A DNA stretch of 64,000 nucleotides from Steroidobacter agaridevorans (GTDB lineage: Bacteria; Pseudomonadota; Gammaproteobacteria; Steroidobacterales; Steroidobacteraceae). The notes under the pieces were generated by a model. That model worked only from the letters and a program-made list of their open reading frames with translations. It did not search any database and was not told the DNA's origin. Shown here in pieces: positions 1 to 64,000 of this stretch (positions are counted from its first letter, which is position 1; every line of letters starts with the position of its first letter). The stretch covers positions 281,648 through 345,647 of the forward strand of contig NZ_BLJO01000006.1 of assembly GCF_009932555.1 (NCBI RefSeq), given 5' to 3'. The translations under genes and the position numbers were made by a program.

Positions 1-449
1 CGGTGGCCGGCCTGGTCGCCATCACTCCGGCCTGCGGCTGGGTGGGCCCGATGGGCGCGATCGTCATCGGCCTGATCGCCGGTGTGGTCTGCCTGTTCGC
101 GGTCACCAAGCTGAAGTCGGCCCTGGGCTACGACGACTCGCTGGACGTGTTCGGCGTCCACTGCGTCGGCGGCATCCTCGGCGCCCTCCTGACCGGCGTG
201 TTCAACAGCCCCTCGCTCGGCGGCACCGGCATCTACGACTACGTCGCCGGCACCTGGGGTTACGCAGGCATGGGCACGCAGGTCATGGCCCAGTTGTGGG
301 GCGTGGGCACGACCATCGTCTGGTCGGGCATCGTGTCCTTCATCGCCTTCAAGCTCATCGATGTGGTGATCGGGCTCCGGGTCAGCGACGAAGTCGAGAC
401 CGAGGGCCTGGATACGACCGAGCACGGCGAGCGAGGCTACAACCTCTAA
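1..449 (+). CDS. amt: Ammonium transporter Amt, C-terminal part
   Basis: C-terminal 149 or so residues of an inner-membrane ammonium channel; the 5' end lies outside the window, so the first in-window codon is not a real start. Visible are three hydrophobic membrane segments and the FGVHCVGG segment, which carries the second of the two pore histidines of Amt proteins. The cytoplasmic tail contains GLDTTEHGERGYN, the conserved C-terminal region that contacts PII proteins. The next gene encodes a PII protein of the GlnK type, the usual partner that blocks the channel when nitrogen is plentiful. A strong terminator follows the stop codon, so glnK is probably transcribed separately. Confidence 0.95.
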   Translation, partial: VAGLVAITPACGWVGPMGAIVIGLIAGVVCLFAVTKLKSALGYDDSLDVFGVHCVGGILGALLTGVFNSPSLGGTGIYDYVAGTWGYAGMGTQVMAQLWGVGTTIVWSGIVSFIAFKLIDVVIGLRVSDEVETEGLDTTEHGERGYNL

Positions 450-471
450 GCCTGGCAAACACGGCATGGGT

Positions 472-503
472 GAAAACGGGCGCTGCGGCGCCCGTTTTCT
501 TTG
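472..503 (+). terminator. Rho-independent terminator after amt
   Basis: A perfect 12-bp stem (GAAAACGGGCGC with GCGCCCGTTTTC) closes a TGCG tetraloop and is followed by TTT. It begins 23 nt after the amt stop codon. Confidence 0.85.
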
Positions 504-550
504 GCGCCGGCCGTTCCCTACAACTTGCCCCCACAACGTGACCCACTGCT

Positions 551-575
551 CAGTCCCGACGCATGACAGGGACTG
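551..575. promoter_or_regulatory. Inverted repeat upstream of glnK
   Basis: CAGTCCC and GGGACTG form a perfect 7-bp inverted repeat with an 11-nt spacer, 63 nt before the glnK start. It could be an operator or a small hairpin. I could not find a convincing sigma-54 promoter (GG/GC spacing) beside it. Confidence 0.3.
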
Positions 576-629
576 TCTTAATCCCTCCCCCGGAGTCGTC
601 CTGCTAAACTGCCGACGCTTTTTACATAG

Positions 630-977
<348 letters not shown>

Positions 978-1001
978 GAAAGAGACTGTTTGGAGACCGC
1001 C

Positions 1002-1451
1002 ATGCTCAGATCCGTCTTGTTGCTGACCCTGGCCGCGGCTTCGCTGGCCGCCGGCGCCGCGCACGCCGACGTCTACAAGTACAAGGACGAGAAAGGCAAC
1101 ATCCAGTACACCGACAAGCCGCCGTCATTGCCGGCCGAGCGGCTCAACGTGCAATCCCAGCGTACCGACATCGTCGCCGCCCAGGAGCGCTCGCAGGCGG
1201 CCATCAAGGCCAACACCAGCGCGCCACCGGCGGCGGGCAACTCGCCGGCCGAACAGAAGGCCGCCGCAGCCGCAAGCGCTCAGGACAAAGCCGACCGTTG
1301 CATCAAGGCGCGCGAGCGTTACGATCAATACATGAATTCGCAGAGACTGTACGAAGAAGGCAAGGACGGCGAGCGCCGTTATCTGACCGACGCCGAGCTC
1401 GATGCCGCGCGCGCCTCGGCCAAGGCTTCCATGGATGTGTTGTGCCAGTGA
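1002..1451 (+). CDS. DUF4124-containing secreted protein
   Basis: 149-residue protein with a Sec signal peptide (hydrophobic LLLTLAAASLAAG, cleavage likely after AHA) followed by a DUF4124 domain (DVYKYKDEKGNIQYTDKP). DUF4124 proteins are periplasmic or envelope proteins of unknown function, common in Gammaproteobacteria. The remainder is Ala/Gln/Lys-rich and probably helical. The ATG at 1002 is preferred over an in-frame TTG at 990 because a GGAG lies 6-7 nt upstream and the signal peptide begins cleanly there. Its stop overlaps the next gene's GTG start by 4 nt, so the two are probably translationally coupled. Confidence 0.85.
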   Translation: MLRSVLLLTLAAASLAAGAAHADVYKYKDEKGNIQYTDKPPSLPAERLNVQSQRTDIVAAQERSQAAIKANTSAPPAAGNSPAEQKAAAAASAQDKADRCIKARERYDQYMNSQRLYEEGKDGERRYLTDAELDAARASAKASMDVLCQ

Positions 1452-2353
1452 CCCTGCGAGCTGGATTTGTCGGCCTGGGCGCAATGGGCCTGGGCATGGC
1501 GCGCAATCTTCACAAGCAGGGACTGCTGAGCGCCGTATGGAATCGCACGGCTGAAAAGGCCACCGCGCTCGCCCAGGAAACCGGCTGCAAGGCCGTCGGC
1601 AAACTCGCCGATCTCGCGCCCCTGTGCGATGTCATCGTGACTTGCGTGTCCGCGGATGCGGATGTGCTCGCGGTGATCGATGAACTGTTGCCGGTCATCG
1701 AGCCGGACACCATCGTCATCGACTGCTCCACCGTCAGCGCCGACACGGCGCGAACCGCTGCTCATCGGCTGCATAAAGCGGGCGCGCAGTTTCTCGATGC
1801 GCCGGTCAGCGGCGGGACCGAGGGTGCGCGCGACGGCACGCTCGCCGTCATGGTCGGCGGCGATGAAAAAGCATTCGAACGCGCGCAGCCGGTGCTGCAA
1901 GCGATGGGCAAGGCCGTCACGCACTTCGGCGCCAGCGGCTCGGGCCAGGCGGCGAAGGCTACGAATCAGATCATGTGTGCGGGCGTCATTCAGGCGGTCG
2001 CCGAAGCCATGGCGTTCGCCAAATCCGAGGATCTGCCGCTCGATCGGCTGATCGACACGCTCGGCAAAGGCGCCGGCTCCAGCTGGTACTTCGTGAATCG
2101 CGCGCCGAATATCCTGCGAGACAGCTATCCGGCCGGCTTTCGCGTGAAGCTGCACGAGAAAGATCTGAAAATCTGCCGCGAGATGGCCGCGCGCCATGGC
2201 GTGCAGCTGCCCTTGATCGAGATGACGCTGGTTCATTACCGGCGCCTGATCGAGCAGGGTCATGGCGACGAAGACATTTCCACGCTGTTCCGACTCAAGG
2301 ATGCGATGTTCGCCGCAGCCCGGGACAGCAGCACGCCGCGACACAAACCTTAA
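1448..2353 (+). CDS. NAD(P)-dependent beta-hydroxyacid dehydrogenase
   Basis: 301-residue member of the 3-hydroxyisobutyrate dehydrogenase / tartronate semialdehyde reductase family. The N-terminal Rossmann motif is GFVGLGAMGLGMA, the substrate loop is DAPVSGGTEGA, and the catalytic-lysine segment is GSGQAAKATNQ. The substrate cannot be assigned; GarR- or MmsB-like activity on a small 3-hydroxy acid is likely. The GTG start at 1448 overlaps the upstream stop (GTGA). A longer in-frame extension upstream is rejected because it runs through the DUF4124 gene and adds no family sequence. Confidence 0.88.
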   Translation: MTLRAGFVGLGAMGLGMARNLHKQGLLSAVWNRTAEKATALAQETGCKAVGKLADLAPLCDVIVTCVSADADVLAVIDELLPVIEPDTIVIDCSTVSADTARTAAHRLHKAGAQFLDAPVSGGTEGARDGTLAVMVGGDEKAFERAQPVLQAMGKAVTHFGASGSGQAAKATNQIMCAGVIQAVAEAMAFAKSEDLPLDRLIDTLGKGAGSSWYFVNRAPNILRDSYPAGFRVKLHEKDLKICREMAARHGVQLPLIEMTLVHYRRLIEQGHGDEDISTLFRLKDAMFAAARDSSTPRHKP

Positions 2354-2363
2354 TCGTCCAGCC

Positions 2364-3479
2364 ATGGCGGCGTCCGTCTCCGACTCCCGCGCCACGCCGT
2401 CATCGCCGGCCACCAAGGCGCCGACTTTCTTCCTGCCGGATTTTTGCGACTCGCCGGCCGTGTTCGTGGTGGTGTTGATCGGCGAGCTGGTGGCGCTGGT
2501 GATCGCGCTGGCGCGGCAGGCCCTGCACGACAATTTCTGGATGGACCTGGCCGGCAGCTCGATGTTCCTGTTGTGGATCGGGCTCACCTGCTCGGCCGTG
2601 CTGTGTCGTTCGCGTGCGTGGCTGCAGACGATGCCGCCGGCGCGCGCGGCCATGGTCGCAATCGGCCTGCTGGTCCTCACCATCGGCATCGTTTCGGAAG
2701 CCGTGTTTCAGGTGGGTCGCATCTGGAGCGGCGACATCGAGAGCGTCGGTCCGAGCTTCTTCCCCCGCGAGCATGCCAGCTTCGTGCTGAGAAACGTTGC
2801 GGTCGGCTTCATCGTGAGCGCGCTGGCGCTGCGATATTTCTATGTCAGCGCCGAGTGGAAGCGAACCATCGAGCTGGAAGCGCTGGCCCGCATCCGCGCT
2901 CTGCAAGCACGGATTCGCCCGCACTTCCTGTTCAACAGCATGAACACCATCGCCGCGTTGACCCGCTCCAGTCCGGAGCGCGCCGAACAGGCGGTGGAAG
3001 ATCTCGCCGATTTGTTCCGCGCCAGCTTGAGCGATGCCAGCGCTCGTATTTCCTTGAAGGACGAGCTGGACATCGCCCGCACCCATCAGCGAATCGAACA
3101 ACTGCGCCTGGGCGAGCGCCTCACCGTGCGTTGGGATGTGGATGAGCTGCCGATGCGCGCGCTCGTGCCGAGCCTGATCGTGCAGCCGCTGCTCGAGAAT
3201 GCCGTGTATCACGGCGTCGAGACATTGCCGCGCGGCGGCGAGGTTTCCATCGTCGGCCGGCGTCACGACGATCAGGTGCACATCGAGGTGCGCAATCCCA
3301 TCCTGGCCCAGTCCGGCTACGTCAATCGCGAGGGCAACCGCATGGCGCTGGAGAACATCCGCCAGCGCCTGGAGCTGGCCTGGCCCGGCCGCGCCAGGAT
3401 CGAGACCGAGCAGCGGGACGGGGAATTTTGCGCCCGGCTGATCTTTCCGTATGCTGGCGACGATATGGTAAGCGGCTAG
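2364..3479 (+). CDS. algZ: Sensor histidine kinase, AlgZ/FimS (LytS-like) type
   Basis: 371-residue membrane sensor kinase. About four hydrophobic segments lie near residues 31-50, 66-80, 95-115 and 141-160. They precede a His_kinase domain of the LytS type with RIRPHFLFNSMNT (candidate phospho-acceptor His187) and an N-box LIVQPLLENAVYH. The FFLPDFC N-terminus resembles Pseudomonas AlgZ. It lies 23 nt upstream of an algR-like regulator, as algZ-algR does in Pseudomonas, where the pair controls alginate and type IV pili. Those targets are not shown here. The start at 2364 sits 10 nt after the preceding stop. A glycine-rich G-box is not obvious, as is usual for this family. Confidence 0.87.
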   Translation: MAASVSDSRATPSSPATKAPTFFLPDFCDSPAVFVVVLIGELVALVIALARQALHDNFWMDLAGSSMFLLWIGLTCSAVLCRSRAWLQTMPPARAAMVAIGLLVLTIGIVSEAVFQVGRIWSGDIESVGPSFFPREHASFVLRNVAVGFIVSALALRYFYVSAEWKRTIELEALARIRALQARIRPHFLFNSMNTIAALTRSSPERAEQAVEDLADLFRASLSDASARISLKDELDIARTHQRIEQLRLGERLTVRWDVDELPMRALVPSLIVQPLLENAVYHGVETLPRGGEVSIVGRRHDDQVHIEVRNPILAQSGYVNREGNRMALENIRQRLELAWPGRARIETEQRDGEFCARLIFPYAGDDMVSG

Positions 3480-3502
3480 CCGGGGTCGGGTAACCAACAC
3501 AG

Positions 3503-4243
3503 ATGCGTCTGTTAATTGTCGATGACGAGTCGCCTGCGCGGGAGCGGTTGCGGCGGCTGTTGGAAGAAATCGAGGACTGCGAAGTCGTCGGCGAGGCCGA
3601 CAATGGCGAGCAAGCACTCGCGACCTGCGGCGAGCTGCGCCCCGACGTCGTGCTGCTCGACGTGCGCATGCCCGGCCTGTCCGGCATTCAGATCGCCCGC
3701 CATATCGATTCGCTGGAAGACCCGCCGGCGGTGATCTTTACCACCGCTTACGATCAATACGCCGTGGAAGCGTTCGAGACCGAAGCAGTCGGTTATCTGC
3801 TCAAGCCGGTTCGCAAGGAAAAGCTCGCGCATGCCTTGCGCCACGCTTCGCGCATTTCTCCGAACCGTCTGGTGAAAGTCGCCGAATCGGCCCGGCTCGA
3901 CCATCGTCGCGAACAGATCTGCGCGCGGCTCGGCGAAACGCTCAAGCTGATCCCGCTTGCGGATATTTATTATTTCAACGCCGATCAGAAGTACGTGACC
4001 GTGCGCCACAAGGGCGGCGAAAGCCTGATCGACGAATCGCTCAAGGCGCTCGCCGAAGAGTTCGCCCCGGACTTCGTGCGCATCCATCGCAATGCCCTGA
4101 TCGCGGAGAAATACATCTCCGCCGTGGAACGCACGGATTCAGGCCAATACGTGGTGCGAGTTCGTGAATGCGGCGACGTGCTGGAAGTCAGCCGGCGCCA
4201 CGCTTCCGAGCTGCTCCGGCGCATTCGCGGCGAGAGTCACTGA
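3503..4243 (+). CDS. algR: LytTR response regulator, AlgR type
   Basis: 246-residue cytoplasmic response regulator. The receiver domain (about 1-120) has the acidic pair Asp7/Asp8, phospho-acceptor Asp53, Thr80 and Lys101. A LytTR DNA-binding domain follows (about 140-240), including FVRIHRNALI and the C-terminal SRRHASELLRRIR. It follows the AlgZ-like kinase by 23 nt and is its presumed partner. In Pseudomonas the same pair lies directly upstream of hemC; here about 2.3 kb of other genes intervene. The last 7 nt overlap the convergent YqjK-like gene. Confidence 0.9.
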   Translation: MRLLIVDDESPARERLRRLLEEIEDCEVVGEADNGEQALATCGELRPDVVLLDVRMPGLSGIQIARHIDSLEDPPAVIFTTAYDQYAVEAFETEAVGYLLKPVRKEKLAHALRHASRISPNRLVKVAESARLDHRREQICARLGETLKLIPLADIYYFNADQKYVTVRHKGGESLIDESLKALAEEFAPDFVRIHRNALIAEKYISAVERTDSGQYVVRVRECGDVLEVSRRHASELLRRIRGESH

Positions 4244-4533
4244 CCTCGCTGCTGCCGCAGGTGCATGAAGCGCCGCGCGGTGGAATAGATCAACGCGCCG
4301 CGACTCACCCAGCGCATCAGCCGTTTCGGCCCGATCAACGCGACCACGGCCACGCCGCCGATCAATACCGCCGGGTTTTTCGCCAGGCGTTGAGCGGCGC
4401 CGAGCCCTCGGTCCAGCCCGCTCAGATGATGCTCGATCTCGTTCATGGTCGAGCCGAGCTCGCGACGCTGCACGGCTGCACGCAGGCGCAGGTTGGAATG
4501 CTTCGCCGCCAGCTGGTTGAAACGTTCGCTCAC
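4237..4533 (-). CDS. YqjK-like small membrane-associated protein
   Basis: 98-residue protein, last of three reverse-strand genes that match the E. coli yqjD-yqjE-yqjK arrangement. It has a basic N-terminal helical region and a short hydrophobic stretch (PAVLIGGVAVVALIG) near the middle. The function of the family is unknown. Its GTG start overlaps the stop of the YqjE-like gene (GTGA), which indicates translational coupling. The 3' end overlaps algR by 7 nt on the opposite strand. Confidence 0.72.
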   Translation of the reverse strand: MSERFNQLAAKHSNLRLRAAVQRRELGSTMNEIEHHLSGLDRGLGAAQRLAKNPAVLIGGVAVVALIGPKRLMRWVSRGALIYSTARRFMHLRQQRGQ

Positions 4534-4967
4534 AAACGCGCCTTGAGCTGATCCCGGTCCCTGGCGAGCTCGGCCAATGTATCGTCGAGCAGCGGCGGCT
4601 TGGTCGCCAGCTTGTGACGCAAGATCAAGCCCGCCACGACCGCGACCGCAATGAACATTCCGATCATGGCCACGGACGCGGCCAGCCGGTGCGTGTCCCA
4701 GAACACGAAGATCACCGCCAGCGCGACCAGGAACAATCCCATCATCGCGGCGAACGCCGCGACGAAAGCCCAGAGCAGAATCGCTCCAACCTGCCGCACC
4801 TCTTCCTGCAACTCGGTGGTCAGCAGCTCCAGCCGGGTGTGCACGATGGCGACGAAGGTCGCCAGGAAATTGTTGAGCGACTGAAACAGGCCGTGCACCG
4901 GTCGCGGAGTTTCCTCCGCGCTCCGGGCGTGGGCGGTGATGTGCGGATCGTGCGTTTCCACTGCCAT
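4530..4967 (-). CDS. Phage-holin-family / YqjE-type membrane protein
   Basis: 145-residue protein of the Phage_holin_3_6 (YqjE) family, a chromosomal membrane protein and not a phage gene in this setting. After a polar N-terminus and an amphipathic segment (ARLELLTTELQEEV) come two strong membrane helices, about residues 62-88 and 95-115. Its neighbours encode DUF883/ElaB-type and YqjK-type proteins. In E. coli this set is linked to stationary phase and stress, which I only infer here. Confidence 0.83.
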   Translation of the reverse strand: MAVETHDPHITAHARSAEETPRPVHGLFQSLNNFLATFVAIVHTRLELLTTELQEEVRQVGAILLWAFVAAFAAMMGLFLVALAVIFVFWDTHRLAASVAMIGMFIAVAVVAGLILRHKLATKPPLLDDTLAELARDRDQLKARL

Positions 4968-4994
4968 GGCTTGAGTCGACTCGCGAGGCCGCGA

Positions 4995-5306
4995 TCAGCG
5001 ACGGGCGAGCAGCAGCCCCAACACCAGGCCGACGCCGGCGGCGATGCCGACCGCCTGCCACGGGTTCTCCTGAACGTACTCGTCGGCGGCGTCGGCGATC
5101 TCGCGCGCGCGGCGCATCGCTTCTTCCTCGACTTCGCTCAGGCGCACCTTGGCCTGGCGCAACGACTCTTCGGCACGGGCACGCACTTCCTGGACCTTCT
5201 CGCCGGTCAGCGTCGAGGTGGCCTTGAGCAGCGCCTCGGCATCCTCCATGACGGTCTTCAAGTCGGCGACCAGTTGATCGGTAGTCACTTCTACTCGGGC
5301 ATTCAT
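4995..5306 (-). CDS. DUF883 (ElaB/YqjD) family protein
   Basis: 103-residue protein with a long charged amphipathic helix (residues about 10-75) and a C-terminal membrane anchor (VGIAAGVGLVLGLLLARR). That is the typical DUF883 layout; E. coli YqjD and ElaB tether ribosomes to the membrane in stationary phase. It is the first gene of the reverse-strand trio. The ENPWQAVGIA motif before the anchor is characteristic of the family. Confidence 0.87.
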   Translation of the reverse strand: MNARVEVTTDQLVADLKTVMEDAEALLKATSTLTGEKVQEVRARAEESLRQAKVRLSEVEEEAMRRAREIADAADEYVQENPWQAVGIAAGVGLVLGLLLARR

Positions 5307-5420
5307 GAGTCGTTCCTCTCGAGCTGCAAGCTGCAGATGTTAGCAAACCAGTGAGCGTGCGGCGGTGCTAGCATGGCGACCTTTGCCGCGGGCCCGCGGC
5401 CCACACGGAATGGAAGACCC

Positions 5421-6533
5421 ATGACCCAGCCGCCACGCGTCGCACCGGTGAAAGATCGGTTCTACGCACGCACGTTCGCATTGGTGACGTGCCTGGTGCT
5501 GGGCCTGGCCTTGTTCAAGATCGTGCAGCCGTTCCTGGGGCCGCTGCTGTGGGCGATCTTCATTGCGTTTCTGCTTTATCCGCTGCATGTGCGGCTGGCC
5601 GCCCGGCTGCGTGGCAAACCCCAATGGTCGGCGGCGTTGCTGACCGTGCTCACATTCGTCGTCATCATCGGTCCGCTGACCGCGCTGAGCGCGGCGTTCG
5701 CGGCCCAGGTCGGCGACCTGCTGCAGATCGTGCAAGACAAAGTCGCCGGCCAGACAACTGGCAACGTGTTGAATCTGGCGAATGTTCCCTGGGTGCGGCA
5801 AGGCCTGGACTGGCTCAACAACACGCTCGACATCGATCTGGCGCAGCTGCAAAGCTGGATCACGCAAGCCTCCAAGGAGACCTTGCAGTCGCTGGCCTCG
5901 CTGACCGGCAAGGCCTTCATCGGCGCGATCGGCACGGTGGTCGGCTTCGTGCTGATGGAATTCATGCTGTTCTTTTTCATCCGCGACGGCGGCGAGATGA
6001 TCCAGACCGCGCGCGAGCTGATCCCGATGGCCGAGACGCACAAGGCCAAGCTGTTCGACCATCTGGCGGCGGTCACACGCGCCATGGTTTATGGCACCGG
6101 GCTGACGGCGCTCATTCAGGGTGTGCTGGTCGGCATCGCTTTCCTGCTCGCGAGTCTGCCCTCGCCCATCGTTTTCGGCGTGATCGCCGCGCTGTTCGCC
6201 TTGCTGCCGTTCGGCGGCACCGGGCTGGTCTGGGGCCCGGCGGCGATCGTGCTGGCGGCGCAGGGCCGCTGGGGCTGGGCGATTTTCATGCTGATCTGGG
6301 GTGCGATCCTGGTGTCGCTGGTCGACAATGTGGTGCGGCCGATGCTGGTGTCGGGCCGCGCCAATGTCGGTACGCTCACCGTATTCATCGGCGTGCTCGG
6401 CGGATTGGCCGCCTTCGGCGCCATCGGCCTGTTCCTCGGGCCGGTGGTACTCGCGCTGATCATTGCGCTGGTTCGTTTCAGGCTCGAAATGCGGCGCGCG
6501 GAAGTAGCAGCCAAGGCCTTGTCGGCGGAATGA
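5421..6533 (+). CDS. AI-2E family transporter (PerM-like)
   Basis: 370-residue multi-spanning inner-membrane protein of the AI-2E/PerM/TqsA family. N-terminal helices (FALVTCLVLGLALFKIVQPFLGPLLWAIFIAF), a central soluble region (about residues 110-180) and a C-terminal helical bundle with LLPFGGTGLVWGPAAI are visible. The substrate is unknown; family members range from AI-2 exporters to Na+/H+ antiporters. The ATG at 5421 has an upstream GGAAGA and is preferred over 5373, whose extra 16 residues are low-complexity. The gene separates the algZR pair from the hem operon. Confidence 0.87.
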   Translation: MTQPPRVAPVKDRFYARTFALVTCLVLGLALFKIVQPFLGPLLWAIFIAFLLYPLHVRLAARLRGKPQWSAALLTVLTFVVIIGPLTALSAAFAAQVGDLLQIVQDKVAGQTTGNVLNLANVPWVRQGLDWLNNTLDIDLAQLQSWITQASKETLQSLASLTGKAFIGAIGTVVGFVLMEFMLFFFIRDGGEMIQTARELIPMAETHKAKLFDHLAAVTRAMVYGTGLTALIQGVLVGIAFLLASLPSPIVFGVIAALFALLPFGGTGLVWGPAAIVLAAQGRWGWAIFMLIWGAILVSLVDNVVRPMLVSGRANVGTLTVFIGVLGGLAAFGAIGLFLGPVVLALIIALVRFRLEMRRAEVAAKALSAE

Positions 6534-6576
6534 TCCGCCCCGGCGAGCGCCTCGCTGGCTGGTTTATAGAATTGTC

Positions 6577-7518
6577 ATGAGTATCTCCGAACATACATTG
6601 CGCATCGCCACGCGGCAGAGCCGCCTGGCCCTGTGGCAGGCCGAGCACGTCGCGGCCTTGCTTAGAAACAAGCACCCGGGCCTGAAGGTCGAGCTGGTGC
6701 CCATGACCACGCAAGGCGACCGCATCCTGGATCGCCCGCTGGCCAACATCGGCGGCAAAGGGCTGTTCATCAAAGAGCTCGAGCTGGCCATGTCGGAGCA
6801 TCGTGCCGATATCGCCGTGCATTCCATGAAAGATGTGCCGAGCGATATGCCACCGGGTTTCATGCTGGCCGCGATGCTGCCGCGTGCCGATCCACGGGAC
6901 GCGTTTGTTTCTACGCACTACAAGGATTTCGCGAGCCTTCCGCAAGGCGCGCGCGTCGGCACGTCGAGTTTGCGTCGGCAATGTCAGTTGAAGAATGTGC
7001 GACCGGATCTGGAGCTCATCACTTTGCGTGGCAACGTCGATACGCGGTTACGCAAGCTCGATGAAAACCACTACGACGCCATCATCCTCGCCGCCGCGGG
7101 CTTGATCCGCCTCGGCCTGGAGAGCCGCATCACCGAATACTTCAAACCGGAACAATCGGTGCCGGCCGTCGGTCAAGGCATCATCGGCATCGAATGCCGC
7201 GATGACGATGCACGCAACATCGCTTACGTGCGCGCGCTGAATGACGCTCAGTCATGGCAATGCTGTGTAGCCGAGCGCTCGTTCGCGCAGCGACTCGAAG
7301 GCAGCTGCCAATCTCCGATCGCCGGATTCGCGACGCTCAGCGGCGATCGGTTGCAATTGCACGGTGTGATCGGTTCGCCCGACGGCAAAGAGATGTATCG
7401 TGGCGCGCATATCGGCAGCATCGACGATGCCGAAGCCATCGGTGTGCGGCTGGCCGAAGAGCTGTTGAAAGATGGCGCCGGCCCACTCCTCGAACGCTTG
7501 CGGCAGGAGTCGCCATGA
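6577..7518 (+). CDS. hemC: Porphobilinogen deaminase (hydroxymethylbilane synthase)
   Basis: 313-residue cytoplasmic haem-pathway enzyme that joins four porphobilinogens into hydroxymethylbilane. RIATRQSRLALWQA opens the protein and the active-site motifs SMKDVPSDMP and TSSLRRQCQL are intact. Cys244 in EGSCQSPIAG is the attachment site of the dipyrromethane cofactor. It is the first gene of hemC-hemD-hemX-hemY, and its stop overlaps hemD by 4 nt. Position downstream of an AlgZ/AlgR pair resembles Pseudomonas. Confidence 0.97.
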   Translation: MSISEHTLRIATRQSRLALWQAEHVAALLRNKHPGLKVELVPMTTQGDRILDRPLANIGGKGLFIKELELAMSEHRADIAVHSMKDVPSDMPPGFMLAAMLPRADPRDAFVSTHYKDFASLPQGARVGTSSLRRQCQLKNVRPDLELITLRGNVDTRLRKLDENHYDAIILAAAGLIRLGLESRITEYFKPEQSVPAVGQGIIGIECRDDDARNIAYVRALNDAQSWQCCVAERSFAQRLEGSCQSPIAGFATLSGDRLQLHGVIGSPDGKEMYRGAHIGSIDDAEAIGVRLAEELLKDGAGPLLERLRQESP

Positions 7519-8285
7519 TTCCGAAGGTCATGCCGCCACTGGCCGAGCTCACTGTTCTCGTTACGCGTCCGGCTGCGCAAGCAGCCGGCCTGTGCGAACA
7601 AATGCAGCGAAACGGCGCGGCCGCTATCGCATTTCCCGCGGTCGAGATCGAACCGGTCACCGCCGAAGCGGCGCGTGGCCACGACTTGATCATATTTGTG
7701 AGCGTCAACGCAGTCGCTCACGGCGTGCACTTGATCGAGAAGGGTCCGACGACGCGCATCGCCGCCATTGGCAAGGCGACCGCGGCGGCGTTGAAAGAGA
7801 CATCGCTGCCGGCCGACATCGTTCCTGAAGCCGGTTTCAACAGCGAAGCTTTGCTCGCGCATCCCGATCTCACATTGCCCGACGGAGCGAAGGTGCTCAT
7901 CGTGCGCGGCTCGAGCGGCCGCGAGCTGATGCAGGAGACATTCACTGCGCGCGGTTTTATCGTCGAAACTCGCGACGTATATCGGCGCATTCGCCCATCG
8001 ATCGACGACGCGACCCGCGACGCGCTCGAAACGCGCTGGCAGCTCGAAGGCATCGACGTGGTCACGGCGACCAGCATCGAAACCTTGCACAACCTGATTG
8101 GCATGCTGTCCGAGCGTGGCCGCGCGCTTCTGCGCGAAACTACACTGCTGGTGGCCAGTCGGCGCATCGCTGAGGCGGCCCAGGCGGCGGGCTTGAACGG
8201 GACGCTGATTGTCGCGAACGGCGCCGACGATGTCTCGATGATAGGTGCTTTGGCCCGCTGGAGGACTCGCGCCCGGGCGGCTTGA
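7515..8285 (+). CDS. hemD: Uroporphyrinogen-III synthase
   Basis: 256-residue enzyme that cyclises hydroxymethylbilane with inversion of ring D. The family is poorly conserved in sequence. The assignment rests on the opening LTVLVTRPAAQAAGL, the paired alpha/beta halves, the IVRGSSGRELM segment, ATSIETLHNL, and location between hemC and hemX. The ATG overlaps the hemC stop (ATGA). The 3' end abuts hemX, either overlapping an in-frame TTG or ending 51 nt before the preferred ATG. Confidence 0.93.
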   Translation: MIPKVMPPLAELTVLVTRPAAQAAGLCEQMQRNGAAAIAFPAVEIEPVTAEAARGHDLIIFVSVNAVAHGVHLIEKGPTTRIAAIGKATAAALKETSLPADIVPEAGFNSEALLAHPDLTLPDGAKVLIVRGSSGRELMQETFTARGFIVETRDVYRRIRPSIDDATRDALETRWQLEGIDVVTATSIETLHNLIGMLSERGRALLRETTLLVASRRIAEAAQAAGLNGTLIVANGADDVSMIGALARWRTRARAA

Positions 8286-8335
8286 AAACGGCGCTGCGTG
8301 TTAGGATACGCAGGTCGCAAGCAGCGTCCTCTCCT

Positions 8336-9394
8336 ATGGCCGAAACCGGTCCTGAAACCATCAGCTCGTCTGCTCCCGGCGATTCGTCGAGGACCCGTCG
8401 TGCACACACGTACAGTCGATTGACGACAGCTATCGCCGTGCTCGCGCTGGCGATCGCCGGCTATAGCTTGTTCCGTTTGGACTCGATGCGGGACAAGCTC
8501 GACACCGCCAACGACACGCTGGCCGCATCCAACTCGGACCGCGAGCTGCTGCGCGCCGAATTGAAGAGCCAGGCCAGCCGCGAGCGGCAGGCACATCGCG
8601 ATCTGAACCGTCGTCTGGATACGCTCAACGACGCGCCTCAACAACTGCAGGAGCTGGCCTCTTCGGTCGAGGAGCTGCGCGGTCGTGCCGAAGGGCCGGA
8701 GCGCGCATGGTCACGTTCCGAGGCATTGTTTCTTCTCGAGCTGGCGCAGCGCCGGCTGACGCTGGAACGTGACGTCGAAACCGCGATCGTCGCGTTGGAA
8801 TCGGCGGATCTGCGCCTGGCATCGCTGCGAGACGCGTCGTTCGCCGCCGTTCGCCAGGAGATCGCCAAGGAGCTGCAAGCGCTGCGCGCCGTGCAGTTAC
8901 CGGATACCACCGGCATTCTCTCCCGCCTGATCAGCGCCGAAGAGCGCGCCAGCAAGGCCCCGGTCAAAGGCATCCTGCTGACCGAGCGCAACGGCCTCGA
9001 TCGCAGCAAGCTGCCGGACGGAATGTTTGCTCGCGCCGCCGCCGTTCTCAGCGAGACCTTCTCGAATCTCATCGTCGTGCGCAAAGTGGACGGAGTGTCC
9101 GGCAGCGTGATCACGGCCGAGGAAGCGCTGCTGAGACGCCAGCATCTGCAGTTGTTGTTCTTCGCGGCCCGCACGGCAGTGATCCGTCATGACGAGCAGG
9201 CCTATCGCACGGCGCTGGCCGGCGCGCGCCGCTCGCTCGGAGAATTCTTCGATCTCTCCAAGCCCGAGACGCAGGCGCTGCTGAACGAAGTGCAGGCGCT
9301 GGAGCCGATCAATGTCGATCCCCAGCTGCCGAGCGTGAGCGGCTCGACGAACGCCCTGCGCCGGATGGTTCCGTCGCGCCGAGGTCCGGAGTAA
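8336..9394 (+). CDS. hemX: HemX family protein (HemX-like membrane protein)
   Basis: About 352-residue protein with an N-terminal cytoplasmic tail, one membrane helix (AIAVLALAIAGYSLFRL), a coiled coil rich in Arg/Glu, and a C-terminal region of the HemX family. Although often annotated as uroporphyrinogen-III C-methyltransferase, HemX lacks the methyltransferase fold; its role is unclear. The ATG at 8336 is chosen. A TTG at 8282 would overlap hemD and add 18 residues, and neither start has a strong ribosome-binding site. It is followed by hemY after 6 nt. Confidence 0.88.
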   Translation: MAETGPETISSSAPGDSSRTRRAHTYSRLTTAIAVLALAIAGYSLFRLDSMRDKLDTANDTLAASNSDRELLRAELKSQASRERQAHRDLNRRLDTLNDAPQQLQELASSVEELRGRAEGPERAWSRSEALFLLELAQRRLTLERDVETAIVALESADLRLASLRDASFAAVRQEIAKELQALRAVQLPDTTGILSRLISAEERASKAPVKGILLTERNGLDRSKLPDGMFARAAAVLSETFSNLIVVRKVDGVSGSVITAEEALLRRQHLQLLFFAARTAVIRHDEQAYRTALAGARRSLGEFFDLSKPETQALLNEVQALEPINVDPQLPSVSGSTNALRRMVPSRRGPE

Positions 9395-9400
9395 GCACGG

Positions 9401-10642
9401 ATGAGAAGCGGCCTTTACATCGCCGCGGCGATGATCATCGCCGGCCTGCTCGCCAACATCGTGTTGGGCGATCCGGGTTACGTAGCGCTGCGCTTCGCCG
9501 GACGACTGATCGAAATGTCGGCGGTGACGTTCGGCCTGGTGCTGATCGCCGGCTACTTCGCGGTGAGATTGTTGATCAAGCTCATCACCGCGCGCCGCGC
9601 GTGGAAGGAAGCGCAAGAAGCACGACGCCATGAGCGTGCACGTCGCAGCTTTGCTCAAGGCATCCTGGAATTGTCCGAGGGCAATTGGGAAGCGGCCGAA
9701 ACCACCCTGACCCGGAACGTGCGTGAAGCGGAGTATCCCGCCGCTCACTACCTGACGGCAGCTCGCGCCGCCGACCTGCAGGGCGCGGCGGAACGTCGCG
9801 ACGAACTTCTGCAGCGTGCTTTGGAAGTTGCGCCCGATCGTCGCGCGCCGGCGCTGGTCATGCAGGCCGAGGTGTTGCTTAAGCACAAGCAACTGCAGGC
9901 TGCGCTGACCACGCTCGAACAACTCGAAGCGACCAAAGAACAGAATGCGCGGGGCTTGCTGCTGCTGGCTCGCGTCTATCGACAGCTCGGCGATTGGCAA
10001 AAGCTGCAGGCACTGGAACCGCGACTCCGCAGCACTCGTGGCATCACAGCCGCGATGGCAGACGAAACCGTCGCGCAGGTTCATCTGGATCGTCTGAAAG
10101 ACGCCGGCACCCAGTGCGATCTGAATGAATTGAAAGCCGCCTGGAAAGAAACGTCCCGATCGCTGGCCAAGCATCCGGAAATCGTCGTCACGTACGCGCG
10201 CGCGTCCATGGCTTGTGGCGATCACGAAGCTGCGGAATCGGCCCTGCGCGACTGCATCAACAAACAGTGGAACGAGTCCGCGGTGCTGGCGTACGGCGAA
10301 CTCGAAACCGACGAGCCACTGAAGACGTTGGATCGTGCGGAAGGCTGGCTAGCGGAGCACGGCGAAGATGCGGCCTTGTTGTTCACGTGCGCGCAGCTCG
10401 CCACTCGTGCAGAGCTCTACGGCAAAGCACGTAGCTTCCTCGAAACCAGCATCGCGATCCGCCCGCGCCTCGAGGCGTATCAGCTGCTCGCGAGCCTGAT
10501 GGATCAGCTGGGCGAGCGCGAACGCTCGGTGAAAGCGTTGAACGATGCTCTCGCATTCGCCGTGGGCCGCAAAGCCAACCTCCCGAAGATTCGCGCGCGC
10601 CGCTTCCAGGAACGCAGACAGAGCGATCGGCGGAGAAGCTGA
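9401..10642 (+). CDS. hemY: HemY tetratricopeptide membrane protein
   Basis: 413-residue inner-membrane protein. Two N-terminal membrane helices (about 5-25 and 42-60) precede a basic linker (AWKEAQEARRHERARR) and a long TPR-like alpha-helical solenoid in the cytoplasm or periplasm. HemY proteins act late in haem metabolism by an undefined mechanism and always accompany hemX in this type of operon. This HemY is unrelated to the protoporphyrinogen oxidase of the same name in Bacillus. An 8-nt gap separates it from the flavoprotein gene that follows. Confidence 0.93.
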   Translation: MRSGLYIAAAMIIAGLLANIVLGDPGYVALRFAGRLIEMSAVTFGLVLIAGYFAVRLLIKLITARRAWKEAQEARRHERARRSFAQGILELSEGNWEAAETTLTRNVREAEYPAAHYLTAARAADLQGAAERRDELLQRALEVAPDRRAPALVMQAEVLLKHKQLQAALTTLEQLEATKEQNARGLLLLARVYRQLGDWQKLQALEPRLRSTRGITAAMADETVAQVHLDRLKDAGTQCDLNELKAAWKETSRSLAKHPEIVVTYARASMACGDHEAAESALRDCINKQWNESAVLAYGELETDEPLKTLDRAEGWLAEHGEDAALLFTCAQLATRAELYGKARSFLETSIAIRPRLEAYQLLASLMDQLGERERSVKALNDALAFAVGRKANLPKIRARRFQERRQSDRRRS

Positions 10643-10650
10643 GTTTTCTC

Positions 10651-11730
10651 ATGTCCGCTCCCCGGCCCTACGCTCGCGTCACGCTGCTACCGTCGCAGCA
10701 GATCCTCACTGTCGAACGCGGCGAGACCATTCTCGACGCCGCGTTACGCGCGGGATTGAATCTTCCTCACAGCTGCAAGGGCGGGCATTGCTCGTCGTGC
10801 CGTGCCCGCATCCGTCAGGGCGAAGTAAGTTATCCGCACGGCCGCCCGCTGGGATTGATGGCGGATGAAGAACGCGACGGTTATGCCCTGCTCTGTCAGG
10901 CGCACACAGCGAGCGAAGATCTCACCATCGAAGTGCGCGAGATCCGGCCGCCGGTGCCGGAGATCGTCGTCAAGAGCCTGCCCTGTCGCATCGAGCGGCT
11001 GGAGCGTCTCACGCCCGAAATCATGGCGGTGTTCCTGCGGGTGCCGGCCAGCGAATATTTCCATTTCGTGCCTGGCCAATACCTGGACGTGATGCTGCCG
11101 CAGAACCGGCGCCGCAGTTTCTCGATTGCGAGCACGCCGGGTGACGGCAAAATGCTCGAGCTGCATATCCGTCGCGTGTCGAGCGGCGAATTCACGCAGC
11201 AACTGTTCGATGGCACGCTGGAAAAATCACTGCTGCGGATCGAAGGGCCCCTCGGACAGTTCTGGTTCCGTCGCGAATCGCCGCGACCGGCGTTGTTGAT
11301 TGGCGGCGGCACGGGCTACGCGCCGCTGCGCTCGATGCTTCACAGCCTGCTCGAAGTCGGCGATCGCCGGCAGCTGTATCTCTATTGGGGTGCGCAGGCT
11401 GCTCCAGATCTGTACGAGGACGCTCACCTCCGAGCGTTGTGCCAGAAACATCCGAATCTGCACTACATCCCCGTGCTCTCGGCGCCGCGTCCCGAAGACC
11501 GGTGGCAAGGCCGAACGGGCTGGGTTCACGCCGCGGCCCTGGAAGATCATCCCGACCTCGCCAACCTCGACGTTTATGCCAGCGGCCCGCCAGTGATGGT
11601 CGAGACGATCCGCCACGAGTTCACGCATCGTGGCCTGCCGCCCGAGCAACTGTTCTTCGATTCGTTCGATTACGCGCCCGACGTGCTGGCCAAGCTCGGC
11701 AGCGCGTTCATGCCTTCACAGGATCTTTAG
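10651..11730 (+). CDS. 2Fe-2S ferredoxin-type NAD(P)H reductase (AscD-like)
   Basis: 359-residue redox protein resembling CDP-6-deoxy-L-threo-D-glycero-4-hexulose-3-dehydrase reductase. An N-terminal plant-type 2Fe-2S domain has cysteines 42, 47, 50 and 82. A FAD-binding domain (RRSFSIASTP) and a NAD-binding domain (LIGGGTGYAPLRSML) follow, with the C-terminal FDSFDYAP. It passes electrons from NAD(P)H through FAD to the iron-sulfur cluster and on to an unknown partner. The sugar-dehydrase name is often transferred to such proteins without evidence, so I leave the substrate open. It is probably the last gene of the hem operon. Confidence 0.88.
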   Translation: MSAPRPYARVTLLPSQQILTVERGETILDAALRAGLNLPHSCKGGHCSSCRARIRQGEVSYPHGRPLGLMADEERDGYALLCQAHTASEDLTIEVREIRPPVPEIVVKSLPCRIERLERLTPEIMAVFLRVPASEYFHFVPGQYLDVMLPQNRRRSFSIASTPGDGKMLELHIRRVSSGEFTQQLFDGTLEKSLLRIEGPLGQFWFRRESPRPALLIGGGTGYAPLRSMLHSLLEVGDRRQLYLYWGAQAAPDLYEDAHLRALCQKHPNLHYIPVLSAPRPEDRWQGRTGWVHAAALEDHPDLANLDVYASGPPVMVETIRHEFTHRGLPPEQLFFDSFDYAPDVLAKLGSAFMPSQDL

Positions 11731-12682
11731 CTCGCAGCAGGTCGGCGAGCGCCGCTTTCAGTTCGGGATAGCGGAATGCGAAGCCGGCGCTCAGCGCTTT
11801 GGTGGGCAGCACCTTTTGCCCTTCGAGCAGCAGCTGTGACATTTCACCGAGCGTCGCTCGCAAGATTCCAGCCGGCACGCGCACCGGAATCGATCGACCG
11901 AATTGCGCCGACAATGTCTCCGCAAACTCCTGCTGTCGAACCGGCTGCGGCGAAGTGACATTGATGCCGCCGCTCATGTCTTCCTGCTTGATACAGAACC
12001 ACAACAGGTCGAGCAGATCGTCGATGTGGACCCACGACTGCCATTGCCGCCCGGTGCCCAGCACCACGCGCAGACGCATGCGAGCGGCCGGAATCAGCTT
12101 CGGCAGCGTGCCGCCCGACATACCTAGCACGATACCGAACCGCAGCCGACACACACGAACGTCGTATTCCTCGGCCGCTTGTGCCGCCAGCTCCCATGCC
12201 TGGCATAGATGCGATTGAAAGATGGGCTGCCCACGTGCCGCTTCGGTGATTTCCTCGTCGCCGCGCACGCCGTAGTAACCGATCGCCGACGCATTGATCA
12301 GCACATCGGGCTTGTGTTCGAGCCGGGCGATCAGCTCGGTGAGCTTGTTTGTGACGCTCAACCGACTGTCGAGCAATTCCGTGCGACGCGCTGGAGTCCA
12401 CAGCCGATCGATAATGGGCGCGCCCGCAAGATTGACGATCACATCGATGCGCTCGCTCGAAAGAATTTCGTCGAGCGATGTAATCACGCGCACCATGGAG
12501 CCGAACACGTCGCGGGCATGCTGAGCATCGCGCGTCAGCGCAACGACGCTGTGACCATCGGCGAGCAACCTGCGGCAGAGTCTGCGACCGATGAAACCCG
12601 TCGCGCCGGTGACCAGCATGATCCCGGGCGCGTCCGAGCGGACGACCCGCCGCGGCATGCGCTGCCACTCGGGCCGGCTCAT
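11708..12682 (-). CDS. TIGR01777 family sugar-epimerase-like protein
   Basis: 324-residue extended short-chain dehydrogenase of the SDR39U1/YfcH type. The N-terminal nucleotide-binding motif is VTGATGFIGRRL; NLAGAPI, SAIGYYG and the C-terminal DUF1731 region (LLEGQKVLPTKALSAGF) are all present. The substrate is unknown. The ATG overlaps the stop of the upstream regulator gene by 4 nt. The 3' end overlaps the AscD-like gene by 23 nt on the opposite strand. Confidence 0.88.
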   Translation of the reverse strand: MSRPEWQRMPRRVVRSDAPGIMLVTGATGFIGRRLCRRLLADGHSVVALTRDAQHARDVFGSMVRVITSLDEILSSERIDVIVNLAGAPIIDRLWTPARRTELLDSRLSVTNKLTELIARLEHKPDVLINASAIGYYGVRGDEEITEAARGQPIFQSHLCQAWELAAQAAEEYDVRVCRLRFGIVLGMSGGTLPKLIPAARMRLRVVLGTGRQWQSWVHIDDLLDLLWFCIKQEDMSGGINVTSPQPVRQQEFAETLSAQFGRSIPVRVPAGILRATLGEMSQLLLEGQKVLPTKALSAGFAFRYPELKAALADLLRAKDPVKA

Positions 12683-13200
12683 GTGACGATCTTGGCGACC
12701 TTCGTGCCCATGCGCATGAGCTTCAGCAGCGTGGGTCGCGGCATGGTGCGGATCTGGTCGTACCAACCCGATAGCTCCTCGACGAACTCGAGCATATCGG
12801 CAATGCGTTGCTTCACCTGCTCGGGCGTCTCGTGATCCTTCCCGGCGTCGGCAGTAGCCTCACGCAGCATCTGCAGAGTCGGGTCGACTTCGCGCTTCTT
12901 ACGCCCATCCATGATCATGGTGAGCACTTCCCATATATCCTTGCGCGCCTGAAAGTAGTCGCGCCGATCGCCCAGTTGATGAGTCACGCTGACCAGATCC
13001 CACGCCTGCAGCTCCTTGATGCTGACGCTCACGTTGGAGCGCGCCACATTGAGCGTTTCCGCAATCTCGTCCGCGGTCAGCGGCGCCGGCGCCAGGAACA
13101 GCAGGGCGTGGATCTGGGCCACCGAACGGCTGACGCCCCAACGGCTGGCCATTTCGCCCCAATGGAGCACGCAACGATGCATCGTCGGGGTAAGCTGCAT
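12679..13200 (-). CDS. GbsR/MarR-family transcriptional regulator
   Basis: 173-residue DNA-binding protein with a winged-helix domain: SVAQIHALLFLAPAPLTADEIAETLNVARSNVS spans helices 2-4, with the recognition helix at LNVARSNVSVSIKEL. The HQLGDRRDYF wing and the helical C-terminus are typical of GbsR-like repressors. It is translationally coupled to the TIGR01777 gene downstream, so it may regulate that gene or the divergent epimerase gene at 13403. The 202-nt divergent spacer is AT-richer than its surroundings and probably contains both promoters. Confidence 0.87.
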   Translation of the reverse strand: MQLTPTMHRCVLHWGEMASRWGVSRSVAQIHALLFLAPAPLTADEIAETLNVARSNVSVSIKELQAWDLVSVTHQLGDRRDYFQARKDIWEVLTMIMDGRKKREVDPTLQMLREATADAGKDHETPEQVKQRIADMLEFVEELSGWYDQIRTMPRPTLLKLMRMGTKVAKIVT

Positions 13201-13402
13201 TTACTTCCTGCCCTCGCGGCTTCATACCGCGAAAAGTCTTCGATTAAGTTGGTCTTGCGATCATCAGGCGCGTTGAACTCAGGGGAGTCGCTGCATCCGA
13301 TAGCGGTTCATCGCCGCAGTCTAGACCCATCCGTAATTTCTGTCTTTTCTGAAATTTAAATATGCACCGACGCCGTGTCAAGTCGATGACCCGAGGGCGC
13401 GC

Positions 13403-14284
13403 ATGAGCGCGGCTCGCCCTCATATCCTGATTGCCGGGTGTGGCTATGTGGGCCAGCGCCTGGCCGCCCGCCTGCGTGACCGGTATGAGGTCACCGCCCT
13501 GGTCCGCGCGAACGACAAGGCCGCCGCATTGGACCGCCAGGGCTTGAAGACCCTCGCCATCGACCTGGATCGGGTGCGGGCCGGGGCCAGCCTTCCCGAG
13601 CGCCTGGATCAGGAAGCCATCGTTTACCTGGCGCCGCCGCCCAGCTCGGGCGAGAGCGACCTGCGGCTCGACCGTTTCCTGCACCTGGCGTTCGTGCCGC
13701 CGAAGAGCTTCGTTTATATGAGCACGACCGGTGTGTATGGCGACGCCGAGGGCGGCCTGGTCGACGAAAGCACGCCGGTGATGCCGCGGACGGATCGCGC
13801 CCGCCGGCGGGTCAGCGCCGAGGAAATGACCCGGGTGTGGTGTCACGAACGACGCGTCCGGCGGGTCGTGTTGAGAGTGCCGGGAATCTATGGCCCCGAT
13901 CGATTGCCGCTGGAACGATTGCGAAAGTCAGAGCCGGTGGTGCGGCCCGAAGACGCCGGCATCAGCAACCGCATTCATGTGGATGACCTGGTCGCGGCCT
14001 GTGAGGCGGCGATCGAGAACAAAGAAGCGCGTGGCGTTTACAACGTCACCGATGGCAACTCCATCAGCTCGACTGCCTTCCTCGACCTGGTCGCGAAGAT
14101 CGCCGGCCTGCCGCCGCCGCCGCGCGTTTCGATGGAAGAAGCCCAGCTCACGTTCAGCCCCGAACGCCTGTCCTTCCTCAACGAATCGCGCCGGGTCAGC
14201 AACGATCGCATGCTGAAACACCTGGGCGTGAAGCCGCGCTATACCGACCCGGAGGCCGGCATTCGCGCCAGCCTGGAACGCTAA
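13403..14284 (+). CDS. SDR / NAD-dependent epimerase-like protein (YeeZ-like)
   Basis: 293-residue Rossmann-fold protein. The N-terminus is ILIAGCGYVGQRLA, with the glycine pattern GxGxxG, and later motifs are FVYMSTTGVYGD and RVPGIYGPDR. The classical YxxxK catalytic pair is not evident; the GVYGD region has only one Tyr of the usual motif. It may be an atypical nucleotide-sugar epimerase or a structural homologue. It is transcribed away from the GbsR-like gene and overlaps the convergent parA-like gene by 4 nt. Confidence 0.82.
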   Translation: MSAARPHILIAGCGYVGQRLAARLRDRYEVTALVRANDKAAALDRQGLKTLAIDLDRVRAGASLPERLDQEAIVYLAPPPSSGESDLRLDRFLHLAFVPPKSFVYMSTTGVYGDAEGGLVDESTPVMPRTDRARRRVSAEEMTRVWCHERRVRRVVLRVPGIYGPDRLPLERLRKSEPVVRPEDAGISNRIHVDDLVAACEAAIENKEARGVYNVTDGNSISSTAFLDLVAKIAGLPPPPRVSMEEAQLTFSPERLSFLNESRRVSNDRMLKHLGVKPRYTDPEAGIRASLER

Positions 14285-14922
14285 CTCGGCTGGCTCTTTT
14301 TACTATCGAGCCACTTGGTGATGGGCTTCCACTGCTCCCAGTCCGGGCTGGCCAGATACTCGGGCAGCTCGAAAATGCTCATGCCGCGCTGGTAGGCCCG
14401 CAGATAGTTGGTCGACTGGCGCAGCTGACCCAGGTACGGCACCTTGAGCTTGTCGAGGTACTGATCCAGCTCGTCGAACAGCAGTGTGTTTTCTCGCACG
14501 CGGTTCGCCACCATCCCCAAGCGCGCCTGTTGACGTTGCACCTTGCCCAGCTCGAGCAGCTCTTCCATGAAGCGCGCCGAGGCTTTCATATCGATGGGCG
14601 ACGGCATCACCGGAATGACGATGGTCTCGGCCCGCCGGACCAGCTCGTTCATCTCCCCGCCATGCGTCCGGGCCGGCGCGTCGATCACCAGCACGTCGGT
14701 ATCGCGCGGCACGCCTCGTATTCCTTCGTCATAGGCCGGCACGCCGGTAATCTTGGGCAGATCGTCCGGGCGCATCGCCAGCCAGTCCAGGCTGGACCGC
14801 TGCGGATCGTAGTCGGCAATCGCCACCTTGGCGTCCTGGCCCGCAAAGTAACAAGCGATGTTGGTCGCCAGGGTGCTCTTGCCGCTGCCGCCCTTGGAGT
14901 TCATTACCATCAAGTGGCGCAT
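14281..14922 (-). CDS. Orphan ParA-family ATPase
   Basis: 213-residue deviant Walker-A ATPase. NSKGGSGKSTLATNIA contains the two lysines of the ParA/MinD type, and VLVIDAPAR is the Walker B-like strand. No parB gene adjoins it, so it is not the chromosome-partitioning ParA. Such orphans position various cellular cargoes or have no known role. The ATG at 14922 is chosen for the adjacent AGGA and because the P-loop then lies near residue 10; longer upstream reading adds unrelated sequence across the dapF promoter region. Confidence 0.88.
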   Translation of the reverse strand: MRHLMVMNSKGGSGKSTLATNIACYFAGQDAKVAIADYDPQRSSLDWLAMRPDDLPKITGVPAYDEGIRGVPRDTDVLVIDAPARTHGGEMNELVRRAETIVIPVMPSPIDMKASARFMEELLELGKVQRQQARLGMVANRVRENTLLFDELDQYLDKLKVPYLGQLRQSTNYLRAYQRGMSIFELPEYLASPDWEQWKPITKWLDSKKSQPS

Positions 14923-15022
14923 GAAAATCCTCGCTTCGCCGGAAAGAAAACAATCTTGGGCCCGTCGGGGCGGGCCTGACTGTGCTGGGTTTCGCGTTGT
15001 TGCGAATGATATGCTTGCCGGC

Positions 15023-15847
15023 ATGCGCCTGTCTTTCACCAAGATGCAGGGCCTGGGCAACGACTTCATCGTGTTCGACGCTCCGGCCGGCATGGAATTG
15101 CCCTCCGCCGAAGTGTTTCGCCGCCTCGCCGACCGCCGCGTCGGCATCGGTTTCGATCAGGCGTTGGTGCTGATGCCGCCGTCCAAAGACGGCTTCGATG
15201 TGTTCTATCGCATCTTCAATGCCGACGGCTCCGAGGTCGAGCAGTGTGGCAACGGCGCCCGTTGTATCGCCAGCCTGGTCGCTCGCAAGCTCGGCAAGGC
15301 CAGCGTGCAGATGGACAGCCCCGGCGGCCAGATCAAAGGCTTCTTGAGGGATGACGGCCTCGTTTCCGTCGATATGGGTGTGCCCAACTTTTCTCCCGCC
15401 GCGCTGCCGTTCGACGCTTCACGCGAAGCCGACGTGTATCCGCTGCGTGTCGGCGAAAAGGAACTGCAGATCGGGGCGGTGTCGATGGGCAATCCGCATG
15501 CGGTCATGCAAGTGCCCTCGGTGCGGGATGCCGCCGTGGACACACTGGGGCCCGCGGTGGAGAATCATTCCCGCTTCGCGAAGCGCACCAACGTGGGCTT
15601 CATGGAAGTGGTGAGCCCGACTCACATCAGCTTGCGGGTGTTCGAGCGTGGCGTCGGTGAGACACAAGCCTGCGGGACTGGCGCGTGCGCGGCCGTCGCC
15701 GTCGGACGACGTTGGGGTTTGCTGCAAGAGGAAGTGCAGGTGGACGCGCCGGGCGGTCGCATGATCGTGCGCTGGCCGGGTCCAGGCGAAGCGCTGTGGC
15801 TCACCGGCCCGGCGGTCACCGTTTTCGAAGGGACGGTGGAAGTTTGA
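15023..15847 (+). CDS. dapF: Diaminopimelate epimerase
   Basis: 274-residue enzyme converting LL- to meso-diaminopimelate for lysine and peptidoglycan synthesis. The two catalytic cysteines are Cys75 (EQCGNGARC) and Cys217 (QACGTGACA), in the duplicated fold typical of the family. MQGLGNDFIVFDA is a standard N-terminal signature. The ATG at 15023 gives the family start; an in-frame ATG at 15011 would add four residues. It heads the dapF-DUF484-xerC cluster. Confidence 0.97.
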   Translation: MRLSFTKMQGLGNDFIVFDAPAGMELPSAEVFRRLADRRVGIGFDQALVLMPPSKDGFDVFYRIFNADGSEVEQCGNGARCIASLVARKLGKASVQMDSPGGQIKGFLRDDGLVSVDMGVPNFSPAALPFDASREADVYPLRVGEKELQIGAVSMGNPHAVMQVPSVRDAAVDTLGPAVENHSRFAKRTNVGFMEVVSPTHISLRVFERGVGETQACGTGACAAVAVGRRWGLLQEEVQVDAPGGRMIVRWPGPGEALWLTGPAVTVFEGTVEV

Positions 15848-15882
15848 GCGTTAGGAATCAAGCGGAAGAACAAGGCACCAGT

Positions 15883-16623
15883 ATGAGCAAGCAACCGGTC
15901 CGCGATGTGGAGAACCTCACCCCCGCGGTCAGCGGCAAGCTGGACGACGCTGGGCCCAGCGAGACCGAGATCGCCGACTACTTGCAGAACAATATCGATT
16001 TCTTCGAACGTCACGCCGCCCTGCTGACCAAATTGAAGCTCCCGCACAGCCGTGGCAACGCCACCGTGTCGCTGGTCGAGCGTCAGGTCTCCGCACTTCG
16101 TGACAAGAATCAGTCCTTGGAGTCGCGCCTGCGCGAGCTGATCGATGTAGCTCGAAGCAACGACGTGCTCGCTGCGAAGATTCACCGCCTCGCGTGTCGC
16201 CTGGTTCGTGCGCGCAGCGCCGCTACGTTGCTGGATTCTATGGAAACATCGCTGCGTGAAGATTTCGGCGCTTCCGAGTGGCTGCTGCTGCTCGCGCCGT
16301 CGCGTCAGACCGGTTTCAGCGGCATCGACAGCCGTCACCTGCGCTTGATCGATGCGAACGCCACGGAGTTGAAAATGTTCGACACGCTGTTCGAGTCCGC
16401 CCGCCCCCGCTGCGGTCAGATTCGCGACAGCCAACGTGACTTCCTGTTCGGCGCCGGCACCGTCGAGATCGGCTCCGCCGCGCTCGTGCCGCTCGGCCGC
16501 GAAGCCGGCTTCGGCCTGCTCGCGATCGGCAGCCCGGACGCGCAACGTTTCCACCCCACGATGAGCACCGACTTCCTGGCGCGCATCGGCGACCTGGTGA
16601 GCGAGGCCGTCGCGGCCGCTTGA
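15883..16623 (+). CDS. DUF484 family protein
   Basis: 246-residue cytoplasmic protein with DYLQNNIDFFERHAALLTKL, the N-terminal DUF484 motif, then a coiled coil and a GAF-like C-terminal domain. DUF484 proteins (E. coli YigA) almost always lie between dapF and xerC in Gammaproteobacteria, as here. No biochemical function is established. The ATG is at 15883; the upstream in-frame extension runs through dapF and is discarded. It ends 24 nt before xerC. Confidence 0.88.
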   Translation: MSKQPVRDVENLTPAVSGKLDDAGPSETEIADYLQNNIDFFERHAALLTKLKLPHSRGNATVSLVERQVSALRDKNQSLESRLRELIDVARSNDVLAAKIHRLACRLVRARSAATLLDSMETSLREDFGASEWLLLLAPSRQTGFSGIDSRHLRLIDANATELKMFDTLFESARPRCGQIRDSQRDFLFGAGTVEIGSAALVPLGREAGFGLLAIGSPDAQRFHPTMSTDFLARIGDLVSEAVAAA

Positions 16624-16647
16624 TTTCGCGGTCGTGGGCGTCGATCG

Positions 16648-17550
16648 ATGGATGAGTCCGCCCTGGCCTGGCTGCCCAAGTTCTTCAACCACCTGTCCGT
16701 GGAGCGGCGCATGTCGCCGCACACGGATTCCAACTATCGCCGCGACCTGAAACGTTTCGTCGCTCACTGCGATAAGGAAGGCGTGCCCGAGTGGTCGCGC
16801 GTCGACGGTCAGCACGTTCGTTCCTTTGCCGCCGCCGAGCATCGCAAAGGCGCCTCGCCTCGAACCATCCAACGACGTTTGAGCGCGCTCCGAAGTTTTT
16901 ATAACTTCCTGTTGCGCGAAGGCGTGACCAGGCTGAATCCCGCAGTCGAGGTGCAAGCCCCGAAGGCGAAGAAGCGTTTGCCCGCGACCATCGACGTCGA
17001 TCAGATGACGCGGTTGCTGAGCTTCCGCACCGACGAAGAAATCAGCGTGCGCGACAAGGCCATCATGGAATTGTTTTATTCCTCCGGCCTGCGTTTGTCC
17101 GAGCTGGTCGGCCTGGACCTCACCGACATCGACCTCGCGGACCGGACCGTTCGCGTGCTCGGCAAAGGCAGCAAGGCACGCGTGGTCCCGGTTGGCCGCC
17201 ACGCCGTTGAAGCCATCGGCCGCTGGCTGCTCGAGCGCGCCAAGCTCGCCGACGTAGGAAATAGCGCGCTATTCGTCGGCAAGCTCGGCGATCGCATCAG
17301 CCCGCGCTCGGTGCAGAAGCAAGTCGCGGCGTGGGCAAAGCATCAGGGCCTGGGCGTGCACGTTCATCCGCACATGTTCCGTCACTCGTTCGCCACCCAT
17401 CTGCTCGAATCGAGCCAGGACCTGCGCGGCGTGCAGGAACTGCTGGGCCACGCGAACATAGCAACGACTCAGATTTACACCCACCTTGATTTTCAGCACC
17501 TCGCCAAGATCTACGATGCGGCCCACCCGCGGGCGCGCCGCAAGACCTGA
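16648..17550 (+). CDS. xerC: Tyrosine recombinase XerC
   Basis: 300-residue site-specific recombinase that resolves chromosome dimers at dif together with XerD. The N-terminal SAM-like domain is followed by the catalytic domain with Arg149 (SGLRLSEL), the active-site lysine in GKGSKAR, His242 and Arg245 (HMFRHS), His268 (LLGHAN) and the nucleophile Tyr277 (QIYTHL). The dapF-DUF484-xerC context separates it from XerD or phage integrases. No dif-like site was recognised in the window. Confidence 0.96.
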
Positions 17551-17570
17551 CAGCGCGAAAAGCAGACACC

Positions 17571-18107
17571 ATGAGCGAATCACCCCACGCAACTACCATC
17601 CTTTCCGTCCGCCGCAACGGTGTCGTCTGCATCGGGGGTGACGGGCAGGTCTCGTTAGGGAACACCGTGATGAAGGGCAATGCCCGCAAAGTGCGGCGCC
17701 TGTACGACGGTAAAGTGCTGGCAGGGTTCGCCGGCGGCACCGCCGATGCATTCACGCTGTTCGAGCGCTTCGAGACCAAGCTGCAGCAGTATGGCAATCT
17801 GACGCGCGCCGCCATCGAGCTCGCGAAGGATTGGCGCAGCGATCGCAGCCTGCGACGGCTGGAAGCCTTGCTGTGTGTCGCCGACACGAAAAGCTCGTTC
17901 ATTATTTCGGGCAACGGCGACGTCATCGAGCCCGAAGACGATATCATGGCCATCGGCTCCGGCGGCGCGTTCGCCCAATCCGCCGCGCGCGCGTTGTTAC
18001 AGAACACCGAGCTCGATGCCCGCACGATCGTCGAGAAGGCGTTGAACATTGCCGCCGACATTTGTATCTACACCAATCGTAATCTCACGATCGAAGAGTT
18101 GAAGTAA
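17571..18107 (+). CDS. hslV: HslV peptidase subunit of HslUV protease
   Basis: 178-residue proteasome-like peptidase that assembles into a double hexamer with HslU caps. The N-terminal nucleophile threonine is probably Thr8 of [10 protein letters not shown]. Seven residues precede it, so a short propeptide must be removed, unlike E. coli, where only Met is lost. [11 protein letters not shown] and [17 protein letters not shown] are conserved. The gene lies 20 nt after xerC and 13 nt before hslU. Confidence 0.96.
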
Positions 18108-18120
18108 CTCTTCCACCTGT

Positions 18121-19455
18121 ATGTCAATGACTCCCCGCGAAATCGTTCAAGAGCTCGACAAGCACATCGTCGGTCAAGGCGCCGCCAAGCGCGCAGTCGC
18201 CATCGCGCTGCGTAACCGTTGGCGCCGCATGCAGGTCGCCGAAGCGCTGCGCGCCGAGATCACGCCGAAAAACATTCTGATGATCGGCCCCACCGGCGTC
18301 GGCAAGACCGAGATCGCCCGGCGCCTCGCTCGCCTCGCTCGCGCGCCGTTCATCAAGGTCGAAGCCACCAAGTTCACCGAAGTCGGTTACGTCGGCCGCG
18401 AGGTCGATTCCATCATCAAGGATCTGATGGACGTCGCAGTCAAGATGACTCGCGAGGAAGAGACGGAGAAGGTCCGTCATCGGGCGATGGATGCCGCCGA
18501 AGAGCGCGTGCTCGACGCATTGTTGCCTCGGCCGAAGTCGCTCGGCTTCACCGCCGAGCCCGAGCCGACGCCTCGCGACGGCGAAACGCGCCAGAAATTC
18601 CGCAAGATGCTGCGCGAAGGCCAGCTCGACGATCGGGAGATCGAGATCGAAGTGCGCGCGCTGCCCGTGGGCGTGGAGATCATGGCGCCCGCCGGCATGG
18701 AAGATCTCACCAACCAGTTGCAGAGCATGTTCTCCAATCTCGGCGGCTCGCGCACCAAGACGCGCAAGGTGAAAGTTCGTGAAGCATTCAAACTGCTCAC
18801 GGATGAAGAAGCCGCGAAAATGGTCAATGAAGAAGAGCTGAAGATGCGCGCGTTACAGAACGCCGAGCAGAACGGCATCGTGTTCATCGACGAGATCGAC
18901 AAAATCGCCCGTCGCCAGGAAACGCACGGCGCCGACGTGTCGCGTGAAGGCGTGCAGCGCGACCTGCTGCCGCTCGTCGAAGGCAGCACCGTCACCACGA
19001 AGCACGGCATGGTGAAGACGGACCATATTCTCTTCATCGCCTCCGGCGCATTCCACATGTCGAAGCCGTCGGATCTGATCCCCGAGCTGCAGGGCCGTTT
19101 CCCGATTCGCGTGGAGCTCGATGCGCTGAAGGTCGAAGACTTCATTCGCATCCTCACCGAGCCCGACGCGTCGCTGTGCACGCAGTACAAGGCGCTGCTC
19201 GCCACCGAAGGCGTCACGCTCGAGTTCGACGCGAGCGGTGTCCGTCGTATCGCCGAGGTCGCCTACCAAGTGAACGAGCGCACCGAAAACATCGGCGCAC
19301 GCCGTTTGCACACGGTGCTGGAGCGGCTGCTCGAAGTGCTGTCGTATGAAGCGGCCGACAAGAACGGCTTCAACGTCACCGTCGACCAGGAGTACGTCGA
19401 CAAGCACCTCGGCGAGCTGGTGAAGGACGAGGACCTGACGCGCTACATTCTGTAG
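18121..19455 (+). CDS. hslU: HslU ATPase subunit of HslUV protease
   Basis: 444-residue AAA+ unfoldase that feeds substrates to HslV. Walker A is GPTGVGKT (residues 56-63) and Walker B is [11 protein letters not shown]. The variable I-domain (about 110-240) lies between them and a sensor-2 [14 protein letters not shown] lies near the C-terminus. The C-terminal RYIL tail is the segment that docks into HslV. Length matches the family. Confidence 0.97.
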
Positions 19456-19480
19456 TCCTCATCCATTGCTGGGGCCGGCC

Positions 19481-19879
19481 ATGCCGCATCCGACCAACAT
19501 CAAATCGCGCACCAAATCCCGCGTGCTGGAAGTGAGCTTCGACGACGGCTCGGTGTTCGAGCTGCCGTATGAATATTTGCGGGTCTACTCGCCCTCGGCC
19601 GAGGTGCGCGGCCATGGCCCCGGCCAGGAGCAGCTGCAGCTCGGCAAGCACGAAGTCACGATCGCCGAGGTCAAGCCGGTGGGCAATTACGCCGTCCAGC
19701 TGGTGTTCGACGACGGCCACAACACCGGGCTCTATACCTGGGCCTACCTGTACGAACTGGGCCGGGACCGGGCACAGAAATGGCAGAACTATCTGGACCG
19801 GCTGAAGGAACTGGGCATTGCCTACCCCACCGTGCTGCCGAAGAAGCCGGCGCCCTTCTCGCTGAAGCCGCGCCCCTAG
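19481..19879 (+). CDS. DUF971 domain protein
   Basis: 132-residue single-domain DUF971 protein, related to the N-terminal domain of gamma-butyrobetaine hydroxylase. Motifs visible are LEVSFDDGSVFELPYEYLRVYSPSAEV, in part, and DDGHNTGLYTWAYLYEL. The function of the stand-alone form is not known; links to iron-sulfur proteins are suggested for the family. The ATG at 19481 follows a GGGGCC and is preferred over TTG 19466. It sits between hslU and ubiE, a common proteobacterial arrangement. Confidence 0.87.
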   Translation: MPHPTNIKSRTKSRVLEVSFDDGSVFELPYEYLRVYSPSAEVRGHGPGQEQLQLGKHEVTIAEVKPVGNYAVQLVFDDGHNTGLYTWAYLYELGRDRAQKWQNYLDRLKELGIAYPTVLPKKPAPFSLKPRP

Positions 19880-19921
19880 CGCAAAACGATTAGAATGGGT
19901 CGTCACAGCCAGCGACGACCC

Positions 19922-20689
19922 ATGACCGCCAACTCCACCCCTCCCCCGAACGCCACGACCGACTTCGGCTACCAGCAGGTGCCGGTCGCGGAAAAACAGG
20001 CGCGGGTTCGAGCCGTTTTCGAATCGGTCGCTAGCAACTATGACCTGATGAACGACCTCATGTCGGCGGGCACCCACCGACTGTGGAAACGGTTCACGCT
20101 GTCGCAGACGGGATTGCGCCCCGGCCAGCGCGCGCTCGATGTGGCGGGCGGCACGGGCGACCTCTCGGCAGGCATGTGCAAGCAGGTCGGTGAGAATGGC
20201 CTGGTCGTGCTGACCGACATCAACGCCGCCATGCTGGCTGAAGGTCGCGATGCGATGACCGACCGCGGCTTCGTCAACAATGTTCGCTTCTCGCTCGCCA
20301 ATGCCGAGCGCTTGCCCTTTCCCGACAACAGCTTCGACTGCGTGACCATTGGCTTTGGCCTGCGCAACGTCACCGATAAAGCCGCGGCCCTGCGCTCCAT
20401 GCAGCGCGTGCTGAAGCCGGGCGGGCAGCTGTTGATTCTGGAGTTCTCGCATCCCGTCGTGCCTGGCTTGAAGCCGCTGTACGACGCGTATTCGTTCTCG
20501 GTGTTACCGTGGCTCGGCAAAGTCGTCGCGCGCGATGAAGACAGCTATCGCTATCTCGCCGAGTCGATTCGCAAGTTCCCCAAGCAGCCCGAGCTGATCG
20601 AAATGATGCAGGCGGCGGGCTTGGAGAACTGCAAGTATCACAACCTCACCGGCGGCATCGTCGCCCTGCATCGGGGCTATCGTTTCTGA
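19922..20689 (+). CDS. ubiE: UbiE methyltransferase (ubiquinone/menaquinone)
   Basis: 255-residue SAM-dependent C-methyltransferase of ubiquinone (and menaquinone, if made) synthesis. The SAM-binding motif is [12 protein letters not shown]; the family signatures [17 protein letters not shown] and FGLRNVTDK are intact. It leads ubiE-ubiJ-ubiB, whose products act together in the membrane-associated Ubi complex. The ATG at 19922 is preferred to upstream in-frame codons. Confidence 0.96.
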
Positions 20690-20690
20690 C

Positions 20691-21284
20691 ATGCGCCTGA
20701 CGCCGCTGGAATCGCTGCTCAACCGGAATATCGCCGCGTCGTCGGCCGCCCGCGCGTTGTGCCGCCGCCTGGACTCCAAGGTGATGGCGCTGCACGTCGA
20801 AGGCATGCCGCTCAGCATCTATTTCAGATCGAACGGCGAGCAAATGTCGCTCGACACGCAGCACGAAGGCACGCCGAACGCGACGCTGTCGGGCACGCCC
20901 CTGTCGCTGCTCCGCATGGCCGGGCCCGCGCCCGAAGCGGCGCTGCGAACAGGTTCGGTGCACATTCATGGCGATGCCGAGATCGCGCAAACGTTCAGCG
21001 AGTTGCTCAAGCAGGCGCGGCCGGATCTGGAAGAAGAGCTGTCGCGCGTCATTGGCGATGTCGCTGCCCATCAGGTCGGCAATGCGGCGCGCTCGGCGCT
21101 TGGCTTCGCACGCCGGGCTGTCGACACGTTCGCGCAAAATGTTTCTGAATATCTCCAAGAAGAAGGGCGCGATGCTCCCAGCCGGACCGAGGCGGATGAA
21201 TTCATTACTGGCGTCGACAAGCTGCGCGACGATGTCGATCGCTTCGAGGCTCGCCTGTCACTGCTCGAACGCAAGCGCGGTTGA
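20691..21284 (+). CDS. ubiJ: Ubiquinone biosynthesis accessory factor UbiJ
   Basis: 197-residue protein with an N-terminal SCP2 lipid-binding domain (about 1-110) and a helical C-terminus. UbiJ binds ubiquinone intermediates and organises the Ubi enzymes. The assignment is supported by its position one base after ubiE and 3 nt before ubiB. GSVHIHGDAEIAQTFSELL is characteristic of the family. Confidence 0.91.
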   Translation: MRLTPLESLLNRNIAASSAARALCRRLDSKVMALHVEGMPLSIYFRSNGEQMSLDTQHEGTPNATLSGTPLSLLRMAGPAPEAALRTGSVHIHGDAEIAQTFSELLKQARPDLEEELSRVIGDVAAHQVGNAARSALGFARRAVDTFAQNVSEYLQEEGRDAPSRTEADEFITGVDKLRDDVDRFEARLSLLERKRG

Positions 21285-21287
21285 CGC

Positions 21288-22925
21288 ATGCGCCTGAGAG
21301 TTATTTCCCGGCTGCTGCAGATCCAACGCGTCCTGGTGCGCCATCGCCTGGACGAGATCATTCTCGCGACCCACCTGTTCCGGCCGGTGCGGTTCGCGTT
21401 CTATCTTTCGCCGAACACCTGGTTCCGGCGTAAAGCTTCGCTCTCACGCGGCGAACGATTGCGTCTCGCGCTCGAGGAGCTGGGTCCGATCTTCATGAAA
21501 TTCGGCCAGACGCTCTCGACGCGTCGCGACCTGCTGCCGCGGGATATCGCAGATGAGCTGGAGAAACTGCAGGACCGCGTGCCGCCGTTTTCGAACGACG
21601 CCGCGCGCGCCATCGTCGAGGCCGCCTATGAGCGCCCGACCAGCGATGTGTTCGCTCGTTTCGATGCCGCTCCGCTGGCGGCCGCCACGATTGCTCAAGT
21701 GCACGGCGCACAGCTCAAGGACGGCAAGGAAGTGGTCGTCAAGATCGTGCGGCCCGGCATTCGCAAGCTCATCGAGCGCGATGTCGAGGTCTTGTATGCG
21801 CTCGCAGATCTCGCGAACCGCTACTGGAGCGACGCGCCGCGTCTGCGGCCCGTCGAGCTGGTGCGCGAGTACGAGAAGACCATCATCGATGAGCTGGATC
21901 TGAAGCGCGAGGCGGCCAACGCTCAGCAACTGAAACGCAACTTTGCAAACTCACGGCTGTTGTATGTGCCCGAGGTTTACTGGGATTACACGCGCCACAA
22001 CGTGATGGTGATGGAGCGTGTGCAAGGCGTGCTGATCAACGACATCGCGGAGCTGCAGAGGCGCGGCGCTAACATCCAGCGCCTGGCAGAGAACGGCGTG
22101 GAGATCTTTTTCACACAGGCGTTCCGCCACAATTTTTTCCATGCCGACATGCATCCGGGCAACATCTTCGTGCTGCTCGACAATCCCGAGCAGCCGCAGT
22201 ACGCCGCGGTCGACTTCGGCATCGTCGGAACGCTGGCGCCCCGCGATCAGCACTATCTCGCGGAGAACTTCCTGGCGTTCTTCGAGCACGACTATCGCCG
22301 CATCGCTCAGCTGCACATCGATTCGGGCTGGATTCCCGCGCATGTTCGCGTCGATGAACTGGAGTCGGCGGTACGTACGGTGTGCGAGCCGATCGCGAAC
22401 AAACCGTTGCGGGAGATATCCTTCGGCCAGGTGTTGATCAGCCTGTTCGAAGCAGCTCAACGCTTCGACGCGCAGCTGCAGCCGCAGCTGATGCTGATCC
22501 AGAAGACGCTGCTGCAGATCGAAGGCGTCGGCCGTCAGCTGTATCCGGATCTGGATTTGTGGAAGACGGCACAGCCGCTGCTCCGCCAGTGGATGGCCGA
22601 ACGGTGGAGCCTGCGAGCGCTGGCCCGAGATGTTCGCAAACAGCTGCCGGATATGTTGCAGGCGTTACATCAGCTGCCGCCGCTGGTGGAGAACGCGGTT
22701 CAACGCGCGTCGGACGGACGGTTCAGAGTGCCCATCGATACGACGGAGATCGAACGGCTGAAACTGACCATCAAGGAAGACGGCCGCCGCCGCGATGTGA
22801 CGATAGTGACTGCCGTTGGGGCGCTCAGCGGGATCATTCTTATCGCGGCGGGAGCGGGCCCGGATTGGCTGGGTTACACGTTGCTCGGAGCGAGCATCGT
22901 GGGTCTGCTCACTCTCCGCAGATAA
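21288..22925 (+). CDS. ubiB: UbiB atypical kinase-like protein
   Basis: 545-residue member of the ABC1/ADCK/UbiB family. The diagnostic KxGQ motif occurs in FMKFGQTLSTRRDLLP, followed by the ATP-binding domain (HGAQLKDGKEVVVKI), FFHADMHPGNIF and VDFGIVG. Two C-terminal membrane helices anchor it. UbiB is an ATPase rather than a protein kinase and supports ubiquinone synthesis. Its TAA stop lies at the edge of the repeat region described next. Confidence 0.95.
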   Translation: MRLRVISRLLQIQRVLVRHRLDEIILATHLFRPVRFAFYLSPNTWFRRKASLSRGERLRLALEELGPIFMKFGQTLSTRRDLLPRDIADELEKLQDRVPPFSNDAARAIVEAAYERPTSDVFARFDAAPLAAATIAQVHGAQLKDGKEVVVKIVRPGIRKLIERDVEVLYALADLANRYWSDAPRLRPVELVREYEKTIIDELDLKREAANAQQLKRNFANSRLLYVPEVYWDYTRHNVMVMERVQGVLINDIAELQRRGANIQRLAENGVEIFFTQAFRHNFFHADMHPGNIFVLLDNPEQPQYAAVDFGIVGTLAPRDQHYLAENFLAFFEHDYRRIAQLHIDSGWIPAHVRVDELESAVRTVCEPIANKPLREISFGQVLISLFEAAQRFDAQLQPQLMLIQKTLLQIEGVGRQLYPDLDLWKTAQPLLRQWMAERWSLRALARDVRKQLPDMLQALHQLPPLVENAVQRASDGRFRVPIDTTEIERLKLTIKEDGRRRDVTIVTAVGALSGIILIAAGAGPDWLGYTLLGASIVGLLTLRR

Positions 22926-23144
22926 CGCAGCAACTATTTTATTTTTTTCGCCTGCGGCGCCCGGAACAGAATTCCTTGCGCCGCGCAGCGGGCGCAATCT
23001 GGGCCGGCCGCAGGCACCTCAAAAACTAACTGCGGCTGCGTTGGGCACCCGCCCACAATTCAAGCAACTTTCCTCGCGCCGCGCAGCGGTCGCGATCCGG
23101 GGCCGGCCGCAGGCCACAATAAAAAAACTACTGTGGCTGCGTTA
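22923..23144. repeat. Three-unit interspersed repeat between ubiB and dedA
   Basis: Two direct units of about 70 bp occupy 22972-23042 and 23070-23143, about 85% alike by eye, sharing GCGCCGCGCAGCGG, GGGCCGGCCGCAGGC and GGCTGCGTT. A partial inverted unit begins at 22923 (TAACGCAGC...CGCCTGCGGC). The stop codons of the convergent ubiB and dedA genes lie within the outer units. Each unit contains a T-rich or A-rich run, so the block may also terminate transcription from both sides. Confidence 0.72.
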
Positions 23145-23795
23145 TGCGCCGGCGGGCTTGTGGCCGCCGCGGATCAGCTCCCACACTACCGGCATCACCG
23201 ACACCACGATGATCACAATCGTGACGATGCCGAAGTTCTCCTTGATCAGCGGTACGTTGCCGAACAAGTAGCCGCCCCAGATGAAAATCGTCACCCACAG
23301 GAACCCGCCCAGCAGGTTGTAGGTGAAGAACTTCGCCCGGTTCATATCGCCCACACCGGCGACGAACGGCGCGAACGTACGCACGATCGGCACGAAGCGC
23401 GCCAGCACGATGGTCTTGCCGCCGTACTTCTCGTAGAACGCGTGCGTCCGATCCAGATATTCCTTTTTCAGCCAGGGAATGGTGCCGCTGAACGCTCGCG
23501 GCCCGATCGCCCGGCCGATGCGGAAGTTGGTGGCATCGCCCAGCCAGGCCGCCACCATCAACAACGCCCACAACGCCGGCGCATTGAGCGTGCCCGTGGT
23601 ATCGACCGCCGCCAGCGCACCTAGAGCAAACAACAACGAATCGCCCGGGAGAATCGGCGTCACCACCACGCCGGTCTCGCAGAAAATGATCACGAACAGG
23701 ATCGCGTAGACCCAGTAGTGATAATCGGCGATGAGCTCGATGAGGTGCTTGTCGAGGTGCAGGATGAAATCAACGAACCACGTGATCAGCTCCAT
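23142..23795 (-). CDS. DedA family membrane protein
   Basis: 217-residue polytopic inner-membrane protein of the DedA/SNARE-associated family. It contains the conserved FCETGVVVTPILPGDSLLF segment, the basic motif RFVPIVRTFAPFVAG and the GGFLWV region. Family members translocate undecaprenyl phosphate or phospholipids and support envelope integrity; the specific substrate here is unknown. It is reverse strand, the last gene of a possible panD-dedA pair (13-nt gap). Confidence 0.91.
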   Translation of the reverse strand: MELITWFVDFILHLDKHLIELIADYHYWVYAILFVIIFCETGVVVTPILPGDSLLFALGALAAVDTTGTLNAPALWALLMVAAWLGDATNFRIGRAIGPRAFSGTIPWLKKEYLDRTHAFYEKYGGKTIVLARFVPIVRTFAPFVAGVGDMNRAKFFTYNLLGGFLWVTIFIWGGYLFGNVPLIKENFGIVTIVIIVVSVMPVVWELIRGGHKPAGA

Positions 23796-23808
23796 GCGGG
23801 TCGGCGCC

Positions 23809-24180
23809 TCAGGACGCGGCTCGCAGCGGCTTCACGCGGGGCTGGTTGTGCTCGTCGACCAGCACGACGATGGGCTCGTGCTTCTCGACCTCGGCGTCGG
23901 AATATTGCGAGTAGGCGCAGATGATCAGCAGGTCGCCGACCATGGCCCGGCGGGCCGCGGCGCCGTTCAACTGGATCGCGCCGGAGCCGCGGGGCTGCTT
24001 GATGATGTACGTCGAGAAACGCTCGCCGTTGTTCACGTTGTAGAGCTCGATGTACTGATTTTCCCGTAGCCCGGATGCTTCCAGCAGACCTTCGTCGATG
24101 CCGCACGAGCCTTCGTAATCGAGATCGGCCTGGGTCACGCGCACTCGGTGCAGCTTGGCCTGGAGCATGGTTCGGAGCAT
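23809..24180 (-). CDS. panD: Aspartate 1-decarboxylase
   Basis: 123-residue pyruvoyl enzyme that makes beta-alanine for pantothenate. The self-cleavage site Gly24-Ser25 occurs in DYEGSCGID; Ser25 becomes the pyruvoyl group. The residues after it ([16 protein letters not shown]) are conserved. No panB or panC is in the window, so the pathway genes are scattered. Confidence 0.96.
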
Positions 24181-24283
24181 GAGGGTCCTCTTCAGTCGGT
24201 GGGCCTGGCGCCAGCCCTGCAGATCGCGGCCCGAAGGCTGCAGGCAGGGGGCACCTGTGTCAAGGCGACACGGGGCCGCAGAA

Positions 24284-24844
24284 TTACGTCGCTGGCGCGT
24301 CTTTGGAAGCAGCCATTAGCTGATCGAGCAATGACTCGATCTCTGTCCCGACCAGCAGCGCCGCCCGGTGCCGAGGCCGTTGGAAGCCCTCCGACACGGC
24401 CAGGTCCAGAAACTGCACGAGCTGATCGTAATAACCCTGGAAATTCAGCAGTCCGCTCGGCTTCTTGTGCAGCCCCAGCTGAAACCAGCTCCAGGCCTCG
24501 AACAGCTCGTCCAGGGTGCCGATGCCGCCCGGCAGGCTCAGAAACGCGTCGGACAGCACGCCCATCACGAACTTGCGCTCGGACAGGGAGCTGACGACGC
24601 GCAGCTCGGTCAGGCCCGGATGGCCGACTTCGCGATCCAGCAGCATCTGCGGAATGATGCCGATGACCCGCCCGCCAGCGGCCAGGGCCGCATCCGCCAG
24701 GGCGCCCATCAGCCCCACTTTGCCGCCGCCATAGACCAGGGTGAGCTGCCGCTCGGCGATCAGGCGGCCGGTTTCCCGCGCCAGATCCAGATATTCGGGC
24801 CGATTGCCGGGGCTGGACCCGCAAAACACACAGATGGAACGCAT
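24284..24844 (-). CDS. LOG family protein (TIGR00730)
   Basis: 186-residue Rossmann-fold protein of the lysine-decarboxylase-like LOG family. The defining motif [12 protein letters not shown] is intact, and the N-terminus reads [15 protein letters not shown]. Family members hydrolyse nucleoside 5'-monophosphates, including cytokinin ribotides, to free bases; lysine decarboxylase annotation is erroneous. The biological substrate in this organism is unknown. Confidence 0.91.
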
Positions 24845-25032
24845 GGCCCGATTGTAACCGAGGCGCCATTACGTTAATCGAGACGACGAGGCGTGCGAAC
24901 CAGCGCACACTTCGCGACTTGACCGACGCCTGTCAGTGTTCTTTGGAGCACTGGATCTCAAGCCGGGTGGCCAGTGCCCGATATGTTCAACAGATGTCTC
25001 GCGGCCGCGGGGCACGACGACCGTTTGGGTAC

Positions 25033-26529
25033 ATGCAAGGGACTCTTCAATACTGGCTGGCGTACCTGCCGCTGCTCGCGATCCTCGCGGCGCCGACGGC
25101 CATCGCCACGTGGTTTGCGATCCAGCTGCATCGCGAGCGGGTCCTGCGCCGGCGTGACGGCGCCGACTACCTGACCGGCCTGCCCACCCGACGCGCTGCG
25201 GCTTCCGTGGCCGCGCAGGCCATCCTCGATTCCAAGCACAGCGCCAACGAATTCGCGGTCATCGTCCTGAACGTCGATCGTCTCAAACCCATCAACGATT
25301 CCCTCGGTCACCAGGCCGGCGACGAGCTGCTGCTCGGGTTGGCGCAGCGATTGCGCGCGATCCTCGGTCACAACCATGTGCTGGCACGGCTGGCGGGCGA
25401 CGAGTTCACCATCATTGCGCGCGAGCTGAAGGGTCCGCGCGATGCCGAAACGCTCGTCAACAAAATCACCGAGGCGGTGCGCGAGCCGTTCGTGATCGCT
25501 TCGTTCGACATTCACACCTCGCTGACCATGGGCATCAGCATGTATCCGCTCGACGGCGATACGTTCGATATCCTGTTGCGCCGGGCGGAGATGGCCCTGC
25601 GCGTCGCGAAGGCGGCGAGTCGCGGCAGCTATCGCTTCTATGCGCTGGAAATGTCGAACGCCGCAGACGAACGCTTGTCGCTGGAAAATGATTTGCGCCG
25701 CGCGGTCGAGCTGGGGCAGCTGGAGCTGCACTATCAGCCCAAGGTCGATATCGGCACTAATCGCATACGAAGCGCCGAAGCCCTGCTGCGTTGGCGCCAT
25801 CCCACGCGCGGCCTCGTGCCGCCGAATGTGTTTATTCCGATCGCCGAAGATACCGGGCTGATCGTGCAGATCGGCGAATGGGTGCTGCGCGACTCCTGCC
25901 GTCAGGTGCGTGCGTGGATCGATTCAGGAATGTCGCCGGTGCGCGTGGCGGTAAATCTTTCAGCCAAGCAGTTTCGGCATGTCGACCTGGTCGCGGTGAT
26001 TCGCTCGGCGCTCGAAGAAGCCCAGCTGCAACCCGGCTACCTGGAGCTCGAGCTGACCGAAAGCGCCATCATGGACGACGCGGAGAAATCCGCGTCGACG
26101 CTGGAATTCCTGAGCACCATGGGCGTGCACATTTCCATCGACGACTTCGGCACCGGCTACTCCAGCCTGAGTTACCTGCGGCGCTTCCCACTCGACAAGC
26201 TCAAGATCGATCGCAGCTTCGTCCGCGACCTGATGTCGAGTCCGGCCGATGCGTCCATCGTCAAGGCCATCATCTCGCTTGCTCACAACTTGCGGCTGCG
26301 AGTCGTGGCCGAAGGCGTCGAAACCGCCGAGCAACTCGGCTATCTGCGCGAGCTCGGCTGCGATCAGTATCAAGGATTCTTCTGCAGTCCGGCCGTGCCG
26401 CCATCGGCGTTCGAAGCGCTGTTGCAAAAACTGCGCGCCGATCTTCCGGAGCTGACCGAAGCCGACATGCTTCGCACACAGAGCCGCTTGTCGGCGTTCT
26501 CGCCGGAAAGCGCTAGTAGTGATCGGTAG
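25033..26529 (+). CDS. GGDEF-EAL domain cyclic-di-GMP protein
   Basis: About 498-residue inner-membrane protein with one N-terminal helix (LAYLPLLAILAAPTAIATWFA), a GGDEF domain (about 45-215) and an EAL domain (about 225-480). The GGDEF signature is degenerate (LAGDEF), so cyclase activity is doubtful. The EAL domain retains AEALLRW, LTESAIMDD, DDFGTGYSSL and the KIDRSFV segment, so it is probably an active phosphodiesterase, with the GGDEF domain possibly acting as a GTP sensor. The start is uncertain: ATG 25033 gives a compact N-terminus, while ATG 24994 or TTG 24919 would extend it. It overlaps the next, convergent gene by 17 nt. Confidence 0.88.
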   Translation: MQGTLQYWLAYLPLLAILAAPTAIATWFAIQLHRERVLRRRDGADYLTGLPTRRAAASVAAQAILDSKHSANEFAVIVLNVDRLKPINDSLGHQAGDELLLGLAQRLRAILGHNHVLARLAGDEFTIIARELKGPRDAETLVNKITEAVREPFVIASFDIHTSLTMGISMYPLDGDTFDILLRRAEMALRVAKAASRGSYRFYALEMSNAADERLSLENDLRRAVELGQLELHYQPKVDIGTNRIRSAEALLRWRHPTRGLVPPNVFIPIAEDTGLIVQIGEWVLRDSCRQVRAWIDSGMSPVRVAVNLSAKQFRHVDLVAVIRSALEEAQLQPGYLELELTESAIMDDAEKSASTLEFLSTMGVHISIDDFGTGYSSLSYLRRFPLDKLKIDRSFVRDLMSSPADASIVKAIISLAHNLRLRVVAEGVETAEQLGYLRELGCDQYQGFFCSPAVPPSAFEALLQKLRADLPELTEADMLRTQSRLSAFSPESASSDR

Positions 26530-26869
26530 AGCGACGGCCGCGAGACTGGCGGCGCTCGTTTCCGGAATACCCCGCCATCATCATGCCCACGTCGCTGTTT
26601 CGTCGCGGACCGGAGCGTCGATCTTTATGATGTTTGAAGCGACAGCCGCACGTTGCGACATCGCAGCTGGGCAATGGCAAGCGCGGCGCCTGCCGGGATA
26701 AGAACCGCTGGCCGGAAAAACGATAGGCCGCGGCACACGCATCGGTGCCGGGCAGAACGGAAACGGCGTGATAGGGATTGGTTTTGGTTTGAGAAATCGT
26801 CTGGCTCTGCTTCGGGGGTTTCTTGGCCCCGAACAGCGATGCGAAAAAACCTGGAGACTTCGACGCCAT
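26513..26869 (-). CDS. Conserved small protein of unknown function
   Basis: 118-residue protein that I do not recognise as a named family, although it looks like a conserved hypothetical in related bacteria. It begins KSPGFFASLFGAKKPPK, then NPYHAVSVLPGTDACAAA, then a Cys-rich segment LPSCDVATCGCRFKHHKDRRSG and a basic C-terminus ending in RRSTDHY. Four Cys and two His could bind a metal, which is inference. The ATG at 26869 fits the homogeneous composition; more upstream codons run through a different context. Its 3' end overlaps the EAL gene. Confidence 0.68.
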   Translation of the reverse strand: MASKSPGFFASLFGAKKPPKQSQTISQTKTNPYHAVSVLPGTDACAAAYRFSGQRFLSRQAPRLPLPSCDVATCGCRFKHHKDRRSGPRRNSDVGMMMAGYSGNERRQSRGRRSTDHY

Positions 26870-27064
26870 CACTCCCGCCTGAACACGTCGAACGTGCATT
26901 GCACCCACTGACGTTCTTAAGAATCGAGGCGGCGGATTGTTCCTAAGCTCGCGGCTACAGCGCAAGTGAACGATGGGCCGAGCGCGCCGCTGCATCGTGG
27001 AGATGCAGCGACTCGTTCATGAATTGGAAATATTTACCGTCGCTCGCGCGCGACAGTGGCGATG

Positions 27065-27835
27065 CTACTCACGCAGCGATCGCAGGAATTGCGCCGGATC
27101 GTCGCCTCGCTCCAGCACTTCGACCAGCGCCGAGCCAACGATCGCGCCATCGATGAACGGCGCCAGTCGCTGAACCTGCTCGCGACTGCGAATGCCGAAG
27201 CCCGCACACACCGGCACTGGCGAGATTTTCTTCACTCGAGCGAAGTACTCCAGCACTTCCTCGGGCACCGCGACGTTCTTGCCAGTGGTGCCAGTCATGG
27301 TAACCGCATAGATGAATCCGCCGCTGCCTTCGGTGAGCATCTGCATTCGTTCTACTGGTGTCACCGGCGTGACAAACTGAACGAGCGCGAGGCCGCGTGC
27401 GTCCAGCGCATTGCGCAGCTCATGACTTTCCTCGAACGGCAGATCGGGAACGATGAAGCCCGCGATGCCAGCGCGTGCCGCGTCCTCGGGCAGCTTGTCG
27501 ATGCCATAAGCGAGCAGTGGGTTCAGGTAGCTCATCAACAGCAACGGCGCCCGCGGCTTCACTTCCGCGCGCGTCAGCTCCTGCAGAATCCACCGCAACG
27601 AGACTCCTTGCTCCAGAGCTGCGCGACTGGAACGCTGAATCGTCGTGCCGTCCGCCATGGGATCGGTGAATGGCACGCCGACTTCGACGACATCGGCCAC
27701 GGCGCCGACCGCGTTCAGTTGCTGAATGAAGCCTTCCTTTTTGGGAAAGCCCGCGGTGATGTAAGCGATCAACGCCGGTTGGCCGGTCTCACGCCGATCG
27801 CGAATCGCGGTGCTGATGGAATCACGGGCGGGCAT
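27065..27835 (-). CDS. trpA: Tryptophan synthase alpha subunit
   Basis: 256-residue TIM-barrel enzyme that splits indole-3-glycerol phosphate. The catalytic pair Glu51 and Asp62 lies in EVGVPFTDPMADG; GFIVPDLP and GFGIRSREQV are conserved. It is the last gene of trpEGDCFBA. Its ATG overlaps the trpB stop by one base (TGATG), giving tight coupling with its partner subunit. Confidence 0.97.
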   Translation of the reverse strand: MPARDSISTAIRDRRETGQPALIAYITAGFPKKEGFIQQLNAVGAVADVVEVGVPFTDPMADGTTIQRSSRAALEQGVSLRWILQELTRAEVKPRAPLLLMSYLNPLLAYGIDKLPEDAARAGIAGFIVPDLPFEESHELRNALDARGLALVQFVTPVTPVERMQMLTEGSGGFIYAVTMTGTTGKNVAVPEEVLEYFARVKKISPVPVCAGFGIRSREQVQRLAPFIDGAIVGSALVEVLERGDDPAQFLRSLRE

Positions 27836-29079
27836 CAGAGCACATCCTTCAACAGAGTACGTTGCAGCGTCGGCATGTCTTTGTCGCCGCGACCCGAGAG
27901 CGCGATCAGGATGCGCTTGCCGGGATTGGCGAGGGCGTAGCGTTTCGCACCGGCCAGCGCGTGGGACGATTCGATCGCCGGCAGAATGCCTTCGGCCGCA
28001 CAACACTCGGCCAGTGCGGCGAGCGCGTCATCGTCATTCACAGCTTCGTACTTCACGCGATCGATGCTTGCCAGCAGCGCATGCTCGGGACCGACGCCGG
28101 GATAGTCGAGGCCGGCCGACACCGAGTGCGTTTCCTGAATCTGGCCATTCTCGTCTTGTAACAACAAGGAGAAGCAGCCTTGCAGAACGCCCGGCGTACC
28201 GTACGCGATCGACGCCGCGTTCTGACCGAGCCCCGTACCGATGCCGCCCGCTTCGAGACCCAGCATCTGCACGTCTTTGTCTTTGACGAACGGATGGAAC
28301 ATGCCGATCGCGTTCGAGCCGCCACCGACACACGCGACGACCAGATCGGGCAGCTTGCCGGTGCGCTCGAGAATCTGCACACGAGCTTCACGGCCGATGA
28401 CCGACTGCAACTCACGCACGATGTACGGATACGGATGCGGACCGATTGCCGAGCCCAGACAGTAGTACGTGCCATTCGGATCGGATACCCAGTCGCGCAG
28501 CGCTTCATCCACCGCAGCGCGAAGTGTCTTATCGCCGCTGGTGACGGGAACGACCGTCGCGCCGAGCAACTTCATGCGGCCGACGTTGGGCGCCTGGCGC
28601 TCCATGTCGACCGAGCCCATATATACAGTGCAGGGCATGCCCAGGCGCGCGCAGGCGGCGGCCGACGCCACACCGTGTTGGCCCGCGCCAGTTTCAGCAA
28701 TCACTCGCTTCGCCCCGAGCTTCTTCGCCAGCAGCACCTGGCCGATGGAGTTGTTGATCTTGTGCGCGCCGGTGTGCGCGAGATCTTCGCGCTTCAACCA
28801 GATCTCTGCGCCCCACTTTTCGGACAGTGTGCGCGCGAAGGTCAGCGGCGTCGCGCGACCGACCCAATTATGCAGCTCGTCATGAAACTCACGCAGGAAG
28901 TCCGGATCGCGCAGATAGCGGTCGACGCCGACCTGCAGACGGTCGAGCGCCGGCACCAGCGTTTCTGGAATGTAGCGGCCGCCGAACGGCCCGAACCGGC
29001 CGCGCTCGTCGGGGTAGGCGTCCTGCTGGACATTGGCGATCAGCGCCTGCTGCTCGCTCTTGCTCAAGGAATGTTTCAT
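27835..29079 (-). CDS. trpB: Tryptophan synthase beta subunit
   Basis: 414-residue PLP enzyme that condenses indole with serine. The PLP lysine is Lys107 in HTGAHKIN; the phosphate loop is GGGSNAIGMFH. GRFGPFGGRYIPETL marks the N-terminus of TrpB1-type enzymes, which form a tunnelled complex with TrpA. It overlaps trpF upstream by 4 nt and trpA downstream by 1 nt. Confidence 0.98.
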   Translation of the reverse strand: MKHSLSKSEQQALIANVQQDAYPDERGRFGPFGGRYIPETLVPALDRLQVGVDRYLRDPDFLREFHDELHNWVGRATPLTFARTLSEKWGAEIWLKREDLAHTGAHKINNSIGQVLLAKKLGAKRVIAETGAGQHGVASAAACARLGMPCTVYMGSVDMERQAPNVGRMKLLGATVVPVTSGDKTLRAAVDEALRDWVSDPNGTYYCLGSAIGPHPYPYIVRELQSVIGREARVQILERTGKLPDLVVACVGGGSNAIGMFHPFVKDKDVQMLGLEAGGIGTGLGQNAASIAYGTPGVLQGCFSLLLQDENGQIQETHSVSAGLDYPGVGPEHALLASIDRVKYEAVNDDDALAALAECCAAEGILPAIESSHALAGAKRYALANPGKRILIALSGRGDKDMPTLQRTLLKDVL

Positions 29080-29684
29080 TTCACTGCTCCGTTGCCCGCC
29101 GCACGTGCGTTACGGACAAAGTCATAAATCTTTTGCGGATCCTTCACACCGGGCCGCGCTTCCACGCCGCTGCTCACGTCGACGCCGAACGGGCGGGCGA
29201 TCGCAATCGCGTCGGCCACGTTCGCTGGCTTCAGCCCGCCCGCCAGAATCAGCTGCGTTCGTGCAGCGAGCTCGGCAGCTGCCGACCAATCCGTCGTCTC
29301 GCCAGTGCCGCTGACCGGGCCTTCGAACAGCAACCGCGTCGGCAAAGTCGCCGGCAACGCGCGACCTGCGCGAAACACCGGCGTCACTTGCAAGCCAGCG
29401 GGCACCTGCAAGGTCGCGAGGTCATCGACGTCCGTTTGCAGAACGTCAGGTCGGAACTGTGACCATACTTCGTCGAGCTCCGCCTGCGATGGGTGCAACA
29501 TCACCGCGACACGCAGGATGTCACGAGGCACATCGCGCGCCAGCTCGGCCGCCTGGACCGCCGTCACTCGGCGCTTCGACTCCGCGAACACAAAGCCAAC
29601 TGCATCGGCTCGGGCGTCGACCGCCGCCGCAACAGCATCCGCTGTGGTCAGCCCACAGACCTTGACCCAGATGCTCTCGCTCAC
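29076..29684 (-). CDS. trpF: Phosphoribosylanthranilate isomerase
   Basis: 202-residue TIM-barrel isomerase, stand-alone rather than fused to TrpC as in enterics. WVKVCGLTTADA contains the catalytic cysteine; the later LILAGGLKPANV and GVDVSSGVEA phosphate-binding loops are intact. A 58-nt gap separates it from trpC, the only real break in the operon; nothing gene-like was seen in that gap. Confidence 0.96.
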   Translation of the reverse strand: MSESIWVKVCGLTTADAVAAAVDARADAVGFVFAESKRRVTAVQAAELARDVPRDILRVAVMLHPSQAELDEVWSQFRPDVLQTDVDDLATLQVPAGLQVTPVFRAGRALPATLPTRLLFEGPVSGTGETTDWSAAAELAARTQLILAGGLKPANVADAIAIARPFGVDVSSGVEARPGVKDPQKIYDFVRNARAAGNGAVK

Positions 29685-29742
29685 AGCTGGCCCGTGCGCG
29701 TGGTCGCCGCATCGAGGCGAAGCGTTGCAGATCGTAAGGCCA

Positions 29743-30615
29743 TCAGCTCACTTCGCCCTTCGCAATGCGCAGCCTGCGAGTGGCCATGCCCATCGCGGTC
29801 TGACGACCGGTCGAAAGCAACTTGCCCAGCAGTTCTCGCGGCTGCGGCGCTTTCATCAGCGTCGTGCCGATCAAGGCGACGCGGTAACCGAGACTGACGA
29901 TCTTCGTCACGTCATCCAGCGTATTCACTCCGCTCTCGGCAACCGGCGCAAAACCCTGCGGCATGCTATGGGCCAGCTCGGACAGGCGCGACAACTCGAC
30001 GGTGAGCTTGTCGAGATCGCGGCAATTCAGCCCGACCAGGATCTTTTCATCGTGGCTCCGACGCAGCGCCAGCACTTCGCGCGCGATCTCCAGATCGGCG
30101 GCATCGAACGCTTCGAGCAACACAAACATCTTCAACATGCAGGCACAGTCGAGCAGCGCCGTGATGCGACTCTTGTCGAGCATGCGCACGATGACCAGCA
30201 CACCGCCTGCACCCGCCGCGCGACCTTCCATCACCTGGTAAGGATCGATGAGAAAGTCTTTACGCATCACCGGCACGTTGTGAGGAGCGAGCACCTGCGC
30301 GGCGCGCGTCAGGTGTTCGAGCTGACCGCCGAAGCGCACCGGCTCGGTGAGCACGGACACGGCGCATGCACCGCCACATGCATATTCGGTGACGCGGCTT
30401 TCGACATCGCTGGTATTGGCGGACAGATCGCCTGCCGACGGCGAGTGCAGCTTGCACTCGGCGATCACATCGAAACCTTCCGGCGACAGGCGCAACGGCG
30501 GCGCCGGCGGCATATCGCAGGCTCGCGCCCACAACGCCTTTTCGGGTTCGCGCGCACGCGCTTGTTCGAGCCGCGTCTGGCTCGATTGAGTCATTTGAGC
30601 AAGCAGGCCGGACAT
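29743..30615 (-). CDS. trpC: Indole-3-glycerol-phosphate synthase
   Basis: 290-residue TIM-barrel enzyme of the tryptophan pathway. Characteristic motifs are IAECKLHSPSAG, VMRKDFLIDPYQV, LVGLNCRDLDKL and VAESGVN. The family motif is usually KxxSPSxG, and here KLHSPSAG fits it. It is a separate gene, one base downstream of trpD. Confidence 0.95.
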   Translation of the reverse strand: MSGLLAQMTQSSQTRLEQARAREPEKALWARACDMPPAPPLRLSPEGFDVIAECKLHSPSAGDLSANTSDVESRVTEYACGGACAVSVLTEPVRFGGQLEHLTRAAQVLAPHNVPVMRKDFLIDPYQVMEGRAAGAGGVLVIVRMLDKSRITALLDCACMLKMFVLLEAFDAADLEIAREVLALRRSHDEKILVGLNCRDLDKLTVELSRLSELAHSMPQGFAPVAESGVNTLDDVTKIVSLGYRVALIGTTLMKAPQPRELLGKLLSTGRQTAMGMATRRLRIAKGEVS

Positions 30616-30616
30616 G

Positions 30617-31656
30617 TCAGCGCCCCTGGCTCGCGGCCGATTGCTTCTGGCCGAAAGCCGTCAATTTTTCCAACAGGCGCCGCCCGGCGCCGCTCTCGAT
30701 GGCGTCCTGCGCCATGTGCGCTGCATCCTGCGCCGAAGCGGCTTTGCCCAGCAATTCGAGCACGAGAGCGGCCTGTAAGATCAACGCGTTGCGATGGGCA
30801 CCCTGTTCCCGGCCTTCCAGAACGGCGCGCAGATGCTCGGCGTTATAGGCCGCATCGCCGCCCTTCAACTCTTCGACGCTGCACTGGGGCAGCATGAATT
30901 CCTCGGCACTGCGCGTCGAGCGCACGACCTTGCCGGGCGTGACATCGAACACCGTGAACGGCCCGATCGGCGTCGCTTCATCCCAGCCCGACGCACCGTG
31001 CACGACGTAAGCACGCTTCAGCGGCATGCCCGCCATCGTCTCGGCCATCAATTCCGCGATATCGACGTTGTACGCGCCGATCAAATGAAAGTCGGGTTCG
31101 GCGGGATTCGACAAGGGGCCCAGAATATTGAACACGGTACGGACACCGAGCGCCTGTCGGATCGGCATCACCGCTTTCATCGCCGGGTGGTAGTGAGGCG
31201 CAAAGAAGAACGTAAAGCTGGTCGCATCCAGACACTCGCCCGACGCTCGCTCATCGAGCGGCAAGCCCAGTCCAAGCGCGCGGATGACATCGGCGCTGCC
31301 GCTGCGACTGGAAACAGAACTGGTGCCGTGCTTCGCGACGCGAATGCCCATCGACGCAACCAACAACGCCGCACCGGTGGAAAGATTGAAGCTGCCCGAA
31401 CCATCGCCGCCCGTACCGACCATGTCGACCAGCGGACCACCGGGCGATAACTCCGGGCGACGCGCGAGCTTGCGCATGCTCTTCGCGAAACCGCGCACTT
31501 CATCCGCCGTCACGCCCTTGGCGCGCAATGCTGCGAGAACAGCGCCGCCCATGGCCGGCGCCAACGTGGGATCCGTCAACGCGACGAGCAGCTCCGAAGC
31601 TTCCTGTTCGCTCAGGTTGGTGCGATCGAGCAATCGTTCCAGCGTCTGGCGCATGG

Positions 31657-31660
<4 letters not shown>
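30617..31660 (-). CDS. trpD: Anthranilate phosphoribosyltransferase
   Basis: 347-residue enzyme that transfers phosphoribosyl from PRPP to anthranilate. [16 protein letters not shown] is the PRPP-binding loop; [16 protein letters not shown] and [12 protein letters not shown] are conserved. It overlaps the trpG stop by 4 nt and is not fused to TrpG, unlike the enteric enzyme. Confidence 0.97.
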
Positions 31661-32258
<598 letters not shown>

Positions 32259-32262
<4 letters not shown>

Positions 32263-33644
32263 AGCCCCTCCTCCGCCAACGCCAGCGCACGGCGCACGAT
32301 GGCGCTCTTGGCCAGGACTTCTTGATATTCCGCAGCGGGGACGCTGTCTGCGACCACACCCGCGCCCGCTTGATAACTATAGGTATCGCCGCGGAACACC
32401 ATCGTACGAATGGTGATTGCGTGATCCATGTCGCCGCCATGACCGAAGTAGCCGACGGTGCCGCCGTAGAAGCCGCGTCGCACGGGCTCCAGTTCGTCGA
32501 TGATTTCCATCGCGCGCACTTTTGGCGCTCCAACCAGCGTGCCAGCGGGAAACGCGGCAGCAAACAAATCGAAGGCATCTTTGCCTGGAGCGAGCTCGCC
32601 GTTCACACCGCTGACGATGTGCATCACGTGGCTGTAGCGCTCGATGCTGCGATAAGGATTCACATTGACGGTGCCGGCCTTCGCCACCCGACCCAGGTCG
32701 TTGCGAGCCAGATCGACCAGCATGATGTGCTCGGCGTTTTCTTTCGGATCGGCGAGCAGTTCTTTTTGCAGCAAGGCATCTTCGACCGAGTCGCGCCCGC
32801 GCGGCCGGGTGCCAGCAATCGGACGCATCGACCCGCGACCGCGCGACAGCTTCACCAGCGCTTCGGGCGACGAGCCCACGATGGTCGAGTCGCCGAGCTC
32901 GCAGAAATACATATAAGGAGAAGGATTCAGCAGACGCAGCGCCCGATACGCTTCGAACGGCTCCAGCTCGCACAGGCCGGCGAAGCGCACCGACAACACC
33001 AGCTGATACACATCGCCGGCGGCGATGTACTCCTTCACTCGATGCACGCCCTGGATGTACTGCTCTTCGCTCAGGCTGCCCACGGCCGGCGAATACTTGA
33101 TCTTCTTGTCGCTCGGGGGAATGGCGCCGCGTAACGCCTTCACCACCTCGCGACGCAGAGCCACTCGCTCGCTTTCACTGCCGGCGTGCAAGAGCGCGAC
33201 GCCGCGAGTGAGATGGTCGAAGACCAGAAGCGATCGAGGCGCGAGGTAGTGCGCTTCGGGAGTGGGCTCGGCCAGCGGAGTTCGCGGCGGCAGTCGCTCG
33301 AAGCGTCGCACCAGGTCGTAGCTCGCGGCGCCGACCAAGCCGCCCGGCAAGGGCACGCCGGGAATCTGAGGACTGGGCTGTGGGGCGCGAGCCAATGCAC
33401 TGCGCAGTGCACTCAGCAATTCAGCCTGGGTTTGTGGCGGCGGACCGATGCGCCCGTCGATGCTCAAGCCCCGCTCGTCGAGCCGGACTTCCAGGCAGTC
33501 GCCAAAGCCGATGAACGAATACCGCGCCAGACGCTCGCCGCCCTCGACGCTTTCCAGCAAAAAGCGCGGCTTGAAGGGCTTGAGCTTCAGATAGGCCGAG
33601 ACTGGTGTGTCCAGGTCTGCGGCGATGTCGAAGGGTGGTTGCAA
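32259..33644 (-). CDS. trpE: Anthranilate synthase component I
   Basis: 461-residue chorismate-utilising enzyme. The feedback-inhibition motif [17 protein letters not shown] is present near the N-terminus, and [20 protein letters not shown] and [12 protein letters not shown] mark the catalytic domain. The start is TTG at 33644, supported by GAGGA 7 nt upstream; no closer ATG occurs. The protein is shorter than many TrpE proteins (about 500) because of a shorter N-terminal region. Transcription is controlled by the attenuator 50 nt upstream. Confidence 0.95.
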
Positions 33645-33693
33645 TGAACTGTCCTCGGCGTTGAACCGTGCTCTTCGGTCCGGCGAGGGGCGA

Positions 33694-33732
33694 TAAAAAA
33701 CCCATCTCCGGATCGGTGCGCGGAGATGGGTT
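33694..33732 (-). terminator. trp attenuator terminator (regions 3 and 4)
   Basis: Read on the reverse strand, AACCCATCTCCG pairs perfectly with CGGAGATGGGTT around a 10-nt loop, followed directly by six T. The 12-bp stem at 33699-33710 / 33721-33732 lies 50 nt before trpE. Region 2 (GGAGAGGG, 33791-33784) can pair with CCCATCTCC of region 3 through one bulged A, giving the alternative antiterminator. Confidence 0.92.
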
Positions 33733-33760
33733 CTTTGGATGCTTGACTAGTGTGTGTTTG

Positions 33761-33838
33761 TTACGCCCAACAAGCTCCAGCGGCCCTCTCCTGTGAGGGT
33801 CGCCACCACCAGCGGTGAATTGCGAGCGACGTAGTCAT
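33761..33838 (-). CDS. trpL: trp operon leader peptide, 25 residues with WWW
   Basis: ATG at 33838 opens a 26-codon frame reading MTTSLAIHRWWWRPSQE followed by RAAGACWA and TAA. Codons 10-12 are three consecutive tryptophans and codon 24 is a fourth. Such Trp runs are the sensing element of trp attenuation: stalling at codons 10-12 (33811-33803) would cover region 1 (GACCCTC, 33801-33795) and release region 2 to form the antiterminator. No Shine-Dalgarno sequence is seen upstream; the ATG may lie at or very near the transcript start. Too short for ordinary ORF calling. Confidence 0.9.
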   Translation of the reverse strand: MTTSLAIHRWWWRPSQERAAGACWA

Positions 33839-33846
33839 GCGCGTGA

Positions 33847-33875
33847 GTATTACCGGCCGCCCGAGGGGGAGTCAA
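33847..33875 (-). promoter_or_regulatory. trp operon promoter
   Basis: On the reverse strand TTGACT (33875-33870) and TAATAC (33852-33847) are separated by exactly 17 nt, a good sigma-70 layout. The leader-peptide ATG begins only 8 nt after the -10 element. A TrpR-type operator was not recognised with confidence. Confidence 0.7.
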
Positions 33876-33891
33876 CTTCCTTGTATGCAAT

Positions 33892-33924
33892 GGGTTAGAC
33901 CCGGGTCCCCGGCGGGTCCGCAAG
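33892..33924. repeat. Three GGGT direct repeats at 11-bp period
   Basis: GGGTTAGACCC, GGGTCCCCGGC and GGGTCCGCAAG follow one another, each 11 bp, between the divergent trp promoter and porin gene. An 11-bp period is typical of OmpR/PhoB-type regulator sites. The sequence is GC-rich, so chance is possible. The rest of the 33876-34060 spacer shows no gene. Confidence 0.3.
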
Positions 33925-34060
33925 TTCTACCTACCCGGTCGGCTTGAGACCCGTTTGTCACGGCACGCCGACTGATCCTTCACCTGCCCACTCCTACGAT
34001 GGACTTAGGGGCTGCTTGAGGCAGCGTGCCACCACCAACAACCGATCGGGGGGCAGTTTT

Positions 34061-35473
34061 ATGGCGTCGAATCTGCTGGCCGGAAGTATCGCGGTGGTGC
34101 TGAGCCTGGCGGCCGCCGGTACACAAGCCGACGAGCTGTCGGAGCTGCGTGATCGGCTGGAAGCCCAGGAGCAGAGGATCCGCATTCTCGAGCGCAAGCT
34201 GGAATTGAGTGAGGAAGCCGCGAAGGCCGCCGCCCCGACGACGCCGGTCGTGCGCGCCTCGCCTCAGCAGGGCTTCCGCATTCAATCGGCTGATGGCGCG
34301 AACGTCGCGCGCTTTCGCGGCGTACTGCATTTCGATGGCCGTTACTTCGCGGACGATGTCACGCCGGAGACCGCCGACACCTGGCTTCTACGCCGAGTGC
34401 GTCCGACGCTCGAAGGCACGTTCAATAACATTTATGACTTTCGGTTCACGCCGGACTTCGCCGGCGGTCGCACGATCATTCTCGATGCATTCGTCGCTGC
34501 GCGTTTGAAGCCGTGGGCCGTCGTCACCGCGGGCAAGTTCAAAGTGCCGGTCGGTCTGGAGCGCCTGGTCTCGTCCACCGACCTCCGCTTCATCGAGCGC
34601 GGCTTGCCAACCAGCCTCGTTCCCAATCGCGATCTGGGTCTGCAACTGGGCGGCGACCTCTCCGGCGGCGTAGTGAATTACTCACTCGGCTATTTCAACG
34701 GCGTCAGCGACGGTAGCAGCAGCGACAGCAACACACCGAACGCGGATGCCGAGAACGACACCAAAGGGGATTGGGCGGCTCGCGTGTTCGTCCAACCTTT
34801 CCTGAACTCGGACAACTTCGCATTGCGCGGCCTCGGCTTCGGCATCGCAGGCACCTATGTGAATTCGACTGGCAGCACGACGACCACACTTCTGCCCAGC
34901 TATCGCACGCCCGGGCAGCAAACATTCTTCAGCTATCGCGGCACGACGGCCGGTGTCAACGGCACGATCGCCGATGGCGAGCGCTTGCGCTGGACGCCGC
35001 AGGCGTACTACTCGATCGGCAGCTTCGGCGTGCTCGGCGAGTATGTGACAGTTTCTCAAGAGGTGTCCCGACTGACGCCGACCGCGGGACTGCGCCGTGA
35101 CACGCTCGACAACACGGCCTGGCAAGTGCAGTTCGCTTGGTTCGCGACCGGCGAGGATGAATCGTTCCGCGGCTTCACGCCGCAATCCATCTTCGATCCC
35201 AGCCAAGGCACGTGGGGCGCGCTCGAGTTGGTTGCTCGCTATCACGAGCTCGATATCGATGACGACGCGTTCATCGGCGGCGCCGATTCGTTTGCGAATC
35301 CCGCGAGCGCTGCCAGCAAGGCCAGCGCCTGGGGCGTGGGCGTGAACTGGTATCTGACCCAGAACTACAAGTGGTCGCTCAACTACGACGTCACCAGCTT
35401 CGATGGCGGCGCCGCCGCCGGCGACCGTGCGGACGAAAAAGCTCTGTTCACCCGCTTCGCGGTGGGCTTCTGA
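34061..35473 (+). CDS. OprP/OprO-type outer-membrane porin
   Basis: 470-residue outer-membrane beta-barrel of the phosphate-selective porin family. It has a signal peptide ([19 protein letters not shown]), a short coiled coil ([20 protein letters not shown]) and a barrel with [14 protein letters not shown] and a C-terminal aromatic residue (RFAVGF). OprP binds phosphate or pyrophosphate, but the next gene encodes a sulfate-binding protein, so this homologue may favour sulfate, which is inference. The ATG at 34061 follows GGGGGG; the upstream extension has no signal peptide. Confidence 0.86.
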
Positions 35474-35505
35474 TTTTTCTTTGTCATTACCGGAGAGAAC
35501 GACAC

Positions 35506-36528
35506 ATGACCGGCTTCAGGATTTTTTCATGGCGCCGCTGGGCGGGCATCGCGCTCGCCGGCCTGGCGTTGAGCGGTCCGGTGGCGCAGGCCGCCGATGT
35601 GAGTCTGATGAATGTTTCTTACGATCCGACGCGCGAACTGTACGAGGAGTACAACAAGGCGTTCGCGGCGCATTGGGAAAAGCAGACCGGCGACAAGGTC
35701 ACGATCAAACAATCGCACGGCGGCTCGGGCAAACAGGCGCGCACCGTCATCGACGGCTTGCCGGCCGATGTCGTGACGCTGGCGCTCGCGGGCGACATCG
35801 ACGCCCTTGCCTCCACGGGCAAGCTGCTGCCGGTGAACTGGCAGTCCCGCCTGCCGCACAACTCCTCGCCCTACACTTCGACCATCGTGTTCCTGGTGCG
35901 CAAGGGCAATCCGAAGGGCATCAAGGACTGGGGCGATTTGATCAAGCCGGGCGTGCAAGTGATCACGCCGAATCCCAAGACCTCGGGCGGCGCGCGCTGG
36001 AACTATCTCGCGGCCTGGGCCTGGGCGTTGAAGCAGCCGGGCGGCAGCGAGGCTTCGGCGAAGGAATATACGAAGAAGCTGTTCAGTCACGTGCCGGTGC
36101 TCGACACCGGCGCTCGAGGCGCGACGACGACGTTCGTTCAACGCGGCATCGGTGACGTATTGCTGGCGTGGGAAAACGAAGCGTTCCTGTCCATCAAGGA
36201 ACTGGGCCCGGACAAGGTGGAAATCGTGGTGCCGAGCCTGAGCATTCTGGCCGAGCCGCCGGTGACGGTGGTCGACAAGGTGGTGCTGCGTCGGGGCACG
36301 CGAGAGGTGGCGACCGAGTACTTGAAGTATCTGTACAGCCCGGAGGCCCAGGAAATCATCGCGAAGAATTTCTACCGCCCGATCGATCCGACGGTGGCTG
36401 CGAAGTACCAGAAGACGTTCCCGAAGTTGAACCTGGTGACGATCAAGGATTTCGGCGGGTGGGCGCAGGCGCAGAAGGTGCACTTCGCGGATGGTGGCGT
36501 GTTCGATCAGATTTACGCGCCGGAGTAA
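35506..36528 (+). CDS. sbp: Sulfate-binding periplasmic protein
   Basis: 340-residue substrate-binding protein of sulfate ABC transporters. The signal peptide ends in [33 protein letters not shown] and [21 protein letters not shown] are the sulfate/thiosulfate-binding family motifs. GGAGAG precedes the ATG at 35506. It lies 32 nt after the porin and is likely co-transcribed. A second, lipoprotein version is encoded with the permease genes at 54444-55529, so this one probably feeds the same transporter. Confidence 0.93.
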
Positions 36529-36564
36529 GAAGGAGTAAGAATTAGGAGGGCCCAGTGGCTTGCA

Positions 36565-36711
36565 CATGCCAGGAGGGGGTACGTCCTCCCGGCACCGGGC
36601 GCCCGCCGGAGCGCATTGCGCTCCTCGCGTCACGTCCATGGTGAGCCCTGCTGTTTCGGCCCCATCCCTGTGCCGAAAAGCTGCCGGGAGGACGTACCCC
36701 CTCCTGGCATG
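36565..36711. repeat. REP/BIME-like element with perfect 30-bp inverted arms
   Basis: Arms at 36565-36594 and 36682-36711 are perfect inverted complements, and each arm is itself an imperfect hairpin (TGCCAGGAGG paired with CCTCCCGGCA). The 87-bp interior holds a further hairpin (GGAGCGCA, T, TGCGCTCC) and a TTTCGGC/GCCGAAA stem, but no ORF. A related copy lies at 59887-59963. It follows the sbp stop by 36 nt. The rest of the 36529-36793 spacer is featureless. Confidence 0.82.
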
Positions 36712-36793
36712 CGCCGACGCGTTATAGGTGCGGCCGGCCAAAATCGACAAACAGTCCTCGTGTAACGACGGTCTCTTGTACTAGTCGTCGCGT

Positions 36794-37231
36794 TTATTCG
36801 TCGTCGCGCTTGTTCTGCTCGACGCGCTTTCTCAACTCCATCCACTCCTGCAGCTTCTTCAGGTCCGTCGGCTTGCGCTTGGGCTCGGCGGCGGGCTTGA
36901 GTGGGGCGCGATTGCCACCATTGTAAGGATCGTTCTTGCCAACGTTGCCGCGGGTTGACGAGGAATTGTCGTAAGGATTGAAGCCGCCCAGATCGGGCGG
37001 GCGCTGCTGGATGGCGGTGTCGGCGATGGACAGGTCGTTCAGATCGAGCTTCTTCAACCGCTGCGTGCTGATGTCGCGGCTGTAGACGCCGGTCTCGAGC
37101 TGCCATTCCCAGATCGAATTGCCGCGCTCATCATAGGCGATCCGTCCGGAGCGCTTGTCGGTCTGGGAGTCCTCGGCGGGTGTCGCTGGGCGGGCAGGCT
37201 CCTGGGAGCGCTTGTCCCCGGGGTTGCTCAT
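36794..37231 (-). CDS. Conserved hypothetical protein
   Basis: 145-residue soluble, hydrophilic protein with no signal peptide or membrane segment. The recognisable block is GRIAYDERGNSIWEWQLETG followed by QRLKKLDLNDLSIAD, seen in conserved proteobacterial hypotheticals. The middle is Asn/Gly-rich and the C-terminus is basic and probably helical. No function can be assigned. ATG 37231 is the first start consistent with that composition. Confidence 0.7.
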   Translation of the reverse strand: MSNPGDKRSQEPARPATPAEDSQTDKRSGRIAYDERGNSIWEWQLETGVYSRDISTQRLKKLDLNDLSIADTAIQQRPPDLGGFNPYDNSSSTRGNVGKNDPYNGGNRAPLKPAAEPKRKPTDLKKLQEWMELRKRVEQNKRDDE

Positions 37232-37311
37232 GAGATGGCCATCTCTCGATTCAATGATGTTGGAGATTCTGTGCTGGCGCAGATGACAAAGCAATCGACG
37301 ACGAAACACGC

Positions 37312-39156
37312 ATGAGTTCGCTGCGACGTCCGACGAATACAAAACCCGAACTGGCGCGCGGCTTCGCTGGGGTATTTGCCTACAGCACTCGCGCGCTCGA
37401 GCTCGTGTGGACCACGAGTCGTCCGCTCACGATCGCCTTCGGTCTCATGACCTTGATCGCCGGCGCGTTGCCTGCCGCCGTCGCTTACGTCGGTGCGCTT
37501 ATCGTCGACGCGGTCGTCGCCGCCATCCAGGCAACACCCAGCACGCGAGAGGCACTCACTCAGCACGCTTTATGGCTGGTGGCGGGAGAAGGCGCACTCG
37601 TCGCGGCCATCGCCGGCGCGCAGCGCGGGCTCAATCTGTGTCAATCGCTACTCCGCGCGCAGCTCGGGCAGCGCGTGAATGTCATGATCCTCGAAAAGGC
37701 GCTGACCCTCGAACTGTCGCATTTCGAGAACTCCGACTTCTACGACAAACTCACCCGCGCGCGGCGTGAGGCATCGAGCCGTCCGCTTTCGCTCGTGACG
37801 CGCACGTTCGGCCTGGCGCAGAACGCGATTTCGCTGCTGAGTTTCGGCTCCCTGCTGCTGCATTTCTCGCCCTGGGCGGTTGCACTACTGATCCTCGCCG
37901 GCCTGCCCGCGTTTCTGGCGGAGACCAAATTCTCCGGCGATAAATTCCGACTGTTCCTGTGGCGCTCGCCAGAAACGCGCATGCAACTGTATCTGGAGAC
38001 CGTGCTGGCGCGTGAGGACCACGCCAAGGAAGTGAAGTTGTTCGGTCTGGGACCGCTGTTCCTCGATCGCTACCGGAAAATTTTCAACAAGCTCTACCAC
38101 GAGGATCGCAACCTCACGATCCGTCGCGACACCTGGGGCTTCTTCCTCGGCCTGATCGCGACCGTCACGTTGTACGGTGCGTATGCGTGGATCGCGCTCT
38201 CCGCTATCGCGACGCGCATCACGCTGGGCCAGATGACGATGTATCTGATGTTGTTCCGGCAAGGACAAGCGGCGGTGTCGGCAATCCTGTCCGCGGTCGG
38301 CGGCATGTACGAAGATAATTTGTACCTGTCCACGCTGTACGACTATCTGGAAACGCCGGTGAATGGCGGCAAGGGCGTGGCCGTGCATGGCCCCAAACCC
38401 GAGGACGGCATTCGCTTCGAGAAAGTGAGCTTCACGTATCCGGGCGCCGAGCAGCCGACGTTGATCGATATCGATCTGCACATCCGCCCCGGCGAATCGC
38501 TGGCCCTGGTCGGCGAGAACGGCTCGGGCAAGACGACGCTGATCAAGCTGCTGACCCGTTTGTACGCGCCAACCTCGGGCCGCATCCTGCTCGACGGCCA
38601 GGATCTGCAGGAGTGGGACGAAGCAGCGCTGCGCGATCGCATCGGCGTGATCTTCCAGGACTTCACTCGTTACCAACTGCTGCTCGGAGAGAACATCGGC
38701 GCCGGTGACGTGCGTCACTTCGAGGACGAGGAGCGCTGGCGCGATGCAGGCGAAAAAGGCATGGCCGCGCCCATCGTGGAAACATTGCCGGCCGGCTATC
38801 GCACGCCGCTGGGCAAATGGTTCAACGACGGTCGCGAGCTATCCGGCGGCCAGTGGCAGAAGATCGCGCTGTCACGCGCCTTCATGCGCTCGCGTGCCGA
38901 CATCCTGGTGCTGGACGAGCCGACCTCGGCGATGGACGCCAGCGCCGAAGCGACTGTCTTCGAGCACTTTCGGACGCTGACGCGCGGCCGGATCGCCATC
39001 CTGATCTCGCATCGCTTCTCCACCGTGCGCATGGCGGATCAGATCGTGGTGATCGAGAACGGCCGCATCATCGAGCGCGGCGGCCATGACGAGCTGATGC
39101 AGTTGAACGGTCATTACTCACACCTGTTCTCCCTGCAGGCGAAAGGCTATCGTTAG
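37312..39156 (+). CDS. ABC transporter, fused permease and ATPase
   Basis: 614-residue half-transporter: an N-terminal domain of six membrane helices (about 30-330) followed by a nucleotide-binding domain. Walker A is GENGSGKTTLIKLL, signature LSGGQWQKIALSRA, Walker B ILVLDEPTSAMD and the switch His in ISHRFSTV. The overall form resembles MsbA-type exporters, but the substrate is unknown. It would work as a homodimer, since no partner gene adjoins it. The ATG at 37312 is preceded by a 80-nt gap to the divergent hypothetical gene. Confidence 0.9.
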   Translation: MSSLRRPTNTKPELARGFAGVFAYSTRALELVWTTSRPLTIAFGLMTLIAGALPAAVAYVGALIVDAVVAAIQATPSTREALTQHALWLVAGEGALVAAIAGAQRGLNLCQSLLRAQLGQRVNVMILEKALTLELSHFENSDFYDKLTRARREASSRPLSLVTRTFGLAQNAISLLSFGSLLLHFSPWAVALLILAGLPAFLAETKFSGDKFRLFLWRSPETRMQLYLETVLAREDHAKEVKLFGLGPLFLDRYRKIFNKLYHEDRNLTIRRDTWGFFLGLIATVTLYGAYAWIALSAIATRITLGQMTMYLMLFRQGQAAVSAILSAVGGMYEDNLYLSTLYDYLETPVNGGKGVAVHGPKPEDGIRFEKVSFTYPGAEQPTLIDIDLHIRPGESLALVGENGSGKTTLIKLLTRLYAPTSGRILLDGQDLQEWDEAALRDRIGVIFQDFTRYQLLLGENIGAGDVRHFEDEERWRDAGEKGMAAPIVETLPAGYRTPLGKWFNDGRELSGGQWQKIALSRAFMRSRADILVLDEPTSAMDASAEATVFEHFRTLTRGRIAILISHRFSTVRMADQIVVIENGRIIERGGHDELMQLNGHYSHLFSLQAKGYR

Positions 39157-39330
39157 CCCAGATTTATCGATGCCGCCGGTACATCAACTAAAGCTATCCG
39201 GACCGGCACAGTGCGTCCCGATATCGGGCAAACACGGTGACAGCACCGGTCGCAAATGATATTTCTAGCGAGCCACCTGCTCATCCACGGCCGTCAATGA
39301 AGGCGCGCCGTTAACTTCCCTGGTTCACCC

Positions 39331-40254
39331 ATGTCCAGCTCTGACTCATCGTTGCGGTCCACGACCGCGGCCGCTCCCATTGCCCCCGCCACCAGCGCGT
39401 GGCTGACACCGGCGGAGCTCCTGCTGCTCGGCGCGGTGTGGGGCAGTTCGTTTCTGTTCATGCGTATCGCCGCGAAAGACTTCGGCGCGTTCGCGCTCGT
39501 CGAAGTGCGCCTGGCGCTGGGTGCGCTGATCCTGTTGCCGTTCCTGTTGCGGGTGAAGGATCAGATCAAGCCATCGCATTGGTTGCGGTTCCTGGGCATC
39601 GGCATCGTCAATTCGGCCGCGCCGTTCGTGCTTTTTGCCTGGGCCGCACAACGGGCGCCGGCTGGTGTGGTCGCAATCAGTAACGCGACAGTCGTGATGT
39701 TCACCAGCATCGTGGCGTTCCTGCTGTTTGGCGAAAAGATCAGCAGGCGCGGCGCGCTGGGCCTGCTGCTCGGCTTCATCGGTGTAGCCGCGCTTGCCAG
39801 CGGCAAGACGTCGGGTGGCAGTGTGCTGCCGGCGGCGCTCGCGGGCGTGTTCGCTTCGATCCTTTATGGCTTTGGCGGCAATTTCACCAAGCGCTATTTG
39901 CACGACCTGCCGCCCAGCGCCGTCGCGGCCGGCACGGTGATGTGTGCAGCCATTGTAGTCGCGCCGTTGGCATTCATGACCTGGCCGAGCACGCCGGTGC
40001 CGGCACTTTCCTGGCTGTCCGCGGTCATGTTGGGGGCACTGTGCACCGGCCTGGCGTATTTCCTTTATTACAGGTTGTTGTATCGGATCGGTGCGCCCCG
40101 CACGTCGACGGTCACTTATCTGGTGCCGCTGTTCGGCGTAATCTGGGCCTGGGTGTTCCTGAGCGAGCCGCTCACTCTCAGCATGGCCGTCGCCGGTGCA
40201 TTGATCCTGGGAGGCGTGGCCTTGAGTCAACAGCGCGCTTCGGCCAAGAAGTAA
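39331..40254 (+). CDS. EamA/DMT family permease
   Basis: 307-residue membrane protein with about ten helices and the duplicated EamA repeat. GSSFLFMRIAAKDFGAFALVEVRL begins the first repeat and VPLFGVIWAWVFLSEPLT is the usual helix-9 block. Family members export amino acids, nucleobases or metabolites; the substrate is unknown. Signal at the N-terminus is only a polar Ala-rich lead. Confidence 0.88.
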   Translation: MSSSDSSLRSTTAAAPIAPATSAWLTPAELLLLGAVWGSSFLFMRIAAKDFGAFALVEVRLALGALILLPFLLRVKDQIKPSHWLRFLGIGIVNSAAPFVLFAWAAQRAPAGVVAISNATVVMFTSIVAFLLFGEKISRRGALGLLLGFIGVAALASGKTSGGSVLPAALAGVFASILYGFGGNFTKRYLHDLPPSAVAAGTVMCAAIVVAPLAFMTWPSTPVPALSWLSAVMLGALCTGLAYFLYYRLLYRIGAPRTSTVTYLVPLFGVIWAWVFLSEPLTLSMAVAGALILGGVALSQQRASAKK

Positions 40255-40282
40255 CGGAGCGCCACACGAAACAGGTGATCTG

Positions 40283-41254
40283 ATGAATGCACGCGAGCAA
40301 GAAGCCGTCCTGACCATCGCCCTGCTGGCCGCTTTCGCCGATGGCGCAAAGGACGAGCGCGAGCGTGCAGAGATCAAGCGCATCGCCGAGTCGTTGAGCG
40401 GTGAAGCCGGCGCGCCGCAAATGTCGCAGCTTTATCAGAACGTGCTGCTCAAGCGCGTGGACGTTTCGCAAGCCGCCGCTGCGCTCACCGATCCGTCGCA
40501 TCGTCAGCTCGCCTATGAGATGGCTGTCTGCGTCTGTGACGCCGACGCAGTGGCAAGCCCGGCCGAGCAGAAGTTCTTGCAGGAGTTGCGGGGCGCGCTG
40601 GGGCTCGATACTCAGCAAGCAGTACAAGTGGAGAAAGAAGCGGCGGCGCTCGCCGAAGCTCCGCTGCCGAATACACCAGTCGCAGCAGTGGCCGCGACTG
40701 CACAACCCATCGAAAACGTCAGTCGGCAAGCGACCCTGTCCGATGCCGAAATGGACAAGTACATCCTCAATCACTCGATCGTGAATGGCGCCATCGAGCT
40801 GTTGCCGCAGTCGTTGGCGACGATGGCCATCATTCCGCTGCAGATCAAGCTGGTGTATCGGATCGGCCAGGCTTACGGCTTTCAGCTCGACAAAGGTCAC
40901 ATTCGTGAGTTTATCGCGACCGCCGGCGTGGGCCTGACCTCGCAATACGTCGAGCAAATCGGTCGCAAGCTGCTTGGTGGCTTGCTCGGCAGCGTTGCTG
41001 GCGGCCTGGGCCGCGGGTTGGGACGAGCGACCGCGGGTGCCGCATTTTCCTTTGCTACTACTTATGCCCTCGGCCAGCTGGCGAAGCGCTATTACTCCGG
41101 CGGCCGTCAGATGAACACTGCCCTGATTCAACAAACCTATCAGTCATTGCTCGGCCAGGCTAAGCAGTTGCAAGGTCAGTACTCGTCCGAGATTCAGCAC
41201 AAAGCCAGCACGCTCGACGCGGGCCAGGTGATGTCGATGGTGAAGAACGCATAG
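40283..41254 (+). CDS. TerB-like / DUF697-type protein
   Basis: 323-residue protein with an N-terminal TerB-like helical domain (LLAAFADGAKDERERAEI, and AVCVCDADAVASPAEQKFL with an acidic repeat) and a C-terminal membrane-associated part like DUF697 (about 160-270), with LGGLLGSVAGGLGRGLGRATAGAAF. TerB domains occur in tellurite-resistance and stress proteins; the combined form has no known function. It lies 28 nt after the DMT permease and may share its transcript. Confidence 0.72.
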   Translation: MNAREQEAVLTIALLAAFADGAKDERERAEIKRIAESLSGEAGAPQMSQLYQNVLLKRVDVSQAAAALTDPSHRQLAYEMAVCVCDADAVASPAEQKFLQELRGALGLDTQQAVQVEKEAAALAEAPLPNTPVAAVAATAQPIENVSRQATLSDAEMDKYILNHSIVNGAIELLPQSLATMAIIPLQIKLVYRIGQAYGFQLDKGHIREFIATAGVGLTSQYVEQIGRKLLGGLLGSVAGGLGRGLGRATAGAAFSFATTYALGQLAKRYYSGGRQMNTALIQQTYQSLLGQAKQLQGQYSSEIQHKASTLDAGQVMSMVKNA

Positions 41255-41397
41255 TGTCTGCCGAATGTGACGTCCGCGAGCCGACCACACGCGTCGGCCG
41301 CTGACGACAACGAATTACAAAATATTTGCTCGCGCGGAACCTCATCTGCACCCGCGGTATTCACAACGTGAGATTGCCGCAAGACGAGGAGATCCTC

Positions 41398-41853
41398 ATG
41401 AGCTTACGTTCCCACCTTGTTTACACCGCGCTATTCGCTGCCAGCGCCGTAGCTGCCCCTGCGGCATGGGCGCAGGTGCAAGAGCCCGCATCGCCTGCCC
41501 AGGAATATCCATCTCCAGCGGGCGAAGCACAGACTCCCCCGATGAACGAGGCGCCAGAGTCGAGCTCCGCTGCGTCGGCGCAGATCAGCGATCAGAAGAT
41601 CGAGCAGTTCGCCGATGCCTACGTCGCAGTGCAGACGATCCAGGAAAAGGCGGCGTCCGACCTGCAGACCGCGAAAGAGCCCGCCCAGGCGGATCAAGTG
41701 AAGCAGAAGGCCGAATCCGACATGATCGCGGCAGTCGAGAAGTCGGGCCTGAAGGTCGATGAATTCAACCACATCGTGGAAACGATGACGGCTAATGCCG
41801 ACGTGCGCGAGCGCGTCGCGGCGAAGTTGCAGGAACGTCAGGGTGGCGGCTGA
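41398..41853 (+). CDS. DUF4168 secreted protein
   Basis: 151-residue protein with a signal peptide (LVYTALFAASAVAAPAAWA) and a low-complexity Pro/Glu/Ser linker, then a DUF4168 domain (FADAYVAVQTIQEKAASDLQ ... VEKSGLKVDEFNHIVETMTA). Function is unknown; such proteins are periplasmic. GAGGAG sits 6-7 nt before the ATG at 41398. A terminator follows the gene. Confidence 0.82.
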   Translation: MSLRSHLVYTALFAASAVAAPAAWAQVQEPASPAQEYPSPAGEAQTPPMNEAPESSSAASAQISDQKIEQFADAYVAVQTIQEKAASDLQTAKEPAQADQVKQKAESDMIAAVEKSGLKVDEFNHIVETMTANADVRERVAAKLQERQGGG

Positions 41854-41914
41854 TTTGAGATAGCGTCACCCGGCACATTCGACTCCGGCAGTGGAGCCGA
41901 GTTTTCCTGCACCC

Positions 41915-41954
41915 GACAGCCCGAAGTATTTTCAACCTTCGGGCTGTCTTTTTA
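41915..41954 (+). terminator. Terminator after the DUF4168 gene
   Basis: GACAGCCCGAAG pairs with CTTCGGGCTGTC over a 10-nt loop, followed by TTTTTAT. The 12-bp stem is perfect, 62 nt after the stop codon. Confidence 0.87.
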
Positions 41955-42009
41955 TCTGACGGCCGGAAGGCGGCGGGCACATCCATGTGCCTGGGAAGCC
42001 GAATTTAGG

Positions 42010-42795
42010 TTAGCTATTTATTTGCACCGACAGCATCGAGATCGAGCCGCCGTCGACGCCTTCGATCGGAAAGCTCACCTGGTCGCCGGGCAGCTGTGCC
42101 CCTAATACATATAACAACGGCAAGTAATGATCCGGCGTCGGCGCCGAGAGCGTCGCATCCTTTCCCAGCTTCTCATAGTTGATCAGTGGCTGATGATCGC
42201 CAGCGAGCATCCACGCACGCGCCTGCTGCTCGAAGCGCACTGCCCAATCGTAGGGCTCGACGGCGCGCCGGCCCCAGCCGTATGCGTGCAAGTTGTGAAC
42301 GAGGTTGCCGCTGCCCACGATGAGAATGCCCCGCTCCCGCAGCGGCGCGAGCGAGCCACCGAGCAAATAATGTTCCTGCGCCGTCAGCGTCTCATCGATG
42401 CTGAGTTGAATGACCGGTACATCGGCCTCGGGATAGCAGTGGCACAGCACACTCCACGAGCCGTGATCCAAGCCCCACGCGTCGTCCAACCTCACTGCCG
42501 GCCCGAGCAAACCACGAACCTCGGCGGCAATATCGGGACTGCCGGGCGCGGGATACTCGAACTCGAACAACTCGCGAGGAAAACCACCGAAGTCGTGAAT
42601 GGTTCGCGGCGACTGCATGCCGGTCACTGCGGTGTACGGCACATACCAATGTGCCGAGACGCACAACACCGCTCGAGGCTTTGGGAAGGATTCGCAGACC
42701 TGCCGCCAGCCCCGAGTGTATACATTGTCGGCCAGGGCGTTCATGGGATTGCCGTGACCGAAGAAGATCACGGGCAAACGTTGGGATGCGCTCAC
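42010..42795 (-). CDS. 4,5-DOPA dioxygenase extradiol-like protein (YgiD)
   Basis: 261-residue non-haem-metal dioxygenase of the LigB/DODA family. Metal-site motifs are FFGHGNPM near the N-terminus, CVSAHWYVP and LDHGSWSV, and HDFGG. Plant DODA opens DOPA rings to make betalamic acid; bacterial YgiD does this slowly, and its real substrate is unknown. It ends with a clean TAG after VQINS. Several small inverted repeats lie upstream. Confidence 0.87.
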   Translation of the reverse strand: MSASQRLPVIFFGHGNPMNALADNVYTRGWRQVCESFPKPRAVLCVSAHWYVPYTAVTGMQSPRTIHDFGGFPRELFEFEYPAPGSPDIAAEVRGLLGPAVRLDDAWGLDHGSWSVLCHCYPEADVPVIQLSIDETLTAQEHYLLGGSLAPLRERGILIVGSGNLVHNLHAYGWGRRAVEPYDWAVRFEQQARAWMLAGDHQPLINYEKLGKDATLSAPTPDHYLPLLYVLGAQLPGDQVSFPIEGVDGGSISMLSVQINS

Positions 42796-42835
42796 GGGCG
42801 GCTCCGCTGTGACAGAGCATCAAGTATTCGACTAG

Positions 42836-42878
42836 CCGGCCCTGCTTACCATGGGCCGGAGCGCATAAGTGTTATGCG
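42836..42878. promoter_or_regulatory. Two short inverted repeats upstream of dodA-like gene
   Basis: CCGGCCC/GGGCCGG (42836-42842 and 42853-42859) and CGCATAA/TTATGCG (42862-42868 and 42872-42878) are each perfect 7-bp inverted repeats. They sit between the small gene at 42890 and the dioxygenase. Neither has a U-tract, so operator function is as likely as hairpin function. Confidence 0.3.
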
Positions 42879-42889
42879 TATTTCGGGCG

Positions 42890-43087
42890 TCAGGCCGGCA
42901 GTAGCAGGAACGCGTCCGCTACCGCCTCTCGCGGCGACAGCCCTTGTACGTAGAGTGGGCGCCACGCGTCCCAATCCACGTCCTGCTCGCCCACCTCGGT
43001 GAGCACTTCGCTGAAATCTTCACGAATCAGCTCAACCACAGCCTGTTGCCACTCACACCAGGTCTGCGTGTCCGCGTTGTTGTTCAT
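42890..43087 (-). CDS. Small acidic protein of unknown function
   Basis: 65-residue acidic protein with no signal or membrane segment: MNNNADTQTWCEWQQAVV, then an acidic helix, then DWDAWRPLYVQGLSPREAV. It is Trp-rich for its length. No family was recognised. GGAG lies upstream of the ATG at 43087. A longer frame to 43216 adds a dissimilar basic segment and is less likely. Confidence 0.6.
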   Translation of the reverse strand: MNNNADTQTWCEWQQAVVELIREDFSEVLTEVGEQDVDWDAWRPLYVQGLSPREAVADAFLLLPA

Positions 43088-43259
43088 GTCTCGCTGCTCC
43101 CCGGACCCTATCCGGTCAAGCGCCGCCGCTGAGCGTCTGCGCGCAAAGTAACGCATCAGGTTATTTGCAGTTCCCGTCATTGGGAGCTGCCGGCGCAGCG
43201 TACCGCAAGCACGCAACGAGTGACCACCTCACTCAGATCGTCGCGGTATATCGAACACA

Positions 43260-44597
43260 TCAACGCATGTGGCTCAAGAGCAACGCGGCCAGCTTGGTGT
43301 AGTTGCCATCGAAATGATGGCCGCCGCTAAGTTTCACTACTTGCAATGATTTAGCGGCCGGCTTGGCGCATAGCGAGCCTGTTTCATCCGCGCCATACAC
43401 GCACAAGCCGCGAACGCCTTTCATTCTCAACAGCTCGGGAGTCACGGGCAGAGAGCCCTTGGCTGCGCCAAGCCAGTTCTGCAAATGGAATTCGAACACC
43501 GCGGTGTCGGAGAGCGACAGCAATGCCACCATGTGCAACCGTTCGCGGGTGGCCGCCGGCAACCGATTCACGACGAACGGCATCACGTCGGCGCCTTGCG
43601 AGAAACCGATCAGCACCACCGATTGCTTTTTCCAGGCGCTCAGGTAGTGGCGCAACAGTCGATCCACATCGGCCGCGGTGCTCTCGGGCGTGCGCTTCTT
43701 CCAGAAGTAACGCAGCGAATCGAGTCCGACCACGGGCAGGCCTTGCTTCGACAAGGCGGCCGCGAGCTCCTTATCGATGCCTGCCCAACCGCCATCGCCG
43801 GAGATCAACACGGCCAAGGTGTCCGAGTTGCTGTTCGAGTGCACTTCAACGAGCGGCAGGTCTTTCAGCTCGGTGGCGCTCACCGCCGGCAAGCCACGCG
43901 TGCGACCGGCCAGACGCTGGAACGCGGCTGCGAATTGCGGCTCCCAGGTGTGGAAGTCGCCTTCGCCATAGTCGTCGCCAGGTACGGCGATCACCTCGGC
44001 CTGCTTCCTGTCGGCCAGGAATTGCCTAGCCTGGGTCCGGCACTGTCGATCGCCAATCCCTTGCAGCACGGTCCACGGCGCGGCGAGTTGCGGCGAGCCC
44101 GGCGTCTTGCCGGTTGAGCACAATGGTTTGTTCAGCGCACGCGTCGGACAGAACCCCAGCGAGATCCCGCCACCGAACGTGCCGGTGGGCGCTTGCGCCA
44201 ACATTGCATACACGAACTCCGCCCCGGAACCCGAGCCGGCCAGCAACGCGGGCCGATAAGTGGGCGATCGATAGTAGGCTTGCAGGAAGTGACTCAGGTT
44301 TTCCAGGTCGCCATCGGGCGAGACACACTTGCCGCCATCCTGCTCCAGATTGCGAAAGAACGCGGGCGCGTCGATACCTGCCACCAGCGCGCCCTGTCGA
44401 GCAAGCGATTGCGCGATGGGCTCGAGCTCAGCTGTCCAGCCGCGCTCGCCGGAGAAGAACAACACCGTCTGTCGCGCTTCGCCTTGCGGCCGATACACAG
44501 TGAGTTTTTCGAAGCGGCCGTGCGAGATCGTCTCGGCAAGCGCACTCGACCCAAGCATCAACAGCAACAGCAGGAGCCAGCGGCGATACCACGTCAT
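43260..44597 (-). CDS. acvB: AcvB/VirJ-family lipid hydrolase-like protein
   Basis: 445-residue secreted protein with a signal peptide (MTWYRRWLLLLLLMLGSSALA) and two alpha/beta-hydrolase-like halves. The second half has the nucleophile motif GFSQGADVMPF and the C-terminal GGHHFDGNY His, as in VirJ proteins. In Agrobacterium and Rhizobium, AcvB hydrolyses lysyl-phosphatidylglycerol in the periplasm and is encoded with lpiA, the lysyl-PG synthase. The same pair occurs here, with a 4-nt overlap (ATGA), so the same role is likely. Confidence 0.85.
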   Translation of the reverse strand: MTWYRRWLLLLLLMLGSSALAETISHGRFEKLTVYRPQGEARQTVLFFSGERGWTAELEPIAQSLARQGALVAGIDAPAFFRNLEQDGGKCVSPDGDLENLSHFLQAYYRSPTYRPALLAGSGSGAEFVYAMLAQAPTGTFGGGISLGFCPTRALNKPLCSTGKTPGSPQLAAPWTVLQGIGDRQCRTQARQFLADRKQAEVIAVPGDDYGEGDFHTWEPQFAAAFQRLAGRTRGLPAVSATELKDLPLVEVHSNSNSDTLAVLISGDGGWAGIDKELAAALSKQGLPVVGLDSLRYFWKKRTPESTAADVDRLLRHYLSAWKKQSVVLIGFSQGADVMPFVVNRLPAATRERLHMVALLSLSDTAVFEFHLQNWLGAAKGSLPVTPELLRMKGVRGLCVYGADETGSLCAKPAAKSLQVVKLSGGHHFDGNYTKLAALLLSHMR

Positions 44598-47146
44598 TTC
44601 GCAATGATTCCTCGCAAGCCGCCGCCGATCAATGTCGCCACATCGGCGAGCGTGAGCAGAGGCGTCAGTCCGCCGCCGGCCACCAGATAGCGAGGCTCCC
44701 ACACTGGATCGAACTTATCTTTGAATCCGCGCAATCCGCGGAAGTTATAAAACGTCTCGCCATGGTCGAACAGCATCCGGCCAAAGCGATGCCAACGCGG
44801 CGCCAACTCGTGACTCGCCATGCCGGACATCGGCGCCATGCCGAGCCCGAAGCGCTGAAAGCCCTCGCCCTGAAAATAAAGCATGAGCTTGGTGAACAGG
44901 AAATCCATCGTGCCCGGCGGCGCCAGCGGCAGCTGACGCATCAGATCGACGCTGGCCTCGCTTTTCGTTTCTGTGCTCAGCAGATTGGCGAACGCGACGA
45001 TCTGCCCCTGCTGGCGCACGATGGCGAACGACTGCCGCGACAGATACGACGGTTCGAACGAGCCCAGCGAGAAGCCCTTTTCGCGCGCTTCCTGACCTTC
45101 CAGCCACGCGTCCGAAACATGGCGCAATTGAGGCAGTAGCGCGGGCACTTCCGCTGGCGAAGCCAACGCGAACTCGAGTCCGTCGCGTTCGCCTCGATTG
45201 ATCGCCTGTCGCAGATGCGAGCGTTTCGAGCCCTTGGTCGTGAACTCTTGCAGCTGCACGTACGCGTACTCACCCAACTTGTAGGCACGCAATCCTGCAT
45301 CGAGATACAGCGGCAACATATCGCCGCGCACTTGATAGAACGCCGCGCGACCGCCGTGATCGGTCGCGAGCTCGATGAACCGCCAGATCAGCTCCGGCCA
45401 TTCCGATGGCTTACCGACCGGATCGAACAATGAAATCCACGAGCGCCCTTGCCGGCCGTACATGATGAATGCGTTGCCCTGGGTCGAGAACAGCAAGCGC
45501 TTGTCGCCCATCAGCGCGAGGTTCGCTTCGGCCGAAGGCTGAGTGCGCACGATATTGCTCGCCCTATCCAGCTCTTCGCTGGAGGGGAGCGCCGGCGCGC
45601 CCGGCGACGGCCGCAACAGCTGCCAGAGCGCTATGCCCAAACCGGCAACCATCACGCCCATCATCGCGCGCAGCGAACGGGGCGCGTTGGCGTTGAACTC
45701 GAACTGCCACCACAGCTCGTTGGTGTAATCGACGCGCCGATAAGCGAAGAACAGCAGGAACACTGTCGCGCCGACCATCCACACCACCGAGATCAGCCAC
45801 ACGCCTCGCAACGGATTCGAGAACAGCGCGGAGCGCCGATCGAACTGTGCACGCGATAGATACAACAGGATCGCCAGCACCACGAGGTAAGCCGCTTGCA
45901 CCAACGCAAACCCTTTGGGCATTGCCAGAACGGCCGCCGCCAGTGCCAGCAGGAACGCCGACCACCAAGCGGCATCGAGGCGATGTAACAAGCCGCGCGC
46001 GATGACGATCATCGCAAAGCCCGTGACGCTGCCGAGAAAGTGAGAAGCCTCGACCAAAGTCAGCGGCACACGCAGCGCCAGCATGTCGACGGCTTGTGCC
46101 GACGCCGGCGTCACACCGGAGACGAGCAGCCAGCCGCCGGCGATGAACGTCATCGTTGCCAGCAGCATCGGCGAGAGTCGCACTGCTGCACGACCGATCG
46201 GAGCAGCGATGCCGGAGCGAACTTCATACGCAGCCAGCAATACGGCGGCCAGCACCAGCGGCAACAAATAATAGATGACGCGATAGAGCACCAACGCGCT
46301 GACGATCTGCTCCACCGGCGCGCGGTCGCCACACGCGAGCAGAATGACCGCCTCGAACACGCCCAGGCCACCGGGCAAATGGCTCAGGATGCCGAGCACC
46401 AGCGCGATCGAATACCAAGCCATGAACTCGCCCGGCTCGACTGCGCCCGGCGGCAACAGGAACCAGAGCGTCGCGGCGGAGGCGATCAGATCCAGCGCCG
46501 AAATCACCAGCTGCTGCACGGCCAGCTTTGCCGGCGGCAAGCGCACTTTCCAACGCCAGGCGATCATGACTTCGCGACGTCGCGCAGCGAGTGCAACGAA
46601 TCCAAGCACGGTGAACAGCAAGGCCACGGCGATCACCCGCAGCAGCCATGCTGGCATGTGAGCAAGATGAGCAACGCCGTCGGCGCCCCATAACAATCCG
46701 GCCGCGCCAAACGCCGCGGTGCCGAACATGAATGCACTGGCGTTGAACGCGATCACTTGCGCGACCTTGTTCGCGTCGACGCCAGCCGCCGTGTATAGCC
46801 GCATACGCACGGCGCCGCCCGTCAGAACACCCAAACCGACGGTATTGCCGAGCGCATACGCAATGAAGGAAGTCAGCAGGACGGTGGACCGACGGATTTT
46901 CACTTCCGCGTACTTCATGGCGGACAGGTCGTAGCCCGTGAGCACCAGATAGCTGACGGCGGTCGCCAGCAGCGCGAGCAGCAGGTCGGGCAGCGGCTCT
47001 GCCTCCATCTGCTGCATGACCTTGGAGAAATGCACTTCGGCGAGCAGCACCCGGAAGGCATCGAACAGCAGCAAGCTGATCAGGCCGGCGCCGGCCGCGA
47101 TCAACCAGATGCGCCACTTTGCCCACCCGCCCGCTGCCTCGGCCAC
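44594..47146 (-). CDS. mprF: MprF/LpiA phosphatidylglycerol aminoacyltransferase-flippase
   Basis: 850-residue membrane protein. The N-terminal two thirds are helical (flippase region, with GLGVLTGGAVRMRLY and HLPGGLGVFEAVIL), and the C-terminal third is the DUF2156 aminoacyltransferase domain (FIMYGRQGRSWISLFDP and GEYAYVQLQEF). MprF adds Lys, or sometimes Ala, to phosphatidylglycerol and moves it to the outer leaflet, lowering the negative surface charge. The amino acid used cannot be read from sequence. It is transcribed with acvB. Confidence 0.93.
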   Translation of the reverse strand: MAEAAGGWAKWRIWLIAAGAGLISLLLFDAFRVLLAEVHFSKVMQQMEAEPLPDLLLALLATAVSYLVLTGYDLSAMKYAEVKIRRSTVLLTSFIAYALGNTVGLGVLTGGAVRMRLYTAAGVDANKVAQVIAFNASAFMFGTAAFGAAGLLWGADGVAHLAHMPAWLLRVIAVALLFTVLGFVALAARRREVMIAWRWKVRLPPAKLAVQQLVISALDLIASAATLWFLLPPGAVEPGEFMAWYSIALVLGILSHLPGGLGVFEAVILLACGDRAPVEQIVSALVLYRVIYYLLPLVLAAVLLAAYEVRSGIAAPIGRAAVRLSPMLLATMTFIAGGWLLVSGVTPASAQAVDMLALRVPLTLVEASHFLGSVTGFAMIVIARGLLHRLDAAWWSAFLLALAAAVLAMPKGFALVQAAYLVVLAILLYLSRAQFDRRSALFSNPLRGVWLISVVWMVGATVFLLFFAYRRVDYTNELWWQFEFNANAPRSLRAMMGVMVAGLGIALWQLLRPSPGAPALPSSEELDRASNIVRTQPSAEANLALMGDKRLLFSTQGNAFIMYGRQGRSWISLFDPVGKPSEWPELIWRFIELATDHGGRAAFYQVRGDMLPLYLDAGLRAYKLGEYAYVQLQEFTTKGSKRSHLRQAINRGERDGLEFALASPAEVPALLPQLRHVSDAWLEGQEAREKGFSLGSFEPSYLSRQSFAIVRQQGQIVAFANLLSTETKSEASVDLMRQLPLAPPGTMDFLFTKLMLYFQGEGFQRFGLGMAPMSGMASHELAPRWHRFGRMLFDHGETFYNFRGLRGFKDKFDPVWEPRYLVAGGGLTPLLTLADVATLIGGGLRGIIAK

Positions 47147-47346
47147 TGTCCGGCGATTCCTGTGTCACCGATGAGAGCCGGCATTCTGCCGTGCGGCGGT
47201 CTCGAGAACATTACGTTATTGACACACGCCGGTCGGGCGTCGGACCGCCCCGGCCGCGGTCTAAGGGCCATCGCCCGCGTTTACCTCGCTTTGTGAAATG
47301 CTAGAGTATCTCGAAATGGGATATCCGCCGGCAGGTCGAACGCCCT

Positions 47347-47508
47347 ATGAAGTTGCTTCAAACGCCAACGCATCGGCGACTGCTCACCGTCGCACGCCAG
47401 CGCGCATCGCTGACGCCATCCCAGCTGGCCGACAAGGTCAGCATGAGCTGGGTATTCGCGAGGAAGTATGAAAGCGGCGTCGGAAAAGGACCCTCTCGTC
47501 GCCGGTGA
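47347..47508 (+). pseudogene. Truncated XRE-family regulator remnant
   Basis: Frame of 53 codons beginning MKLLQTPTHRRLLTVARQR, then LTPSQLADKVSMSWVFARKY and ESGVGKG, which matches the helix-turn-helix core of XRE regulators. Typical homologues continue with a conserved ERGERRLDVVEF-type tail, but here the frame ends at PSRRR because it runs into a strong palindrome. It is probably a decayed gene; a functional microprotein is possible. No second gene for such a system is nearby. Confidence 0.5.
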
Positions 47509-47526
47509 GGGTAGGCGACGAGAGGG
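47491..47526. repeat. Perfect 13-bp hairpin at the end of the XRE remnant
   Basis: CCCTCTCGTCGCC pairs exactly with GGCGACGAGAGGG across a 10-nt loop. It overlaps the last codons of the XRE frame. There is no U-tract on either side, so it may be a repeat end or structural element rather than a terminator. Confidence 0.75.
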
Positions 47527-47739
47527 CTAACCAAGACTGCCGGCCCAGGGGGAGAAACGGCTTGCAGCCTCCGACACTGCAATCCTTGGTCGATTGCCGT
47601 GTCGCTTGAGTGGCAATTTACTCAGCGCAGGTCATGCGATCAGTCGATACTGGGTCACATGCCGGTCAGCTGCCGCAACGAGTATTAGATCTCCGGCGCG
47701 TGCAACGGTTACGCGCTATGAGCACATAGCGACACGATC

Positions 47740-48414
47740 TTACTCAGCCACCAGCTTGTAGCCCGCACCCGGCGTGGTTTGCAGGACTTCTGGCGTCGAC
47801 GCATCCGATTCGATCTTGTGGCGCAAGCGATAGATCAGCTGCTTGAGCGTGCGGCGTTCGCGGGCAGTGGCGCGACCCCACAGATGAAGTAACAACTTCT
47901 CCGCGGTGACTGTTCTTCCCGGCGTCACCATCAGCAACTGCATCGCTTTCAACTCCAGCGGCGTGAGTCGAATCGGCGGCGCTGCACCGAACTGCAGGCT
48001 CCGCTGCTCCGGATCCAGGCGCAGCTGACCAGCCGTCACAGGCGCTGCGTCCAACGGCTCCGAACGTCGAATCAACGCTCGCACTCGCGCCAACAATGCG
48101 CGCGGGCTGAAAGGCTTGTGCACGTAGTCATCCGCGCCCGAATCGAACGCCTCGATCAAATCCTCTTCGACATCCCGCACCGTCAGCATCATGATGGGCA
48201 CGGGCGAGCGGCCGCGAATCTCACGACAGACTTTCAAGCCATTCGGCTCCGGCATGTTGACATCGAGCAGCACCAGGTCGGGCGAGTTTTGCTGGAACGC
48301 CTGCAGCGCGCTCTCGCCATCCACCGCGGTACAGATATCGAATCCCGCCTGCATCAGCGTGAAACCGATCAGTGCTCGCAGATCGGCATCGTCATCGACG
48401 ACCAGAATTCTCAT
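47740..48414 (-). CDS. OmpR-family response regulator (RR2)
   Basis: 224-residue regulator: receiver domain with acidic cluster near Asp7-9, phospho-acceptor Asp51 (LLDVNMPEPNG) and Lys in HKPFSPRALLA, then a winged-helix DNA-binding domain ending in TTPGAGYKLVAE. It is a close paralogue of the regulator at 49941-50615, with the same overall length, the same Asp position and the same C-terminal ending. It lies 4 nt after the FAD oxidoreductase gene and has no kinase gene of its own, so it may be phosphorylated by the neighbouring kinase at 50619. Confidence 0.91.
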   Translation of the reverse strand: MRILVVDDDADLRALIGFTLMQAGFDICTAVDGESALQAFQQNSPDLVLLDVNMPEPNGLKVCREIRGRSPVPIMMLTVRDVEEDLIEAFDSGADDYVHKPFSPRALLARVRALIRRSEPLDAAPVTAGQLRLDPEQRSLQFGAAPPIRLTPLELKAMQLLMVTPGRTVTAEKLLLHLWGRATARERRTLKQLIYRLRHKIESDASTPEVLQTTPGAGYKLVAE

Positions 48415-48418
48415 AGCG

Positions 48419-49810
48419 TCAGCGCCGCTCCGTAGCCAGTAGCGCAGCGAGCTTTTCAGCGTGCCCGCGGAGTTCATGAGCCGCGGTTGCCTCCCAATGG
48501 TCGGCGCGCAACATCGGCCCAACATAGAAAAGGTGCGGACCCGGCCAGCCATCGGCATCGATGACGGCGCCATGCGGCCCGGTACGCAACCCCAGCCCCA
48601 ATGTGTCCGGCACACACAGCCCGCATTGCACGAGGTTGCTCCACAGCGGCTCGGTGGAGCGCGCGATTGCGTAATCAGGACCGGTGCAGTTGATGACTCG
48701 ATCGAATTGCTGAGCGCGCAGCTGCTGCGAGCCGCGCGGACGCCAGATCACTTCGATGCGATCGTCGCGAGGAATGAATTGTTTGATGTGGCCGGCGTGG
48801 ATCGTCAGTCGTTCCGAATGGCGGAGCGTATCGATCTTCTGGATCAGCTCCGGCGGCAGACGATGTCGATAGATGTCCCAGTACGCCCGCACATGGCGCA
48901 GGAAGCGCACGCGATCGCGCTCCGGCAGGCGTTGCCAGATCGTCGGCGCCATGTTGCGGACGAAGGTGATCGCCTCGCGCCAATCGCCGCCCATCTGCTC
49001 GGCTTCCTGTGCAAGCAACCGCACGGAACTGACCAGTCGTCGCAGCGACGTCGATGCGGCCAGCAGCAGCGCATTGCCGTCGCCCTTGAATGCATCCGGG
49101 CGGAAAGGTGTTTGCCGAGGCGGCACCAACCCGTGGCGCGACAAGGCATGCAACGTCGGCAATCGCTGGGCATCGGACGCAGCGACGTTGATGATGTCCG
49201 CAGTGGTGAGACCCGTGCCGATCAACAGCACGGTCTGCGACCGATTGAACTTGAGATCGACGGTCCAGGGGTCGGCGATGTACGCCGGATGAGTCAGTAC
49301 GTCCCTTGCCGCCGCCAACGACGCAGGCTTGGGATTGCCGAGCGCGAGCACGACATCGTCCGCGGTGAAACGTCGGCCGTCCTCCAGCTCCACTCGCAAC
49401 GGCAGATGCCGTTCGATCCGACGCAGGTTGACGACTGAGCCGTGGACGATTTCAAGACGAATATTTCCAGGCGCACTCAGCTGCGCGGCGAGCAACACCT
49501 CGCTCAAATAGTCGCCATACAGGGCGCGCGGCAAGAAATCTTCGCCGGTGACCTTCGGAATGCGCCGTTGCGCGAACTCGAGGAATTCCTTGGGCGCAGC
49601 CGAGTTTGCCGACATACGACTGGCCGGCACGTTGAGCAAATAAGGGAAACCGCGGTCGGCGTAGGCAGCGCCACGCGCCAGCTCATTTGCACGCTCGATC
49701 AGGATGAGACGAGTCGGGCCCGGCGGCGGACGGCGCAACAGATTCGCGGCCACCACCGTGCCGCTGAAGCCGCCCCCGACAATAACCACGGTTCGAAGCA
49801 GTCCTGCCAA
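48419..49810 (-). CDS. FAD/NAD(P)-binding oxidoreductase-like protein
   Basis: 463-residue flavoprotein of the NAD_binding_9 type. The N-terminal Rossmann motif is VVIVGGGFSGTVVAANL; FPYLLNVPASRMSANS, a NADP-binding core VLLIGTGLTTADI and C-terminal INCTGPDYAI are visible. Such proteins are poorly characterised and may be N-hydroxylases or siderophore-type oxidoreductases; I assign no substrate. It shares an operon with RR2 (4-nt gap) and has candidate 11-bp repeats upstream at 49907-49928. Confidence 0.82.
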   Translation of the reverse strand: MAGLLRTVVIVGGGFSGTVVAANLLRRPPPGPTRLILIERANELARGAAYADRGFPYLLNVPASRMSANSAAPKEFLEFAQRRIPKVTGEDFLPRALYGDYLSEVLLAAQLSAPGNIRLEIVHGSVVNLRRIERHLPLRVELEDGRRFTADDVVLALGNPKPASLAAARDVLTHPAYIADPWTVDLKFNRSQTVLLIGTGLTTADIINVAASDAQRLPTLHALSRHGLVPPRQTPFRPDAFKGDGNALLLAASTSLRRLVSSVRLLAQEAEQMGGDWREAITFVRNMAPTIWQRLPERDRVRFLRHVRAYWDIYRHRLPPELIQKIDTLRHSERLTIHAGHIKQFIPRDDRIEVIWRPRGSQQLRAQQFDRVINCTGPDYAIARSTEPLWSNLVQCGLCVPDTLGLGLRTGPHGAVIDADGWPGPHLFYVGPMLRADHWEATAAHELRGHAEKLAALLATERR

Positions 49811-49906
49811 TCGTCGCTCCCATTAACCAGGAAGCGACAGCGTAGGCGAGCGCGCGGTATCAAGTCTGTAACGTGCGAGTCACGAATCGGCGCAGGGAAT
49901 GCTATG

Positions 49907-49928
49907 ACTCTACAACCGATTTATAACC
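49907..49928 (-). promoter_or_regulatory. Candidate OmpR-type 11-bp direct repeats
   Basis: On the reverse strand GGTTATAAATC and GGTTGTAGAGT are adjacent 11-bp units, 97 nt before the FAD gene start. Similar repeats lie upstream of cysA (57368-57389). Sites with this spacing are typical of OmpR/PhoB-family regulators, and two such regulators are encoded beside it. Confidence 0.5.
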
Positions 49929-49940
49929 ACACGGACGGGA

Positions 49941-50615
49941 TCAATCGACGACGAGCTTGTAACCCGCGCCCGGCGCGGTTTGCAGCATCTGAGGCGCGGC
50001 CGGATCGACCTCGATTTTCTGGCGCAGACGATGCACCAGCTGTTTGAGCAACTGACGATCGCCCGAGCCTTTGTGACCCCACACCTGCATCAGCAAACGA
50101 TCCGAGCTCACCGTGTGGCCGGAGTTGGCGATCAACATTTGTAACAAGCGCAGCTCGAGCTTGGTGAGGCGCAGCGGCGGATTCGACCCGACCTGCACCG
50201 TATGCTCGTCCACATCCAGCCGGATGCGACCTGCCGCGAGCGGCGCAGTGTTCTCCATGCCGGCCCGGCGCAGCAGCGCTTTGACGCGTGCGAGCAGCGT
50301 ACGTGGGCTGAACGGTTTGCTCAGATAATCGTCGGCGCCCAGCTCCAGAGCACGCACCAGATCTTCCTCTTCGCCACGCACCGTCAACATCATCACCGGC
50401 ACACGCGATTTGGTCCGGATCTGTTCGCACACTTGAAAGCCCGAGGCGCCCGGCATGTTGATATCCAGGATCACCAGGTCCGGCCCTTCGCTCTCGAACG
50501 CGCGCAACGCCTGCACACCGTCGCTGGCTTTGACGACCAGATAGCCCGCCTGCGACAGCGTAAAGGCGATCAGCGCCAGCAAGTCCTTGTCATCGTCCGC
50601 GGATAGAATCTTCAT
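49941..50615 (-). CDS. OmpR-family response regulator (RR1)
   Basis: 224-residue regulator. The receiver has acidic residues Asp7-9 (SADDDKDLL), phospho-acceptor Asp51 (ILDINMPGASG) and Lys in SKPFSPRTLLA. The C-terminal winged helix contains LTKLELRLLQMLIANSGHTV and ends TAPGAGYKLVVD. It is encoded 3 nt downstream of the sensor kinase and should be its partner. Last gene of the sulfate-transport operon that begins at cysA. Confidence 0.93.
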   Translation of the reverse strand: MKILSADDDKDLLALIAFTLSQAGYLVVKASDGVQALRAFESEGPDLVILDINMPGASGFQVCEQIRTKSRVPVMMLTVRGEEEDLVRALELGADDYLSKPFSPRTLLARVKALLRRAGMENTAPLAAGRIRLDVDEHTVQVGSNPPLRLTKLELRLLQMLIANSGHTVSSDRLLMQVWGHKGSGDRQLLKQLVHRLRQKIEVDPAAPQMLQTAPGAGYKLVVD

Positions 50616-50618
50616 TGG

Positions 50619-52754
50619 TTACTCGGCAGTCTGTCGCAGCTTCACTTCGAAACGTGTGCGTCCCTCGGCAGTGCGCCGCGTGGCAATGGTGCCGCCATGC
50701 CGCTCGACGATGGATTTCACGATCCACAATCCCAGACCCAGGCCGCCGGGCTCCGGTTCCTGGCCGCCGCTGCGATAAAAACGATCGAAGATCGAGTTGC
50801 CCTCGATCTCGGGCACGCCCGGACCTTCATCTTCGACCCAGCTCGTGACGAACTCGCCGGCCTGCTCGGCGCCGATGCGCACGATGCTGTCTTCCGGCGC
50901 GAACTTGCTCGCATTGGCGAGCAGATTGACGAACACCTGCGTGAGACGCGGGCCGTCGCCGTCGATGTTCGGCAGATCCTCGGGCAAGTTCACTTCCAAT
51001 CGTTGCCGGCGCTGCGTGAGCAACGCGCCGACCAGCGCTTCGGAATCTTCGACGACCTCGGCGAGCGCCACCGGCTGATGACGGATGCTGAGCTGGCCGG
51101 ACTCGATGCGCACACTCTCGAGCAGATTGTCGATGAGCCGCGTCAGCCGCAACGCGCCGCGCTCCAACGACAACACCAGCTCCTTCTGCTGATCGGTGGT
51201 CATCGTATCGAAGCCGTCACGCAGCAGTTCGATCGACGCCAACTGCGCGGCGAGCGGCGTCCGGAACTCGTGCGAGATATTGACCAGCACGGAATCGCGT
51301 GCCCGCCGCACACCTTCGAGTTCGGTCTCGTCGCGAATGACCTGCACCTGCAGCTCGTCGACCGGACCGGAGCTGGTGATGATGGTGGTGCGAGGCGCGC
51401 CGTCGCTCAGCTGTAAACGCTCTGTCGCCTGCGAGCTGCCTTCGTGGCGTGCGCGCAGGATCGGGCAGTCGGTGTCGCAAGGACGCATGCCGTTCGAATC
51501 GCGGCAGGGTTTCAACACATCGCCGCAGAAACGACCGATGGCTTCGTGAGCTTGCACGCCGAGCAATTGGGCAGCCTGCGGGTTCAAGTATCGAATGACT
51601 CGCGACTTGTCGACGGCGTACACGCCCTCGACGATGCCATCGAGCACCGCCTGCGCTTCCGCCTCGCGACGGCGCAACGTTCCTGTCAGCTCGATCAGGT
51701 TGTTGCGCATGTCCTCGATGGTGCGGCCCAGCTTGCCGACCTCGCGAGTGCCGCCCACGGGAATGGACGTCGAAAAATCCCCCTGGCCTAGTTTTTCCAC
51801 CGCGTCGGTCAGCGTCGTGACCGGGCCAGTCACCTGGCGGCCGAGGACGATGCCGGCCAGCACGGCCAGCGCCGCCAGAATGAGCGCGGTGACCAGCAAA
51901 CGTTTCGCCAGACCGCCGACGGAGGCATCGATATCCGACGATGGCAGGCGCGCTTCGAGGAATGCGATGGCTTCGCCCGACACGGCAAAGATCGGGAAGC
52001 TCGCCGCGTACAGGTCCAGCTCATCGAGCCGCACTACTGCCGAGCTGCCATCGGACAGGCCCGCCGAATGCAGGCGGGTGAAGTCGTCGTCGCCCTTGCG
52101 CTCTTCGTTGAACAGCCGATAGTTGATCAGCCGGACCTGGGTGCCGACGCGGTCCGTCAGGATCTGCGCCATCTTCGGATCCAGCGGACGAGCGACGTAC
52201 AAGCGCCGTTCCGTAGCTCCCCCGATCTGAGCGGACGCGCCGAGCAAGGCATATTGCGATCCCGTCGGCGTCGCCATGAACCGCTCGCCCTGCTCTGCGG
52301 CAGTCGTTGCGATCAAATCCCAAGGCAGCTGCACGCCGGCCTGAGCAACCAGTCGGCCGCCTTCGAACACGGCGCAGGAGGCGATCGTTTCTGAATTACA
52401 GGAGCGGCGCAGATAGGGGCCGATCGTGGTCGAGCGTCGGTCCGCGAGCAGGCGCTGCAAGGTCTGGCGATCGGCGACCGACTTGGCGTCCCTCAGCGCG
52501 TCTTCGCTGAAACGCCGTATGTCCTCGCGGGCCATCGCGCCGGCCAGCTGAACGCGCGACTTACCCTGCTGATCGGCCAGGTCGCGCAGGGAGCCGATGG
52601 CCGAGATGGAAATGCCGCCGACCAGCAGCAACACGATCGCGACATTGATGACCGCAATCCAGACCCCGAGACTCGCGCGCGAGGTATCGATCTGCAGCCC
52701 GTCGATGAACTGCTGAATCCGGTCGACGACGTAGGAGAAGAAGCGATCGATCAC
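50619..52754 (-). CDS. Sensor histidine kinase with Cys-rich PAS domain
   Basis: 711-residue membrane kinase. Helix 1 is about residues 31-53 and helix 2 about 285-306; they enclose a periplasmic sensor of some 230 residues. A HAMP domain (310-362) and a PAS domain (365-475) follow, then HisKA with His495 in NISHEFRTPL, and a HATPase with N-box NLLANASKF and GLGLGLWIVKS. The PAS insert has cysteines 410, 417, 426 and 430, which could bind a metal or respond to redox. It overlaps cysW by 4 nt, so it is made with the transporter. The signal is unknown; sulfate or the binding protein is a reasonable guess. Confidence 0.9.
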   Translation of the reverse strand: MIDRFFSYVVDRIQQFIDGLQIDTSRASLGVWIAVINVAIVLLLVGGISISAIGSLRDLADQQGKSRVQLAGAMAREDIRRFSEDALRDAKSVADRQTLQRLLADRRSTTIGPYLRRSCNSETIASCAVFEGGRLVAQAGVQLPWDLIATTAAEQGERFMATPTGSQYALLGASAQIGGATERRLYVARPLDPKMAQILTDRVGTQVRLINYRLFNEERKGDDDFTRLHSAGLSDGSSAVVRLDELDLYAASFPIFAVSGEAIAFLEARLPSSDIDASVGGLAKRLLVTALILAALAVLAGIVLGRQVTGPVTTLTDAVEKLGQGDFSTSIPVGGTREVGKLGRTIEDMRNNLIELTGTLRRREAEAQAVLDGIVEGVYAVDKSRVIRYLNPQAAQLLGVQAHEAIGRFCGDVLKPCRDSNGMRPCDTDCPILRARHEGSSQATERLQLSDGAPRTTIITSSGPVDELQVQVIRDETELEGVRRARDSVLVNISHEFRTPLAAQLASIELLRDGFDTMTTDQQKELVLSLERGALRLTRLIDNLLESVRIESGQLSIRHQPVALAEVVEDSEALVGALLTQRRQRLEVNLPEDLPNIDGDGPRLTQVFVNLLANASKFAPEDSIVRIGAEQAGEFVTSWVEDEGPGVPEIEGNSIFDRFYRSGGQEPEPGGLGLGLWIVKSIVERHGGTIATRRTAEGRTRFEVKLRQTAE

Positions 52755-53611
52755 TTCCTCTTCATCTCCACTAAGGATTTGATGATCAGGGTCAGGACCG
52801 CCAGCACCGTCAGCAGCGAGGCCACGGCGAACGCGCCGACGAAGTTGTACTCGTTATAAAGGATTTCCACGTGCAATGGCATGGTGGTCGTGAGACCGCG
52901 GACATGGCCGGACACCACCGAGACCGCGCCGAACTCGCCCATGGCGCGGGCGTTGCACAGGATCACGCCGTACACCAGGCCCCAGCGAATCTTCGGCAAA
53001 GTGACGTGGAAGAACGTCATCAGGCCGCCCGCTCCCAAGGTGATCGCCGCCTCTTCCTCGTCGTTGCCCAACTGCTGCATCAATGGAATCAGCTCGCGCG
53101 CGACGTACGGGAACGTCACGAACATGGTCGCGAGCACGATACCCGGCACGGCGAAGATGATGCTGATGTCCCGTTCCTGCAACCACAGGCCGAACCAGCC
53201 CTGCGCGCCGAACAACAGCACGTACACGAGGCCGGATATCACCGGCGACACGGCGATCGGCAGGTCGATCAGGGTGATCAAGAAGCTCTTGCCGCGGAAT
53301 TCGAACTTCGCGATGGCCCAGGCGGCGGCGATGCCGAAGATCGTATTCGTTGGCACGACGATGGCGGCCACGGTCAATGTCAGCTTGATCGCGGCCAGCG
53401 TGTCCTCGTCCTTGAAGCTCTCGAAGTACATCTCCCAGCCCTTGCTCAGCGCCGTGATGAACACGGTCGCCAGCGGCGCGAACAGCAACGCCGCCAGGAA
53501 GCCGAGCGAAAGCGCGATGAAAACGTACTTTACGGCCGACGAGATCAGCGTATCCCGGCCCGGGCGGCTGGCGATTTCCGCCAGCATTTCTTTGGAAGGA
53601 CCGCCCGCCAT
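52751..53611 (-). CDS. cysW: Sulfate ABC transporter permease CysW
   Basis: 286-residue inner-membrane permease with about six helices. The EAA-type motif, EEEAAITLGAGGLMTFFHVTLP, contacts the ATPase. GHVRGLTTTMPLHVEILYNE is a CysW block. It shares one base with the cysT stop and overlaps the kinase gene by 4 nt. Pairs with CysT in the membrane. Confidence 0.95.
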   Translation of the reverse strand: MAGGPSKEMLAEIASRPGRDTLISSAVKYVFIALSLGFLAALLFAPLATVFITALSKGWEMYFESFKDEDTLAAIKLTLTVAAIVVPTNTIFGIAAAWAIAKFEFRGKSFLITLIDLPIAVSPVISGLVYVLLFGAQGWFGLWLQERDISIIFAVPGIVLATMFVTFPYVARELIPLMQQLGNDEEEAAITLGAGGLMTFFHVTLPKIRWGLVYGVILCNARAMGEFGAVSVVSGHVRGLTTTMPLHVEILYNEYNFVGAFAVASLLTVLAVLTLIIKSLVEMKRK

Positions 53612-54447
53612 CAGCGTCCCGCGGCGACCATGCGCCGACGGCTCCAGGCTTGCAGCAGGTTGATGGACAAGAGCATGACGAACGACATGGTCAGCATGAT
53701 GAAGCCGAGCGCGGCCGCACCCTTGTAGTCGAACTGCTCCAGTTTGATGACGATCAGCAACGGCGTGATCTCGGTGCGCATCGGCAGGTTGCCGGCGATG
53801 AAGATCACCGAACCGTACTCGCCGACCGCTCGAGCGAACGCCAGCGTGAAGCCGGTGGCCAGCGCGGGAAACACGGTGGGCAGCACGATGCGGCGGAAAA
53901 TCGTGAAGCGACCGGCGCCGAGCGTTTCGGCCGCATCTTCAAGATCGCGTTGTACCTCGGCGATTGCCGGTTGCACCGAGCGCACGACGAATGGCAAGCC
54001 GATGAGCGTCAGCGCCACGACCACGCCGATCCAGGTGTACGCCACTTTGATGCCGAGCGGCGCGAGGTACTGGCCAATCCAGCCGTTTTCCGCGAACACG
54101 GCCGTCAACGCGATACCCGACACCGCGGTCGGCAACGCGAACGGCATATCGATCAGCGAGTCGATCAGTTTGCGGCCCGGAAATTCATAGCGCACCAGCG
54201 TCCAGGCGATGATGAAGCCGAACACACTATTCAAGGTCGCGGCCAACATCGATGCGCCGAAGCTCAATCGATACGACGCCAGGGCGCGCGCATCGGTCGC
54301 GACACGCCAGAAATCGCTCCAACCCATCGTCGCCGTCTTCATCACCAGCGCCGCCAGCGGCACCAGCACGATGGCCGAGAGAAAGAACGTCGAGAAGCCC
54401 AGCGTCAGGCCGAAGCCCGGCAGGATGGACGGCTGCCGAAAGCTCAT
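53611..54447 (-). CDS. cysT: Sulfate ABC transporter permease CysT
   Basis: 278-residue inner-membrane permease, partner of CysW. The EAA loop reads [22 protein letters not shown] and the N-terminus [26 protein letters not shown] is the usual CysT/CysU form. [13 protein letters not shown] is a further family motif. It overlaps the binding-protein gene by 4 nt. Confidence 0.95.
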
Positions 54448-55529
54448 TTGGCCGCGCCCCCGCTGCCATAGATCCGATCGAACAACGCGCCGTCGGCGAA
54501 GTGCTTCGCGTGGGTCGCCTTCCAGCCGCCGAACACCTGATCGATGGTGAACAGATCGAGCGTCGGGAACTGATCCTTATACTTTTCCAGGACCGCGGCA
54601 TTGCGCGGGCGGAAGTAATGCTTCGCGGCCAGCTCCTGGCCCGGCTCTTCATACAGATACTTCAGATACGCCTCGGCAATCTGCCGAGTGCCACGTCGAT
54701 CGACGACGGTATCGACCACCGCCACCGGCGGCTCGGCCAGGATGCTGCTGCTCGGGATGACGATCTCGACTTTGTCGGGACCGAGCTCTTTGATTGCGAG
54801 CAGCGCTTCGTTTTCCCAGGCGAGCAACACATCGCCGATCTCACGTTGCACGAACGTATTCGTCGCGCCGCGCGCGCCGCTGTCGAGCACCGGAACGTGC
54901 TTGTACAGCTGCGTCACATATTCTTCGGCTTTCTTCTGAGCAGCGGCCACTGCCTGCTCGGCCGCGGGATCGTCCAGCTTTGACCAGTCGCCACCGAGCT
55001 CATTGCGAAGCACGGCGCCCCACGCGGCGAGATAGTTCCAGCGCGCGCCGCCAGAGGTCTTGGGATTCGGCGTGACGACCGAAACGCTGTCGCGAATCAG
55101 ATCCGGCCAGTCCTTGATCTGCTTCGGATTGCCCTTGCGCACCAGGAACACGATGGTCGAGGTGTAAGGCGAGCTGTTGTCGGGCAGACGCTTCTGCCAG
55201 TCCGCGCCGAGGCGCTTGCCCTTGGTCTGAATCGAATCGATGTCATAGGCGAGCGCGAGCGTGACGACATCCGCGTCGAGGCCGTCGATCACCGCACGCG
55301 CCTGGCTGCCCGAGCCGGCATGCGATTGTTTGACCGTCACGCGCTGCTGGTGCTCCTGTTCCCAGCGCTGCGAGAAGCTCTCGTTGAATTCGCGATACAA
55401 CTCACGCGTCGGGTCGTAGCTGACATTGAGCAATGTCACACGACCGGCGTCATCGCCGCCGCCGCAACCTGCAAGCAGCGTCAGCATGCCGAGACAAGCC
55501 GTGAACGTTCTTCTATTGAATCGGTTCAT
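54444..55529 (-). CDS. sbp: Sulfate-binding lipoprotein
   Basis: 361-residue substrate-binding protein with a lipobox (LLAGC), so it is anchored in a membrane by its N-terminal cysteine. Sulfate-family motifs [28 protein letters not shown] and [14 protein letters not shown] are present. It differs from the soluble paralogue at 35506-36528 in this anchor and in an inserted acidic loop. It overlaps cysA by 4 nt and completes a full transporter. Confidence 0.94.
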
Positions 55530-57319
55530 TCGACGGCTCCTTCGCTGTCCTTGCTGGGCCGGTACACGATCATCATCGGATAGGTCGAGCCGGACGTGAA
55601 CAACGCGCCGAACGTCCCGCGCAGTTGCGCTGGATCTGACACACCTAGGATCAGCATCGGATCCTGCGACTCGGTCAATTGCCGCTGCAACTCATCGGCC
55701 GCGGCGCCGAATCGCAACTCGGTTCGCATTTCGAGACCATGCACAGCCTGCGCTTCGGAGCGAGCATCGAGCAGAGTGCGTACGCCGAACGGACGCTGCG
55801 ACTCGCCACCCGAGCCTTCCGGCAGAATGCCGACGTAAACGGCTTCGGCCGCAACGTGACGTAACAAACTGGCGGCCACGGCGAGCGTCGAACGGCGCGC
55901 CGAATCGTCGGCCCAATGAATAAGCACTCGTTGCGGCGCCGAGGAATGCGCCGGCAGCACCAGCACTTCACCCGCACCGTTTTGCAACAGCCACTGCAAT
56001 TGTTCCGCAGTCTTCTGGCCGGCCGCGATCACCGCCACGCCAGACACGGGCGCGCTCGCCGGCGCATCGCATGCAACCAATGGCGCTTCACTGCGCTTGA
56101 TGATGCGCGTCTTCATCCGACTGGCGAGCTCGACCAGGAACGGATGCTGAGACAGACGCTCGCACGACGCTTCATCCGAGCCGTAAGCGGTGTAGCTGGA
56201 CAGCGGCGTCGGCAGCACGTGAATTCGACGCACACCGATGGCGACCGACTGACCGAGCGCCAGCGGGAACAAGCGCTGTTCGTGCTGAGTGCGAGTGACA
56301 TCCAGCAAGGCTGCCGAGCCGTTGCCGCCATTCGTGTTCGGACTCGCGATGTGAGCATTGGCGGCGCCATCGGCCATGCGCACGCGCATGCGCTCGAAAG
56401 CACCGGTGAAGACCTGCTCTTCGACGATGCCATTCGCGATGAAGTTGGTGCGCAGATTGTCTCGGGTCGGCGCCAGCTCCACTTCTTCGGGACGCAACAC
56501 CGCGACCACTTCCTGCTCGCGTCCGCCTTCCAGCTTCTCGACACGTCGCGCATTCACGGGAGCCGCGCCGAAGCGGATGCCCTGCTCGGTCTGACGAGCC
56601 AGCAACAGATTCGCTGCGCCAAGGAAGGTTGCGACGAAGCGCGTCGCCGGCCGCGCATACAACTCGTCCGGCCTGCCGCTCTCGAGCAAGCGACCGAGAT
56701 TCATCACGCCGATGCGATCGGCCATCGCGAACGCTTCTTCCTGGTCGTGCGTCACCAGCACGGTGGTGATTTTCAGCTCACGCTGCACCTGGCGAATCGT
56801 TCGACGCAGTTCTTCGCGGATCTTGGCGTCCAACGCACCGAAGGGCTCGTCGAGCAACAACACGGGAGGCTTGTGAGCGAGCGCTCGCGCCACCGCGACG
56901 CGTTGCTGTTGACCGCCGGACAATTGCGTCGGCAGTCGATCGTCCATGCCCTCTAGCGCCACCAGACGCAGCAGCTCCTTGCGACGCTCGCGACGCTCGG
57001 CCGCCTTCATGCGCCGGACCTTGAGCGCGAACTCGATGTTCTCGCCGACCGTCATATGACGGAACAGCGCGTAATTCTGGAACACCAGTCCGACGCCCCG
57101 TTGCCGCGCCGACACGTGCGTGACATCGTTGCCGTGCAACGCGATGCGGCCATGATCGACGCCGGTCAAACCCGCGATCGCACGCAACAGGGTGCTCTTG
57201 CCGCTACCGCTCGGGCCGAGCAGGACGTAGAACTCGCCTTCGCCGACTTCCAACGAAACGTCGTTGACGACCGGCGAGCCCTGATACCGTTTGGTGACTT
57301 GATCGAGCGTGATGGACAT
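55526..57319 (-). CDS. cysA: Sulfate ABC transporter ATPase CysA fused to a USP-like domain
   Basis: 597 residues, against about 350-370 for usual CysA. Residues 1-240 are a standard ABC ATPase: Walker A GPSGSGKS (35-42), signature [14 protein letters not shown], Walker [12 protein letters not shown] and the switch His in THDQEEA. A TOBE-like region follows to about 390. From about residue 401 there is an extra C-terminal domain with [31 protein letters not shown] and PMLILGVSD, the strand-helix pattern of the universal stress protein fold. The USP link is by eye. It is the first gene of the operon. Confidence 0.9.
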
Positions 57320-57367
57320 ACGGGCCGGGAGCTTACCGGCCAGCAGTGATAAGGTCAGTAATCGACG

Positions 57368-57389
57368 GGTTACAAAACGGTTATAACGT
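57368..57389 (+). promoter_or_regulatory. Candidate OmpR-type 11-bp direct repeats before cysA
   Basis: GGTTACAAAAC and GGTTATAACGT are adjacent 11-bp units in the 140-nt spacer between cysA and the HerA-like gene. Reading toward cysA, the box contains TTGTAA, 18 nt before TATCAC, a possible -35/-10 pair. The sequence resembles the box at 49907-49928. Confidence 0.5.
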
Positions 57390-57459
57390 CAGAAGCGAAC
57401 GACGCCGCGTCATCGCTAAAAGTTCTTAGCCGCCGTCCCTGCAACGAGCAATTTTTTCC

Positions 57460-59886
57460 ATGGCGACCGTTCCCTCCTACGAAGCCCTCGGCTCCTTCTA
57501 TCTGGGCCGCGAATACGACGCCGAGCGCGGCACGGATCGCCCCGACTTGCTGCTCTACGACTCGCGCGATCTGACCACTCACGCGGTCTGCGTCGGCATG
57601 ACCGGCAGCGGCAAGACCGGGTTATGCCTGTCGTTGCTCGAGGAAGCGGCCATCGACGGGGTGCCAGCCATCGCCATCGATCCCAAAGGCGACCTCGGCA
57701 ACCTGCTGTTGAGCTTTCCTTCGCTGCAACCCGAGGATTTCGCGCCCTGGATCGATGCCGGCGCCGCGGCCCGGCAAGGCATCAGTCCGGAAGAAGCGGC
57801 CACCAAGACCGCGGAAACCTGGCGCAAGGGTTTGGCGGACTGGGACCAGGACGGCACTCGTATCGCCCGGTTCCGCGAGGCCGTGGATATCGCGATCTAC
57901 ACGCCCGGCAGCGAGGCGGGCCGTCCGCTCTCTGTCTTACAGTCTTTTGCGGCACCGCCCGAAGAGCAGCGCCTGGACGCCGGCGCCTCGCGCGAGCGTG
58001 TCAGTGCGACAGTTGGTGGATTGCTCGGGCTGGCCGGCATCGAGGCCGATCCACTACAGAGTCGCGAGCACATTCTGCTGTCGACCTTGTTCGACCAGGC
58101 CTGGACCGCCGGCCGCGACCTGTCGCTCGCCGCACTGATTCAGGGCATTCAGAAGCCGCCGTTCGACAAGGTCGGCGTGTTCGACCTCGAGACCTTCTAT
58201 CCGGCCAAAGAGCGCATGCAGTTGGCCATGTCGCTCAACAACCTGATCGCCTCACCGAGCTTCGCCGCGTGGATGAAGGGCGAGCCGCTCGATGTGCAGC
58301 GCTTGTTGTTCACGGCCGATGGCAAACCGCGGATCTCAGTGATCTCGATCGCGCATCTCGGCGATGCCGAGCGCATGTTCGTGGTGACGTTGCTGCTGGG
58401 TGAGGTCGTCGCGTGGATGCGCCGCCAGTCGGGCACGTCGAGCTTGCGCGCGATGCTGTACATGGATGAGATCTTCGGATATTTCCCGCCGAGCGCCATG
58501 CCGCCGTCGAAGTTGCCGCTGCTCACATTGATGAAGCAGGCGCGCGCGTTCGGGTTGGGCGTCGTCTTGGCGACGCAGAATCCAGTCGATCTCGATTACA
58601 AAGGTTTGTCAAATGCCGGCACGTGGTTCATCGGACGTTTGCAGACGGAGCGTGACAAGGCGCGAGTGATCGACGGCTTGCTCGGCGCGGCCGGCGAAGG
58701 GTTGGATAAAGCGCAGTTGGAGAAGCTGCTCGCGAATCTGGGCAACCGCGTGTTCTTGATGCGGAACGTGCACGACGCCGCGCCTGTGTTGTTCCGCACG
58801 CGCTGGACCCTGTCCTATCTTCGCGGCCCGCTGACGCTGCAAGAGATAGCGAAGCTGTCGCGTGCGGCGCCCTCGCCCGACGTTCCTTCCTTGACATCGC
58901 CGGCTCCGGCCCGGGCGACGCGACGAGAATTTACCGCTGCTGCTGCGGAAACCAGCCGAGCTTCACAAGGCACTCCGATCTCAGACAAGCCGGTCATCCC
59001 CGCCGGCGTCGACGAGCTCTATCTCGAAACATCGCAGGCCGATGCGACGTACTTGCCTCGCGTTCTCGGCATCGCACGCCTGCACTTCGTCGACAAAGCC
59101 GCCGGCCTCGATGTTTGGGAAACCCGCTCGCTCATCGCCCCCCTGGATGACAGCGAATCCCACGTCGACTGGTCGCAGGCGGACGTCGGCGTCGGTGGCG
59201 ATCTGCAGAAGGAGCTTTCGAATGAGCCGCCGCAGAATGCGCGATACGCCGAGGCGCCAGCTGCGTTGCTGCGTGCTCAGAACTATCGCTCGTGGCAGAA
59301 GGAGCTGGCGACCCATCTGTATTCGAGCTCTACGCTACCGATCTTTCACTGCCCCACCGTCGGCCAATCCGTTGCACCCGGCACGAGCGAAGGCGACTTC
59401 CGCGCCAAACTCAGCCTCGCCCTTCGCGAGAAGCGCGACGCGGAGATCGAGAAGTTGAGAAAGAAATATGCGCCGAAGCTGGCGACGCTACAGGATCAGT
59501 TGCGCCGCGCCGATGAGCGGGTCGAGCGGGAGCGCTCCGATTTGTCACAACACAAGGTGCAGACAGCGATTTCCGTCGGTACGTCTATCCTAGGCGCGCT
59601 GCTCGGCCGCAAAGCCATCAGCGTCGGCAATGCGCAAAGAGTCGGCAGCGCCGCTCGCAGCGCCGGCCGGCTCAGCAAGGAGAGTGGCGACATCGATCGC
59701 GCGGAGGAAAACCGCGAGGTGATTCAGCAGCGGCTCACAGAAATGCAGAGCGAGCTGGAATCGGAAGTGAGCCGACTTCGCAGCGAGCTCGACCCCGCAA
59801 CGGTGACCATCGAGCAAACATCGGTGAAGCCACGCAAGACGGATATCGATGTGCGCACGGTCGCGCTGCTGTGGGTGCCGAACTGA
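57460..59886 (+). CDS. HerA-like ATPase with C-terminal coiled coil
   Basis: 808-residue cytoplasmic ATPase. Walker A is GMTGSGKT (46-53) near the N-terminus, Walker B is LYMDEIFGYF, and the late motif GVVLATQNPVDLDYK is typical of HerA/FtsK-type motors. A ~130-residue coiled coil and Gly/Ala-rich segment sits near the C-terminus (about 630-770). This family is annotated as HerA-like or DUF87 proteins, and its role is unproven. It is not adjacent to a nuclease gene, so a HerA-NurA defence pair is not supported. The gene stands alone and divergent from cysA. Confidence 0.82.
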   Translation: MATVPSYEALGSFYLGREYDAERGTDRPDLLLYDSRDLTTHAVCVGMTGSGKTGLCLSLLEEAAIDGVPAIAIDPKGDLGNLLLSFPSLQPEDFAPWIDAGAAARQGISPEEAATKTAETWRKGLADWDQDGTRIARFREAVDIAIYTPGSEAGRPLSVLQSFAAPPEEQRLDAGASRERVSATVGGLLGLAGIEADPLQSREHILLSTLFDQAWTAGRDLSLAALIQGIQKPPFDKVGVFDLETFYPAKERMQLAMSLNNLIASPSFAAWMKGEPLDVQRLLFTADGKPRISVISIAHLGDAERMFVVTLLLGEVVAWMRRQSGTSSLRAMLYMDEIFGYFPPSAMPPSKLPLLTLMKQARAFGLGVVLATQNPVDLDYKGLSNAGTWFIGRLQTERDKARVIDGLLGAAGEGLDKAQLEKLLANLGNRVFLMRNVHDAAPVLFRTRWTLSYLRGPLTLQEIAKLSRAAPSPDVPSLTSPAPARATRREFTAAAAETSRASQGTPISDKPVIPAGVDELYLETSQADATYLPRVLGIARLHFVDKAAGLDVWETRSLIAPLDDSESHVDWSQADVGVGGDLQKELSNEPPQNARYAEAPAALLRAQNYRSWQKELATHLYSSSTLPIFHCPTVGQSVAPGTSEGDFRAKLSLALREKRDAEIEKLRKKYAPKLATLQDQLRRADERVERERSDLSQHKVQTAISVGTSILGALLGRKAISVGNAQRVGSAARSAGRLSKESGDIDRAEENREVIQQRLTEMQSELESEVSRLRSELDPATVTIEQTSVKPRKTDIDVRTVALLWVPN

Positions 59887-59963
59887 ACGTGATGCGAGGA
59901 GCGCAATGCGCTCCGGCGGGCGCCCGGTGCCGGGAGGAGACACCCCCTTCCCGGCAGACGCTA
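59887..59963. repeat. Second copy of the REP-like element
   Basis: Starting just after the HerA-like stop, this is the reverse complement of about 36571-36632, with only a few mismatches by eye over about 66 bp (sharing GAGGAGCGCAATGCGCTCCG and GGGCGCCCGGTGCCGGGAGG). It has its own 8-bp inverted repeat (TGCCGGGA/TCCCGGCA). The second arm seen at 36682 is absent. Confidence 0.8.
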
Positions 59964-59982
59964 CCCACTGCTCGTGACTGAC

Positions 59983-60453
59983 CTACTGCATCCGATAAGT
60001 CTCGAACGCCTCAATCGGCACCGCCTTCAAAATCACATCCGGCCCCTGTCGCAGAATATCTTTCGAGATCTCCCCCGCCAGCATCGACTGGGTCGGGCTG
60101 GACAACGACTGGCGCAACAGGCCGAGCATTTTCGGCCCCGCCATCAACACCAATCGATCGAACTCGTTCCGCGCCCGGTCTGTCTCGATCTTTCGCGCCA
60201 CTTCCTTGGCAAACAAAGTCAACTCATGCAGTACAGTGCTCTTCTCACCCGTCACGCCATGATGATGACCTTCCGTGCCGCCGACGCCCGTGCCGCCGAA
60301 GCGTCGGCCCGGACGGTCGGTTTCCATTTCAATGTCTCTTTTTCCGGTCCTCTCATTGCGTAGCGAAGCTCGCTCGGTCAACGGCGATCTGGGGGTCACG
60401 GCGTCGTAAAAGCTCGCCTGACGTTCATCGGCCACGACAATGCGTACATTCAT
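59983..60453 (-). CDS. Host-attachment-type (baeRF family) protein
   Basis: 156-residue protein of the family first named for attachment to host cells in Agrobacterium, now placed in the eRF1-like baeRF clan. It opens VRIVVADERQASFYDA and has a Gly/His-rich loop, then LVLMAGPKMLGLLRQ and LAGEISKDILRQ. Its molecular function is not established. ATG 60453 matches the family length. Confidence 0.86.
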   Translation of the reverse strand: MNVRIVVADERQASFYDAVTPRSPLTERASLRNERTGKRDIEMETDRPGRRFGGTGVGGTEGHHHGVTGEKSTVLHELTLFAKEVARKIETDRARNEFDRLVLMAGPKMLGLLRQSLSSPTQSMLAGEISKDILRQGPDVILKAVPIEAFETYRMQ

Positions 60454-60557
60454 GACTGCTCCCTTTGCAACAGACAAACAGCAAAAAGTCTCCTCCGCCC
60501 ACCGGCGGAGGAGACTACGACAACACAAGACAGAGGATGACTGCGACATTCGTCCGA

Positions 60558-61367
60558 CTAGTTCACGTCGGAAGCCACCTGCGATTTATTGTCCGTAAAG
60601 ATCATTTCGACGCGACGGTTACGCTGGCGGCCGCCGGCGTCGGCGTTGCTGGCGATCGGAAACGCCATACCCTTGCCCACGGCGGTGATCTGATTCGCGC
60701 CCACGCCGCGTTCCAACAATGCCGTCTGCACGGCTGCTGCGCGACGCTCCGACAACGCCTGGTTGAACTCCTCGGAGCCGGTGCTATCGGTATGACCTTC
60801 GATCATCACTTTCCGATCCGGCGATTCCTTCAATACATTGGCGAGCCGATCGACCGTGCCATAAGCACCCGGCTTCAGCGTGGCTTTGCCCGTATCGAAC
60901 AACACATCACCTAACGTGAGCACCATGCCTCGATCGGTCTTACGTGCACGCATGTCGGCAAGCTCCTGCTCCAGCGTGCTGGCGCGCCGTTCGGCAGCCC
61001 GCGCCTGCGCTTCACGCGCCTCCGCTAAAACAGACTGACGCTCGGCGGTGCCCTTCTCGATCTCCTCGCGCGCCTGCGCCGCCAGGATCTTCTCGTTGGC
61101 GATCTGAGCGTTGCGTGCCGCCACTTGCGCTTCATATTCGATGTCGCCGAGCTTGCCGCCCTCATCGGCCATCTTATTGGCACGATCCAGCGCTTTGCGT
61201 GCTTCAGAAACGTTGCTCGCAGCAATGCCCGCTCGCGGCGAAGCTTCCACCTGCGGCACGACCGCGCGCGCTACTTCCAAATCTTCGATGCGTTCCGGCG
61301 TCGAGCTGCACGCGGCCAGCAGACCTGCGAGAGCAGCGGTCAACAACACTTGGTATGAACGGTTCAT
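60558..61367 (-). CDS. DUF4398 and OmpA-domain lipoprotein
   Basis: 269-residue lipoprotein with lipobox LLAAC, an Ala/Glu-rich DUF4398-like helical region (about 30-150) and a C-terminal OmpA-like peptidoglycan-binding domain with FDTGKATLKPGA, IEGHTDSTGSEEFN and RRVEMIF. It should tie the outer membrane to peptidoglycan. It shares an operon-like arrangement with the smaller DUF4398 lipoprotein upstream at 61404 (36-nt gap). Confidence 0.89.
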   Translation of the reverse strand: MNRSYQVLLTAALAGLLAACSSTPERIEDLEVARAVVPQVEASPRAGIAASNVSEARKALDRANKMADEGGKLGDIEYEAQVAARNAQIANEKILAAQAREEIEKGTAERQSVLAEAREAQARAAERRASTLEQELADMRARKTDRGMVLTLGDVLFDTGKATLKPGAYGTVDRLANVLKESPDRKVMIEGHTDSTGSEEFNQALSERRAAAVQTALLERGVGANQITAVGKGMAFPIASNADAGGRQRNRRVEMIFTDNKSQVASDVN

Positions 61368-61403
61368 AATCCTTCTCCGGTGGTTGAAGTCTGCTGTCCA
61401 CCA

Positions 61404-61799
61404 TTACTGATCGCTGGCCACAGCGCCGCGGGAAATTTCCTGCCGCAATTGTTGAATGCTCGCCGTCAACTCGTCGGCTGCCCTACGGGCCGCCGCGCTT
61501 TGTGACTTCGACATGGCTAGTTCCGAATCGAGTTGCGCCAGTTGCGCATAACGTTCGGCCTTGGTGCTTTCCTTATTGTTCAGAGCAGCCTTGGCCTGCT
61601 CTAGATTGTCCTTGGCACGCTGCAGCTCGAGGGCGCCGGCTTCGGAGCGGCCCACCGCCTGCTGCGCCTGTTGAAAGGACGTTTCGCTGCGAGCGACGCG
61701 TTCCCTGGTCACATCGGAAACACTGCTGCAACCCACGAGCACGCCGGCAGCAAGCACGCCGGCGATCGGCAGTCCGGCCCGGAAATTCGGGGTTCTCAT
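61404..61799 (-). CDS. DUF4398 lipoprotein
   Basis: 131-residue predicted lipoprotein (lipobox VLVGC) with a DUF4398 helical domain: RVARSETSFQQAQQAV, then ALELQRAKDNLEQAKAAL. It resembles the N-terminal part of the next gene's product, so the two may form a complex or have arisen by duplication. ATG 61799 starts the signal sequence. A longer frame to 62045 crosses unrelated sequence. Confidence 0.85.
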   Translation of the reverse strand: MRTPNFRAGLPIAGVLAAGVLVGCSSVSDVTRERVARSETSFQQAQQAVGRSEAGALELQRAKDNLEQAKAALNNKESTKAERYAQLAQLDSELAMSKSQSAAARRAADELTASIQQLRQEISRGAVASDQ

Positions 61800-61974
61800 A
61801 TTGCCTCCACGGGTATGCGTTGGATTCAGTGGTCCGAAAACGCGCCATTCGTCAGCGTGGTTCCGCGCCCCCGGGACCACTATTTTTTTCGTGTCAAGTG
61901 TGCGGTGGAGCGCGACGTTGTTGCAGTCCGCAGGCAGACGCCCGACACTGCCTCTTACCGAAACGGAGCAGTGC

Positions 61975-63258
61975 ATGTACGCAGCGGTTTGGAATTCAGC
62001 TCTTGGGTCGATCTCGCGCCTGGCCTTGGCGGGCTTGCTCGTCACCCTTGCAGCCTGCGGCAGGCCTGTAGATGAACCACAGACAGGCCGCTATCGCGCG
62101 ACGCTCACGCTGCCCGGCGGCGAAGCGCCGTTCGGCCTGGAGATCGGCAAAGAAAACGATCGCTTCGTTTTGTACTTAGAGAATGCGGCCGAACGCACCC
62201 GCGTCGACAACGTGAAGCTCACCGATGGCGAGCTGACCGCCGTGTTTCCTGGATATGAGAATTCCCTGCAGGCACGCATGTATCGCGACCGGCTGGAGGG
62301 CAGCGTCACGCTCATCAAGGACCGGAGCAAGGAACAAGTGATTCCTTTCCACGCCCGGCTCCAGGACCAAAGCGCAGCATATCGTTTCTATAAAGAGCCG
62401 CTGACCGATAACGCCGACCTCGCCGGCCGCTGGGAAATGACATTGACCAGCGACGGCAAGAGCAGCCCCGCGGTCGCGATCTTCGAGCAACAACACGATC
62501 GCATCACCGGCACGGTGATGACGACGACGGGCGATCACCGCTTCCTGGAAGGCCAGGTGCATGGCGAGCAGGCACAGCTGTCGACCTTCGCCGGCGGCCT
62601 TGCGTATCTGTACAAGGTGAAAGTGAATGGGCACGGCGAGCTCGAGGGCGAGATGTGGCAGGGCCTGGCGTCGCACTCGACGGTAAAGGCCCGACGCAAC
62701 GACGACGCCACGCTCGAAGGCAAGGGACCGGACACGCAGCTGAAGGACGAGAAATCGCGCTTCGACTTCACCTTCCGCGATCTGGAGGGTAACGAAGTGT
62801 CGCTCCACGACGAGAAGTTTCGAAACAAGGTGGTCGTGGTGACGCTGGGCGGCAGCTGGTGCCCGAATTGTCACGACGAAGCCGTGTTCCTGGTGCCGTT
62901 CTACAAAGAGTATCGACCCAAGGGCGTGGAGATCGTCGCGCTGATGTTCGAGCGCCACGGCGAGTTCGATCGCGCCGCGCAGGCCGTCCGAGGCTACCGC
63001 AAGGATCTGGGTATTGAGTTCACGACGTTGATCGCCGGCGTGTCCGACACCGACGAAGCCAGCAAGGCGCTACCTACGCTGACCGGGATCTATGGTTATC
63101 CCACCACGATTGTTGTGGACCGGGCCGGTACGGTGCGCGACATTCATGTCGGATTCTCCGGGCCCGCCACGGGCAAACACTACGAGGAATACGTCGCCGA
63201 GTTTCGCGGCCTGATCGATCAGCTGCTGGCGGAGCCTGTACCAGCAACGTCGGGCTAG
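61975..63258 (+). CDS. Thioredoxin-like (TlpA-type) lipoprotein
   Basis: 427-residue lipoprotein (lipobox LAAC at Cys28) with an N-terminal beta-rich domain (about 35-250) and a C-terminal TlpA/AhpC-type thioredoxin fold. The active site is SWCPNCH, Cys296 and Cys299, with the cis-proline in GYPTT. Such proteins reduce periplasmic substrates such as cytochrome c precursors. GGAG precedes the ATG at 61975. It converges on and overlaps by 4 nt a PQQ dehydrogenase gene. Confidence 0.87.
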   Translation: MYAAVWNSALGSISRLALAGLLVTLAACGRPVDEPQTGRYRATLTLPGGEAPFGLEIGKENDRFVLYLENAAERTRVDNVKLTDGELTAVFPGYENSLQARMYRDRLEGSVTLIKDRSKEQVIPFHARLQDQSAAYRFYKEPLTDNADLAGRWEMTLTSDGKSSPAVAIFEQQHDRITGTVMTTTGDHRFLEGQVHGEQAQLSTFAGGLAYLYKVKVNGHGELEGEMWQGLASHSTVKARRNDDATLEGKGPDTQLKDEKSRFDFTFRDLEGNEVSLHDEKFRNKVVVVTLGGSWCPNCHDEAVFLVPFYKEYRPKGVEIVALMFERHGEFDRAAQAVRGYRKDLGIEFTTLIAGVSDTDEASKALPTLTGIYGYPTTIVVDRAGTVRDIHVGFSGPATGKHYEEYVAEFRGLIDQLLAEPVPATSG

Positions 63259-64000
63259 CGCTTGGCGCTAGCCTCGTACGCCTTGTCGATCAGATAGGCG
63301 TGAATCGCGTGCGCGTCGGCTTCGCTGATCTCATTCGAGAAGCCCGCCATGCCGCGACCGGCCATCGCACCGCGTAGGACGATCTCGTCGAAGATGGCAT
63401 GCTTGCCAGGCGTCAGTCGCAATAGATTCGGATAACCGCCGGGTTCGTCGCTGAGCGAGTGACACACGCCGCAATGCTGTCCAAACAACAGCGCGCCACG
63501 GTCTAACGTCGCCGCATCGGCGTGCATGCGCGCAGGCAACGGCGGAATGTTTGCATCCCAATCTTTCTCCGGCGGCACCGGCACCTTGCCGCCACCCAGC
63601 TTGAAGGCGACGATGCGGCCGGTATTTCCATACTTGCGCGCAGCTGAGCCTTCCAGAAATTCATCGAGCTGCGCGCCGCCGTAACCCGCAAGAACCGCGA
63701 TGAACTGCTCGCCGTCGACGGCATAAGTCGCAGGCGCGGCCATGATGCTCGTGCCGACGAACACTTCCGCCGCAAGCTTGCCGGTGTCGGCCGTGTACGC
63801 TTTCAAATATCCGTCCGTGGTGCCTTGAAACACGAGGTTGCCCGCGGTCGCCAGCAACCCACCGTTGTAGAACCATGGATAATCGACGCGCCAGACTTCA
63901 CGCTGCGCGATCGGGTCCCATGCCTTCAACGCGCCCTTGCGCGTCATTTCGGCGCCATCGCGAACTTGCGCCACGTACGCCGCAGTGAAGTCGCGGCCGG
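63255..64000 (-). CDS. PQQ-dependent dehydrogenase, C-terminal cytochrome c part
   Basis: Partial gene; its 5' end lies beyond the window. Visible are the last beta-propeller blades (WDPIAQREVWRVDYPWFYNG and TDGYLKAYTADTGKL), the C-terminal cytochrome c domain with haem motif CGVCH and a possible Met ligand in RGMAGF. This is a quinohemoprotein alcohol dehydrogenase type, oxidising alcohols in the periplasm and passing electrons to cytochromes. The specific alcohol cannot be told from this part. Confidence 0.9.
   Translation of the reverse strand, partial: GRDFTAAYVAQVRDGAEMTRKGALKAWDPIAQREVWRVDYPWFYNGGLLATAGNLVFQGTTDGYLKAYTADTGKLAAEVFVGTSIMAAPATYAVDGEQFIAVLAGYGGAQLDEFLEGSAARKYGNTGRIVAFKLGGGKVPVPPEKDWDANIPPLPARMHADAATLDRGALLFGQHCGVCHSLSDEPGGYPNLLRLTPGKHAIFDEIVLRGAMAGRGMAGFSNEISEADAHAIHAYLIDKAYEASAKR

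Follow-up and report, generated by a model that had tools for sequence, protein, structure and literature searches.

The window, by which we mean the whole 64,000-nt stretch of DNA analysed here, lies on contig 6 of its 8.0 Mb source genome and carries a tryptophan biosynthesis operon on the minus strand. The gene order is trpE-G-D-C-F-B-A and all genes are unfused, as the initial annotation had stated; this agrees with matches to NCBIfam profiles. Scores exceeded the cut-offs for trpG, trpD, trpB and trpA, and the best matches of trpE, trpC and trpF were below theirs. For TrpE (461 residues), the TIGR00564 match of 486.1 bits was somewhat under the cut-off of 517.7, and its closest relatives of solved structure are anthranilate synthase component 1. 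Directly 5' of trpE we find a leader with the elements of a ribosome-controlled switch. The features of the locus are as follows.

33846..33875, minus strand: predicted promoter, with TTGACT (33875-33870), 18 nt, and AATACT (33851-33846); the start codon follows after 7 nt
33838-33694, minus strand: the whole trp leader, 145 nt, 5' of trpE
33761..33838, minus strand: trpL leader peptide ORF, ATG at 33838, 25 sense codons (MTTSLAIHRWWWRPSQERAAGACWA), TAA at 33763-33761
33803..33811, minus strand: regulatory Trp codons 10-12, within trpL
33795..33799, minus strand: region 1 (CCCTC), which pairs with the final five bases of region 2 in a weak protector hairpin
33784..33791, minus strand: region 2 (GGAGAGGG), the 5' strand of the antiterminator
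33736..33779, minus strand: extension helix of the antiterminator, TGGAGCTTG (33779-33771) with CAAGC (33745-33741) and TCCA (33739-33736)
33721..33732, minus strand: region 3 (AACCCATCTCCG), the 5' arm of the terminator, of which 33730-33722 doubles as the 3' strand of the antiterminator
33695..33710, minus strand: region 4 and the T6 tract, the 3' half of the intrinsic terminator
32259..33644, minus strand: trpE, first gene of the operon, with a TTG start and a Shine-Dalgarno-like GAGGA (33656-33652) 7 nt upstream
27065..32262, minus strand: trpG, trpD, trpC, trpF, trpB and trpA, as separate ORFs

The observation at 33838-33694 is confirmed. As had been noted from the letters, a 25-codon leader frame with Trp at codons 10-12 precedes a perfect 12-bp terminator, in which AACCCATCTCCG (33732-33721) and CGGAGATGGGTT (33710-33699) form 12 Watson-Crick pairs around a loop of 10 nt; two T of the T6 tract (33700-33695) also belong to the stem. 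Because this loop exceeds the 8-nt limit of a consensus terminator scan, that scan of the window did not list the leader terminator. The claimed pairing of region 2 with region 3 is likewise present, with GGAGAGGG and CCCATCTCC (33730-33722) making a core of 8 bp with one bulged A, and it is prolonged by the extension helix (TGGAGCTTG/CAAGCaTCCA), whose apical end holds the leader stop codon. Folding of the leader RNA, which had been proposed as a check, placed the 145 nt at 3.8 sd below dinucleotide shuffles, and 1 of 200 shuffles was as stable. A search of the source genome with the exact region 3/4 pattern returned this copy only, a search that divergent copies would escape. The segment TGGTGGTGG occurs twice in the window (shuffle expectation 0.15 per window; a count reached by 1 of 100 shuffles), the second copy being at 34037-34029 on the minus strand, ~200 nt upstream of the leader, where it looks like a chance occurrence. 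Further upstream, the plus strand carries divergent ORFs (34061-36528), which we presume from their reading to encode an outer-membrane porin and a sulfate-binding transport protein.

The occurrence of the leader was determined in 148 regions upstream of trpE (30 loci and 118 fetched regions, the window included), taken from at least 197 genomes of the window's family with a match; G081 and G193 were omitted as truncated, and the remaining genomes had weaker or unlisted matches. A tandem-Trp leader, defined as a TGGTGG run in a short ATG-started ORF, was found in 142 of these 148 regions, with a run of three Trp codons in 98 leaders, two in 41 and four in 3. Among the six exceptions, L167 starts its leader with GTG, L190 replaces the Trp run by W-R-W, L148 runs off the contig end with its terminator kept, and L110, L112 and L214 are without the attenuator. 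L110 and L112, which share one genus code, keep the promoter and the start codon and lack everything from the Trp run through the terminator; these apparent natural deletions of the attenuator offer ready natural comparisons. Elsewhere in the order, 22 of 23 genomes matched; we counted the 17 full-length, close TrpE loci, which come from 12 families, the rest being weaker matches. The leader was present in 15 of these 17 (L238 has W-R-W and L249 is without the attenuator); of the 12 other families, 11 have the strict leader and one has W-R-W. Outside this count are the partial L251 and the distant TrpE-like L252 (49% identity); L252 has no attenuator, and its inclusion gives 15/18. A separate group of 17 named loci (L002-L018, TrpE identity at least 63%) had the leader in 15, the attenuator being absent from L015 and L017. 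In 153 of the 157 leaders (142 of the family and 15 of other families) a terminator follows downstream. Since the leaders are related, none of these counts are independent.

Apart from the Trp run and its flanks, the leader peptides vary widely; W24 of the window's peptide, for instance, is shared by 3 of the 5 nearest leaders. Such variation gives no support to the idea that the peptide acts in trans.

For the structural comparisons, leaders without the respective motif or terminator were dropped, leaving from the 157 leaders 152 for the 2:3 duplex, 156 for spacing and stop position and 151 for folding. Pair counts are those of all 101 non-redundant leaders, from which an earlier set of 76 had been hand-picked; the patterns for the promoter and for regions 2 and 3 were composed after inspecting the sequences. 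In the terminator, 94.1% of the cells held standard pairs (29-58% in slid pairings), both sides had changed at 8 of the 12 pairs, and none of 500 shuffles reached any of five measures. The region 2:3 core was paired in 96.0% of the cells vs 48-72% in slid pairings and was nearly invariant, and its covariation did not go beyond that of shuffles (three measures were reached in 65 to 76 of 500 shuffles and one in 23). Such near-invariance would be expected of a segment with two partners, and we read it as conservation, not covariation. The comparison with relatives by which the initial annotation could have been refuted came out in its favour: the Trp run and the pairing of the 2:3 core are conserved, the latter without covariation, and the terminator pairs covary. 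The 2:3 duplex had a median energy of -15.9 kcal/mol, and in 112 of 152 leaders at most 5 of 100 shuffles were as good. The two sides of the extension helix matched each other better when taken from one leader than when swapped among leaders (mean -8.21 vs -6.87 kcal/mol, 151 leaders), a difference to which shared ancestry can contribute, with none of 2000 swaps as good; the 76-leader set gave the same result. In L156, L174, L182, L188, L192, L208 and related leaders, region 3 is shortened by one base (CCCATTCCG), the 2:3 pairing is continuous, and in some of them region 4 has changed to match.

Counted from the last Trp codon, the distance to the start of region 2 is 11-15 nt in 146 of 156 leaders (11 nt in the window). 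A ribosome whose A site is occupied by that codon has a footprint ending just short of region 2. When the footprint of such a stalled ribosome was removed from the fold, region 2 paired with region 3 in 150 of 151 leaders. With no stalled ribosome and the RNA folded up to region 3, the 1:2 hairpin formed in 89 of the 151 and the 2:3 pairing persisted in 48; once region 4 was included, region 3 paired downstream in 143. Applied to E. coli as a control, the same procedure returned 2:3 with the ribosome stalled and the upstream hairpin without it. The 1:2 hairpin of the window is weak (-9.3 kcal/mol, or -14.9 for a longer segment), and a one-position (single-column) test of 1:2 covariation was not clean. 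In the unstalled window fold up to region 3, the 2:3 pairing wins and 1:2 is absent; termination there must therefore come from ribosome movement or kinetics.

These results support, at the level of sequence, the original interpretation of the leader as a trp attenuator, and we consider it very probable that it is a ribosome-mediated transcription attenuator of the trpEGDCFBA operon. The Trp codons, the paired segments, their spacing, the terminator covariation and the promoter position are what sequence and comparison provide; leaderless initiation, termination, the Trp response and attenuation as the main Trp control are the parts that we infer. In the proposed mechanism, transcription would start at the leader AUG or a few bases from it, and a ribosome would load onto the 5' end of the nascent RNA. 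If charged tRNA-Trp is scarce, this ribosome would stall at codons 10-12 and cover region 1, while region 2, which begins 11 nt downstream, would stay available for pairing with region 3; the long antiterminator hairpin would then hold region 3 off region 4, and polymerase would continue into trpE. If Trp is plentiful, the ribosome would pass region 2 and the 5' arm of the antiterminator to reach the stop codon at 33763. This arm would be held open during the emergence of regions 3 and 4, which would form the terminator.

A lone intrinsic terminator would look identical in a single genome. The hairpin might be a constitutive terminator, or mark where a transcript from upstream ends; its place after a Trp-rich short ORF would then be accidental, and it would not switch with Trp. 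However, the Trp codons and regions 2, 3 and 4 recur at similar spacing in the window's family and 12 other families, a promoter stands directly in front of the leader, and the position of the stop codon is constrained, all of which make such a coincidence very improbable. We regard it as equally improbable that the leader peptide controls the translation of trpE instead of transcription, a use to which leader ORFs near structural genes are put in other systems, as the switch ends in a stem and T6 tract ~50 nt before trpE and the GAGGA of trpE lies outside all four regions.

We then come to how translation of the leader would begin. Of the 142 family leaders, 141 have a sigma-70-like promoter whose end is 3-11 nt (6-10 nt in 136) from the first in-frame start codon downstream. 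The strict elements were frequent among these 141 leaders (-35 TTGAC in 123, -10 NATACT in 124); the pattern had been relaxed to admit the variant of one subclade (TTGTAT, GATAGG). Measured likewise in E. coli, from what we take to be its -10 element, the distance to the AUG is 33 nt. Since transcription starts ~7 nt past the -10 hexamer, the 5' UTR of the family leaders should be 0-5 nt. In 4 leaders the spacing is 3 nt, so the first in-frame start would precede the transcript and a later start must serve. The closeness of this conserved promoter to the start codon suggests a probably leaderless trpL mRNA. That the leader instead has a normal 5' UTR, transcribed from a more distant promoter, would be compatible with attenuation but appears unlikely to us, though less so than the two alternatives above: promoter position is the one line of evidence for the leaderless start, the pattern was both written and relaxed with the sequences in view, and 6 of 15 other-family leaders fall outside it (9 fit). 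Against such an upstream promoter stand the near-complete fit within the family, with its well-kept hexamers, and the short distance to the first in-frame start compared with E. coli.

With regard to a Trp repressor, the TrpR profile TIGR01321 was over its cut-off in 0 of 40 relatives, with weaker matches in 32, and the E. coli control passed. CTAG, presumably the core of a TrpR site, was present in 4 of 142 promoter regions. Matches to the Pfam TrpR profile, over the cut-off in 50 of 60 relatives, had first suggested dual control by TrpR and the attenuator. The source genome has one match to the TrpR superfamily (L294:2955-3302, contig 2), a YerC/YecD-type protein (TIGR02531, 79.1 bits) encoded directly before hisG. 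Dual control was set aside because of this assignment and the TIGR01321 result; the typing covers the protein of the source genome only, and not the Pfam TrpR matches of other genomes. The YerC/YecD-type protein is likely the HisR of the his operon, and its position fits the pattern given in the accessible part of PMC9413887, in which HisR is the first his-operon gene in most Proteobacteria that have it. Incomplete genomes could possibly account for the missing TrpR, and another regulator may be at work. Attenuation may work here without a Trp repressor, and since no TrpR was found, it would be the main Trp control.

The position of the leader stop codon divides the leaders into two classes. 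Its first base lies 2-7 nt before the start of region 2 in 81 of 156 leaders, and 10-31 nt after it in the other 75, which we call the read-through class and which includes the window (28 nt). In this class the own reading frame has a stop no more than 31 nt from region 2 in 75 of 75 leaders, compared with 9 and 10 of 75 for the other two frames, and in 58 of 73 the stop is at most 6 nt from the end of the predicted 5' arm of the antiterminator, or beyond it. When mapped on a TrpE tree (63 rows, 59 labelled), stop class required at least nine changes, or six if only starred branches were counted, with the reservation that this is a quick tree with several long branches. On this tree the read-through class looks derived in the window's genus. 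A trade-off of stop class against 1:2 stability failed, as the classes did not differ in that stability (p 0.35).

According to the accessible part of Elf and Ehrenberg 2005 (PMC1183508), a stop far downstream in region II is one route to low basal readthrough under attenuation-only control, and a fast blocking structure is an alternative route. We looked for the latter by comparing 1:2 stability in the two stop classes, and found no difference. We put forward tentatively, with the balance leaning slightly against it, that this lineage has leaderless, repressor-free trp attenuators throughout, in which the stop would have moved repeatedly between a site just before the antiterminator and one near the end of its 5' arm, such that the ribosome would either block the antiterminator or plough it open. 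If true, the two-stop family would be a natural test of whether attenuators in sole control lower basal readthrough by delaying translation termination; the two recurrent stop positions make this published prediction testable.

Among the closest known systems is the E. coli trpL-trpEDCBA leader, with which the window shares tandem Trp codons, regions 1-4 and an intrinsic terminator before trpE; 16 of the 157 leader peptides end in WWRHS or WWRTS, similar to WWRTS of E. coli. In E. coli, trpGD and trpCF are fused, whereas trpG/trpD and trpC/trpF of the window are not. E. coli also has TrpR, which was not found in the 40 relatives, 33 nt from -10 to AUG as opposed to 3-11 nt in the family leaders, and its leader stop before region 2, whereas that of the window comes after it. 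The initial annotation had seen the whole E. coli-type logic at this locus. This holds for the Trp codons, the terminator and the 2:3 pairing; it does not extend to the probably leaderless start, the TrpR that was not found, the stop after region 2 and the weak 1:2 hairpin.

An Rfam search of the window matched nothing, the Trp_leader family RF00513 included. Gene and mechanism are alike in that family, but its sequence model fails to match here. In the relatives, RF00513 was over its gathering score in 0 of 40, with some match at E up to 1 in 28; the best of these sub-threshold matches (34.9 bits vs 41) lies in G060 on a contig other than the trpE contig, and they were treated as chance.

Other known systems resemble the window in part. 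As far as the accessible text of PMC7298713 goes, the trpL RNA of Sinorhizobium meliloti trpLE(G) starts with its ATG and attenuation operates without repression, both of which are predicted for the window. This is, however, an Alphaproteobacterium with a 14-residue peptide and trpE(G), and trans activity is reported there for the trpL RNA and the peptide, unlike the widely varying peptides found here. The Shewanella trp operon, in the parts of PMC5343134 available, is a gammaproteobacterial case of attenuator control outside the TrpR regulon, but Shewanella does have TrpR. The Salmonella his attenuator, within what could be consulted on the rule of Elf and Ehrenberg, is similar in that attenuation is the sole control, and differs in the amino acid and in that the single lineage studied here has both stop positions. 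No report of trp attenuation in the window's lineage was among the open-access matches listed; Vitreschak 2004, Merino 2008 and Panina 2001 may mention it. The present data extend classical trp attenuation to this gammaproteobacterial lineage with 157 sequence examples. Here the switch goes together with a leader predicted to be leaderless and with TrpR not found, a combination reported for an alphaproteobacterium. The mechanism itself is a known one and is well supported by the sequence comparisons; the points of interest are that its start is predicted to be leaderless, that TrpR is missing and that the stop can move.

Beyond the family, the region 3 motif was present in 0 of 28 loci (28 examined of 46 matching gammaproteobacterial genomes). 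In L271 and L275 a short ORF ends in WW, and others have different Trp-containing short ORFs. L267, L271, L275, L278, L283 and L284, from other gammaproteobacterial families, carry before trpE a short ORF containing TGGCGATGG or CGATGGTGG, which encodes W-R-W or a similar motif; this is possibly another attenuator type. Two further records, L030 (a rumen bacterium) and L043 (Deltaproteobacteria), have a short ORF with a WWW run before trpE, and these are possible independent attenuators.
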